A stretch of 64,000 bases of DNA from the NCBI RefSeq assembly GCF_032854445.1, contig NC_088300.1, forward strand, positions 64,082,984 through 64,146,983, written 5' to 3'. Position numbers and translations under genes: made by a program. Shown here piece by piece: positions 1-64,000 of this stretch. The notes beneath the pieces were generated by a model. It had not been told where the DNA came from. It worked only from the letters and a program-made list of their open reading frames with translations, and ran no database searches. Source of the DNA: Liolophura sinensis. Its lineage: Eukaryota > Mollusca > Polyplacophora > Chitonida > Chitonidae. The first letter of the stretch is position 1. Every line of letters starts with the position of its first letter.

Positions 1-38
1 GCGCTAGCGCGCTAACCAACTGAGCCACGGAGGCCCCC
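1..38 (-). repeat. SINE-A copy, tRNA-like head cut by window edge
   Basis: Reverse complement begins GGGGGCCTCCGTGGCTCAGT, the tRNA-like A-box head of the SINE family seen throughout the window. The rest lies left of position 1. Confidence 0.8.
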
Positions 39-49
39 ACATATGTAAT

Positions 50-335
50 TGAATGACCCATACTATTAGTTACATGGTTTACTAGGACAAGAAAATATGA
101 GGATTATTGACACCGTATATTTGCGCAGCCATCACCGAGTAACCATGTAACGAATTTATCCTGCAAGGGCCCATCAATTCGGTGCAGAGGATCGATGTAT
201 ATGTGAATCGCTTCAGCGAAGTGACCGTCGTTGGAACTCAACGAAAGGAGATAATCTACTAATCAGACACATTTGACGTCGGCTGCAAGATTCGTGAATA
301 TATCTGTACGGCCATTTTATCCGATGCAGGATAAT
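50..335 (-). repeat. Unclassified interspersed repeat, copy 1
   Basis: The reverse complement matches 43230-43540 over roughly 280 bp with substitutions and small indels. Shared blocks include TCAAATGTGTCTG, GAATTGATGGG, and AAATTCGTTACATGGTTACTC followed by an ATAT-rich piece. No coding potential is shared between the copies. Confidence 0.7.
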
Positions 336-422
336 GCTTTTTCTCCGTCCAACCATCAAAAAATCACGCCACAAAATTGGACAGAATGGTGTGTAGGGAT
401 AATCCCCAGAAGCCTACATATA

Positions 423-1902
423 AACTGACGACCAAAAGAAACTTTACAAAGGGTTCAAATCAATTTATTTTGCCGAAGCAAAAAACAAGATGACTGAAGT
501 TTGATATATTTGAAACGACCAATGACTTTAGATATTGAAAGTCTTGAGTAAGAACGGACAAAGCAACCCTCAAATCATTTTCCAAGTGGACAAACACAGC
601 AGGGGTAGAAAAAGTAGCCATTCCATCTTGGTTAACAACGGGCAGAGTATACAAAAAAAAATGATTATTTTTTAAATCAGTCAATATCAAAATCAATCAA
701 TATCGCATGTGACCACCCCTTGCTTCAATGCATGCAAAAACTCTCCGACGAATAGAAAAAGTCAGCCGCCTGATGGGATGACGTGTTGCCATTCATGTCG
801 GAGAGCGAACGCCAGTTCTTGTCGGTTGGCCGCCAGGTGTGGCCGTTGTCTTACTCGACGACCCATGATATCCCAAAGGTGTTCTATGGGGGACATATCT
901 GGGGAACGTGCACGCCACGGCAACACGTTGACATCGTTGGCGTCCAGGAAGTTCTGCACAACTCGAGCTGTATGGGGTCTGGCGTTGTCATGCTGGCACA
1001 GGACACCACATGGCTGCTGTTGAAGGAATGGCAGGAAAACAGGGCGTAGAATTCATCCACCTAACGTTGAGCTGTTAGGTTCCCGTAGATGATGACCAGT
1101 GGTGTCCGTTCCTCTCCACAAACCTCACGCACACCATCCTGGTGTGGTACCACCTCGGTACCACCTCCTGGACTCATGATGCGCACGTTCGTTCGCCTCT
1201 CCGATGGTAAATCACGTCGCTGCCAACGGCGTACAATTCGAGCCCATGGCAACCTCTGGCGACGATGTTCGGCTGTCAACAACTGCCCTCTGAATGGTCG
1301 ATAGGCCCTAATTCAGTGAGCGATGGTCTCCTGGACACGGTCTGCCGACTGACCGGGTGACATAAGGCATTCATTGACGATGACGTCACTGTCAAGAAGC
1401 GGTTTCTCAGGTGTAAGGTGGGCAGGTACCGTCTTTTCTGGGCGTAGTTACCCTAGGCCTGCCTGTTCTTGGCCTGTCCGATGTCTGCCCTGTCTTTCTG
1501 TAACGTTGCATCACGTTTGACATAGTTACAGGAGAGCAGCCGAAGGTCCATGCAATGTAGGCATGGGTGGCTCCCATGGATACCATACCCAGGGCCGTCT
1601 GGCGTTGTTCTGTCAATCGAGGCATAACTTTGGTGGTTTTTTAGTCAGTGTGCAAGTCCAGCCCACTGTGTGTAACGTTTTTATACACGTGGTACATGTG
1701 CAGTTGCGGCCATCCATGGGTCACGTGATTTTTCAACTTTCTTCGTTGTCTGAAAACAAATTCGTGTGGCGTATATGACGCTTGTCGCACATGAGAATAT
1801 ACTTCGTACAATGTTTTCCTGCAATAATTTTGGTATTAATCTGTTGAAACGGCTGGTTAAATTTAACTCACGGGGTTGTAAAGTTTCTTTTGGTCGTCAG
1901 TT
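423..1902 (-). mobile_element. Degraded Tc1/mariner transposon (1,480 bp) in sulfatase intron 9
   Basis: Inverted termini match: AACTGACGACCAAAAG at 423 and its reverse complement ending at 1902, continuing through AAACTTTACAA. TA duplications lie at 421-422 and 1903-1904. Inside, minus-strand fragments in different frames read as a Tc1-like transposase. The N-terminal helix-turn-helix and GRPR hinge lie at 1407-1625. A WARE/RRWQRRD-like stretch lies near 1061-1282. The terminal SPDMSPIEHLWD block with the catalytic Glu lies at 762-959. Frameshifts and missing catalytic residues make it non-autonomous. Its right end is 17-18 bp from the sulfatase exon 1921-2018. Confidence 0.88.
762..1625 (-). 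pseudogene. Tc1-like transposase pseudogene
   Basis: Remnant of a DDE transposase of the Tc1 family. The N-terminal HTH part (1407-1625, MPRLTEQRQTALGM..., ending near GRPR) and the C-terminal DDE part (SPDMSPIEHLWD at 762-959) are in different frames. The middle is scrambled, so no active protein can be made. Confidence 0.85.
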
Positions 1903-1920
1903 TAGACGAATCTGACTTAC

Positions 1921-2556
1921 ATCGGTTGTGAATATAACCACAGCATTGTCCAGAAATCCCTCTGTGTCCAAAGCCTTCATGATCCGACCAACAGCGTCAT
2001 CCAAGGCCGTCACCATACCTTAAACAGGTGTGAAGAGCAGCTAAGAATTACGTGTTTAAGAGGATTGGCCTCACGACTTAAAGGATGAAAGGGTCTGGTC
2101 TATATTTGTGAGGAGGGATAATCAGGGCCTGAACTGTAATAGTGCAAAACAATGCTGTATGAAAGAAATATTTGTTTTTGTTTATCCTAAAACTGTTATA
2201 ATATTATTTCCGTCGTATCACATACCGTAGTATCGGTTTTATTATCATAGCATTCAAAGTGCTCATATCCTATTTGCAGTGCTGTCTCACTGAAGTAGGA
2301 TGCCAATGAACTCAAACATAACACCAAACATGCCACCCATCCTAATAAAAGTTATTAATTAATCATTAAAACAGAGAAACAAAGGGTAAACTTTTAAATT
2401 CAGCGCCCCAATCATTAGGCAGTTAAAAAAATACTGGAATATGACTTACCGCAATACTTTCTCCGCTCTTTGTTCACTACGTTCGGATACATATCCTCAT
2501 AGTGTTTTGGAACCTTCAATAGTATTGAAACAGTAACAACATTTATGGCAACAATG

Positions 2557-2588
<32 letters not shown>

Positions 2589-5500
2589 GATTGGTGTTCT
2601 CAAGAATATATTCACCTGTACAACGACGGCCAGCATTATGATGGGCGAATACCCCCGGGGAAAACCTGGGTGAAACGCACGACCATAGGCAGGCTGCTGA
2701 GAGATCGTCCCACGCAAAGCATGAGCTGGATTTGAACTCACACCAACCGCACTGGAGAAAGGTTTCTCGGGTATTGCGATGCGCTAGCATGCTAAGCTCT
2801 CGGCTAAGGAAGAACAAAATTGCTTACTGGTAAGGATGGCAAAACACAACAAAAATGAATGAGGGGATATATGCAACCTTATCAAATGTCACCCGAAATA
2901 AAATTAAATGTCAGGAACCTTTTATGCCAATGTCTTGCTTTCAACAAACATGGCAAATATGGTTATTTTAATTACTGTGTATGTATTGATGCATTTGTTA
3001 TTGCGCCACGCACTAAAAACAACACGCCATATTGTGATAGAGATTAAGCTATAGACTTGAATTCTCACGACTAATTAGGTCTCACCTCGACAGGACTGTG
3101 CACAGCTTGGAACGGGAGGTACAGGAACAATGGAGATTGAGAGGCATTGTGGGAAGATATGATCTCCACGGCTCGTCTTTCAAATGTGTTCTGGAACACA
3201 GTACAAGTGTTATGCAGTGAGGCTGGAGCGCAAACTGTAATAAATCACACTACCCTTGTTCTTACATTAACCAAAAAATATACTCTTAAGTAACCAGTAT
3301 TCGAACAAGCGGTAATTTTTTTCATTACAGGCGATTACAGCAATTGAATAAATCCTACCGGTGATTATAAAATACAGGTTAATTAAAAGCGCAAGATTCC
3401 TGAGAAATTGCGAATTACGTGAACTGCATATGCTAGAACTGTATATACTATTCTACAGCTTCACTGTCACTCAACAACCAGTAGCAAATACATGTGAAGA
3501 AGTAAAGAACCAATTGGGAATGTCGGCTTCGCCAGTTATATGTAGCGTCATGAACAAGAACTGATACCATGCCTGCTATAAGATCGTCATGCACAGTAGG
3601 CCTACATGTCACGAACCAGAGCTGATATCGTCACTAATAGATAGTTGTCCACCCACAATTTACGCCACCTCACCAAGCAGAACTGATGGTGTGAATGGCA
3701 GTTCTCTAGATACATGTACACATGTCTGGTGAGTTCTCCAGATACAATTTACGTCACCAACCAGAGCTGATACCGTGAATGGCAGTTTTCCAGATACACG
3801 TACACGTGTCTGTTGAGTTCTCCAGATACAATTTACCTCAGCAACCGGAGCTGCTACAGTGACTGGGGAGATTCCTGGTTACAGACTGACCAACCAGTTT
3901 GACTTCATTATGTGACTGACAAGTTTGCAAAATCTTTATTAACTCGACAAATTCTATTCCAGGCGAAAGAATAAAGCATGTCTAAAAGACCACAAATAGT
4001 TGTTCACATCGTGTCCTTGACGTAGTGCAAAGCTAAGCCTAATGTCGGGTGTGCTCACGTTACGCGCAGACGTCCAGAACGGGGACGATCCCTGAAGTCC
4101 TGAAAATTTCTCTGACGTCAGAAATGTGCTGCAGTCGTGTTCCGTCTGAATGCATACAGCTTGCTACTTGCTGCTTGAGTCAGATGTTCTAACGAGACAA
4201 ACAACTAAATTAAACGTTTGCCATTTTGTCCATACTCTTCTCTTAAGACATGATTTTTATGTCACTGCGTATCCTTAGCTTAATGCGGAATGTTCTTTTA
4301 TACTCTTATTCATTTGTTATTTTTAAATGTGAGGAAATGTCAATGCACAGCTACCGAGTATAGTATTTACGGTTGAGAGTAGATACTGTGTCTGGTGTCA
4401 CGAAGCAAAACTCTTCCTTCGTATACACGTACCGTGGAATATTCGCCTTTGGTGTTCTTGTATACTTCTTTGTTGAACCGAAAATCGTACCCTAAAGCTG
4501 GAAAGCAAATAATAGACTAACAATACATGTTAGTTCTTAAATGTTAAATGGCCGTACAGTTTCGGAACCAAGAAATTTTCAGAACACAGCCACGTTACTA
4601 ATCCTTAAACAACAGTGTTATATTTTGTCCAATTCATTTTAATAAGGCGTATTAATTGAACACTATATATATATTTATTTATTTGATTGGTATTTTACGC
4701 CGTACTCAGGAATATTATATAATATTTATACGAATGCGGCCAGCATTACGGGGGGGAGGAAACCGGGCACTGCCCACGACCATCCGCAGGTTGCTGGAAG
4801 ACCTTCCCACTTACGACCGGAGAGGAAGCCAGCATGAGCTGGACTTGAACTCACAGCGACCGCATAGGGGAGAGGCTCCTGGGTCACTACGCTGCGCTAG
4901 CGCGCTAACCGACTGAGCCACGGAGGCCCCCTACTCTATATAAGATGGTAACAAAACTGACGCGATGTACACAACTCCAATGATATGCCCTTGTATAGCT
5001 ATAGTACAGTAGTGCTAAATGCCTAAGACATACATATATGTATAAGTGTTCTGTAGCACACAGCCAACAGACTGTTATGAGTAAGTTCAATAGTTATTTT
5101 CATATCAATTAATTAAGGACTCTCGTTGGCTCGGTCATCTAAAGTGATGCGCTGGATCAATGCTGAGTAGCAGAAACTCGTCTGGTCTCGTTGGTTCTGC
5201 TTCGGTCGTCTATCAAGATGTTTATCAGTTAAGCTACCTGGCGAAAGGCAGGTTTTCACCGAGTCGTGGTTTTCACCGAGTCGTGGTTTTCACCGAGTCG
5301 TGGCTTTCACTATGCAGGCTCTGTCAGTTTTCCGCAATCCATATATGTGATTGCCGTGTTATAATTTCACAGGCGCAAAAGTCCAATAAATAAACAAATA
5401 AATAAATAAATAAATAAATATCAAATGACATGTGTACCTATTTTGTGCGTGTAGTAATCCTCAGCACCCTGATAGTAGCCCAAAAAGCTGTCAAATCCTC

Positions 5501-8500
5501 GGTAAGTTGGCGTGTAGCTCCAGTTACAGAAACCAAGGTGCCATCTGTGAAACAATAAACATGGTAGTCTGACATTACGAAAGCACATCATACCTAATCA
5601 AATTAAAAAGGGCTTAAATGGTCCTGGGAATAGTTGGAACAAAACCCTAACTCAAGAATATTTTACTTATACAACGGCGACTAGTAGAAATCGGGTAGAG
5701 TCTGGGAGAAACCTCAGACGAAACACTCCACCACCCAAAGATTGAAGGCTGACCTTTCCACGTATGATGGAGGAGGAAGCCAGCGTTGGCGAGAAGCTCC
5801 TGGGTCATTGCGCAACGCTGGCACGCCCCCATCACCGTTCTAATTTTATTCTCTAAGGTGCAGTCATTTATATTGACCACGAAGACATGGACATAACTTA
5901 TGCTATCAGGGCTGTCAGGTTTTTGAAGTGGTCAGCTGGAATACGAGTTTAGAAGTGATTGTGAATTTCAACTTACCGGTACCAAAAACTGAGCACTGTT
6001 GCACCATATTTGACTATGTTTTATGTCACAAATGGTTTTGTTAAGCAACTTAAGACTTAAGTCAAAAACTGCAAATGCTTAAAAGGCCAAACTCCGAAAG
6101 GGAAAGAATTCAAACAGTGGTTGGTATACTTTGTTCTGCAGAGAAAAAAATCAGTCTAGAAAATTTCACCAACCTAGAGTAAAACATTTTAACTGTAGCT
6201 GTGTTAAAATTTTTGACTCATGCCATATACATATACGAGCCCCGGTTTGTTTTACCCATAGCAGAAATGGCTCTGCGGAACTGGCCCTGCTTTCATATAT
6301 ATGTATGACCCGGACAGTGCTTAATTCCAGTACGACTTTTGGACGTCTGAACTTAGTAATACATTTTCTAAATAATATAGCCATACTTTATAATGATCTA
6401 GCATGCCTTTGGGGCAATTCACATACAGGGTGCCAAAGGCCAAGCTTTAACTGTACTCATGCATCATACATTGGTAAATCACACTCACTTGCCGACCATG
6501 TGACTGGTATAACCGCGCTTTTTCAACCTCTGAGGAAGAAGAGTGTATTTGGACGGTAGAAAATTGGGTTGCGATCCCATGATTACATTGTGCTGAAAAA
6601 AAATCAAAACATTCCTTTTGATAAAAAAACAAGAATGATTTTTACACTTTAGTTTAGAGGAAATTGAAACCTTATCCGAATGTGGTTAGCAGTTAGCTGC
6701 AATTTTACTGCTTACAATCTCTGCCAACAAAAACGTGCAGAAGTAAGCCACTATATAAAAATAAAGGTAATCTATTTAAACCAATTGCTTACGACAAACA
6801 TTGTTACCTGCAAACCCACGTGATACGGGTAAACCCCGGTCATGATTGCCGTCCTAGATCTGTAATCACAAGGTAAAAAATGGATATTTATTTATTTATT
6901 TGTTTTATTGGGATGGAACGCAACAACTCAAGAATATTTGACTTATACGACAGCAATCGGTTTTACGGGTCGAGAAAACGATATGAACCTGGGAGAACCA
7001 CAGCGCATCGGCCGTGCGTGAGTGTACATAGGACTGGTTGAGGATACATACAGGCTACACAAAGGTTGCACTGGACTGGTTGGAGATACACAGGCTGCAC
7101 ATGCAGTGTACATAAAAACTGCACAAAAGTCTTGTTGAGGATACATACGGTGTACACAATGGCTGCACACAGGACTTGTTGAGGTTACTAACGGTGCACA
7201 CAAAGGCTGTACACAGGACTGGTTTGGGATACATACGGTCTACAAAAGGCTGTACAGTACTGGTTGAGGATAACTTGGTGTACGCAAAGGCTGCGCACCA
7301 CTTGTTGATATTATATATAGACTACACGTATGGCTTGTTGAGGACACATGCAGTGTACACAAAGACTACACTTAGTACTGGTGGAAGGTACATATGGTGT
7401 GCACAAAGGCTGCACTCGGGACTGGTTGAGGATACAAACGGTGTGAGCAAAGCCTTTAGAAGATTGGTTGAGGATACAACCGGTGTACACAAAGGCTGCA
7501 CAACACTAGTAGATATTACACACAGGTTTGACGTATAATTTGTTGAGGTGTACACAAAGACTACCTATAGGACTGGTTGATGGTATATACGGGATGCTGC
7601 ACATAGGATTAGTTGAACATACATACGGTGTACACAAAGGCTGCACATAGGACTGGTTGAGGATAACACCAGAATGGGCCAGCTGGGCTAGGTTAGGGGT
7701 TATCATTGAGGGATTGTTCCAGCTGACATCGTTCCATCCTGTATGGAATATAAAATTAAGATTAAGCCTTAACTGATTTTATCAATATAATGTATATTGT
7801 ATAGTTAGATATCAAATATTGAATCTGGAGAATGGTGTCTGGATGTTACAAATTCCCCAGCTTTGGGTTTTGTATTTAATATACCAACTTGCCTAGTTAT
7901 TGCCCCTGTGCATGCATGTTTATACGCAACTGATTAATATAACGAGCTACAGACACACAGAAACACAGAAGGGTTAAGCTGCATCATTGGCAGCATTCAA
8001 ACGAGACAGCCTTTCAAGTACATGCAATTGTAAAGACTTGTAAAGAGGAAACTAGAAAACCTTGAAACCTTATTTTGAACAAATAATGTTTTTTTATATA
8101 TACTTATTGAGTTCGGATGTAACAACACGATAGTGTCGTTATAAATACTTGTAAAAAAATGCATCAGTAGACATAATTCTTAGAGAAGGAGAAACCCCAA
8201 AAATCACGCAAAAAAAGATGAAAGAGCGTGAAAACTTATTTGTAACTTTGGTCTTTAGAATTTTTTTTCTATCAGGAGAAAGGCGTATTTGAAAATATTT
8301 TTGTAGTATATATCGTCTTTGCATAATAATGTCATAATGTAACACATTTTTAATAAATATGTTTGCACTAGAATGTGGTCATTTCATTTAACAAAATGCT
8401 CTAAATAAGGATGTCTAATACATTTATTTGAACGTAAATTTGTTGTTTATATCCAAACATATGAATTATTATAACATTTATGAATACATTAAAAAATATA

Positions 8501-9856
8501 AATATGCTCAAAACCCAGATTGAACACATGTATTAGCCGAAATGTGTTTAAACACATATTACGAAAAGATACGTACAGGTGTATGCAATAATGGGTTATT
8601 TATAGTACTGTTAAAAAGACTCTCGAGTCGTCTCTGATATATGATGTCTGTGTGCGCAGACCATACATAAATGTCCACAAGTCCTAGTTTCTGACCCGGC
8701 GCGCGCTCAAGTTCTTGCTGTGCACCAAAAGAACCTTGAAAAGCATTGTTTATATACTGGGCCCGAATCTCAGCATCGGTGATGTTTAATTTATACACAA
8801 AACAATTAACTAAATAGTTCTTCCGACATAATCGTTCACGCGGTAACTCATATGTCAATAGATACGTGTTTTTACATATTTGATGGTTGTTTAAAGGCAT
8901 ACCCTAATTTTTTTCAGTTATACGATGGCAGTCAGTTTTATGGATGGGGAAAACCGGAGTACACCACCGACTTTGGGGTAAAGCTGTCGGTACAAATATG
9001 CACACAATTACTATTGGTGAAAGAAATGTAGATTTTAACGAACAGTGAGAGCAGTGAGGAACTTTAAAATTCCAAATCCCATCCTTGTATATGTAAATTA
9101 GAGGTCTGAGCGACATTTTCCTTCACCTACGTGGTTTAAGAATTCTGTACAATATAACTCGCAGGTTTTTGGATGCACTGTTTATAAATGGACCATCCAG
9201 TTAGTCTGTCTTTCGATCCTTTTCTCAGTTTTTTACATTTCTTTTAACATTGGCCTATCGGTCAAATTTTTGTCATTCTATCTTTCAACGCGTAACATTC
9301 AATTAATTAGGACCGGCCCCGATAGCAAAGTTGGTAGCAAAGCGTACAGCCTTACCTGCCTTCGGTAAGGCGTCTCAGTGAAGCAGCACTAGATAAAAGA
9401 GCGGTGGAAATCTGTCCTGCAACAATGAGGCACATTACATGCACTCTAAGGATTCCTTCGCCGTCATATGACTGAAAAATTGTTAAGTACGGCGTTAAAC
9501 CCCAAGCACTCACTCACTCAATTAATTAGGGGCCTGAGTGTAAGCCGACATCGATTTTGGCGAGATATCAGGGTTATTGCGAATTTAGGCTTGTTATAGT
9601 TCTGACGTAACACACCAGAGCTACAAACAAAACACATACTGGATAGGTGTATACCTAGAAGGCGTACTGTGCATTGCAGATTTTGGCAACACTCTATATG
9701 TATATATATATATATGCACATTGATCCATATATACTTGTCTCACCCAAATCGTCAGCCACAATGAGTATAACGTGAGGTGGAGTGGACTGCTCTGCAAGC
9801 TGACATAACACAGTCACTACTGTCAGTGCTACCGGTATCCATGCGGAGTCAGCCAT
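1921..9856 (-). CDS. Arylsulfatase B/I/J-type sulfatase, 5' nine exons (gene continues left of window)
   Basis: Hydrolyses sulfate esters, probably on glycosaminoglycans, in the lysosome or outside the cell (family knowledge). Coding exons in transcript order: 9745-9856, 7627-7738, 6808-6859, 6489-6592, 5438-5544, 4059-4099, 3086-3190, 2450-2513, 1921-2018. All junctions are GT-AG and phases agree, giving 265 residues with no stop. The start Met at 9854-9856 begins a hydrophobic signal-like segment (residues 5-21). Then come the metal-binding ADD (34-36) in a VADDLGWNDV motif, the catalytic Cys73 in CTPSR (73-77, the residue turned into formylglycine), GKWHL (126-130) with the active-site Lys and His, RGFDSFLGY, GAEDYYTH, AVHSP with His207, and VIFTTD whose Asp265 should pair with Asn in the next exon. 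Residues after 265 lie outside the window. The 41-nt exon at 4059-4099 is the weakest: its phase fits but its protein is poorly conserved. ARSB, ARSI and ARSJ cannot be told apart here. Confidence 0.9.
2561..2812 (-). repeat. SINE-A copy (nearly full length)
   Basis: Starts with a (TTTA)n tail, then TTGATTGGTGTT, CTCAAGAATAT, GGCCAGCATTATG, a GAGCTGGATTTGAACTCACA B-box region and a degenerate tRNA-like head. It lies in sulfatase intron 7. Confidence 0.85.
4675..4932 (-). repeat. SINE-A copy (full length)
   Basis: TTTATTTGATTGGTATTTTACGCC start, core GGCCAGCATTACG, B-box region GACTTGAACTCACAGCGACC, and head GCGCTAACCGACTGAGCCAC ending in GGAGGCCCC. It lies in sulfatase intron 5. Confidence 0.92.
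5252..5310 (+). repeat. 17-bp tandem repeat, about 3.5 copies
   Basis: Three exact units of GTTTTCACCGAGTCGTG (5252-5268, 5269-5285, 5286-5302) plus a partial unit. It lies in sulfatase intron 5 within a degenerate repeat that ends in (AATA)n at 5388-5420. Confidence 0.9.
5650..5840 (-). repeat. SINE-A copy, degenerate
   Basis: CTCAAGAATATTTTACTTAT, ACGGCGAC and GGAGGAAGCCAGC, followed by GAAGCTCCTGGGTCATT and ACGCTGGCAC, follow the family order with many changes. It lies in sulfatase intron 4. Confidence 0.7.
6890..7020 (-). repeat. SINE-A fragment next to the minisatellite
   Basis: (TTTA)n tail at 6890, then CTCAAGAATATTTGACTTAT and an ACGACAGCAATC core. It ends where the exon-derived array starts, so it marks the distal end of the array in sulfatase intron 2. 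Confidence 0.75.
7022..7665 (-). repeat. Exon-derived minisatellite at sulfatase exon 2 / intron 2
   Basis: About 14-15 degenerate tandem copies (unit mostly 41-45 bp, a few 35-56) fill 7022-7626 of intron 2 and run directly into exon 2. The founding unit is the last ~39 nt of exon 2 (coding ILNQSYVQPLCTP) plus the first intron bases with the 5' splice site GTATGT. Exact GTATGT (ACATAC on the plus strand) persists at 7046-7051, 7143-7148, 7231-7236 and at the real donor 7621-7626. Copies are substantially diverged, so the array is not very recent. Open frames on both strands across it are by-products of the repeat. Confidence 0.9.
8916..8960 (-). repeat. Possible short SINE-A core fragment
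   Basis: GTTATACGATGGCAGTCAG followed by a GGGGAAAACCGG piece resembles the SINE-A core only. Weak. Confidence 0.35.
9312..9518 (+). mobile_element. SINE-B (V-SINE/RUDI-like) insertion with 12-bp target duplication
   Basis: tRNA-like head (CCCCGATAGCAAAGTTGGTA), CCTTCGGTAAGGCGTCTCAG body, and the 3' end GTTAAGTACGGCGTTAAACC with CACTCACTCA. Identical 12-bp direct repeats CAATTAATTAGG at 9300-9311 and 9519-9530 flank it. It lies in sulfatase intron 1. The RUDI comparison is from memory of mollusc SINEs. Confidence 0.85.
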
Positions 9857-10060
9857 TGTGAGTGAGCCACCCGAAACTCGTCATGTGCCTTTATACGTAT
9901 CCCCAACCCCCACCCCACCGCCACCCGCAACTCCCGGCCCAACTTGCCTAACACGTGCGCCGACTATTCTTGCAATGACCCAGATACGCACAAATCATTT
10001 TTGTTCAGCCTTGCACACTGTAGGCAAGAGAAATGAATGTGTATAACGCACATTAGTTGC
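9857..10060 (-). promoter_or_regulatory. Presumed sulfatase 5' UTR / promoter-proximal region
   Basis: Lies just upstream of the sulfatase start codon. It is C-rich on the plus strand at 9900-9945 and contains an ACACGTGCGC stretch near 9952. No TATA box or initiator can be assigned with confidence. Confidence 0.35.
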
Positions 10061-10184
10061 TCCTACCCATCATATGTGACAATTCAAAGGGATTTTTGTT
10101 CTGTCTTTTAAAGGAAGATGTCAGATCGTGGGTTGTCGAATTTGAGGCCCTATAGGTACTGTAGTGCTGTGCACTATACCCACA

Positions 10185-10256
10185 TTGTCCGCCGTCGTAT
10201 AAGTGAAATATTCTTGAGTACGGCGTAAAACACCAATCAAATAAATAAATAAATAT
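10185..10256 (+). repeat. SINE-A 3' end fragment
   Basis: CCGTCGTATAAGTGAAATAT, TTCTTGAGTACGGCG and ACACCAATCAAATAAATAAA: the conserved 3' domain in plus orientation. Confidence 0.85.
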
Positions 10257-10385
10257 ACCCACATCGCTAGCTCGTGTTTCTTCTAGGCTAACTTGTTTTT
10301 CAACGGTGAAATCAACCAAGCGTAAAATGACTAACCATAAAGAGCAGTTAGCAACTTCAGCTTTGAGGGTTTGCATACGTGACAT

Positions 10386-12768
10386 TTGTCAGAAAATTCG
10401 TATTTCTGTCCCAGTTTTACAAAGCACAACAACCAATCCACCAAAATAACCCTTAGAACACGTAGAATATACAGAAAATATAAAGTCTATACACTTTTAT
10501 ACACTTTTTACCCTTTTAAGGGTCTCCTGATGCCAGCTATCAACAAATTTGCTTTCAACCATATCTTGGTTTATACTAAACATATATAGCCCAACAATAA
10601 AAGGCTCAAAATAAGCGTTAGCAAACAGAATACATACAACATGTATAAAACCACTAGAAATTAAAATTAATCTAATTATGTTTAAAGACAATTGCAAGGA
10701 CTAAAACATGCATATCTCTTTGTATTTCTCATATGCATGTGTACATTATCATGTAAAACAACACCCATGTGGTTTTGAAAAAATCATATTTCATACCATT
10801 TAATACTAAAGAAATGTACCCGACACAAACCGTAAAGTTTGGATGATTAATTTGACACTATTGTTCCAAAAATGTGGGTAGATTCGAACCCTAAAGGCAT
10901 GCACAAGGCTTGTTTTGTGTCTTTAAGTGGGCGTCATTAAGCGTAAAATTTAGAAAGTTGTGTACGTTTCTGCCCAGGCCATTGTCTTACAAGTTAATGG
11001 CATATAATTGAAAAGGATTTAATCAGTGTATAGCTTGATATGGTCTGTATACTCTATGTGTTCTGAGGAGTATTTTGATGGGCTGGTTTTGTAAAATACA
11101 GACAAAGATACAGTCAGATACTGGCTCGCACATTTTCTGGCCAATGCCACACCAGGATACATTTAATTCTGTCTTATTATCCGGCAAGACAATAGCATGC
11201 CCGAATTAGAATATGCAGAACTTTCAAAAATTTTCCATTTCAGACGCAAAACAAGTCTCTTGTATCCCTCCAGTTCAACCTACTCACATTTTTTGAACTT
11301 TCTAACAGTGTCCACATGATGTTAAATCAATCATTTAAAACGTGTTGTTCACGTCTGTTACATGTGTTCAGTGGTGTAAAAATTTACATGACAGTTAAAA
11401 AAAAAAATACAAGTGGGTCGCCCTAGATGGACACAGGCGGATTATTGTGCATGACCACATATACATGTATATGAGAAAGAGAAAAAGATTTGCACGTGTC
11501 AGTCCATGTCACCGTCTTAGCAACCAATCAGATCAATCATTTTATTGCTGTGCTTTGTTTAGTATAAATGATTTGTTCCAAAACAAATTTATAGACATCT
11601 GAAATTATTTCGCATGTCCAATAAACAGATATCTCAAATTCGTTCGTTTCACCATCAAAACAAATAATATATTTTTATACATGATCTCCTGTGTCAGTAT
11701 ACCATATTCCAGGTTCGTGCATTCCCTGCTGTTTGTGGATTGGGTGGATAAGCTTTGCTCTAAGCAACTCTTGTGTTGGTTCAGTATTACAACCTTCAAT
11801 AATAAATGCTTGAGTATGGTGTAAAACACCAATCAAATAAATCAATAACGAATTGTGGACATTCCCTTGCCTCCTGTGTCATCGGAGCGTAGTTGACGAT
11901 TAGATGTCATGAGCGCGAAAAGAACATTCATATCGTCTTACAGGAAGTTTGTTGAGGAATCCCCACTCCACCCCAAGCAAAACACAGCTTCCTCCACCCT
12001 TCACGCTGACCGCCGTCGTATTATAGTTTGTTTCTTTTATCTTGTCACCTATGTTCAGCTATCTCTAATCTTAGTAATACTCACTACGTTAGTCACACGT
12101 AAAACCACAAGCTCTACACGTCCATATGTTGGTCGTACATATCATTGCAAACAAATACTTTTTCTAGTTCATTACGTTAAACTCCATTGCCTTTTTTTAT
12201 TAAAAAAAGAGCAATGGGCTGAGCAGTGAGCGTAAAGAGTTATTTGTTTTGCATTAGCTGCACGAACATACTGTTACGGAACAAATTCTGCGTCGTTACA
12301 CAGGCAATACATTTATGCATTGTTTTTCATAACACCATTCCCTAACATACAACATTAAAACCATTCTTTCGTGAGATCATATATGTGACAGGGTAAGGCT
12401 CCACCGAGCACAAATTGCATGGTCCTTTATAGACAGTGTATAGAATTCTGGGTTAGAGACTATTTCATATTGATGATGTACAAATGCTCACAGCTCTTTT
12501 GTATTTGTGTTAGATGTGTAATACTACTTTTGTGTGTACACTATTGTGACTATGATGCTTCCATTAGTAGTACCATTTGAACACTGTTGTTATGAGAGAA
12601 GGGAAGGTTTAACTACATCCGTGTGTACAGCAGATATTCCAGGTGATCTCCTGAGAAAAGCCCAAAACTTCTAACTGAGCAACAAAAGACAAGGCTTGGC
12701 CAGAAGAGATTGTGGACACAATAAAAACGGGGTTTTGTTAAAAATTAGGAAAGGGTGACATACCATGC
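10386..12768. other. Gene-free stretch
   Basis: No exon, domain or conserved motif recognised on either strand. The sequence is AT-rich with a SINE-A 3' fragment at 11806-11848 (GAGTATGGTGTAAAACACC). Open frames here have no recognisable protein. Confidence 0.6.
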
Positions 12769-13181
12769 AACCATACTCCTCACAGCGCGTAGCTCTTTAC
12801 CTTTCGCTTTACATCACTGCCACCAATAAAAAATTGTACAGAAATCTTGAACAATGCCGCGGTCGCTGGGGTCACGGTGATGAGGCCGGATGTTATGTCA
12901 GAAAACACAAACAATCCGTCTCAACTTTTATCTCTGATAATAGTTTATATACATCCATTCTCTTTATCCAAAGTGTGCACAACATGGTTCAAACCAACAC
13001 CTTAAACAACTTAACTGATGAATGCTGATTAAATAGTTCCTCGGGAGGAAACAAGTGACGAGGCTAAGTCTAAACAAGCCTACGTGCGTCTCACAGGTTC
13101 CGCAGGTCAAGCATGTCGATTGGTGGCAGTGATGTAAAGCGAAAGATACAGAGCGACGCGTGCGCTGTAAGGAGTATGCCT
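12769..13181. repeat. Inverted repeat, ~60-bp arms, ~290-bp spacer
   Basis: Arm 1 (about 12769-12828) and arm 2 (about 13116-13181) are imperfect reverse complements around TTGGTGGCAGTGATGTAAAG and GGAGTATG. No transposase or terminal TA was found, so it could be a foldback/MITE-like element or an inverted local duplication. Confidence 0.75.
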
Positions 13182-13259
13182 TACACCCGGCGAAATTCAT
13201 ATGATAAAAAATTATCCATCTTGACTGCTTGAAATCCTTTACTTCCACTAACAGGAGTA

Positions 13260-14390
13260 GATTTCATATAATACGCTGGTAGTGTGGACCAGGAAAACTG
13301 CACCTGACTAATAGTTTTGAAGACATCCATTGTTTAACGAAATAAAGCTCATAAACGCAATGTCTAAATGCTATCTTTATTCTAGAAGGTTTTCCAGAAG
13401 ACAGGTCAGTGTTGATGTTTGCTCTGTATATAAAGTAAAGTTGAAAAACAAAAATTCGTGTACCAGCCAATAAGAACGTTCCAGGCCAATAATCGCAAAG
13501 CCAATTCCCCGCATAACGTGTGACAAAACCCACCAAAGAACTAAGAATGTACATAAAGTACTAAACTAGGACGGAATCATTCAAAGAGAAGCAGTCAACA
13601 GTTTTCATTGATGTGGGAAAGAAGCAAGGTAAGTTCTAGACGACTGAGAGAAATCAGTATTTAAATCGTAAATGATGCTAGAATATCAGCAGTTGATAAT
13701 ATAATATGTATCTCAGTTGCGTGTTCATTGCAACTGTTCATATGGCCAACGTGAAGATTCAACACGATGAATATGTTGTCCCTAATGTGTTTTAATGTGA
13801 TTGTATGTTAAAGGTGATGACAACACAGCATTTTGAGTAATTTTAGACCAGTGAACACTAATATATTGTAATTAACACTACTGCATTTTACGTGTAAATT
13901 GCTACTATTTATGCATTTACAGTTAGAATAAAACCCTGACTAAGATAAACTGACAAAACGCCGTATTTTCACCGGTTACGTGTGGCCATTTGCCAGCTAT
14001 CATACTGTCGTCGCTGCTCTGGTTTTACTCTCCATTCTGTAGGTCTTTAATTATTTAGGTCGGCCAAAAAAGGGTTATTTTATAATTTATACCCGTGGGA
14101 ATACCTTTACACTGTTGATATATGGTTTCCCCGACTTTTACATAGATGTTATTCATGACAAATTCAAGCACCTCGATGAATATTGAGACATCCCATGATT
14201 GGTAACCTTTGTATGTAGTAGAACTGAAGAAGGCTTTGTTGCTGTTGACGTTAATATAGCGGTGATCGGTTTTATTAAACACCGATACAATTAATGATGA
14301 AATTCTATCAATTAAATCCGTGTGAGGAATAATAGTAAAGAGAGTGGTCAAATTCCAAGTAGATATGTCCTTGGGATTTTATAAAATTAT
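13260..14390 (-). mobile_element. Penelope-like retroelement fragment, internally deleted copy
   Basis: The minus strand at about 14055-14390 encodes reverse-transcriptase sequence collinear with the plus-strand copy at 17109-17390: STWNLTTLFTIIPHTDLIDR, then EVLEFVMNNIYVK, GETIYQQCKGIPTG. It ends in a stop. The region 13260-13800 is the non-coding 3' part of the family: it matches 15180-15800 in the same orientation. The piece between was lost. Confidence 0.75.
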
Positions 14391-15154
14391 ACAGCTTGGG
14401 GCGTTTTCCACAGGGAATAATTTTTACACATACATTTAATGTTTGTGTATTACGGTACACACAGAAATCTTCACTGTGTGACATACACTGGACTGGACAC
14501 ACCTCAAAGGCTACCTTCTGATGCGGTCCGGATAAACAGGGATAATAAATTTTATCACTGATGTTTATCATATGGTTTACATGGTGTTAATCTAGAGTTG
14601 AGATGTTAGACTTTAATTTGTGTGAACATAACCACAGAATGTGACATGAACAATGTAGTTCTTACAAAGATATGCTCAGTTTTACATCATTTCAAATATA
14701 TGCATTCAACAATTCATCTTGATTAAAGAATATTACATATTCATGTATCCGAGCGTTGGCTGTTAGCTCATCTGGTGTACACTGTTTAATGTACAGTCTG
14801 GTAATGAGGATAGACAGTTATACACGGTGCATGTTAGGCATATTTTCTCAACAAACAGAGCTTTTAATGGGACCAGTGAATACATAAACACGTGAAGATC
14901 TTCACACCAAAAATCGTGTGTGCTTCATCCATTTCCCCCAAGCAACAACACTTATGCGATCGACTCGGCAAAAAAAAGTGCGGTGAAGTCATAATTACTA
15001 TGAGAAAAGATGAGATAACAGAAATACCATAATCAGATCCTATTATCAGAAATATTGGGGATTTCACTAAACATTTACCCAACAAACTTCGATGCAAAAT
15101 ATTTTCCAGTAAATATTTGAGGGCTTTAGTGACTATCCTAATCAATATAATTAA

Positions 15155-16080
15155 ATTTACCTCAGTCTCGGTTTTATTCTAACTGTTCATGTAGTTCATC
15201 TATAATGCACTAGTAGTGTGGACGAGGAAATCGCACCTGACTGATAGTTTTGAACACATCCATTGTTTAATGACATAAAGATTTAAACGCAATGCATAAA
15301 TGGTACAAATGTATCTTTATTCAAGAAGGTTTTCTAGAAGCTAATGATGATGCGTGCCCTGTGGATGAAGTTGAAAAACAAAAATGATCGTTGTAGTGAG
15401 AACGAGAGCTTTCTTTAAATACAAGAATTTGTCGTAAATCTTTGCGTCGAAACATTCGTATCCAAGCCAATAAGGACGTTCCGGTTCATTAATCGCAATG
15501 TGCACTGCCCAAACCAACGTATAACAAAAGGAACTAAGAAAGTATGTAAAATATGAAAATGGGACGGTATCATGCAAAGAGAAGCAGTCAGCAGTTTTTA
15601 TTGATGTTGGAGAGACGCAAGGTATGTTCTAGGCGACTGAGTGAAATCAGTATTCAAATCTTGTACCATGCTAGAACATCAATTGCCCATAACAAAATAT
15701 ATATCTCAGTTCCACTTTGATTGCAACTGTTCATATATCCAACGTGGCGATCTTATTCAACACGATGAATATAAAGCCCCTAGCCCTGAGTTAATTTGAA
15801 TTAAATAATCATGAAACAGACCTCCAGAGATTCTGGACTGTCTGTCCATATTTACATACAAGAGAACTGTACTCATTGTAAAACTTAAGGAACTTGGAGT
15901 GAAGACCTGGAGTGAAGGTGTTTGATGGAATAACCTTGAAACACTAGTTTTTGCAGTAATAACTTGTGACGTTGATTGAAATCGTCACACAAAGCGCAGG
16001 ATCTAACAAATGCTACAAGGTGAGATATGTGCAAGCCATAAGCAAGACCCTTCGGTATATTGCTGTCCAAGTAAGGATAA
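15155..16080 (-). mobile_element. Penelope-like retroelement 3' fragment
   Basis: Minus-strand 15885-16070 encodes the C-terminal part of the same protein family (DSNIPKGLAYGLHISHLVAF, then RSCALCDDFNQRHKLLLQ). The non-coding 3' region runs on to about 15155. It is the reverse complement of the plus-strand copy's tail at 19482-19870, so the two copies form a large inverted arrangement. This copy also shows the uninterrupted site into which the Tc1 element at 17822-19481 inserted in its sister. Confidence 0.8.
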
Positions 16081-17821
16081 TTTAATCTTGTCGTGAAGTT
16101 TGCCAGAGAGGAAACGGTCTTTCTATAAGTATATAGATCTAAATTTTAAATGATTCAGAGGTTAACAATGCTGTGCCGAATTACTTCGACATACGATAGC
16201 CCCATGCATTTCCTACCAATATACTAAACCAATCGCTTCTCAGATATTTAATTACGCTAAAGCAGTTAAAGATTTTGAGATGTCTCATTATACAGTTGTG
16301 ACTGTGAATCGTCAGATTTTACCCATGTCTCGATCGGTAAACTTAAAATTGTAATTAATGATGATCCTCGAAATCTGCTTGTGAGGGGCCGCAAGTATAG
16401 AGAGCCGAGAAAGTTAAATATGAGAGCTGTTAAGAAAATTGTCCTTTCGTCGCTTGAAAACTTGCAAAAAATGGTAGGTAGAAGCTTCAGTCCTTGACAC
16501 TTGGCTTGACCTAGTAAAGGAAAAGGTTGTGTATGCAATCCACTATATTAATACTAATGCTCATGCGACAGCCAAACAAGTTGTGAAGGATCCTACCGTG
16601 CGAAGAGTACTTGATGATCTTCTTAGGAAATACCTTATTATTCTTCTGGACAAAGCTCCCAATAATATAATATTTGTCAGCAAGAATTGTTACTACCAAG
16701 TTCTTGGAGAAGAGCTTAACACCACTACAACAGTCGCAGCATCAACGTGTTTTAGAACTACCAATACTCTGGAGGAACTATTTAAAAAGCATCAGTCCTT
16801 TCTCAAACAGAGGAGTGTATCCGTACCTTCCCGTCACACTCATATATCACAACTTTGCTGGATTCCAAAAGTGCATAAATCTCCATACAAAGCTCGCTTT
16901 ATTGCGCGGTCGAGAAGCTGTACCACCAAACTTGTATCTACTCTCTTAACGAAGACACCACAAGAAGTACAGTCATTTTGGAAATAGTACTGTTGTACAA
17001 TTGAAAAAAATTCAGGCGTTAACTGTACGTGGATCCTTAAAAAATCAAAACGTTTCACTGAAGAACTAGACGCTCAAATATACGCACAGTATAAGGAGAT
17101 CTCTACTTGGGATTTTTCCACTCTGTATACTACAATTCTTCACTCAGATTTAATTGATAGAATTTCGTCACTAATTGTGTCGGTTTTTAATAAAACTGGT
17201 CAGCGCCATATTAACGTCAAAGGAAACAAAGCCTTCTTCAGCTCAACTACATAGATGAGTTACCATTCATGGGATGTTTCATCGAGGTGCTTGAGTTTCT
17301 CATGAATAACATCTATGTGAAATTCGGGGAAACCATATATCAGCAATGTATAGGTATTCCGATGGGTACAAATTGTCCCCCCCCCCCCCACCTTTGGCCG
17401 ACCTATACCTGTTCTCATATGAATACGACTCATATATGCAGAAACTACATGTATTAAGGAGTAATTCTCACCGGACCCGATCTTTCTCGTCCACTAAACG
17501 GTATACTGATGATCTGCTGGCTTTAAACGATCCACATATAGCAAAAGCTGTAACAGAGATATACCCACCTTCGCTGGATTTAAAGGAAACCACAAACTCT
17601 GCAGATGGTACATCTTATCTAAACCTATATTTGCACAAAACCAAAACGGTTTCCTCTCTCGCGGGGTTTCAATAGTTAGTTTCACTTTTGACAGTGCAAA
17701 TTATTCTTACTTGGACAGCAATATACCGAAGTGTCCTACATATGGTGAGTACATATTTCACCATGTAGCATTTGTTAGATCCTGCGCGTTGTGTGACGAT
17801 TTCAATCAACGTTACAAATTA

Positions 17822-19481
17822 CAGTCCTGGAAGAAAGTTTGGAATATTGGTGAATTTCACACCATCTCCACGAAGAGCGTGGTTCGTTGTGTTCAGGTCA
17901 ATAATCTGTCGATTGGTTTCACTTGGACTAGTCTCTATGATGCATTATCAATAGTTTCCTCAAACCAAAACATTTCTAAATGTTATAGAAGACGAGTTTT
18001 TCACGATATTCTGAAAGCGCCCCAAACAAGTGCAGAAATTCAGTGAAACCCATGTATTTTATTACGAGCTGTAGCTTTTATTCGATTGGAAATATGTCTA
18101 CAATACTTGGTAAGTTAAATATGCAAAACACTAACAATACAGAAAATTAATTTAGTACTTGGTGTGCCCACCCCTCGCATTGTACAATGCGCGCACACGT
18201 CTTGGCATACTGGCAAAGTTTCTTCCGGTATATCTCTCCAGCAAGTGAGCACAGCACGAGTTCAGCCACGTTCGTTGGGGTTTCATCCAGGTTATTCAAC
18301 CCACGGGAAACTTCCGCCCACAAGTTCTCAATTGGGTTCATATCCGGTGAAATGGCTGACCACTGCATGTGCTCAACACCCTCCTGTTCCAGAAAATTCC
18401 GTATCAGTTCGGTCCGGTGCGGCGTGGTGTTGTCGTCCTGATACACAAAGTTTGCCCTGAATTGTTGCCGAGCAAATGGGAGCATTATCGTTTCCAGAAT
18501 CCGTTGATATTGGTGCTGGTTCATGTGTCCATCCAAGACGTGCAGGTCGCATTTACCAGTGCTATGAAAAGCACCCCAGACGGTGACCCCACCGCCCCCG
18601 CCTTGGACTCTGGGCATGATGCAATCTTCGTTCAGAGCCTCGTGAGCCTGACGACGCACCATCACACGGCCATCTTCCCGGTAGACGACAAAACGAGACT
18701 CATCACTGAATATCACGTGTCGCCAGTGTCCCACCTGCCAGTTCAGGTGTTCCCGCGCCCAGGATAAGCGTGCCTGGCGGTGTCGACGCTGTAGCAAAGG
18801 CTTCCTCTTAGGCCTCCTTACCAAATACCCAGCAGTCAACAGTCTGGATCGCACTAAGCGGCTTGACACAGGAGAATTGGTAAATCTCATCCAGTCAGCG
18901 CGTATCTGGTTGGAACTCTTCGTACAGCCATTGCGGCAAAGTCTCACCAGATACCGGTCCTCTCTCTCGGTGGTCTTTCGTGGCCGACCAGACCTCGGTC
19001 TAGGCGTCGGCACACCCGTCTGTCGGTGTCGCTTAAAGATTTTGGAAACGGCTCCCTGAGTGACACCAAGAGCTGCTGCAATGTCCTTCTGTTTTGCACC
19101 AGCCAGGCTCATACCAACGATACGGTTGCAGACTGCAGCACTCAGTTGACGTCTCATGATCACAGCAGTATTGTTGGAAACACTCTGGAGCACTGGCATG
19201 CCTTAACCGAGCTTTTATAAGAGTTACAAGGTTAAATTATAATCATGTCTGCGTACATGACTTTTTCACTGAGAAATGGATGGTCATGCTTTGTCCCAAC
19301 TGTAATTTTGCTCAGGTGACACAAGCAATAATGGTGTGTATGAGCTGAAAGGGGGCATAATCCACTACATTTTCCACCCAAACAAGAATGTGTGCATTCA
19401 ATGTAAGGCGCACAAAAGTATGTTTCTGGTAAATGCTATCATCAGTGAAAACAATATTCCAAACTTTTTTTTCCAGGACTG
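17822..19481 (-). mobile_element. Intact Tc1/mariner transposon nested in the RT copy
   Basis: 1,660 bp element. Inverted termini of ~28-30 bp begin CAGTCCTGGA and include GTTTGGAATATTG at both ends, differing by a few bases or indels. TA duplications are at 17820-17821 and 19482-19483. The sister retroelement fragment at 15885-16080 has the uninterrupted sequence (ACAAGTTATTACTGC on the minus strand), matching the joined flanks here with one TA. Carries one transposase gene on the minus strand. Confidence 0.95.
18147..19199 (-). CDS. Tc1/mariner transposase, intact 350-aa frame (DD34E)
   Basis: Cut-and-paste transposase that binds the element's inverted termini and excises and inserts at TA. 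N-terminal helix-turn-helix DNA-binding region at about residues 24-66 (ALGVTQGAVSKIFKRHRQTG), GRPR hinge at 71-74, and DDE catalytic core: Asp166 in VIFSDESRF, Asp256 in VYQDDNTTPH, Glu291 in SPDMNPIENLW. The last two are separated by 34 residues, the DD34E spacing of Tc1. Length and motif order are normal for the family and there is no internal stop, unlike the Tc1 remnant at 423-1902. Met15 (MRRQLSAAV) is an alternative start. Coding potential looks complete; activity is not shown. Confidence 0.93.
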   Translation of the reverse strand: MPVLQSVSNNTAVIMRRQLSAAVCNRIVGMSLAGAKQKDIAAALGVTQGAVSKIFKRHRQTGVPTPRPRSGRPRKTTEREDRYLVRLCRNGCTKSSNQIRADWMRFTNSPVSSRLVRSRLLTAGYLVRRPKRKPLLQRRHRQARLSWAREHLNWQVGHWRHVIFSDESRFVVYREDGRVMVRRQAHEALNEDCIMPRVQGGGGGVTVWGAFHSTGKCDLHVLDGHMNQHQYQRILETIMLPFARQQFRANFVYQDDNTTPHRTELIRNFLEQEGVEHMQWSAISPDMNPIENLWAEVSRGLNNLDETPTNVAELVLCSLAGEIYRKKLCQYAKTCARIVQCEGWAHQVLN

Positions 19482-19870
19482 TATTACTGCAAAAACTAGT
19501 TTTTCAAGGTTATTCCATCAAACGCCTTCACTCCAAGTCTTCACTCCAAGTTTCTTAAATTTTGCAATGAGTACAGTTCTCTTGTAAGTACACATGGACA
19601 GAGTGATTAGAATCTCTGGAGGTCTGTTTCATGATTGTGTCTAATTCCGCGTACCCCTAGCCTAGGGGCTGTATATTCATCGTGTTGAATAAGATCACCT
19701 CGTCAGATATATGATCAGTTGCAATCAAAGCAGAACTGGGATGCACATTTTGTATGGACAATTGATATTCTAGCATGGTACATGATTTGAATATTGATAC
19801 TCAGTCGCCTAGGACATAGCTTGCGTCTTTCCTACATCACTGAAAGCTGTTCGCCGCTTCTCTTTCGGAC

Positions 19871-22130
19871 ATCATGGCCCGTTAAATCAGTGATTTTATT
19901 AAATCATATACATTGGTAATTGTTGTTTTTTGGTTTTACAATGCGACATTGTTAAATTACATATGTATATTATTGTTATGATTGCGTTTTTTTCACAATG
20001 ATATATATATATACTTAAATTGTTGGAATGCATTCTAAACGTAATTATTGTACGACATTTGTGAATAACAATTGAGATGAAAAACAATTTAGAGAAGTGT
20101 GTACAGAGCAGAAGTGTTGATAGATAATGGTTCCCTTGCTTCCTCCTCATGTGACGTTGTGGTCGATGTCTTTTGTCACTTATACTGGACGCAGTCCAGG
20201 AAAAACAAGCGTACTGGAAACCTGTGCGTGTAACAAACGCGACAAGTATATCAGAGGGGAGAATGAGGCAAGGGAAAGTCCTATGATTGTAGAGTCTCTT
20301 GTTTAAGCTGTCTGGTGGATCAGTAATCACACGGGTTCTTGGATTTATTGATATTGATTTCTTCATTGCCTTTCTTCATGGTTTCCTTTGGTGCCGAAGA
20401 CAGTCCGTTTCACATTGCATGTAAATTTCTGTAAGTATATGTTAAACAAAAGAGATGTGGTCTTTTGAGTGATGAGGCGTTTTGTTTTTTGTTTGTTTTT
20501 TTGTGTGTTTTTTTTTTTGTTGTTTTTTTTTTGTTTGTTTTTTTCATTTTTCATTTTGTTATTTTATTATTTTATGTATGCGGAGATAACTAAACGCACA
20601 TAAACGCACAGCCCACATTTGATGCACGCGCAGACACACACATGCATCCATGCACTCATTGACGCATATTCAAGTACACATATTAGTGTAAATATCAAAT
20701 TAGACAAATAGGTAAGACAAAAAATAAATAAAGTAAATAGATAACAAAAGAAATGAATAATCAGAACAGATAATATAAATCGATCGTTTGTATCCGCGGG
20801 TTTAAAATTTCGCGAAGCGCATTTTGTATATGAAATCGACTCTCAAAATCAAGGTACCGCCGATGAAGTCTAACCTGCACTTTTAATGCTCAAATGGCAG
20901 CCAAAATCTTGAGAACATGTGTAAACGATAAATAAGTGAATACAAAGTTAAATGAAAAGGTAAACATACAAACAATGAAACCCCTAATCAATTTATGGAG
21001 ATGATTTTGTTTTCATCAGATTCATGTGTTTTGTGAGTGCATGATTGTCCCTCAAAATCTCAATAGTTGCCTTTCAATATGCAAATATCTGATATAACCG
21101 TTCATATCAACGAATAAGCGAAAACTTTTGTGAGGTGAAGTCCCTTCCTAATTTGTATAACACAACTTCCATTTGTACAATTGTTTGTCTTCATCGACAC
21201 ATTTGTATGATTTCCACAGTCAAAAAACGAACGGAAAGCTGATGATGACATGAATGAAATAAACAAACTATCCATGAAAAATCTTTAATATTTTAATCAC
21301 ATATTTAACACTTGACAGCATGCTTTCTATGGAAAAGGATTTCAACAAGCCATAGAACATGTATTTAACTGATACCGATATATAAGCCTACGAAATACGT
21401 TGACATTCTATATTATTTATTTACATATATATTGCTTGTGAGTTGCCCCTTCGTATTTTTGAGAAGAGAGTTTGGATGACGGAGAAATAATGGACAGCAG
21501 AAGATTGGATCTATTCGTAATTTCATTCGGGCAATGACAATACCGTTCTTTTTTGTTGTTATTGTTGATCTGTTTTCTAAATATGCTGCTTTCTAATTAT
21601 AAAAAAGAATTTAAACAAAAACGCATTGTGTGTCCTTTTACCGACACACTGAGTCAAAGCTCTTATATAGCTGTACATGGGTTGATTTTCCCTCACGGTA
21701 TGATTTATGGCAAATGGATTGTAAGCAGGAGGCTGTCATGCAAAAAGGCGCATTCCATTCTAGGTCTATACCTGCATCACTGATATGCATTGTATGCATA
21801 TGTTACATGTCCTTACATGTCCCTGTGCTGGGTTGTAGAGGATTTATCAGGCGAGCCAGGCTGTATTCATTCTCCTTGGTACAAAATTCAGCTCACCTGG
21901 TAAATCCTGTACCACCCAGCCCAGATCCGTGTAACACATTTGTCCGCTGCATTATACGATTTGTATAGCACTCTGGTCGGTCATAATGGTGTGACGCAAT
22001 CAATTGGGGAAATTCTGCTGATAACGCATGTCCAAAGACTGATATGTTAAAAATCATGGCTGCTGCAGGCTGGTATTCACCAATACAATGGTCATAATGG
22101 ATAATAATGGATACGTATGTATGCATGTAT
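19871..22130. other. Gene-free stretch
   Basis: No recognisable gene. A T-rich low-complexity tract lies at 20475-20550. The longest frame (minus, 19899-20366) has no family features and covers low-complexity DNA. Confidence 0.55.
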
Positions 22131-22175
22131 GCATGTATGCTTGGGGTTTAACGTTGCGCTTAACCATTTTTTCAG
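22113..22175 (-). repeat. ATGCATGT microsatellite plus degenerate SINE-B 3' end
   Basis: ATGTATGC-type repeats (22113-22140) run into TTGGGGTTTAACG, the reverse of the SINE-B 3' end GTTAAACCCCAAGC. Confidence 0.5.
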
Positions 22176-22279
22176 TCTTGTCACGACGAGAAGTCACTGA
22201 AGCAACATGCTAAATGACATCCCACCTAGTCACATTATACTGACACCGGGCCAACCAGTCATGTTTCTTTGCTTTAAGA

Positions 22280-22595
22280 ATTTACCTCAGTCACGGTTTT
22301 ATTTCAAGTGTTCATGTAAATGCATAAATACATGTAGTAACAATTTACACGTCCCATGGCACCATGGCTTAAGCAGAATTAGGTTTTAAAAAATACAGTG
22401 ATGTTAAGTGCAATTTATTTGACGTCTCTAGCTGGTCTAGAATTACCCAAAATGCTCTGTTGTCATCACATTTAACACACAACGTCATGATCATATAACA
22501 ATGAATGATTGTTTAAAGACAATAAAGCTGTGAAACACAAGCGATATACAAATCCTATGTTTATTCTAGAAGGTTGTCTAGAAATTTTTATTTGA
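22280..22595 (-). repeat. Penelope-like 3' non-coding fragment
   Basis: TTTACCTCAGTCACGGTTTTAT matches 15155-15180, and TTTATTCTAGAAGGTTGTCTAGAA matches 13375-13400 and 15315-15340. An inner block (22430-22480, TTACCCAAAATGCTCTGTTG) is reverse-complementary to 13810-13860, so this copy is rearranged. Confidence 0.65.
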
Positions 22596-22599
22596 TAAG

Positions 22600-23500
22600 C
22601 GACAAAATTTTTTGCCAAAAATCTCCGGTATACCTTTTTAAACTAGATTTGTCTTACAAATTCTAAAACGTTATATTTCCTTTCGGAAAGGTTCGTTTCT
22701 GAAAGAAAAAAACTTTAAAAACAAATTCCGCAATGCATGCAGAATCTGTATTTCACCTGAATGATTCATTCCTTGAACTCACACCGGTTGGCGAGGTTAT
22801 CAAGAATAGATCGCTGATATAGGACTGCAGCTGGTTACATTTCATAGGTTATGCACATGTATAGTGGACTCCATTGTGCATACAATGCCAGGAATGCCAA
22901 AGTTAATATCATTATATAATCGTCCCTATCCGGAGAGAAACAAGAGGTGTTGATTCATGTGTATGTAATACAATGTCATTTTAATCGATGGCATCGTATC
23001 AATCTATATTTCTTTTGTTTCATCTTGTTTGTCTGCCGAGGAATCGGGAACTATATGCACAATACGCTTTCCTGAGCTGTGTCTGGTCAGGAGTCTTGAT
23101 GTAAGACTTCACCGCATTCACTCAATGCTTATGTAATCAGATACAGTTCTGGGTGAGCAGGGGGACACGTTGATGCTGAAATAAGGCGTTCCATGCCCAA
23201 ACCAATAAAATGACTCCACCTTAGACCACCACCACCCACGACCACCAAACTCAGCACATTCTTAGCTAAAATCATGGACAGCGACCACCCCGACCATGGT
23301 CGCGACAATAATCCCCCCCCCTCCCCCCAAAAAAAAAATTTAAAAAGAAACAGCAGAACAAGAGTGAAGGAAAATTATCCAGCACCTATAGATAAATAGA
23401 GATTGTGTTTTCTTTTACTCCAAATGCGTATCAAGTCAATAACTTCCACTGCGTATTTATGGCTATGGCGTTGTGGTACGCCTACTATATTTTGAAGCTT
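22600..23500. other. Gene-free stretch
   Basis: No exon or domain seen. It contains a C-run followed by an A-run at 23311-23340. Confidence 0.5.
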
Positions 23501-23505
23501 GGCGT

Positions 23506-23536
23506 GCAGGCTGTTGCCCATGAAGCAACAGCCTGC
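23506..23536. other. Perfect 12-bp-arm hairpin
   Basis: GCAGGCTGTTGC (23506-23517), 7-nt loop CCATGAA, GCAACAGCCTGC (23525-23536). A second palindrome overlaps it (ATGAAGC ... GCTTCAT). The role is unknown. Confidence 0.9.
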
Positions 23537-23769
23537 TTCATTGGCAACTATATTACTATATAATAGTAATAGTAGTATATTGAAAAGACAGAACGAGTCG
23601 GAGAACCGGACTTGTGAGGGCTGGTATTCGCCCGTCAGAAACTGGCTCTTTTCTGACACAGGTTTGCATTGAGTGGACACGTGAGTGTCACACAATTAGT
23701 TGAAATAATTACGCTGGTATAATTGCTTGCCGATCCATTTAGGCTATCAATAGTTTGCACGGTAACACG

Positions 23770-24350
23770 GCATCTTTTACATCAAGTGATTTTGCGTTTT
23801 GGAGAATCTTCTCGTAACACAGATCAAAATGTCGCTTTTGCCTTATTTTCTGAAGGGTTTTAACAGTCAAAGAAGCAATTTCTTGACCTACTGCTGCTAA
23901 TAAATTTGGACTTTGTAATGTTTTACTAAGATTATCGGAATGCTTAAGAATAAGGTGCTAGAGTGATATTCCCCAGAAAAGATCAGATTTTCTCATTTGT
24001 GACTGTACTCCAATAACCCTACCTTTCACTTCACTGTCTGTTGCACATTGTAGTGTCTCTTCCCACATATTAAATAAAACCTTTTAGTTATTACGAATGC
24101 TCTCCATTGAATTTGCATTGAACAGTCCAGCGCGTAGGACAAAGTACTCTAACTCCAGGTGTATCGGGTTGAATATTAGTTTTCAGGTTATCAAACAATG
24201 ATTCACGCCTGAGTGATTATTTGATCAATTTACAAATTTCGTGAGTAACTTCCAAAGCGTCTTTAGTAGCTTTTTGTACCTCTTTAATGGCGTCGTTGCA
24301 CGCAAGGTTTATTGAGTGGCCATAACAGTGTGTGAACAACTTTCATTTGA
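23770..24350 (-). pseudogene. hAT-type transposase remnant (ZMYM1 / DUF4371-like)
   Basis: Minus-strand translation from about 24345 reads HCYGHSINLACNDAIKEVQK, then ALEVTHEICKLIK, a stop, SLRRESLFDNLK, and PGVRVLCPTRWTV. In other frames it continues DSEVKGRVIGVQSQM, HSDNLSKTLQSPNLLAAVGQ and ASLTVKTLQKIR. This order is the central core of zinc-finger MYM-type protein 1-like proteins derived from hAT transposases. Several stops and frameshifts make it a dead fragment; N-terminal zinc fingers and the hAT dimerisation end were not found. Confidence 0.8.
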
Positions 24351-24822
24351 TTTCTTCCCAATTTTGGCAAGACTTTGTGGAGATCTGGAGAAAATATTTA
24401 TCACTTGAATAAACAGAACTTTGACACAGGGTCAGACAAACCAAAACTTTTAATTTTAATCAAATTTAATTTTAGTCTTTTTCAACTTTTTTATGTTCTT
24501 TACTTTTTTATGCACCCTGGTAGAATCGTTCATCGTCTGCGTGCACCTGCTTTGCTCTTGTGGTACACAGCGTAAGTATACTTTGCACTGGTTGCAAGTA
24601 GTGAGTTATGCACTTTTGTGCATGACTTATTGTGTACTTAGAATCATGATGTATACATGGCGAAGCCATTATCGTTTTCGTAAATATAATAATTGAGCAG
24701 CGATCTTCAGCTAACGTAGCAGACGGTAACACTAAATTAAATGTCAAACATCGGATCTGTAGCAAAACCGAAAATTCGCGGACCGCCGTCTTTTTTTATT
24801 GGAACATGCTGCTTTAATATTC

Positions 24823-25050
24823 CCCCCCCCCCCCCTAAAAAAATATTTATTTATTTGATTGGTGTTTTACGCCGTACTCAAGAATATTTCACCGGGGGAA
24901 ACCCACGACCATCCGCAGGTTGCTGGCAGACCTTCCCACTTACGGCCGGAGAGGAAGCCAGCATGAGCTGGACTTGAACACACAGCGACCGCAGTGGTGA
25001 GAGGCTTCTGGGTCATTACGCTGCGCTAGCGCGCTAACCGACTGAGCCAT
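24823..25050 (-). repeat. C-run followed by full-length SINE-A copy
   Basis: A 13-bp C-run (about 24823-24835) is followed by TTATTTGATTGGTGTTTTAC, CATCCGCAGGTTGCTGGCAG, the GACTTGAACACACAGCGACC B-box region and GCGCTAACCGACTGAGCCA. The core between AATATTTCAC and GAAACCCACG is shortened. Confidence 0.9.
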
Positions 25051-25744
25051 AAGCAGCAACTTCAAAACTGACGCTAGGTGATACATGATTCAATATTTTA
25101 GTTTTATTTAAACAATTTTTAAGATTTATAAAGAATCTACGATTAGCCATACGAATGCAGAAACGAATGTTGATTAAAGAATGATTGAAAGATTTCAGGG
25201 CAAAGTTAAAACAATTTCAGTGTACAAGAATTTAATGAAATTAACAAGATTATAAGCCGTTACTTTTAACTGCACATAAAGTGCAAACAGTCGAGCAATT
25301 ATTTAGAAAAAAGATAAACGATACACAATATATGATAGACTATTTACATAAGGTGGATAACATTGTTTGTAATATTGATACAGTTGTATAACATGTCCAC
25401 CGAGACGATACTAATGAGCTGGGTCTGGAAGAAACAGCCACTGAATTCATTGGTAGAGACACAAGTCGGCAGTCAGTGTTTTCCGGACGATCCTGATCTG
25501 AGCAGTTGATACCTGGTGTTTGCTGAGCTGAACACCTAAATTTTAATGATTTGTACCCATGTGGAAAAAGAAAAAAAGAAAAAATGCTGAGTTGACTTAG
25601 TACAACGTTAATTACAAAAAGTCCACTGAACTTGATTTTTTTTTCCAAGAGAAAACACACGCACGGTGTGATAAAAGATGCCTTTTGGCAATAGAATTTT
25701 AGTCGCTCTGTCAGTTGTCAGGTTGTATCTCCAGCCATCTAGAC

Positions 25745-25815
25745 CCTGGAGCTTAATTCTGGGACCTAGGCGACCCCTGGGCCCTCGCATAGTTTGGCTG
25801 TGATAGTCAATTCGC
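25745..25815 (+). repeat. Direct repeat copy 1 (paired with 29010-29085)
   Basis: Shares the order CTAGGCG, CCCCTG, CCCTCGC, GGCTG, GATAGTC with 29010-29085 in the same orientation, over about 65 bp with ~75-80% identity by eye. Confidence 0.65.
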
Positions 25816-25893
25816 CATTAGCTCCCCGAAACATGAAAAACTGTTATTTTGCTCTTGCGTTTGTTCCTGTTGCTTTGTGGTTTCTTTCCCTTT

Positions 25894-26014
25894 TTCTTTC
25901 CAGATAGTGCTGCTGTCAGTCTGTTGTCTTGTTGAGCCCCAGTACCCTTACTCAATTCTTTCCAGATAGTGCTGCTGTCAGTCTGTTGTCTTGTTGAGCC
26001 CCAGTACCATTACT
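25894..26014 (+). repeat. 62-bp tandem duplication
   Basis: Two near-identical units (25894-25955 and 25956-26014) containing TTCTTTCCAGATAGTGCTGC and GAGCCCCAGTACC. They differ by about two bases in the shared part, so the duplication looks young. Each unit contains a polypyrimidine-CAG acceptor-like stretch. Confidence 0.9.
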
Positions 26015-26319
26015 AAGTGAAATATTCTTTTTTAGTCCTTAAAAACCTGTCATAATAATGTTCTTAATCATGAAAAGAACATTGTGTTGATAACTGGCAA
26101 ATGTTGTGATTGTGAACACCAATCTTAAAATCAGTAAATCTCAGGGTGTATAAATATACAATAGTATAACAATGAAATAAGTATCCAACCAAAAGTTTAT
26201 TTTCATCAGTAATAAGAAATTCGTGTCATAGAAATGCACATATCATTTTTATCTAGTCAATAGGACTAGAGGTGAAAGTAAAAAAAATGTTTGATTTTTT
26301 TTCTAAAATATTTCCATAG

Positions 26320-26690
26320 GTATGCGAAGCCGTCTAAAGAGGGATGCTGTCTCCTCTGTATTCTCTTTCAGTATGAAAAAGAAGGTGCTGTCACGTCCTC
26401 TGCGCAGACAGAAAGCAGACGAGAACTGTTATCTTAAATCAGATTTTGGATTGGAGATTGGGTCAGAGGTCACTCGTCACTCCTCTTCTGGCAATGAATT
26501 AGAGAATGTGGACCCTGTGGCTAGCACTTCAGATAGCCCATTAGATGATGGGGTACAGTGTGAACTGTTAGGAAGGAAGTCAATAGAACAATATGTTACT
26601 AACCCTAAGGCGGTCTGCTATTACATTGGATTTCAGGATTATGAGCATTTTATGTTTTTTATCACACTTGAGTTCATGAATTTACAATAT
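26320..26690 (+). pseudogene. THAP-domain transposase fragment (ISL2EU-type)
   Basis: After a T-rich run and AG at 26319, the frame reads RSRLKRDAVSSVFSFS, like the C-terminal end of a THAP zinc finger (RxRLKxDAVPSxF). An acidic linker follows, then RKSIEQYVTNPKAVCYYIGF and QDYEHFMFFITL, typical of the region just before a DDE_Tnp_4 transposase domain. The zinc-coordinating N-terminus and the catalytic domain are missing. It faces the YqaJ remnant at 26690-27320, the two-gene arrangement of ISL2EU elements. Confidence 0.65.
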
Positions 26691-27320
26691 AGATAATATG
26701 TATGTTCTGAAATGATTGATGTAAAACAGGTCAAGCTTTGGAAGTAGTGAATGGTTACAGAATGTGTCATCAATTTCAATTTTTTGAATGCACAGATAAC
26801 AAAAAGTATATACAACAAAATAACAAAATGATCGTTTAGAAATGTTCAGTTGTGCCTGAACTTGACAAGAATAAGAAAGGGTGATATTACCATCTGTATC
26901 ATGTGTGAGAAAAGGAAAATATCTACCTCGGGAGATTTTCTCATTACGTCCAGCGTATGGGCATTTAACTTCCACCAAGGTACTACTATCTAAGACAGCA
27001 TCTGTTGTAGCTGCCAGGTAAGGCAAATCAACACAAATAAATAACCCTGCTCTACGGGTTCTCACACCTAATTTTTCTCAAACTGAGAAATGGCTTTTTG
27101 TTCATACTGTTTCCCATGAAGCATTGCTTTTGTTGTGCATCGCTGTCTTGTAAGGAGGCACACAAAGTTTGTTTCTGCGGCTTGTCATTTTGACGATCTC
27201 TCCAAAACGTGACACTGTAAGACGCCATCTCTTTTCCCTTTACCAGGCCTTGCTCGCACTTTGTTTTCTTGTATTATATTCCACAATCTCGGCCTGCGAG
27301 GTGGTTATCTAGAAAAGCGG
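26682..27320 (-). pseudogene. YqaJ-type exonuclease pseudogene of an ISL2EU transposon
   Basis: YqaJ nucleases are lambda-exonuclease-like enzymes. The minus strand reads, from right to left with frameshifts, TRKQSAS, RWRLTVSRFGEIVKM, HGKQYEQKAI, then in one open frame (26682-27065) RRAGLFICVDLPYLAATTDA, LVEVKCPYAGRNEKI, FPFLTHDTDGNITL, CQVQAQLNIS, FCYFVVYTF and LLPKLDLFYINHF. The nuclease-type VEVKCPY motif is intact, but the upstream half is shifted. The order matches the YqaJ protein of ISL2EU/IS4EU DNA transposons. Confidence 0.8.
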
Positions 27321-27531
27321 AAATGTTTCATTGTAAAACTGGTGTTTAAACAGTTTTGTCAGCACCTGGAATAAATCAATTTTTCAAATGCCTACAGCAT
27401 ATAATAATGTTATCTAATCTAGAGTTCAAACTGGCTGGACAAAACCATGTTGCGGAGGGCTTTCTGTTCTGGTGGTTCACTCAAAGATTCAAGTAATTTC
27501 TAAAAAAAATTACGAAGGATGCTATATCCAC

Positions 27532-27753
27532 TCAATACGCTGTGTACGGCAAAGGGAGGTAATCATGGTCAGCAGCTGAAGCCTGCAGGTGTGCTCTAGA
27601 ATAAAGATATCTCATGGTGATATCTACAGATGAGATGGAGCAGTAGTTAATCATCATGTTTCTCACATGATCATTAAATCCTCTCATGTCCCTGTATTTT
27701 ACAGGTCTTGGGTCCTCCAGCATTCTGCCTGAGAACTTCCTTTTGCTAGACAA
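27532..27753 (-). pseudogene. Possible N-terminal piece of the ISL2EU YqaJ protein
   Basis: A 73-residue frame (MSSKRKFSGRMLEDPRPVKY...) lies upstream of the YqaJ remnant on the same strand. The segment is protein-like in composition, but I do not recognise it securely. It could be the N-terminal region of the same transposon protein or an unrelated exon. Confidence 0.35.
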
Positions 27754-27998
27754 TTTCTCTGCCTTAACTGGAGATCCTGCAAAATAAAATGACTCGTCGC
27801 CTTTAGGAGTTCAGGGAGTACCTGCACCTAGTTGTACAAAGGCACTAGTTTACTTCAACAGTCATGGCCCTGATAACCAATAACGTTGCCTGTTTAAAGC
27901 CAACAATCCCTGCTTTGGGTGTGGCTTTAAGACAGTTGGTATGTCACGTATTACAACGGTTTACTCCTCATAATTTTGGCTTTCTGCATTTAAATGTT

Positions 27999-28036
27999 CT
28001 TTAATACAGCTTTAAACACCAATCAAATAAATAAAG
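27999..28036 (+). repeat. Short SINE-A 3' tail fragment
   Basis: TTTAAACACCAATCAAATAA and an AATAAAG tail resemble the SINE-A end. Confidence 0.45.
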
Positions 28037-28440
28037 CAATCGTACTATCTGAGCAATTCTCCAGATTAGAAAAAAATTAATTACATCTGCTACTGTAGTC
28101 ACTTGAAATCCAATTATATTTAATCAGTCAAATTTCTCAACATTAACATATCATATAAACTTATAAATATATAAAATAAAAATATACCTATATCATAAAA
28201 GCCAAATATTAGTTTCTGAACAATCCAGGTCACTTTCCCCAGCTAACTGACAAAGTAGCAATCCTCTCAAGCTGTGACATAAAATTTACCACTGTACTTG
28301 TTCTTTAGTCGATAAAATGTTTGCTGAAATGTTTGCACGCTGTCTGTGCAACATCTCTCCACTTGCACTTCTCCTGTCTGGATGAAATCGTAAAGCATTA
28401 ACAGCACAGCTGCTATATGCTGGCAGGTACCAGCCAGCCT

Positions 28441-28592
28441 GTCTAATTTCTACCTAGGTACACCTACCCATAAGGACCACATGTAAGGATTACCCATAAG
28501 TACCCGTAAGGACTTAGAATTACCCATCATTACCAGTCTGAAGACAAAATACTGCCTAAAAGTTGTTAAATTCACTTTGGAAATGTTCTCCG

Positions 28593-28683
<91 letters not shown>

Positions 28684-28868
28684 ATCACCAACTAATTTAT
28701 AAGTTATTTTGTTTTTCTTTTCTAATTTCTATCTAGGTACGCCTACCCATAAGAACCACATGTAAGAATTACCCATAAGGACTTAGAATTACCCATACGT
28801 ACCAGTCTGAAGACAAAATACTGTCCGAAAGTCGTTACAAATTCACGTTAGAAATGTTCTCCGATGTA
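28441..28868 (+). repeat. ~150-bp direct duplication flanking a TA/TG microsatellite
   Basis: 28441-28595 and 28719-28868 are near copies (CTACCCATAAG, ACTTAGAATTACCCAT, CCAGTCTGAAGACAAAATAC, GAAATGTTCTCCGA). Between them lie (TA)n at about 28597-28622 and (TG)n at about 28631-28678. Confidence 0.92.
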
Positions 28869-29009
28869 CTCTCACTAATTTGCCTTACTAAAATCGGTGC
28901 ACTACTCGGCACCGATATGTGCGTCAATAATAAGAATTTAGCACTTCATATATCTTACTATAGTTCCTAATTTCAGACGCCAGAAATCGCTTTCAACGTC
29001 TCTGCGGCC

Positions 29010-29085
29010 GTCTAGCGGTCCATAGCTTCCGGGGTCTAGGCGGCCCCTGTACCCTCGCCTATTGGGCTGAGATAGTCTGGGCAAT
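29010..29085 (+). repeat. Direct repeat copy 2 (paired with 25745-25815)
   Basis: GGTCTAGGCGGCCCCTG, CCCTCGCCTA, GGCTGAGATAGTC. Same orientation as copy 1. The pair brackets the ISL2EU remnant. Confidence 0.65.
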
Positions 29086-29261
29086 CTTAATTTACTTCCA
29101 CTGCCCTTGTTGCCAGATACTGGAAAGGACAGCTGTCTTGACCAGAGGCTGGTGTGCCAAAGGCAAACGTGACGGATAGAAGATTCGAGATAACTAACAG
29201 CAGGCTTTATCGAGCAAACAACGGAGGGTCTGTACTGTGCACGACGTAAGTGATTGTTTCG

Positions 29262-29425
29262 TTTCACTCCGTACTCAAGTTTATTTGAATTTCACGACGG
29301 CGGCCAGCATTATATGATGGAAGAAACCGTACAGAACGGGGGAAGCCCACGATCATCTGTAGGCTCCCTGAACAGGGGGCCTACCGTCAGACGAAAGGAA
29401 TGACCTGGCGTTCTCTTTCAGTTCC
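29262..29425 (-). repeat. SINE-A fragment
   Basis: CGTACTCAAGTTTATTTGAA, ACGGCGGCCAGCATTAT, GAAGCCCACGATCATCTG; the tRNA-like head is missing. Confidence 0.75.
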
Positions 29426-29429
29426 TGAA

Positions 29430-31390
29430 GAATTGCAATTGGACATTTTGCCGGAAACCCATTGCATGTTACATGAAAATAAATTTTGGCCCAGTGAATG
29501 GGGTGACAACATACATTTTTCTCATAGCAATTTGAAGTTATTGCTGTACTGTAGATGTTGAAATAAATTTAGTCCAGGAGGTTTCAAAGCCACCTCTTAG
29601 GGCGAGCTGGTGCTTCGCACCGTTTACCAGCCTTATCTCAATATAAGTTGAATTGACGGAATCTCCGGATATGATTTTGTCTGCCCCTATTTCGACAACG
29701 CTTTGGTGGCCATTCATGCGACAATGGCAACAGAGCCAGATCCCAAGCGTGCGTGTGAAGGGGTGTGGTGGGGTGGGGAGTGGAAGGGAGTGTCAGTCAT
29801 TCGTAGACCCAAATCTTTTTTTCTTTTTTTTTTAATAATTCACTCCACTCACCCTCGGATCCACAGCCCCTGAACAAAGCTCATATCCATCAGCAGTTTG
29901 ACAAACCGGAGGCAAAAGAATTCGATCAGAGCAAGTCCAATGAAAGTTTACTATTTTTTCAGAATACAGCCCAAATAATTACCTTCCATAAAATATCAGT
30001 CTCGTCAATGCACTCACGTTAAAACAGTAATAAAGTTCCAAAAATGAATAATGCTGGTCACATAACGTTCTCAAACTTTAGAATGATTTATACACCATAA
30101 ATAGTACAGATACGAGAGTGATATTTACTGAAATGCAATCATTTGAGCTATCCTTGGTAAATACAGAACATTTGTTCCTCTTAGATAAAATCTGCATGAA
30201 TAGCCGCTTTAAGGATTAACGGGCAAAGCCAGCTATGCTTAGTGACAGCTGGTAAACAAATGGTAGCTATATCATTCACATCTCCAAAACAACTTGTGAC
30301 AGTGAGACAGTTTCTCATAGTTAGTGACACAAACCATACATCCATCAGTTCTCCAAAAGGGCTTAGAGGCAGAAAATCAGTTTGTGGCATATATTTCATA
30401 AGGAAGGAATTTTTTCAGTGGTGACTGCACTTGTTACTTTATTATGTTTTGTGGAGTCAGTAGATTCTCAGTTCTGTAGATTCAAGGATGCCACAGAAAA
30501 TCAAGAGTGGCCTCTCAGTGTAAGCCTCTGCAGCTTGTTGATAGTGTCATGCAGCTGATCATATTGCTAGCTCTTATTGACTGATTTTTTTTTTTTTTTG
30601 ATTTGTATTTTATGCCTAGCATTAGGGCGGGAGGAAACCAGGACCATCTGCAGGTTACTGGCAGACCTTCTCATGTATGGCTGGGGAGGAAGCCAGCATG
30701 AGCTGAACTTGGACTCACAGTGACCACATTGGTTAGAGGCTCATGGGCCATTATGCCACCTTGGCATGCTATCCACCTCAGCCCTTATCCATTGACTAAA
30801 AATTTGTTTTTAGATATACAGTAATAATTTTACTGTACTATTGTAGTAACAAAGTCACATGTTAAAATGCATCCATGAATGAACGTATTCTCAGTGGCCT
30901 GACATTTATTAATTTTAAACTAAAACCTTAGACCATAATTTCAGCAGCACGCATTAATTATGATTGGCTAAAGTTCCAGTGGCTTCAAATTTATATGACC
31001 TGTAATGCACAGCAAAAACATCTTGCCAGCCATCCTGTAAGATATTTGATATGAAACAACTGCATTCCAAAAGTGGAGAATCTGACAGATATAATTGTTT
31101 GAACCCTTTAACCAAATATTATATCTGTAAAACCAGGTTAAAAGTTAGTTCAGCAACTTTTATTGACAGTAAATGGATTGTCTCACAACAGCTGTCCAGC
31201 TTCACAAACTTCTTAAAAACAACACAAAGTACAGTGAAACCACACGTACATCTTCACGTGTGGTCTGTTTTCAGTCCCACCATATCAAAGTATAAAACAC
31301 CTCTAGAAGGCACAGCTTACATCCCCTAGAGTGTACATGTATTGTCACTGTTTCAGTGCGTAATTAAATAGTAAAATGCCATACACCATC
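29430..31390. other. Intergenic stretch left of Hikeshi, may include its 3' UTR
   Basis: No further exon recognised. It holds a T-run at 29814-29832 and a SINE-A copy (minus) at 30588-30785. Hikeshi is transcribed leftward, so the part next to 31391 is presumably its 3' UTR. Confidence 0.5.
30588..30785 (-). repeat. SINE-A copy, degenerate
   Basis: T-run tail, GATTTGTATTTTATGCC, CATCTGCAGGTTACTGGCAG, GAGGAAGCCAGCATGAGCTG, a GGACTCACAGTGACC B-box region. Confidence 0.85.
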
Positions 31391-33889
31391 TCAAGATTTC
31401 CAGAAATACGGGTTTTGCTGCAATCGTCTCTTAAAGTTTTCAAACCACTTTGACAGGCTACTGAGAGGCACGTATGTCTCTGAGGGGTTGGGTGTCATGT
31501 CTGCTTGTGTGATACAAAATGAGGAAGCGTAGTTCACAAAGTTCTCCACCATTTTCTGAATGAACTCCTCCATCATGGGTAGTGTGTTTGTAGCTGCTGT
31601 TGCTGAGTCGGGAGACTGCTGAGCTAGTTGAGTCAGCGGTTCTACAGATATCCCAATCTGAGCATTGACGTTCTGCACTCCTATCCCACTGTTAAACATG
31701 TTACTGACTGCGGCATCACTGCCAGAAGCACCTGAAACAGAATAAGCAATATCTTGATCACTGTTATGCCTTCCTTAAAGGACTTCTATATATAACTGAA
31801 GAATATCTCAGGCACAGTATCACCCTTACTTTCATGGAATTTTTCACCAACTAATCCCTCTGGTGTTGCAAATTGGTGAAAAACCTAATGAAATTTAAAG
31901 AGATTAACAGTAAATCACATACAGCTTCACACTGTTTTTCATCAAGTAACCACCCTTTAGTGCCTTGTGATATGCGCTTCTTTTGAATTTGTAAACCACA
32001 ACAAAATGGCCAATTGTATGCACCAAATGGTTCAATTCATACTACCCTGTCTCTTAACAGTTTTTTAATGGCAACATTACACACAGATTACAACTTATAA
32101 ATATATATTATCAATTATATCATTCACCACAACTGTTAAGTCACAACATTATACATAACAAGGTAAAAGCTGAGTACTGGATATATTGAATATTATTATT
32201 AAATGTCTGTATGATGTTCTTTATAGATGTTGATTATATTTTGATGTATGCTGTCAGGTAAGACCATATCAATATACATTATTTGGCTTTATCAGTTTGA
32301 CCTCATTTTCTGTAAAATTTTCAAGACACTGTCAAAGAAAATGATTCAATCAATAAAGAGATACATCTAGACGGGTTTTGAAAGTATCTCACCTGATTTT
32401 AACTTTGATATTTTAAAAATAGCACTTGGCTTTGTATTGGTGATATGTCCAAGGAGCTGCCAGGTTTGACTAGAGTCCTTTGAATTTGGCCAGGAGAAGT
32501 AAACTGAAAAAGAAATAAAGAAACAAACATTATAACAACAAAATTTAGATGTTTATCTCATTGGTGTTTAATGTCTTTCTTTTAAAATAGGTGGAGGAAA
32601 CTAGAAAAGCCCACAGAAATCAACTGACCAGAGATTCAAGCAAGCATATGATAACATTAAACTACACTATACTCATCAAAGAAAAAATACATGTTCATGT
32701 ACAATGATCAATACATGCTTTTGTTTTAATTCAATTACCACGATAAACCCGCTGCAAAAAAGCATCACACAAAGCTGTACTCAATAAAAACCTGCTCTCC
32801 TGTTTGACGGAACAGTGACACTTTCCTACCATGTGTTTTCATAAAACAAAATTTTCTAAGGCCATCATTAAAAATATGTTTGTTTGGTGTTCAAGAATGG
32901 CTTTTCACTTGAAATTTTTTTCAGGGATTCTGACAGAAACTGTGTTTTCTCTCAATGTTAGCTTCATTAAAGTATCTTTTTAAATCAGCCAGTTCTGTTT
33001 TGTCCATGAAAGAATTTTCAAGCTTGGCCTGATTCAGTACGTTGATTCTGGGTTTAAATATGTACATGTACGCACTATATAGCTGAAGAACATACCTGCC
33101 CCACCCAGTCCATCTGGAAATGGGGTCTGACCTGTCATAAACACGACAATGTGGTTTATGCTATCCGCATCTGGTATGGTAAAGAGGAACTGGGTCTCCC
33201 CTACCTGCTGGAATTCTGTCTGCACCTGAAAACAATTACAGATATACCACACAAGAATCATAATATATTAAGTGTGCCACATTAACAATATGGCAATAAT
33301 AATATGCAAGTATATATACATATTCAGGCTTTTGTCTAAAGACTATAAACCGCATAGTGTATGCTTACAGTATAGTCTTATCTTTTCAAATGTCTTCTAG
33401 TAAGAAATTTATTTATTTCATTTAAGTTTGTAGATATATGTAAATACTTCCATTTCTGAATGTACTTGTTTCAATTCAGAGTTCTTAACTATGACGATAA
33501 TTATGTTTGTGGGTGGACATGGTGGAGGAAACGTAGATGCACCCAGGGAAAACTACACCCGTCTATATAATGAAGGCCCGGGTGACACCTCATAAATCTC
33601 CAGGCTTTAACCTGGGATATACTGTATCAGAATTTTAAAAATTATAGTACAGGCACTGCGTCCATTTAGATCAGCAGACTATACCACTCGTCCAATTAAG
33701 TAACTCCATTTGTCCCTCTTTCACCATGCAGGTTGTTTACAAAGAACACAGCCCAATTCAAATACAACTACAAGTGTTCTTACTAGACTAATTTATGAAA
33801 CAGAAAGAATTGCTTCTGCTTTGTGGTTTGTAATGACTTGTTCTTGCGAAATCACTTACTAATCGTCCAGAAACAATCACCCCGAACAT
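31391..33889 (-). CDS. HIKESHI: Hikeshi (heat-shock nuclear import carrier for HSP70)
   Basis: Carries ATP-bound HSP70 into the nucleus during heat stress by binding FG nucleoporins (family knowledge). Four exons in transcript order: 33860-33889 ([10 protein letters not shown]), 33096-33225, 32393-32503, 31391-31731. All introns are GT-AG and phases match, giving 203 aa against 197 in human. Recognisable blocks: [20 protein letters not shown], then [37 protein letters not shown] and the C-terminus [18 protein letters not shown] before TGA (31391-31393). It is longer than human mainly in a Gly/Asn/Ser linker around residues 95-115. It is divergently placed to INTS12, about 1.07 kb between the start codons. 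No breaks seen. Confidence 0.96.
33480..33690. repeat. Possible degenerate SINE in Hikeshi intron 1
   Basis: GGTGGAGGAAACGTAGATGC and CCAGGGAAAACTACACC resemble the core of mollusc-type SINEs; the ends are not definable. Confidence 0.35.
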
Positions 33890-34954
33890 GACATGAGCTT
33901 GTAACCCAGACTACTCTCGCTATTTCGCTGAAAATCTGATCAAAACACTTTTGTTCCAGAAATTTCTGCTAAACTGGGGGAATCCCTGTAAGTGTCTGGG
34001 AATTCCTTGCCGTAAAGTGGGGCTTAACGACATGTCGTAAAAGCTTGAGAAAAAAAAAAGAAAACCGAACAGGGCAGCACGAAATCTGTTTGTACTTGTA
34101 TGTATTTTAGCCTTAAAATTGTGTTGTTGATGGTGCAAAAGTTATAAGAATAATGTACCATACTGTGATGTATAAATGATGTACCGGCATAGAAGGCAGA
34201 ACTTAGATAACCTGTAGGGAAAGATCTCTGTTGTCAGCGTGTGTTATTGACTGACTTATGCTTAATTAAAACAGTTCAAATTCAGTTTTCAAAGCGGTCG
34301 TGTATAATAGCGGAAAAGTGAGACTAGTCACACTTGGTCTACATCACCTGTAGACTGAGTGTATGTTGAACTACAACTATATCGAAATCAGCTAAGCAGT
34401 AGAGAGCTGTTCTTTCACTTTTTTCCCCTTACCCAATGTGCCTATCTGACAAGCCTGAATAACTCTGACATCAAATTATTGTAGCAAAGTTATCGTCAAG
34501 GATAGCGGGATAATGTTCGAATGTTGAATAAGCTGATTATGGATTGATTGCATAAATATCGAATGTAATCTAGAGTTCAGGAGAGTCATATATTATAAAA
34601 CAAACATAGCGCCATCTTACTTAGAAAACTTTGGCTGGCTTGTAAGTGGGAAGGTTTATCAGCAACCAGTAGATGGTCGTGGGTTTCCACCAGTCTCTTG
34701 TCTGGTTTCCTCCCAACATAATGCTGGCTGCCTTCATATAAGTGAAATATTCTTGAGTGGGTGTAAAGCAACTATCGAAGAAATAAATAGAGTACTTTGT
34801 TATGGGACTCAGATGGGATAAGGCAGGCTTTTACTGTCTAAAAGGTGAGAATTTACTGTGACTCCTCTTATTTATAATAATATGATTTATTCCTTCATTT
34901 TTCTTCTAGGAACAGAAGGCCTGTGACAGACTAGTGCTGTTTCCAGTACTAGCC
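33890..34954. promoter_or_regulatory. Divergent promoter region between Hikeshi and INTS12
   Basis: Only about 1.07 kb separates the two start codons. INTS12 coding begins 45 nt into an exon with acceptor TTCTTCTAG at 34901-34909, so an upstream non-coding first exon must lie in this interval; its donor could not be placed. A SINE-A copy occupies 34630-34795. No clear TATA box. Confidence 0.5.
34630..34795 (+). repeat. SINE-A copy lacking the tRNA head
   Basis: CTTGTAAGTGGGAAGG, AGATGGTCGTGGGTTTCC, TTTCCTCCCAACATAATGCT, CATATAAGTGAAATATTCTT, then a decayed tail. It lies in the 5' UTR intron or promoter of INTS12. Confidence 0.88.
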
Positions 34955-37900
34955 ATGACCACCTTTGAACTGGACCCGTTATTTGTTAAAGCATTAAAAC
35001 TGCTTCACTCAAAGAGTAAAGACTCAGCTGATCAGCTGAAACAGTTACTAGATGATGTAATAGCCCAGAGGAAAGGGCAGACTTCTAAGGTTTGTGAGAA
35101 AAATGTTATATAACTTCTTTCAGATATAATTTTTGTTAAAGTTTTGTGTAATTTTAATGCGGCAGTTTCACTTACTTCATGTAGTGTTGGGTTAAATTTA
35201 TAAATTTCAAGTCTGTTTTTATATTTGATAAATATTGACAAATATATCACACTGTTTGATGTTCCTTAAATGTGTTCAGTTATTTACGATAATGTATTCT
35301 GAGATATATTTGATTGTACCATTTTCTTTGATTCATGTTTATTAGATTTGTGGCTAGTGAGTTTCATGTTAATATTTAATTATGATTTTACAGAAAGATG
35401 GCAAAGATGGTGATAAGCCCAATTCATCGTCTTCTCGCCACAGCAACAAAATAGAGGAAGAAAAGAAAAGGGAAGCAGAGAAAAGAACCTTTGAAAAAGT
35501 TCGTACAATGTACAACAAGTACATCAAGCTGTTCTGTTTAAGTCAGCTTATGTATTTGATTGTTGTTTCTTCTGAATTTTAAATGTAGTATGTGAAAATG
35601 TCATGCTGGCATCACAAACTAATGCATACTCCTTTTCATACATGTATGTCTACTGTAGCTTTCTCCTGGTAAATTCTTGATTTCTTGTATTTATCATTGT
35701 TGTCAAATTGATAAGTTTATTGTCAGATATAATCAGTTCGCTTAGGAGTGGAGCAGTGGGTGTCCTTGATAAACAACTTCAAAAATATTTATAGGCAAAT
35801 AATACATGTATATAATGCAATGAATATTCATGTGCATGTAGATGAAAGATAATTTGACTCTAAGTATGTCTTTTCTTACATATATAATAACAACAGGTAA
35901 AGCAGGACTTATCAGATCTTACCTCTCAAGGTGGGAAGAAACCAAGGCTGGATGGAGGCAAAGACGGGAAAGAGGAGAAGTCAAAATCAAGAGAGAAGGA
36001 GAAGAGCAGGGAGAAAGAGAGAGAGAAAGAGAAGGAAAGAGAAAAGGAAAGACGTGAGAAGGAAAGAGACGCTAAGGAAAAGGAGAAGAAAGAAAGAGAA
36101 CTGGACAAAAAGGAACAAGAGAAGAAAGCCAAAGCTGAGGTGACAGTAATCAGCTCTGACTCAGAGGACAATAAAAGTCTGGATGCTGATGACTTTGCCT
36201 TTGATTTAGGGATAGCATGCATTGTGTGCAGGTAAGAGTAGCAAACTCCGGGTGAGATTTTGTCCACCATAATCACTAATGGCAGCCCTAGTAATTAGCG
36301 ACGGAACTCTGCGAAAGCCGTCCTGATTGCCAAAGCATTATGTGTGTGTTCTTTTTTGTTTTTTTTTGGCTGTGGCTTTTGAAATTGATTGAAATTGTAG
36401 TGTGCTGTTTACATTAAATATATCGACAGTCAATGAAGACACGGAACATAATAAAACCATGAGCCAATAAGGCAAAAAAGGAATATCCACTATAACTTTA
36501 TGAGGCAACAACCTGTTAAACTTAGATCAGAATAAGAAGTTTATTACATGTTAAATTGTTGCCAAGAAATCTGCTGACTTAAGCGCTGTCACCAATGAAT
36601 ATGGGTCAGCATTTTAAATTCTTTTGGGAATTTTCCTAATTAATGGGCTGAAATTCTATATGTAAATGTATTGTATAGAGGACATTGTTAGCATTTTTGA
36701 GATTCTAGATTTACTTTTAACTAAGTTCTTTTTATTCTTGCCCAAACCTGTAAATGTATTTTGCAAGCTATCAGTTTTTATTGGAAAAAGTCATTTCTGT
36801 TTTTCTCAAAATCAGTTAACAAGTGAAACTGTGAAGTGAATATTTACAGAAATCTATAGATAATTACACAGTGTAACATGAAATTTGCCTTGTTTTCTAA
36901 AAAAGATTCCACATTGGTTGGTAATTTTTTTTTAAACTCAATTTAGCCACTGCCTAAACCTGGTAAAATTTTGACTCCCTACAGGTATAATTATACTTTG
37001 CTGATTCTGTGCCAGGTTAAGTCTTGAGCTTTGTCAGGTTACTCAGGTATCACGAGTTGAATGGTGCTACTACCTGACTCTTCTTGTCTTCTTCCACCCA
37101 TAAACCTAACCGCAATCATACTGTATAAGGGAGCCTTCCTTAAATAGCTGGTAGACGTATTGTAATAAAAACACCTATAAATCCAAAATAATGATTACAC
37201 TATATGTTCAGTGATTGTGTCTGTATTCTGTCCCCTTCATATGTAAAGCTTTTATCTTTCTTTTCCCTGGCAGATCCTTTGATTTGACATCTGGAAATCA
37301 GCTGGTGGAATGTCAGGAGTGTCACAGTCTTTATCATCAGGTAGGGAATGTGTCAATGTATGCCTGGTGTGCAACAGTAAAGGTGTATTTGTGTGACTCA
37401 TTAATTCTGTCTTACTTTCCCAGTGTACATCTTAGTGAAATTATTGGGCTGGCCTCCCAATCTCTTTCAAAATTCACCAGACGTGAAGTCCTCAGATCGT
37501 GAACAATTGGTTCTTGCACAGAATTTGGCTACTATCCCTAAGCTGAATCACTGGATATTACCAAAGTCTGCAAGGTTGTTTTCATTTCTTTTGCCAATTT
37601 ATTCTTCTGCAGTAATGCAGTCAGCATTGTTTTCAGTTTGTTCAACGAGTTAGTCTTATCTAATGTATCTTACATTCGGGTGATTTTCTGAAGTGTGTGA
37701 TGTTGTGTGTCCCTAGGACTGCCACCGCCCCCCGGTCACTGAGCAAGACGTCACTGACCCCCGTTTTGTCTGGTATTGTTCCAGGTGTGCCAAGACATTC
37801 AAGAAAATGGTAGGTAACAATCCATGATATCATTATGTAAACCTTTGTCAGAAAATAATACTGTTAAATAGTGTCTTATCAACAGAAATTCTTCTGTACA

Positions 37901-39764
37901 TTTTTCTCCAACTCTCTTATTATCGAAAGGACCTGCCCCAATAGCACAGTTGGTAGAGCGTCCACTTCGCTAGATTAAGGGTCAATCCTGGGTCGAGTTA
38001 CACCTAAGACTTCAAAAGAGGAAGTTGTAACTTCCTTGCTTGGCGTTCAGCATGAAGGGATGAAGTGCAGACTGGTTGACCCGTATCAGTATAATGATAA
38101 TCAGTGGTAATCAGTATAATCAGCAGGGTGGCTTAGTTGCCTTCGGTAAGGCGTCTCAGTGAAGCAGCACTAAGTTAAAGACCGGTGGAAATCCATCCTG
38201 CAACAAGGAGGAACATTACATGCACTGTAAGGACTCCTTCATCATCATAAGACTGAAACGTTGTTAAGTACGACGTTAAACCCCAAGCACTCACTCACTA
38301 TTATCGAAAAGAGATATGCTTTTAAAGACTTTGTTGAACTGTTTATCATTATGTTGTTTGTGCCCTTAGGTGGCTGTCAAGTCCTCCAAGCAGAAGTCTG
38401 CATTATCTAGTGGACCCAAAGATCCTGGCAGTGGCAGTAAATCAGTGAAAAGTGAACAAACAGGACTTTTCCCATTCCGAAGAACAGAGCCTTTAAAGGT
38501 ATTTGTTCTTAATCAAATCTTATGAGAACTTTTTCTCTAATCCAGAGATAGACAGCTGCCATTCTCAGTATCTGAAATGTGTGTTCTTGGAGTATGAGTA
38601 AATTCTGCAGTGTGGTTAGTACTTAGTAACTTTAGATAAAAAAAAAAAAATGTGTTCATTATGAAAAATCAATCAGTAGAATTGAATGAGAGATCATTTC
38701 AGCTCAAAAAAAAAACAAAAAAACAACAACAACAATATTTACATATAATGCATTGTTACAGCTGTTATCTTTCCAGTCCTTACATTGGACCTTGTCACAC
38801 TTGTTCTCTGTCATCTTTCTGTCTTTACATTAGACCTTGTCACACTTGTTAGCTGTTTTCTCTTCAGTCCTTGCATCAGATCTTGTCTTCGATGTTTGCT
38901 GTTATCTTTCAAATCTTTACATCAGACTTCACCACACTTCTTTGTTGTTGTATTTTCAGCCATTTTACCAGACCTTGTCACACTAGTTTGCTGTTATTGC
39001 TCAGTCCATACATCAGATCTCATCACAGATGTTTGCCGTATTCTCCCCAGTCTTTATATCATCAGACCTTGTTATTTTTACAGTCTGTAAAAGTATAGGA
39101 GGCCTCAATGGCTGAGGGGGTTAGAACGCCAGCAGGGTGCAGTGATTCGGGAGCCTCAAACCAATGCAGTTGCTGTGAGTTCGAGTCAAGCTCATGTTGA
39201 CTTCCTCTCCTGACGTACGTGGGAAGGTCTGTTAGCAGCCTGCAGATGGTCGTGGGTTTCCCAGGGCTCTGACCAGTTTCATATAAGTGAAATATTCTTG
39301 AGTACGGTCTAAAATACTAATCAAATAAATAAATGTTAAGTTATCCCACTTGTTTTCTTGTCTGCTTTTTCCAGCCCTCATCGTCCAGGGATACCGCAGC
39401 ATCCGCTGCCAAGCCATTGAGCGGCCTAGCCAGTTTAGCTGCCAATCTTTCTGGAAAGGCCTCCTCCGACAGTACCAAGGCCAAGGCGGATAGCTCCAGA
39501 CAGAGCTCTGTCAAGCCAGACCCAGTCAAGTCCACCAGCTCAAAGATAGAACAGCACAGATTGTCCACTAGCTCAGCTCCAAAACTTGACCAGTCAGAAC
39601 GCAGTTCCAGCTCAGGTCATGGGTCCAAACAGAGTGGAAAGTCTTCGGGAGGGCCACACAAGTCATCGAGCTCTGGAGGTGCCGTGTCTGTGATGAATGC
39701 TGATAAACGTCTACAGATGATGAAGAAGAAGGCTGCTGCCAAGCAAATGAAAAGTAGCAAATGA
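34955..39764 (+). CDS. INTS12: Integrator complex subunit 12 (PHD-finger protein)
   Basis: Subunit of the nuclear Integrator complex, which processes snRNA 3' ends and attenuates paused RNAPII. Coding exons: 34955-35089, 35394-35498, 35897-36231, 37274-37340, 37717-37809, 38370-38498, 39375-39764. All are GT-AG with consistent phase, giving 417 aa (human 462). The N-terminal [20 protein letters not shown] is the short conserved segment known to contact the rest of Integrator. Residues ~95-165 are a Lys/Glu/Arg-rich charged stretch. The C4HC3 PHD finger spans ~188-238: [25 protein letters not shown]. The Ser-rich tail ends [15 protein letters not shown], matching the conserved C-terminus. Intron 5 holds a full SINE-B; intron 6 holds a minisatellite and a SINE-A. 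The 5' UTR is split by an intron. Confidence 0.97.
35930..36145 (+). repeat. Purine-only low-complexity exon segment of INTS12
   Basis: Coding stretch of AAG/GAG/AGA codons (Lys/Glu/Arg) in INTS12 exon 3. Long frames in other phases and on the opposite strand here (35926-36276) are shadows of this composition. Confidence 0.8.
37929..38298 (+). mobile_element. SINE-B (V-SINE/RUDI-like), full length, 11-bp target duplication
   Basis: Head CCCCAATAGCACAGTTGGTA (A box) with a GGGTCGAGTT B-box-like stretch, a ~200-bp middle, CCTTCGGTAAGGCGTCTCAG, and the end TTGTTAAGTACGACGTTAAA with CACTCACTA. TATTATCGAAA occurs at 37918-37928 and 38299-38309. It lies in INTS12 intron 5, same strand as the gene. 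Confidence 0.9.
38761..39079 (+). repeat. ~46-bp minisatellite, seven units, in INTS12 intron 6
   Basis: Units begin near 38761, 38805, 38851, 38898, 38944, 38990 and 39035. Rough consensus: GCTGTTATCTTTCCAGTCC, TTACATCAGACC, TTGTCACACTTGTTT. Each unit has a polypyrimidine tract, often ending in CAG. Just before exon 7 (acceptor at 39373-39374) the sequence CCACTTGTTTTCTTGTCTGC, TTTTTCCAGCCC aligns with the unit once the SINE at 39099-39333 is set aside. Confidence 0.8.
39099..39333 (+). repeat. SINE-A copy, full length, sense orientation
   Basis: Head GGAGGCCTCAATGGCTGAGG and GGTTAGAACGCC, B-box region GTGAGTTCGAGTCAAGC, CAGCCTGCAGATGGTCGTGG, and the end AAGTGAAATATTCTTGAGTA with CAAATAAATAAATG. 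It sits between the minisatellite and exon 7 of INTS12. Confidence 0.93.
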
Positions 39765-41250
39765 TCCCGTTTTGCAGAACAAAAAAAATTCCCGAACCAG
39801 ACTTGTGGGTTTCATTTGAAAATTTGTAATTGTACACAATTCTAAAGCACAGGGATGAAATTTTTAACAGGTTTTGTTATTTGCACTAGCAGGATTCATC
39901 CAACACTAAATTTAAAATCAATATATTGTTATTTTCAGTAAAATTACAGCTTGTGACATGTTTATGCATATTTCTTCTACAACAGCAAAATTTAGTAATG
40001 GAGTTCCAGTAAAATTTTCTCCTCACCCTATTGGATTTTAGTGTCTATTTTACTAAATGTACGCTCTCTGGGAGGAAGAAAATATATTTCTATGAATTAC
40101 ATCATAGAATGCATAGAAGTTTTGAATAGGTGGCTCATTATTTTGAGATATACACATGGCCTTGTGGCCATCATTGCCCTCAGTTTCATTATTAAACCTA
40201 ACACATGGAGGCTGTGTCCTTAATGAAGATACGTCTTCTTCACAAATTGGGCAAGTGGACATCGGTTAATAGGCCTATATAGCATTTTCTTAAAAATGTA
40301 ATCTGTTGTCAGTGTTGCTTTTTGTCTTCTCTCTTCATTTTGTGTACATGCATGATAGGAAGAGCATGTGCTGACATGCAGAAATATTGATTGATACAAA
40401 AAAAATTGACAAATTGATGGGCTGACCTGGTGTTTAGTTGTTCCAGAATTCCAGAATATTTCACTTTGTATGCATGTATCGCAACAGAACAGTATTAGGC
40501 AAGGTTTACAGTGTGGCACAGATTCTTGTAGTACAAAGCCTGAACTGTTGCTCTCCATTGGTAATTCAGCAATCACTGGCCAATAATCATTGATATTAAT
40601 AGATTGGTGTTGGATGTCATACTACACCGTATTTCCAATTTACAGTAATTTGCTACCCAGCATGTCCTACTACGGTGTAATCTGATGACATGGAGGTATA
40701 ACAAAAATTTAAGCAAAAGTTGACCGAAATTATGCAGATTGATACATTTATATAGAATATGACAGAAAATTCCACATACTTAATGGCTTTCACGAGAGAC
40801 GTTACAGGATTAAGCACAAGGCAATTGTGCTTTTGTGCAGGACTGAGCTGTGTACAGTATATTGATAAGCTCATGCAAACGTATGTGAAAATATGAATAG
40901 GTGATTTATAATGATTGAGTAAAGCTTTGGTGAAAAACATTTAAATAAGCTCAATCATCTTAGACGATTAGAGAATTTATCAAGATATAGGCACAAAATT
41001 TCCATGGACAAAGCGCTGATACAGCCTTGTGATGACGATGGAGGCAGAATCAATTCTACCTCCATAGGCATACTGAGATGGCAACCAACCGTCAGAACTG
41101 GATTCGAACTTCCCACAACCTACATCAAGGTCTGGACAGTCGCAGCGAGTCCATCCTTTGATCGCATATCTCATCAAGGGCCTGAAAGCCATATTTATTT
41201 TTTTGGCGACAAACGCATAATGTATATCATATAATGTTTGTTCGTCTATG
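39765..41250 (+). other. INTS12 3' flank / 3' UTR and intergenic region
   Basis: AT-rich sequence after the INTS12 stop; no coding exon recognised. No canonical polyadenylation signal can be assigned with confidence. Confidence 0.5.
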
Positions 41251-41527
41251 TATTTAGTCCTGATTTTGGAAATAGTGTTCCTTCGTTTTCCCATTTAGTC
41301 CGGATTTTACTAGATCGCGTGTAGAGGCGCGCGAATTGTCGCTGCAAAATTTAAGATTGTTGGACCTGCATCAAAGATCGATAGCTTCACTTTAACGTGG
41401 CTAGTTTGAATTTACTTCAGTATCATATGTGGCGAGAAAATTGATTTTCTTTCGAAAACGTTTTTTGCAATCCTTGCACCCATGTAATTGGAATAAGTTT
41501 GGTTACCGTATCTGCGAAGGTTGAACG

Positions 41528-44500
41528 ATGTCAAGAAGGTGTCCAGATTCTAACCGAGGGGAGAGGCGACAGTCCGGTGACTTCGGACCGCCGCCAGAAC
41601 TTTACAGTGTATTCCAGGGAGAGGTACTAGTCATGCCTGAGCCTTAATCGAATTTTAATCTTTACTGTGGTCATATTTTAATGTATAGAAAGATAAAAGA
41701 CGTCTTTCACTGTCACATAAACCCTAGCCCAAGCAAGGTGGCATTACGCCCTGTCACTCCCACTCCCAGTGTAGCCTAGGGTATCAGTGTCTGTTACACC
41801 CATAAACCTTACCATGCCGTAGTCATCTGTATAACTCAAGTCAGTGTGTCAAGTCAGAATTATATAAAACACAGTCATATTGTATAGAACTAAAGTAAGA
41901 CGTTGGTGAAACGTTCTTGAGTACAGTGTTAAACATCAATCAATCACTGATGACGAAGATCAACTTTATGAGACAGGTTGGAGGAAACCGGAATGCCCAT
42001 AGTAAACCACAACCTTCTGACGTAAAACCAGAGCAAGAGGAACTGGATTCTAACACACAGCCTCAGTGGTCAAGAGCCTGACAATTGTTTTAAGCCAGCA
42101 CTTTTATTGTCTCAGCCAACAAGGGCCCCTAAAATGTTAACTGCTTTTTGCCGGGTCTGACATGAAGTTTATATTTGAATTCACATGAATTCATGAAGAT
42201 CACTTGTTTCCACCAGTAATTTAATGTTTGTCAGTTGGCGTTTCTGTGATCCACAGTTTGCTGAAATCTTGTATAGTCTAATTAAGCGAATCAAGTCACC
42301 ATTTCACATTGTGGTGAGCACATCTGTTTCATATAAAACTTATCTTTATATCGAATTTCAGGTGGCTGCCATTCAACAATATGGTGTGTTTGTCAGAATT
42401 CCAGGTAGCAGACGACAAGGTTAGAAAATATAGCATTTGTGAAATTAGATACATGTATTATGTAGTTGTATTTGCATAAATATGTGTTTGGGATAGTGCA
42501 TGTAAATACTTGAAGAATTTTATACTAATCTGTTTCCAAACCCCATGTGTTGACATCCCAATAGACATACTATGTGCTCCATGTAGTAAATCTGTGCAGT
42601 CTGTGGAAACACTTCAGTTTACTTACATAAGGCTAACAATTTTAGATTTCTAGTTTAGTCACACCATTTCCTCACCCCACATTATCATGTGCCCATGAGA
42701 TGCTATAAGCTCGTGTCGATGTTAATCTTGTTAAATTTTGTTTAATAGCTGTAGGTTAGTTTCAACAAATTCTGTTATTTTCTTGCAGCAAAATAGATAC
42801 TCTACTTGTGTTCATGGATAGACCAATCCCACTGGAATTTTCATGCTGCCAAAAGAATGTGTTTATTCCATTTTAGTCAGCAACATTGAAACCATGTCTT
42901 TATCAGATATTTATCGTTCTTTTTTATTCCTTAATATACTCTGGTGGATAAAAATAAAATCGAGTATCCGCCGCTGTTTTGTTTTTATTGTTGACAGGTC
43001 TGGTTCACAAGTCTCAAATGTCTAGGACACGAGTGGATGACCCATCAGAGATGCTGAGTAAAGGAGAAATGGTTTACTGTAAAGTGATCTCACACGGTGT
43101 AAGCACATGTATCAACACAGCTTGCTGTGTTGTTGTTTGGGGTGTGGAGCGGGGAAGGCAGTGTTATTCCTTAATAATTAATTATTATCCCACATCAAAC
43201 AAAATACTCTGCTTTTCAAAGGGCAATAACATTCATGTGGGGTACAGATGTATTCTCAAATTCTCCAGACATCAAATGTGTCTGGTAAGTCGGTTATCTC
43301 CCTTTGTTTGGTGGTGCATACAATGGTTGTATTCAGCAATTCAACCATACATTGGTCTTCTGCATAGAATTGATGGGTTTTGCAGAATAAATTCGTTACA
43401 TGGTTACTCAGTGAAAGGATACGCAAATATATGGTGTGAATAATCATGATATTGGGATTGGCTGACACCTCGCTGAGGATTATTGACATCATATATTTGC
43501 GTATCCTATCACTGAGTAACCATGTAACTAATAATATTTGTGATCCACAGAGGAAGAGAGAGAGAGTAAATGGTTTTGTCTCTATTCACAAACTACTGAA
43601 AAGAAACCATTTTCTTGCAGGGTTTTTTTTAGCATTTTTGGGCAAGTTATTTCAGCTGGCTGCATACATGTGTAAGCTGTAGTGTACACATTCTTGTAAG
43701 AATTTGTTTATCCTAGACATGTTCATTCAGCAGCTAAATGTGCAGATATGAAATGAAAATTTAAAAGAAAATCTGTTTGAAACTCTTACCTATACACATA
43801 TAATATGTACATGTGTAATAATATTCTCTGGCCGCACATGGAAAGGTCTGTCAGCAACTTGCAGGTGATTGTTGGTTTTCCCCATGCTCTGCCCATTTTC
43901 CTCTCTCCATAATCTGGCTGCCGGCGTGTAAGTAAAATTTTCTTGAGGTTGGCGTAAAACACCAGCCAAATAAATAAATACATATATATATACTAATATT
44001 CATTTCATGGATTCGGTTACCTGCCAGCTCATTATCTTGTGTATGAAAATAATTCAGATATTTGAATAGATATACATATTTGCTTTTAGTATTTTGTTTG
44101 TACAATCCATATTCTGCAGATTTTGTTTGTGTTATAGGAAAGATGGAAGCAAAATAGGACTGTCTATGAAAGTTGTCAATCAAACCACAGGTGCTGACTT
44201 GGATGTGAATAATGTGGAATTGGTGTAAGTGGCTTTAAAGATTCATGTATATAGGGTAAGGAGACACTCCTAGTCTGTCCCTGTTGCCTTTTAAGCAAGA
44301 AAAATCAAAAATGCTCTATATTCTACTTCTCATATAACCCAGTGCAAATGAATGTTTCAACCAAGTGAGACATCAGCTGTATGTGTATTTAACTTTATAT
44401 TTCAAAGAAAAGACAACAAAAGATATAACCCAAGATATTTCAGAAGAGGGGTCCGTAAAGACGTATAAATTACATTACAAATTTTTAACATTTGGAACCG

Positions 44501-46697
44501 CACTTAAGTATTAGAAGCAAGACACTACTTTGTGGTGAGAAGTTTGTCTGCCTTATTATTACGACCAAAGGCCTCCACTCCCACATTCTCATTGAAACTG
44601 CCTGTAAAGGATATCAGAATTGTCTTGTAATCAGGAGAACAGCACTACTTTTACATGGTAAAGTGGTGAACTATCAACAGGTGACATCACATCGGAACTC
44701 CTTCACAAGGGGTAGAAATACATGTATCTTGCGCTTGATTGGTTAATACAGAGGATGGTGGCCCGTTCGATTTTCCGTATGTGAGCATTTTTGCTTACTT
44801 TCAACTGCGATTTCTCGGTTGTCATACCTCACAAAAATAAAGAGACTTTTTTTTTGGGACTTTAAATGTGACTCTATATCGATACACATATACATGTGGT
44901 CTAGTGCTGCCTTTTCTGTTGAAGAAAATGAAGAAATACATGAAACCACACAGTAAAACCAAATTTTAAAGTATTGCTTTAATAACAATTTAATATTTTC
45001 AGAACTTGGTGAAATTGTTGACAGTATTTAAAATATGTGGCCCAAAAAAAACATTGCACCAAAGTTGCTGTAATAAAACATATCCATTGGGGAAAAGCCT
45101 CAAATACAGGTATGTTCCATTTTCTACTGACAGTTATTGAACATGATGATTTTCTTTAGCCAGGACGAACAAAGACGGAGAACTGGTCACAAGAGGGAGA
45201 TCCAGAAAATTGAATTAGGAGCTTTTCTTAACACTATGTGCAAGAAGTGTGGGGCCAAAGGTAAGCATCTCACATGGGGGTCAATCTCTCATTGATTTTA
45301 TCCGTTAATTTTGACTGACTGATTACACAATCCAGGAAAAATTTTTTTTGATCTGGAGGCAAAATATATTTCATAACATAGCTTGGGTCAGTTTGGCTAG
45401 GAAGCAAGTCATTATTAGCTAATTATAAAGTCGGTCGCCCCATCTGTCCGTCAGTTGGTTGGTGAAATCTTTGACATGTTAAATTTGAAGAACACCTATT
45501 AAGAGTGTAAATTTGGTAAATCAAATATGCACTAATACACATTAGTTGCAACATACCACAAATAATTTCATGTTACCTTGCAATAAGGACCCTTGTAAGT
45601 GAATGGCCCATGGTTAAAGTGATGTGCAGTAATCAGATATTTGCATCGCCATACATCATGGTAACTGGAGCAATATTTTTGCTATAGAACTATTCTAACC
45701 TTAAAAGTGATGGAAACAAATGATTTGATGTAGGTCACTTCACTCAGGACTGTTTCCACGTGGCAGGAGGGAAGGCTTACGAGCTGGTTCCAGATATAGA
45801 TGAAATGATAGAGATAAACGAGGGTACGGAGGAGGGGTCATCCCCACCAAAGAAGAGAAAGAAGGTAAATATCCTCACTTAGGTAGAATCTTTTTTAGCT
45901 CATTTTATCTTGTCGTGTCCGTGTTTGCCAGCTTCTGTAAACTTGTCAACACATTACTAGTGACCTTCTGTTTTTGCGCTACTCATGGCTTAAACAGCAG
46001 ATCATGAAAACTATCATATATGCATTGTATATTTGTAGTTGAATGTCTATCATTGTTTGTGCTGAATCATCCCTAAAATATGCATCCAGCTGTCATTCTC
46101 TTAGGATGTTGAACCATGTACACAGAATTTGAGCATATTGTCAAGTTGTACTGCATTGCCATTGTGTGTATTGCCTTCTTTATCTCTCTACAGTATTTTA
46201 TGACTTCAGAATGTCATTTCATTTTTTAATTAATATCAATTATATAGGAAAAGAAGAAGCACAAAAAGCATAAGTCTAAAGAGAAGAAAGAGGAGAAACA
46301 GAAGAGGAGGAAAGAGTCTAGTGACAGTGATTCGTCAAGTCATGAACGTTCAGCCAGGGTAAGGGTTTTGATGACATGAAACCTGGAAAAAAATGTCAAT
46401 CTCATTTAACAATTATTTGTTTTAGTTCTATGCTAACGGTATTATTTTTAGTGCTAACTAATTTTTGTCACAGTGATGGGATCTGCTTTTAAAAATGTTT
46501 CGAGGTCATAATTTTTGTGATAGAATCTGGGTAAATGTTTGAAAGGCTGATATATTTTTTTAAGCAGTTTCTGTCATATAACTCTTCTATAAATATACTG
46601 TCTTTATTTCCTTTTTTATTTTTTCTCTTTTCAGAAATACAAATCCCACAAATCCAAGAAACAGCATCATCACAGATCAAGGTCTGAATGCAGGTGA
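41528..46697 (+). CDS. ZCCHC17: ZCCHC17 / pNO40 homologue (S1 domain and CCHC zinc knuckle)
   Basis: Nucleolar and ribosome-associated RNA-binding protein (family knowledge). Eight exons: 41528-41623, 42362-42419, 42998-43096, 44143-44224, 45160-45260, 45734-45864, 46248-46358, 46635-46697. All are GT-AG with consistent phases, giving 246 aa (human 241). The S1 RNA-binding domain starts at LYSVFQGEVAAIQQYGVFVR and continues through QGLVHKSQMS, DPSEMLSKGEMVYCKV and KIGLSMKVVNQTTG (about residues 26-100). The zinc knuckle CKKCGAKGHFTQDCF (~138-152, C-X2-C-X4-H-X4-C) is split between exons 5 and 6. The tail is very basic (KKKHKKHKSKEKK type), as in the family. The exon 4 acceptor was set at GGAAAG (AT starts at 44143) rather than the TATAG before it, because only that restores the frame. 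Confidence 0.95.
41760..41948 (+). repeat. SINE-A copy, degenerate
   Basis: ACACCCATAAACCTTACC, then TTCTTGAGTACAGTGTTAAA with CATCAATCAATCA: the SINE-A 3' half, in ZCCHC17 intron 1. A further decayed SINE-like core (GGAGGAAACCGGAATGCCC) follows at 41970-42060. Confidence 0.55.
43230..43540 (+). repeat. Unclassified interspersed repeat, copy 2, with foldback end
   Basis: Matches the reverse complement of 50-335. Its right part is an inverted repeat: arms at about 43398-43450 and 43474-43531 (GTTACATGGTTACTCAGTGA against its reverse complement) around a ~24-nt loop. Lies in ZCCHC17 intron 3. The plus-strand frame crossing it (42979-43443) is exon 3 read through into the repeat. Confidence 0.75.
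43828..43982 (+). repeat. SINE-A copy lacking the head
   Basis: GGCCGCACATGGAAAGGTCT, AACTTGCAGGTGATTG, ATAATCTGGCTGCCGG and GCGTAAAACACCAGCC with a CAAATAAATAAATA tail. It lies in ZCCHC17 intron 3. Confidence 0.85.
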
Positions 46698-47749
46698 CCT
46701 TTAACAGAGTAAAATTATCACATGACTAATAGAGTAACTTATCTAGAAGTGACAGTGAACACAGATTTCCTCGTGAAACATGTTTGTATGAAACCAGTAG
46801 TGTTTGGGAGAATCATCATTCACTGTATAAAATTTGAGTTTTTGTGTATACTGTACTACAGATCATAAACAATTTTTGTTTATGAGGTTGCATTGACCAT
46901 GCTCAACCATAACTGGAAGAATTCAAATCAAGGGGGATAAGTAGACGTTCTATGCAGACTCAAGGGCGATAACTCGCGAGTTTCTCAGTGTTTGCTTTCA
47001 GATGGAATGGTTCAGAGCTTTATTGGATTTAGGTGCTTTAAATTTTGGGTTTTTCACTTTTCACGTATTGTAACAATATGATGACGCTCATCATTACCTT
47101 TGTATGTATCAGTTTTGTACCTGACTTCCATTTAAGCCTTTCTGTCACAGGTATTGTTAATGTTGGGAAGTCATATAAACAGCTTTGTACGTCACAATTA
47201 AGGTTTTGTTTTCCAAATGTTTTCTAGATTTGTTTTGTATTGATGAATGGTTTCTTAAAGAGAGAAAATATTTACTTCATCAAGCATCCTTACTTCATTT
47301 ACTTTATGTTGAGTAATTGATAATAACATTCACTTTATGATCTTCCATATCAAGGAAAAGGATCCGAATCATGCACTGCAGTTGGTCAGATTTGTCGGTG
47401 ATCTATTAGTATTGCTTTATTGCTTTATGTTTTATTATTTATGCCACTGTCATGTTTTTGGATTTTAAATCAAAGTTATGCAAGAATAATTGTTGTAATT
47501 GTAGTGATTAATATCTCTTTGAGCAGAAGCATGAAAGAATAATAGGATTGTCTATCAACAGAACTAACAAAGTGCGTTTTCCTGCAATAAAAATACTAGT
47601 ACAGCATTTCCTTGGTCAGTTATTGGGGTCTTCATTGCCACTTTACCTCAGGACGAGTGTTAGGTACCATGTTCCAATGCCCTTTAATTGGAGTTTTCTA
47701 CCCTTAAATCTGAATACCAATGTTTTTTTTTTAGTTATGTCATTATAAC

Positions 47750-47925
47750 AGCACAGGACCACTTTCGTCACCTCAAGGTCAGAGCATTCAAAGTTGGGTG
47801 TCTGCAGCGCATTGGCAGCCTGGAAACCCTACCACAAGAACGCATAGTTTGTGTACACACACCTAATTACTCCTTGTGGTCGTACAAATGAAAAATTGTT
47901 AAGTATGATGTTAAACCCAAAGCAT
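47750..47925 (+). repeat. SINE-B 3' fragment
   Basis: CAGGACCACTTTCGTCACC and CTACCACAAGAACGCA, then AATTGTTAAGTATGATGTTA with AACCCAAAGCATACATACG, the family's 3' end. Confidence 0.65.
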
Positions 47926-48409
47926 ACATACGTACACAGAGTGATTCCTATTACAGTACAATGTCTGCTTTCGCTTGGAAAAATTTAAGATTAATGTTTT
48001 GTAGGAAAGTTTTTTAGTTGAACTACTTAACCCAGCAATTTTGAATAAGTATGATTCCTCTGTTCTGCTTTCTTCACTCACAAAAGCTGACCACTAACAT
48101 GTGAAGAAAATAGTCTCCAATTTTAGTTTTCAGTCGAATAATTGTTTCTTTCTACAAAAGCAGTGAGAGAACAGTGAAATGCGTGCATCTGCAATAAGAC
48201 AATAAGAGGATCTTTTTTGCTGATTTTCGTCACTATGTAATCCAGTATGTCTGCTACAGACTATCCTGGATTCTTTGTGTTTCCCAGATATTTTGAAGTT
48301 TTCAATCAAGGTCATTTTTACACAATGGCTGCAAATCAGAAACAGGATTTTAGGAATTGATTTTTTCGCCACACTGTAATCCAGTATGGCTGCTGTCAGT
48401 CATCTTTTT

Positions 48410-48498
48410 CCTTCCACCCTAATGCTGGCCACCGTCATATAAGTGAAATATTCTGGAGCACAGCATAAAACATGCATCAAAAATAAATAAATAAATGA
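48410..48498 (+). repeat. SINE-A 3' fragment
   Basis: TTCCACCCTAATGCTGGCC, CCGTCATATAAGTGAAATAT, AAAATAAATAAATAAATG. Confidence 0.85.
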
Positions 48499-51400
48499 AG
48501 TCTGCCATCATGGATTTTCACCATCCAGTATGGCTAAGGTGGGCCATCTTGTTAACAAGATATGTTGAACACTTTACAGGTTTCTACGTTCACAACAGCT
48601 TGAGGTCAGCAAAGAGATGTTTGATTGGCCATCACGCCTTTCTCAATAAGATGTTGACACATACTATTGTAAAGAATGGAACATTCTCACAAAATTATTA
48701 CAACAATGGCCTGGCCAGTCAGCTACTGAGCTTGTAAAATTAAAAAATAATCAAAAAATGAAAACAAAGGAACAAAAAACCCTGCTTCCTCATTCTTCAA
48801 AGAAAATAGATCCTAAAGATCATGAAATTAGCCTACAGTGTAAAGTCGTAGGCTGTTGTACTGAGCAAACAGACGACTTGAAATTGTAAGTCAAGATGGC
48901 TTCACTAACAGGTTGAATTACAAGGAAACCTAGGAAGTAATTTTATATATTTGTGGCCTTGAAGGTACAAGTGCTGAAAATGAAAACATTCTAGCAAAGA
49001 CTCTGTAGCTCTTAATGCCTTCCCTTCCCCATCCCCTCTTTTGTCTGTGCTTTACCCACACATTTTAATTAAGGTTAGAACATTAAGCAATATCTGTGCT
49101 CATTATTAAAATAAACTGAGTAAAGAATGTAATGGAATGCTGTTCTTTGGTCAGGTAATTTGACATCTGTCACTATATTTAAAATTGGAGTTTGTCCACT
49201 GGTGTGTTGGCTGTAGATAGTGTTATCTGTGCAGAGCATTGATAAAGAGATCATAGGAATGAAGTATTGCAGGAGATTACACCACATAAGACAATCCAGA
49301 CTTGCCAGACAAACCCCACACTACTTTATCTCATGGCTCAGTTTTGCCACTGTGTACACTTGTTATCTGGCTGACCTATTTTGGGCTTTATGGTGACATT
49401 GTTACAGTTCTGCAGTATGCCAGAAGGCTTGCAATAAGATATGCTGTCTCAGTTGAGAACTGATAAGATATGCGCAGACAGTTCACATTACTTGCCAGCT
49501 GCCTCCTCCATATGCTTGCTAATGCTATAAAGTCTTTAATACTGTTGCTTCAATAATGGCACCATAGCATTCACCTAAGTAGCAGTTTCTTCATTAAGTA
49601 GATATGAAATGCAACTTGAATGATGATTAAGAAGAAAATGTAATGATCTTCTATATTATTCAAAGCATAATTCCTATGACCTTATTTTAGGAAAACTAAA
49701 ATAATGTCTCTGAAGCCTTTACAGTTTGTAGTGCATACTGACTCACTCAGCAGATAGTCAATAATTTCTACCTTTGTTAAGGTGTTCACATTTTTCAGTT
49801 TTAGCATTAGTACACAATCAATGGTTCTCCCCTCAGTCAGACTTAGGCCACTTAGCCAGCACTTAGTTAACTAATGTACATGTACATGTACATACATGTG
49901 ATGACAACAGAATTTAATGCATGTGAACAAGACTGACACATGTCAGATCACCATGGTCTTATATGGCTAATAAACCATGTTTCAGCCTGGGCTATCAATG
50001 ACTATGACTGGCTTGTCTGCATTCACCACTCCATGATAATAAATCAGTCAACGCCCTGCTTGTGCCAGGCAGTCCAGACACACACAAAAAAATCAAACAT
50101 ATTTGCTTTTAAGGTCAGATGATGTGATTTGCTCTTTAGAGCAATTAAACAAAGATAACTTATGTAAAATCACTATATTTTGGTCTATGATCCCAACAGA
50201 TACAGTATTAGAAGTTTGTTGGAGTTTCCGAGGTCTGTATGTACATCTACTTAGGATGCTAATAAACTAATGAAATTCATGGAAGTCAGCAGTCAAGAGT
50301 TACATTTATGTCAAGTCATGTGTGCCAATTCATAACCATGGAGGCCATGTCTAACCACAATTACTGCCAAAAGTATAGAGTAGACCAGACAAGCTGACCA
50401 TGACCAAAGTTAATTTGAGGAGAACTCAGGATTTTTCTCGACTTGACCTTCATGTTTGTATATATGCTTCACCTAACATACCAAGCTTAGAAGTGAGTTG
50501 TCAGGTATGCCCAGTCAAAAACCAGCACACCTCCAGGCCTACTGAGATAGGACACATTTCTCTTCCCAAAGCACCCTCTCATGTCTGGCTTGAGGCTTTC
50601 TTTTTTTTTTTTTTCAATTCTAATTTCTTGAATCCCACAACAAGCTAGATGTCATATGTTTTAATGTTTGTACATCCTTGTTTATTTAATCTTAACAAAA
50701 CAATAACCTGCAGAAAACTGATTCAGCATGTACATACAGCTGAATAGGACTGAGTATCATTCTGCACTTTCTTTTTGCTAAGGAAACAGTATTTAAGGTT
50801 TAAAATAAAATCCATGATTTATTAACATATTAATATTAATGCATCCCATGACTGAGCTGTTGGTTAATAGTTTACTTCAACCAATCTCAGGGTCTATCAG
50901 AGGGCACAGTGCAGATATTATCTATGATAGTAGCTAAATCACCAAAGGACAAAGATTACTCATTGTCTTTAATCTGCCATTGTGATGATGCAGATAGCCA
51001 CCTGATTAAAACTTACTAACTAGACTTTAGAATCAACTTATCAGCTATCACTGATAATGACTGTGTACATGCTGTCTTTTTAACAATTCACAGTGTACAT
51101 GCATTTTTCATAAAATGGACAATCTTATGCACTACAAAATTCCAAAGAAGAAAGAATGACAAACAAAAGAATGGGTTACACACACAACTTTACTGAATGA
51201 GAAGCTGTGTGTACATAAGCATGCTTGTAAAACTCCAAAACATGAAGTATAAATAGTAGCAATATGAAATAAAGTGATCGGTTTTATCACACTCTGCCAT
51301 CCAGATGGTGATCATGCAGCATCAACAGTCGTATATATATTTAAATACATCCTTGTTGTCAACGGTGATTAAACAATGATTTTCATCATTATCCTGAAAC

Positions 51401-53583
51401 TTTCTCATTGTGCAATTCACGGCAATTTTAACACATTTAACATGTGTTATAACAGTGATCAAAAACCAATCGTTAAAGTGTTGCATTCAACTGTGGTTAG
51501 TAAGAACTCTGGTCAAGGATCATGGAAATTTTTCAGGCATTTTTTCAAATGTAATTATCACTACTTGTCCTGTTGCTCTCCAGTCAGCTGATAGTTGTTA
51601 TCTGAATTTTGGATGGCCTCAAATCAAACATACCAATGCTTGTTAATATCACAGAGCATGTGGCATGACAGGTTATTGCCCATAGAGATGTAAAAGTAGA
51701 TAATATCCTGAGCTCCAAAAACCGGAAAACGCTTTCAAAACATAGCAGGGGAAGAAAATATAAATGTTGAACAAAATGACCAGTGTCTCACTCTTTAGAA
51801 AGAAATAAGGCATCTATCTGTCTTAACTCTCCACTAAAAATAATACCTTAACAAGCCTGTCAACACAAATGAAAAAAAAAAATATATATATAATGTTAAT
51901 ACACAAGTGTTTTTGCTGGCTTGCCTACAGTACATGAATGTAATTACATGGCTGCAAATGAAAAGAAAGGAAGATTATACCTCTGGAGACGAGATACAAC
52001 ACAATAGATAGATCTGCGGACTAGGTTTTAAATGCTATTATTTCTGCATAACATACTGTATCAACTAAGAGCTAAAAAGTTTCTGTGTATAGATATTTAT
52101 ATTGTGTGTTTATAAACTGGCAAGAACAGCAATAAAACCAATCATGAAAATGTGGTTTCATTCTAAACCTGGCTATGTAGAAGTATGTGGCACGATATTG
52201 GCAAAACTGCCACCAGGAAGAGCTAGAAGGTATTTGATATGTGCTATATAAAATGACATTCTGCATATACAACAACAAAAACAAACATAAAGAGAACCCA
52301 ACAAAATACTTGAGACATTTACAGTCTATTTTGAAACTTACATGACTTAAGCAGTTTATCTTTGGCACTGCATTCAGCATACAAGTTTAGAAGACAAATA
52401 GAAAAAAATACTTCCTAAAAGTAAAACTAGACCACTCTCTTGCAAACAGAAGAGGAAAATCCTTCTGAAAATGGCTAAGAATCTCATGTTCAACAACATG
52501 AATGACTATTTAATACTTAAAACAAATAATAAACTAAAACAAGATCTAAAAATTTCAGTCTAACTCATAACAGGATCAAACAACTATAACGGTTACAATC
52601 ACACTCCTTGCAGATGGAATACAGGATACTCATTCCCCTCCTCAAAATTTGACAACAAACATGCTTACCTGCAGACACACTTTCACCAAGCTTCACACAG
52701 CACACTCGTTATATCTTGAATACAACTTTATGAATGCCAGTGAACAAATTTTCCTTTTCACAAGAAAAATAGAAAAATTTAAATCAAAAAAGCTGTTGAA
52801 AACCACCACATTGCATGATATTGTCACATTGTAATGAGAGGAACAAAACATACGTATCTGACGATTTCAAGCCATTAAAATGTCATTGACAAATTGTTAA
52901 AACAACCAAAAGAAATGCCATAGAAAGAAACAACACATTTGTTTTCTATGAAGTACGAACAATATGCATTGCACATATCTATTTAAAGCACTTTTTCAAG
53001 GAAAACAAGCATCTAGAAATAATACAAAACAGAACTTTACCTTAGGTCATGGTACACACTGTAACAATTCTCAAAGACAATATCTGTCCAGTTATGCACA
53101 GCTAGTAAAATGTATTTAATAAAACTTCATAAAACTCTAAGGTCATTGCTCATATTTAACAACATACATACTGAGTGACATAATCATGCAGCAGCCATTA
53201 TGCCAAACAGTCAAAATTAAAAATCCAACAGGCGTATAAGAGTTCAATTTTCTACTACTGAATACCATAAATACAAGAAACTATAGTTGAAAGACCCTGT
53301 TCATTAACAAACTCAAAAATTAACCTCTTGTGTCCCTATCAAATAGCAAGCAAGGTATGTAGTGCCAATAGACACTACATGTCAGCCAAAGGACTCTAAC
53401 ACACTAGCTATCACACAAAGCACTGTAAGATTATGTATATTCACTTGGTTAAAACTTTAAATATAAAGTGCTCAATAGTGCACCAAGGCAACTAACAGAC
53501 AACCAATATCTAAATAAATCTAAAAGACGTTCAGGCAAGGATATGCACACAATATACATGTACCTTAGGTCATCAATGGCTTT

Positions 53584-56500
53584 TCACATGATCTGTTGGA
53601 AGAGTTCCACAGGTGGGCCGGGGTGGCTGGCATAGCTCGGCTGGGTGTAAGGATATGGTGGGCTACTGTACTCTGGGGCTGCAGCACAAAACAATTAACT
53701 CTGACAATTCTAGTTATGCAAATAGTTACTTTCCTAGCTAATATTCAGTCAAAACATACTTGGGTAACCGCATGCATGTATGTATGTGAGTTTTTAACCA
53801 TTCATTCTTCAAACGAGTTGCTAAGAAATGGAATACCTGATGCATGTCACAAGTGTTTACATAACGGTCAAACAAGGAAATCCCACAATAAAAGGATTTA
53901 CTTCATATTACAGATGCATTTTAGTCGGCAATAATTCAAATGTACAGTTAAAACTGTTAAAACTATAGAGAAAACTCTCCAGTGCAAAGATCAGAAAACA
54001 GTTGAAGGGAAGCAATAAGCTGATGTCTTACTGGAAGGCATTTTCCCCGGAGAAACTCCGTAAGAAGCGCTTGACATTACAGGCACGGAAGAGGTATAAG
54101 TCAAATGATCAGAGCGAGCACCATTTGTCAGGGAATAGGCAGGAGCAATGGAACGTCCCGCCTGATATGGACTGGATGGGGCAACCATAGTACTTACAGG
54201 CACTTCACCACCTAAGGACAAACAGACCCACAAATTTATACCACCCAGTTGAAGTCCAAAAATGGAAACAACAAATTTTGAATCATGTCAAATAAATGTT
54301 TAAAAACATATAAACAGAAAATCCCCTTACTTCAGTGCATGTAAAATACAAAGTTAAAGAAAGGAGACCTTCTTTCCTTCAGTCTTCTTTGTATATTGAT
54401 TTGTAAACATGCAAGTCAAAGTTATACTTAAAGCTTGGTTATACAATGGGCAACTGGGAGTTGTTTTTCAAAGCAGTCATAACACTACACATGTGGTCTA
54501 ATGGCCATGTCAATTTATAACACTCAATTTATAGACTGAGGGTAGCTTAATTCTGACTAGGCCTATAACTACTCTGAAAAACAGCCCTCTGGGTTTGAAC
54601 TGGGTTGGCATTTTGAAGTGAGCCTGTGGAAGCACTATGCACATTATAAGGCAGAGAGGGTGAGGATGAAGCATACTTTTAGAGCTGTCATATTTACACA
54701 TTTTCTTTTCACTCAGCAATTAAGTTTTTGCAGCATGTCTTATTACATATTATCCAGAAAAGAAGTTTTTATACTTTTCATAAACTGTTATAAACATGTA
54801 AAATGAGACAGCTCTTACTTTCTTAAATTAACTTTCAAGAAGCAAAGCTGGTTCAGGAAAGAAAAAAGAAATCAAAGCATACAATGGCCACTTATTGAAT
54901 CATGTATAATAAGTAAAAAAGGGTAGAGTTTGGGCAGTTAAGCATTTGTTTGTCTTTCCTTTGAACACTAACTTTACCTTCAAGAGGCACACCTAACTGC
55001 ATCAAAGTGTACTCTGCTGCAAAAACCTTTGCCTCCTCAACAGTAGAACAGAGTTTATTTGGGGTAAATGGGTTATGATTTGGAAACTGAGCATTGAGAG
55101 CTGGTATGGTGATCTGAAAGACAAATGTACTTTAACATAGATTAATAATGTAAATGCCTAACATCAACTGCTACCTGACACTTTTACATGTATAAATCAC
55201 AACCATTTAATTCTTTTTTCGATTTACTTCAGATCAATTATTTTCACAAGATAACTTACTTCTTATTCTTTCTGGTACACATGGATGTGATTAATTGTAT
55301 AAATAAATTAAAAACGATACATTCCAGCAAAAGAACTTGATTGTTATCTCTTCAAACAAGTTTCTTATCAACATTTTGTTGAAACCTATGGTAGTACCTT
55401 GTACAAAAAGAGCTGCTGGTCACCACTTCCATCCCTTCTCATGGCAGAATGAAGCTGGTATACAGGACTTCCCCATCCATTCTTCTGGCAAAGGTCATCG
55501 AGCACCTATAGTGAACGTGGTTACATGCATACACTTTTGACATCTTGATTTACTGAAGCCTAACTGGGGCAATCAGACTATAAATTAAAGGTAATTAGTA
55601 AAACAAAAATTCTTCCACAAAACAAAATCATGGTCAAAGGTTAAACACAGAGCCTTGTGTTATGACAATTTTCAATGATAACAAAACAGCCAATATTTTT
55701 AGCTATTAACACATCTGATTAAACGAAATTTAATTCAAAACTCATTACATGTATAGGAAATATTAGATAAGAATTAGTTTCTAAGCATGTTACCTGTTAC
55801 TTCAAAGTTTAAACAAACACCCATCTTCGACGAAAGTGGACCTTCTGGTTAATTGCACAATCAGTTCATGTCTTTTAGTACAGCGTAGGCAGATTATAGA
55901 TTTTAAGACTGTGTATCCTTTAAGCATGCTTCAGAATAAGTGCATAGAAAAAGCAAAGTTAATAGGATGACACAAGCAAAATTCTTGGTAATACTGCATT
56001 AGCATTAGCAAAACAGAACACAAGATTAGTAGTCATCATCACACTACCTGTGTTGGAGTTTTCATGGATTGTGGTTTGAGAGTTACAGGGTTAGTGGGAG
56101 TCAATTCCATGCCAGGCAAAATGTCAAACAGACGTTCCTAGAGCAGAAAGAAATAACTGTTAAAGTGTAACTTCAGACAATGACTTCCTCAATCATAGCG
56201 CCACAAATTTAAACTCTTGTTTATGATGAAGCAAGTCTATGCAAATCTACGTGTGCATTTACGTTTAGCAATTGTAGAATCAAGACACATATACAGTGTA
56301 TCCTCGTGCAATGTGTAACTTTTTAATAGGATATGGGACCAGAAACCTTCTGTACTGACAACGATACACACCTCTGCTGGATGCTTCCTGAAGCCCCATC
56401 CCCTCATCATCCCTCCTCCTCGCCCCACACCTATACCTCTGGAGCCCCCGGCCCCCCGCCCTCGGCCACGCACAGGGCTTCTGATGCCCATATGACCTCG

Positions 56501-59500
56501 CTCTGCCAACCCCCTGCTAACAGTACAAAAAGTACAAATATTCAAGCTATTTCATGGTAAAAATTATGTGACTGAGCCTTCTTAAAGTTTCTTCTTCCTG
56601 CTTTTCCTCCTGAGATGTTCGCATAAAATCAAATATATTAAGCTATTAAGGCTCGGTCAATGAAACTTAACGCTTCTTTGTATAATTACATGTAAGAAGT
56701 TGATACAACTTTTTTTGAGGACATTGCATGGATAACACATAAATGCAACTTCTTTTATGTCAAATGACTCATCAGCCACTCTGGCAAAACCACTAAATAT
56801 GGTACTGTACCTTTCCTACATGTATGCTGATTAATGGAAAGCTACAGAGTGACAATTAAAGAATATAGGTCACAGGTGGTACTAAGTTCACATTAATTCT
56901 TGGCAAAAAGCAAGCCCCTACCATTCAATAAAATCGCCTGTTTTGAATAAAGCTATGCCTTGCACAGTCTTGCAAATATTTCTGCTCCATGCGAAACACC
57001 TTCCAACTGAAATCCGTCTTTACCTCATTTTGGATTTCAGTTGCCAAAGTAGGCCTGCCCATGTCATTTTTCTAGTTCTCACTCTGTGCCCTGTATCTAT
57101 TAACATATCAGCAGGAGAGCTACAATACTGTACTTTGTAAAACCCACTTACATATGCTTATTTACAGTTACAGTTATTACAGACAAATCATAAGGTAAAT
57201 TTAATCTTAGATTATCTAAGATTTCTCTTGGATTATCATAACTTAAATGATTTAAAACCAAAGTCAAATATCCTGTCCCTGGTCTGAAGTACACAAATGA
57301 CAGAGCATCTGACGGTTTTGAGAACGCTGATATTGAACAGACAAACTGGACACCCACGGTGGAATATGACAACCTATGCTCCTAATTCTGCAAATATTGT
57401 TCTAAACTAACCAATTTTTTATAAAAATTTCAAGAATACAACTCAATTCTGACTGCAAGATCATCTGCTTTGCTGGATTCTCATCTGTATTCTTACAGTG
57501 AGTGAACAGAGTTGTGGATTTCAGACCAAAATAGTTCTTACCTTGCGGGTGGTGGAGACATCGGGTTGTAATATGATGGTGGAGAGTAACTAGGATCAAA
57601 ATCATAGCCATAGCCCTGAAAAATTTGTCACAGTATCAAGTATACTTGTCATACAACCAAAGCATGCATAAAAGCAGATTGGCTCAGACAGTTGAACAGC
57701 TGACTTGCTTCCACTGTAGGAACTTGACCTATAATTTCTAATCATAGTAATTTAAAGGAATTACAGCATAAATAGGAGGCCTTCAATATTTCTAAACACT
57801 GGAAAATTTCAACATCATAAGCCATCAGTGCCAAACAGAAATCATAGAATAAAATGTATAAAACAAAAAAGTATTCTCCTCACCCTTTGAACCATCAGAC
57901 TATTAATGGCAATGACAAAGTTCACAGCAAAACAAAGATGACCTTAATTTTGGTGAAAATGATCAAAACCGCTCAAAACCAAACTTCTGACTACAACTCA
58001 TCTTGATGAAACCATGTTTCAATTCAATACAATTCTGTGACCTTGCTGAAACTGGATAAAATGGATTGAAACTCTAACTTGATCTGTCACCTGACATGGT
58101 GTAACTATGTAGTAAGTTTCAATTCAATACAATGAACTGTACAGATTACTCTCCTAAGTCATAAAACAGGGCAAAAACATTTTTAAAAAAAAGTTTTCGT
58201 TAAAACAAAAAACTTTCAAACTAGGAAAAGACACTGTTTAATGCAGAGGGTTAACTGTAACTCAAATCAGCATAGTATCATGGTTTTCATTTGAATAATT
58301 ACAGGACAATCAAGCTTCTGAGTGCAAAGAATGTATTAAATCTAAAGGTTTTCTTTAGTGAATCTTTTGAAAGTATATACGGTTGTGAAACCACAACATT
58401 GTGAAATATTTTCGGGCATACAATTGTGACCAAGTTATATTGAATGATGTGTTGTCAGGAAATGTGATATAATGAGAAAGAGGTCTGAAAACAAGTCTGG
58501 AAAATTGTTCAAAAAGTTCAAAAGCTGGATATAAAAGGCCATAACTTTGTTGCAAATAAACAAAGTGGCCCCAGTGCTGAACTTTGTCTGTAACTTGTCA
58601 TCTTGAAGCCATGTACCAAGTTTCAATTCAAAAAGACGAATCATTTTTAAAACAGATCCAGAAATTGTCAAAGTCATTTTTAAAAGTTCAAAAGCAGCAT
58701 AAGAAAGGCCATATAATTTTTTTTGAAAATTGATGGAACAAGCCAAAACTTGAACTTAATAGATCTGTAAGTCTTTATGTTGAAGTCATGCACCAGGTTT
58801 AAATTCAATATGATGAACTGTTTTGAAAAAAAGTCCAAAACTGATTTGGTATAGACTGACAGACAAGACGAATACCAATCTCCTGTGGTACCAGTAGGAG
58901 ACTATAAGAAGGTGCAGTTTGTTCAACCACAAAAGCACCTTCACAGCTGCTTCCCAATCAATGCCTCCATCACTGCTGACAATTGCTCATACATTATACA
59001 TATACAAACATGTGTAACATGCACCAAATTTTATTAGACTATTAAGTTCAATTTTTAAAATATGGAAATATAAACAACATAAAACCCAGCACACGGACAA
59101 CATTTGTTGTCGAAAACAAGATTACTTGATCCAGACAACAAAAAATCCTCACAATTTACTTGTGTGCGGGTAACCACAACAAGGATTCTTGAGTCTGGAA
59201 TGTTTGATCCAAAGACTCCGCTTGTTCAATTTTGGGCTACAAAAAATCCAGAAACAAGTGAGCTGGGCAAAAGATTTTGCTTTTGTGTGGACAATCTAGA
59301 TCTTGTGAGATTATTGGCATCTACATCAACCAACCAGCGCCTATGGAATGGTCATATGAGTTCTTTAAAAATTGAAGCAACTTTTGGGATCACATGACCT
59401 TAAACTTATCATTTCACTGTCTTTCACCGCTGGAATCTTCAAAAATGGCCAACAAATGTTGCCCATGTGCAGGTAAGCGATATTCTGGATCATTTTACAC

Positions 59501-62110
59501 CCGCATCTGTAAATCAGATTTTCAACAACAAAATTGTCCATGTGTGCTAGGCTTTAAGGCTGGGAACTCACCTGAGACAAAGATCCCCTTGTCCCAATTC
59601 TGGTATATCTCACGTAATCTGTTTTGTCCACAGGCTTTGCCAAGACAACCTCAACGTAAGTGCCTTCAACATTCATTCCTAGAGAGAAATATATATGACT
59701 TATTATATAATGCCTTTTCATCTTGATCTTTCTTTATTTGTATTTCTTGAAAGAAGGAGGGCCTAGTACAAATGCTACATCAGTTAAAAAATGTTCCAGA
59801 TAGAGTCTACCTAGCGTTTCTCCCTAAGAAAACTTCTTATTTTCTCAAAAATTTCTGGCAAATGGTCCTGAGAGCTTGGGTTCAATATTCAGCCTATTAC
59901 ATGTAACTGTTGAAACAACTTCCCTCTTTAAACCTTTAAACATTTAATCATTTAATGTTCAACAGCCTCTTTTCATGTTGAATGATTTAATGATTGGTGT
60001 TTTTATTTAATACTCAAGAATATTTCTCTTATACGACCGCAGCCAGCATTATAGTGGGAGGAAACCTGGCAGAACACGTTGGAAACCCACAACCATCCAC
60101 AGGTTGCTGCCAGACCTTCCCATCCATGTTGAATGAGGGACGATATTAAGTTAATAATAAGCTAACATAAAATCCAATTTATACAGAAATATATCCCAAA
60201 AAAAATATTCTAGAGACTGCCCACAGCTTATGCTTCGAAGTGTGAATTTATACTGTATGTGCTCTTCTGTAAATGTAAGTCTGCCCCATAATTGTGTGCC
60301 ATTTCCTGTGCGTAGCAGGAGTATCAAACATCCTATAGGCAAGCAATGTGTCAGTTATTCACCGTTTAATCTTAATTACTTGAGTTAGCATGTTTTCCAA
60401 ATACTCTCCCTTAGATGTTGGGGGATATTCTATCATGTAATTTACTGTAAACATCAATCAAGTGAAAAACTAGTTTAAAAAAATTAAGAAAATTAAATTA
60501 AGTTAAGAATGTGCCACATGCCACTGACAAATGAAAATCAACTTTAATTATCAGAAACAGAATTATCAGAATGGAAATACATCACACTTTATAAATGCAC
60601 ACAAAAACTACATTCACCTACCAATCGTAGAAATATACTTCCACTAATGCATTTTGTATTTATCCAAAACCAATCAACACAGCTCAAAAATAAAGCTCAA
60701 TTTTTCTCACCATTAAGTTTAGTCATGGCCATAATAGCATCATCTCTGTCTCTAAAATGAATGAATGCGTAATCTCTGATCTTCTTTACTCTTTCCACAG
60801 CATTGTCTCTTCCCACAACTTGATTGCACAGCTCTCTAATTTTGTCTTCTGTAGTTGTCAACATAAGGTTCCTCATGTACAAAATTCTCACCTGTAATAC
60901 AAATATGCACAATATAAATATTATTCCAGTAATACAAATATACACAATATTAATGCACAAGCAGGCGATGCATCAGTCCTCTTAAGCCATAAGTGACTGT
61001 ATTAATTATTACCGCAGCCTCCCATACAAAAGAAATGACTTGTTGCAACAAATGCTGCGCGCGCGCACACACCAGCCTCTCGTGACGGAAAATGAAAGAG
61101 CAGACGATAATCAATTTCAAGAAGTTGCGCGACATTTTACACAAATATATCCACACAAAATACCCCTTTGATACAAAACTTTAGTTCAATTATAACTTTT
61201 CAAATAACGGCTTACATAAAGGTCAAATTTGTTTGGACTGTGATACCTACTCGTCAATTTTACAACTAACCAACCGATATTTCCGACATCTGTCAAACTC
61301 ATCGTTACGTCACACACACGGATACTGACAAGTGCTGTTTACATTGGCAATTAAATGTGTTTTAATTTGCAACGAAGAGACAACCAAAAACGCTCCTATA
61401 GTGGAAATTACATGACTTACAGTTGACATAACGTCTTCATCAACATCTTGTTCTGGTTCAGCCCAATCAACTGCAATTTGATGGCCCCATAACTGAATTC
61501 TGCCGGGAATGAGCTTCCTTCTTGCCATGGCGGCTGCCCGATGCGATTCATATTCCACAAACGCAAATCCACGGTTCTTTGCTTTGTCAATGGCTGATGG
61601 ATATACAATGACATCAGTTACACCATCCGTTACTTTTTTCATCTCCTGCAAAATTTCATCCCTCTGTTTGTTCTTTGGAATACCTCCAACGAACAATCGA
61701 CAGTTGTCGACGGATTTGCAAACACCCAAGAGCCGGCCTTTACGAATTTCGTAGTTGTTAAGCTCCTTTACCGCTTGTTTCGCGTGTTCTTTGTTAGTGT
61801 ACATAACGAATCCATATCCTCTATTGGATCCAGAGAAGTCCATCATGAGTCTCAGTTCGTAAATCTTCCCTATTTTCTCAAATATTGGAACAAGCTCGTC
61901 TTCGTAACAGTCTCTTGGAATCTTTCCGACGAAAATTTCGCAACCCCTTAAGGGAGCCGGGCCTTCCCAGTCGGGAGGTGGACCGCCGTACTTTCTTTGC
62001 CCATTTTCTTGTAGCATGGTGTATCCCGTTCTTTCCATAAGTTTCAGCAAGGCTTCTTCGTTTGGCGCCCCGGCCACACCATGCGGCAAAGCCTTCTCCG
62101 CGGATGCCAT
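53584..62110 (-). CDS. A1CF/RBM46-family RNA-binding protein (three RRMs plus dsRNA-binding domain)
   Basis: In vertebrates A1CF is the RNA-binding partner of APOBEC1 and RBM46 acts in the germline (family knowledge). Ten exons in transcript order: 61421-62110, 60711-60891, 59572-59678, 57542-57615, 56372-56516, 56048-56137, 55398-55505, 54978-55113, 54032-54211, 53584-53678. All are GT-AG and in phase, giving 601 aa (human A1CF 594). [20 protein letters not shown] leads into RRM1 (~57-133, [17 protein letters not shown]), RRM2 (137-218, [29 protein letters not shown]) and RRM3 (231-~305, [21 protein letters not shown]). An Arg/Gly-rich exon spans 351-399. The DSRM_2-type region (~431-511) has [20 protein letters not shown]. 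The tail is Pro/Ser/Tyr-rich and ends VELFQQIM. A1CF and RBM46 cannot be separated without a tree. Exon 5 has a tandem NAGNAG acceptor. Confidence 0.95.
57930..58870 (-). repeat. Degenerate tandem repeat, ~165-bp units, in A1CF-like intron 3
   Basis: Recurring blocks in order: ACCAAGTTTCAATTCAATA, GATGAACTGT, AAAAGTTCAAAAGC, AAAGGCCATA, TTGATGGA or similar, AACTTG. They appear about four times (near 58000, 58110, 58610, 58790). No coding potential. Confidence 0.6.
59988..60125 (-). repeat. SINE-A copy lacking the head
   Basis: GATTGGTGTTTTTATTTAAT, CTCAAGAATATTTCTCTTAT, GCCAGCATTATAGTGGGAGG, CATCCACAGGTTGCTGCCAG. It lies in A1CF-like intron 2. Confidence 0.88.
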
Positions 62111-63265
62111 ACCTACACCTTGCTGTTGGCCTCACTGCTGACGAAATAGGGGTAGGCAAAGTGGACTTTGACACGCATGTGAGAGACGTATAGATGCGCA
62201 TGCGTCCCACCGTGGGTCTCGTTTAAAAAATGCTAATTTATGACTACTCCAGAGAAGGTGTAAAACAAAGAGGTCACATTTAAAACAGCGCGCACGTTGG
62301 ATAGCGTTTAAACCGTAGAATAAAAACTACTTTCTTTATACGAGGAAGTTTCAAAAAAGTTGAAAGTAGTATTTTCGACTTGAAATTACTCATCATACCG
62401 GTTGGCCTGCATGTAGCCTACATTTATTGGGACTTTATAATACATTACTATACTGATTATGAGATAACACAGTTGTTAATATTCGTCAGTAATGTATATT
62501 TCGTTGTACGCTTACGTTAGATTTCTTATGAATGGTAGAACGAGCAGTTGAAAACCAAGAGAAGGGGATGTGTACCGTTGTTGATCAAATACTTTCGGAA
62601 AGAGTTTCGACGTTTGCTTTAAAAGTTACTTTTCCGTTGCTGTCTGATGTTCAAAGCAAGATCAGATATGATAATGCTAAGATTACTATCGAAATGACTA
62701 CCATTTGATCTACAGGTTTCTTATTTGAAGTCAGTTTAATGGAAGTTATGACAACTGAGCTGTATTGTCAAAGGCCGAGGAATTTACTTCACATCATGTG
62801 TCTAGGCCTACATATAGATACAATGTTGTAAATAGGTCCACACCCTAGGCCTACGCGTCCTGTGCGTTTTCAGATTCTCTTCATAGGACATAGACCAACA
62901 TGTTATTGTAGGGTACCTATGCCTTCTCATACAGTCGACGGTTCGTGTCTGGCCTGATTCATATCTGTGACAGAATACACATAAATCATTTACGTCAAGA
63001 GACGGTTTTTAGCGGCTAGTTGTGTTTAAATTACGGATTACTATAGTTAAATCGGTACCATGTGATCATGTGAACTGTTTACCAACAAGCCTACGTGTGA
63101 ATCTGTTATAATATAAAGTGCCGTCTATATAGGTCTGGGGCATGTAATAATTTGTACCTGCTCAATACCGTACAGCTTACCCATAGATACCGGTATGCTG
63201 TGAACATTGCGCGGTTTATTTGTAAACGTACATTCACATGTGCCTATGGGGGTGTCCGTGGACGA
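62111..63265. other. A1CF-like upstream region and gene-free stretch
   Basis: The first ~150 bp upstream of the A1CF-like ATG is GC-richer than its surroundings and is the likely 5' UTR/promoter. No TATA box or other gene recognised up to the SINE cluster. Confidence 0.45.
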
Positions 63266-63267
63266 CC

Positions 63268-63705
63268 GTTTCGCGCGCCAGCGCGGCACAATGACTCAGG
63301 GGCCTCTGACCATTGCGGTCGCTGTCACTTCAAGTCCAGCTCATGTTGGTTTCCTCTTCAGCAACCAGCGGGTGGTCAAGGTTTTCCCCCGCGCTCTGCC
63401 CTAGCTGTTTCCTCCAACCATAATGCTGGCCTCTCACCATCATGCTGGTGGCTGTCATATATTTATTTATTTATTAGATTGGTGTTTTACGCCGTACTCA
63501 AGAATATTTCACTTGTGCGACGGCGGTCAGCATTATGGTGGGAGGAAAGCGGGCAGAGCCTGGGGGAAACCCACGACCATCCGCGGGTTGCTAACAGACC
63601 TACCCACTTATGGCCGGAGAGGAAGCCAACATGACGTTGTCATATAAGTGAAATATTCTTGAGTACGGCGTGAAATACTAAACAAATAAATAGATAAATA
63701 AATAG
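63268..63705 (+). repeat. SINE-A copy interrupted by another SINE-A
   Basis: Plus-strand copy: CATTGCGGTCGCTGTCACTT, CAAGTCCAGCTCATG and CCATAATGCTGGCC up to 63460, resuming at 63646 with AAGTGAAATATTCTTGAGTA and CAAATAAATAGATAAATAAA. The gap is the nested copy at 63461-63637. Confidence 0.9.
63461..63637 (-). mobile_element. Nested SINE-A insertion with 8-bp target duplication
   Basis: (TTTA)n tail, GATTGGTGTTTTACGCCGTA, GACGGCGGTCAGCATTATGG, GAGGAAGCCAACATGACG; it lacks the tRNA head. TGTCATAT flanks it at 63453-63460 and 63638-63645. Confidence 0.92.
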
Positions 63706-64000
63706 GCTTAAGTATAGCCCTTTTAATGTGTGGTACCAACCAAGTTTCAGTTTCCCAGAAACATCTTCACATATCAATGATAAACCAGAGCACGTCACGT
63801 ATATGTGTGAAAGTCTGCCAGTCACATGATAAAGGCCAATGGATTACCCCGTGTGTGTAGTTGGTTCCGTGAAAACTGATCGCCGCATATACACATAGCC
63901 TCGTGTATAGAAAAAGAAATAATCTTGTGTAAGGCATATAGCCTAAACACATATTAATCAGTGATCACCATGCATATAAGGCGTTGGGACGTTAATGGAT
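63706..64000. other. No feature recognised
   Basis: Nothing beyond short frames without family similarity. Confidence 0.5.

Follow-up and report, generated by a model that had tools for sequence, protein, structure and literature searches.

In the chiton Liolophura sinensis, the intron that splits the active-site motif of a sulfatase gene is filled with tandem copies of the preceding exon's end joined to its 5' splice site, which raises the question of whether these copies serve as alternative donors or are a by-product of repeat growth that the gene tolerates. A first-pass annotation of the same stretch of DNA (64,000 nt, hereafter the window) had offered both a splicing-controlled switch and a tolerated slippage scar. 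Our results indicate that the array is very likely a tolerated boundary-spanning ('mirage') minisatellite scar and not a switch. This reading fits best with the derivation of the array from the exon end, with the lack of conservation of its donor letters, and with the lack of an open frame from any of its three good decoy donors.

The gene, P1, lies on the minus strand of the window, looks intact and encodes an ARSB-like sulfatase. Within the window, nine exons with GT/AG borders were chained from an assumed start codon (9856), a tenth exon being left unchained, and further P1 coding motifs were found outside the window, past its start. The 273-residue product matched Pfam Sulfatase at 1.3e-47 in a profile search and human ARSB (N-acetylgalactosamine-4-sulfatase, 1fsu) at 1.5e-72, with CTPSR aligned to the active-site motif, so that it carries both the Sulfatase domain and the CxPSR motif of an ARSB-type sulfatase. 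Exon 1 (9745..9856), which was placed by its GT donor and the Pfam match, ends in ILIVADDLG. Exon 2 (7627..7738), placed by the exon chain and by alignment to 1fsu, ends in the catalytic-site codons VQPLCTP and terminates inside the active-site motif, two bases into the proline codon (phase 2). It is followed by intron 2 (7626-6860, 767 nt), for which inspection of the sequence gave GTATGT as the authentic 5' splice site (7621..7626), and by exon 3 (6808..6859; SRTAIMTGVYPYHVGLQ). The boundaries of exon 2, intron 2 and exon 3 had been called correctly in the first-pass annotation, and the join of the two exons reads ...VQPLCTPSRTAIMTG. The chain continues through exon 4 (6489..6592) and exons 5-9 (5544-5438, 4497-4433, 3190-3086, 2513-2450 and 2018-1921), all on the minus strand. 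Other P1 introns hold repeats of their own, namely an 84-bp tandem repeat of 2.4 copies between exons 6 and 7 (3667-3866) and, judged by eye, a broken Tc1-like element at about 1630-780 on the minus strand.

Intron 2 opens with 604 nt that consist of the real donor and unit copies, and only its final 163 nt (7022-6860) are non-array. Wraparound alignment placed the boundary minisatellite at 7023..7620 (minus strand) and gave a score of 558 (at most 44 in 20 shuffles) in 15 intronic rows made up of 14 near-complete copies and a 23-nt end. The unit, with a consensus period of 44, joins the final 38 nt of exon 2 to GTATGT. In local alignment, the exon 2 tail plus GTATGT scored 69 against the intron (maximum 33 in 500 dinucleotide shuffles), while the first 74 nt of exon 2 gave no match to intron 2 (12 vs a shuffle maximum of 26). 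The proposed origin from the exon 2 end and its donor was therefore borne out; an identity no better than shuffled sequence had been named as the outcome that would count against it, and the array is clearly exon-related. The earlier estimate of about 14-15 copies also held, and the unit, described as 41-45 bp with about 39 nt of exon, is refined here to a 44-bp consensus with 38 nt of exon. An assembly artefact is an unlikely source of the array, given that similar structures occur in a paralog at a distance of 15.4 kb and in other genes of the assembly. Within the non-array end of the intron, a piece of a dispersed repeat that looks SINE-like by eye (6884..6954, minus strand) matched elsewhere in the window, in the adjoining downstream piece (C6:64073000-64082983) and in 6 of 7 random 10-kb pieces. 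The opposite strand of the array carries an open frame of 140 residues (7116-7538, plus strand), which is probably a by-product of the repeats.

Exactly three intronic copies retain GTATGT at the donor place, in agreement with the 'at least three' reported before; the positions then given (7046, 7143 and 7231) mark where each hexamer ends on its 3' side, and the donor G's lie at 7236 (7231..7236), 7148 (7143..7148) and 7051 (7046..7051). The first two are identical to the authentic site at 11 positions, -3 to +8 (ACC/GTATGTAT, the slash marking the cut), and the third is nearly so (CCT/GTATGTAT). Computed U1 pairing was -3.8, -3.8 and -3.5 kcal/mol, respectively, compared with -3.8 kcal/mol for the authentic donor. 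With two decoys equal to the real donor at all 11 positions, a choice among these sites needs more than their own sequence to explain it. Diverged forms occupy the donor place elsewhere, as GTATAT in the first array copy (7585..7590), GTTTGT (7434..7439) and GTTAGT (7187..7192), the last two being out of frame. Thus, the description of the array as a string of decoy 5' splice sites stands on paper for two identical copies and one nearly identical copy, and beyond these it comes down to weaker GT variants at 7590, 7439 and 7192.

Translation from exon 2 into the intron reaches its first in-frame stop at 7506..7508, and this stop precedes all three good donors, so that their use can only truncate the product. 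Splicing from 7236 would lengthen the message by 390 nt and bring in a premature stop, and splicing from 7148 or 7051 would give a frameshift and a stop, as expected from the earlier suggestion that distal donors destroy the frame. The companion suggestion, that distal donors add iterated QPLCTP peptides to the catalytic loop, is largely unsupported by these same frames and by the position of the stop. When eight stronger donor candidates were screened, the authentic donor alone kept an open frame. Among the 75 GTs in the first 610 nt of the intron, 3 of the 74 other than the authentic one are in frame and open (7602, 7590 and 7521), with U1 pairing of -1.0, -2.1 and -2.6 kcal/mol, respectively, vs -3.8 kcal/mol for the authentic donor, and only 7590 holds the donor place of the array. 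Its use is predicted to insert 12 residues, YVCSTNPMCSIP, between CTP and SR, and a small amount of product with these extra residues is possible through this weak donor. Some stretches farther along the array still encode QPLCTP.

If the decoy donors were kept by selection, their letters should have outlasted the rest of the unit. We compared 27 intronic copies (14 from P1 and 13 from its paralog P2, with two short end rows dropped), and conservation of the donor hexamer was 0.728 (73%) vs 0.781 (78%) for exon-derived columns. GT was kept in 13 of the 27 copies by automatic count, one of these counts being an effect of gap placement, of the kind that softens single counts (by eye, the P1 copy at 7142 is TGCATGT), and 35 of 43 adjacent pairs were kept at least equally well. 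In P1 alone, GT was counted automatically in 8 of 14 copies, 6 of them clear by eye, and GTATGT in 3. With 27 copies this neutrality test has low power, and arrays at other sulfatase exons gave the same picture: GT was kept in 18/26 copies in L013 (mean adjacent pair 19.9), 11/16 in L027 (10.6) and 15/25 in L012 (18.2), which is about or below average. Selective upkeep of the decoy donors was accordingly rejected for P1/P2, L013, L027 and L012, and a conserved form of the splicing switch proposed in the first-pass annotation finds no support in these counts. The poorly kept C and G at the unit border form a CpG, and we infer that CpG deamination may be what kills the decoy donors.

When the genome (609 Mb) was searched with the array as query, with repeat counts to be taken as lower bounds, a single further match came up; it lies in intron 2 of the tandem paralog P2, 15.4 kb downstream of P1 (in L005, C6:64073000-64082983). 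P2 exon 2 is 93% identical to that of P1, and the P2 array has the same unit and breakpoints. Exons 2 and 3 of the two genes differ with a dN of 0.024 and a dS of 0.47 (54 codons, a small sample); the exon is protein-constrained, by this ratio and by the ARSB match, and is therefore the source of the array. The 25 best matches between the P1 and P2 regions are confined to exons, the array and a single dispersed repeat of 33 nt. That the array is still recognisable between the genes, unlike other intron sequence, could hint at some maintenance, but exon similarity and repeat turnover explain this too. Unit distances are star-like, with means of 0.17 and 0.20 to the P1 exon vs 0.28-0.31 among units, and units are about equally distant within and between the genes (0.283, 0.305 and 0.301); their separation by gene is unclear, the observed value being reached in 151 of 2000 permutations. 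Unit position 14 is T in the P2 consensus but C in both exons, and none of the intronic P2 copies carries both of the exon changes private to P2, so that exchange between array and exon is not visible in the sequences of either gene. The two arrays differ in content within one assembly, a difference that is evidence of turnover but not of polymorphism. The array thus probably originated a single time, at about the time of the P1/P2 gene duplication or earlier, and then turned over separately in each gene. P2 shows two further peculiarities: several small indels scramble a conserved stretch of its exon 4, after which the frame is restored, and its intron 2 holds a second tandem array with a period of 123 (L005 1200-1499).

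All four further paralogs compared (one on C9 and three at C6:71 Mb) have an intron at the same site without the array. The exon 3 acceptor is visible in each, and a match to the exon tail was absent from these four introns, with scores of 15-18 vs maxima of 24-26 in 200 shuffles. The intron is thus older than the array. In C1 paralogs such as L013 and L014, the exon continues through CTPTR without this intron.

Arrays that repeat an exon edge are also present at other exon borders of this genome. At the same active-site intron, L012 (C6:47341800-47346700, about 4330-3390) has some 25 donor-side copies of a 37-bp unit with other breakpoints, and L010 (C6:45.79 Mb) has a degenerate set that scored 74 vs a maximum of 26 in 20 shuffles. 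The different unit breakpoints suggest that the L010, L012 and P1/P2 arrays originated independently; in a small tree (about 75 residues) they did not separate from paralogs that lack an array, and the sequences would also be compatible with one shared ancestral array that was later lost in some paralogs. Exon 4 of L012 has in addition an acceptor-side set, weaker than the first and lying upstream of C6:47342365 (minus strand), and exon 2 of this paralog has an apparent frame break by eye. In L006 (C9:25647400-25652800, 397-3052), 28 copies of a 93-bp unit precede exon 4 of a sulfatase paralog; the unit includes about 44 nt of the exon 4 start, and the acceptor AG is missing in 28 of 28 copies. 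In the C1 cluster (L013, L014, L024, L027 and L029; C1:77.5-77.67 Mb), the exon encoding HPIHTG is followed by repeated donors with a unit of about 26 bp, and all four paralogs tested have an open, in-frame array donor (+54 in L013 and L024, +51 and +75 in L027, +39 in L014). L045/L046 have an acceptor-side array in which AG is kept (5/5 in L046), and L057/L058 a donor-side duplication of low copy number. Outside the sulfatases, a carboxylesterase-type exon (L139, C12:5733883-5735018) has a donor-side array with 10 flank copies, and a P450 exon (L099, C1:13845503-13846488) an acceptor-side array with 7 flank copies and about 10 coding bases. Another sulfatase gene, L040 (C6:9007880-9009580), has a plain tandem duplication of about 500 bp with exon and intron.

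Frequency was assessed by comparing exons with their own 400-nt flanks and counting exon-derived matches above shuffles. Such matches were found for 16 of 65 sulfatase exons vs 4 of 93 control exons (Fisher 0.0004), and for 10/65 vs 2/93 when at least 2 flank copies and at least 10 coding nt were required; the strict controls comprised 1/40 P450 exons (with exactly 10 coding nt), 0/16 ABC exons and 1/37 esterase exons. The 65 sulfatase places were drawn from 53 + 50 overlapping rows, leaving out duplicates, long single-exon matches and some others, and the controls were 40 of 99 P450 rows, 16 of 19 ABC rows and 37 of 87 esterase rows. The counts are incomplete, as the L012 exon 2 array was missed by the test and seen by eye. 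The sulfatase hits include tandem relatives, the starting points P1 and P2, the plain duplication L040 and an intronic second hit in L014; because of the tandem relatives, the exons are not independent and the sulfatase rate is inflated, which weakens the case for a sulfatase-specific cause. Seven random 10-kb pieces contained six arrays (period of at least 20, at least 5 copies) covering about 4%, so the border arrays may be the exon-edge share of a general minisatellite habit.

Several other features were noted in the window and the assembly. An array of about 45-46 bp (38760-39017, 5.6 copies) has a unit with an acceptor-like TTATCTTTCAG, and a search of 18 kb on both strands found no source for it above a score of 23. 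Two near-identical 62-bp copies (98% matches) at 25894-26014 start with an acceptor-like TTCTTTCCAG and could be a very recent border duplication. The window also holds a Tc1-type transposase frame (Pfam; 18147-19202, minus strand) and one or more exons of another gene with RNA recognition motifs (61313-62131, minus strand). Contig C99 carries seven COX1 copies at a spacing of about 15.5 kb and is probably a concatemer of the mitochondrial genome. The mitochondrial gene order, nad3-nad2-cox1-cox2-atp6, in which the genes besides cox1 were named by eye, is mollusc-like and makes a lancelet unlikely. A GFP-family search gave no match, which carries little weight on this point since its controls gave none anywhere.

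Two explanations of the array's origin compete with tandem growth out of the exon border into an existing intron. The array could be what remains of the tandem duplications that made the intron, a Rogers-type intron birth in keeping with an array that begins exactly at the donor and with L013 and L014, which read through CTPTR and show that some family members lack the intron. However, such a birth predicts that array-free relatives lack the intron, which is present in 4 of 4, and that one of the duplicate copies supplies the 3' splice site, whereas exon 3 of P1 is preceded by 163 nt that are not array; intron birth is thus largely refuted for P1, and we regard it as very improbable. Alternatively, a dispersed satellite might have invaded the exon end, the exon not being the source. 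Minisatellites are common enough here, as the six arrays in the random pieces attest, but the exon-derived part of the unit codes for a conserved catalytic motif, and P1 and P2 were the only places where a search, whose counts are lower bounds, found array DNA. An invading satellite is therefore largely refuted as well and seems extremely improbable.

Three other explanations would give the array a function. Distal donors might be used conditionally and the stop-bearing messages degraded, so that sulfatase output is tuned by the array; P1 looks intact across nine exons, two decoys match the real site and one nearly does, and each of the three leads to the frameshift or stop that such unproductive splicing needs. 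Against this, the donor letters are not conserved above other columns, and the loss of AG from 28/28 acceptor copies in L006 indicates that retained signals are not general in boundary arrays, which leaves a switch of this kind unlikely. A protein-diversifying device, in which array donors insert active-site-exon peptides into the catalytic loop, would be served by the open donor 7590 with its YVCSTNPMCSIP between CTP and SR, by the QPLCTP codons that persist farther along, and by the open in-frame donors of the C1 paralogs. The good decoys of P1 lie behind the stop at 7508, though, so that iterated QPLCTP cannot be translated from exon 2; the U1 pairing of 7590 is weak, and the C1 cases concern a different exon border, after the HPIHTG residues. 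We consider this device hardly probable. More broadly, boundary arrays might be a recurrent product throughout the genome of this non-lancelet animal and, within the expanded family of sulfatases, form ladders of rival splice sites, with distal C1 donors adding 13 to 25 residues in frame near the active-site region, the weak first P1 copy adding 12 and later copies leading to unproductive splicing, and with array length setting enzyme variety and dose between individuals; on the sequences compared here, this too is decidedly unlikely.

The tolerated scar has close relatives in amphioxus, where 'mirage' minisatellites (in Adh3, the globins BflGb6 and BflGb9, PGBD5 and troponin C) have been described as tandem duplications across an exon-intron boundary that affect 5' or 3' borders, carry splice signals in many copies and reportedly leave regular splicing undisturbed, with BflGb6 haplotypes of 6 and 3 units (PMC3087553, PMC3902484). 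The P1 array resembles the mirages in that its tandem units span the boundary (38 nt of exon and 6 nt of intron, about 15 copies) and keep the splice signals in many but not all copies. It differs in having a non-lancelet host, a sulfatase active-site exon, a 44-bp unit and about 15 copies. Judging by its title, the report of Turri, Cuin and Porter (1995) concerns a minisatellite that supplies several splice donors to a human interferon-induced transcript. The P1 array likewise appears to offer several donors, in this case candidates of equal U1 pairing. The human gene is said to be IFI6, and its unit reportedly a short donor-like repeat. In PMC2812944, human segmental-duplication paralogs are described as having internal tandem repeats at exon-intron boundaries, with an average unit of 30 bp, which may form novel introns and have transcript support; the P1 units similarly lie at a boundary in recently duplicated genes, but the P1 intron predates its array. 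Intron gain through tandem duplication of a segment with splice signals (Rogers 1989; Zhuo et al. 2007, as cited in PMC2812944 and PMC3087553) shares with P1 a duplicated segment that carries such signals, although the P1 intron was not created by it. We noticed no description of boundary arrays in sulfatases or in molluscs in the open-licence literature searched.

For the tolerated scar, we infer the following course. Tandem duplication would have placed copies of a 44-bp segment, which straddles the border of exon 2 and intron 2, in the intron, probably no later than the P1/P2 gene duplication, and the array would then have grown to about 15 copies by ordinary repeat turnover, either slippage or unequal exchange. 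The first copy would remain intact because it encodes the catalytic loop, while later copies would decay as neutral sequence. The spliceosome most likely still chooses the first donor and removes the array with the intron, and if one of the good distal donors were used now and then, the outcome would be a prematurely terminated message and no altered enzyme. Other exon borders of the genome, on the donor and on the acceptor side, have been hit by this process too.

Altogether, these results extend mirage minisatellites to an animal that is not a lancelet, Liolophura sinensis, in which boundary arrays are not a one-off but occur at several exon borders, in different genes and on both splice-site sides. 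Such arrays can mislead gene predictors into false exon ends. Each of them is also a natural experiment in the choice among near-identical splice sites and, if the first P1 donor is indeed the one picked, something beyond the site itself must decide. In addition, boundary arrays capture an early stage of a possible exon extension or intron change, which is usually seen only long afterwards.
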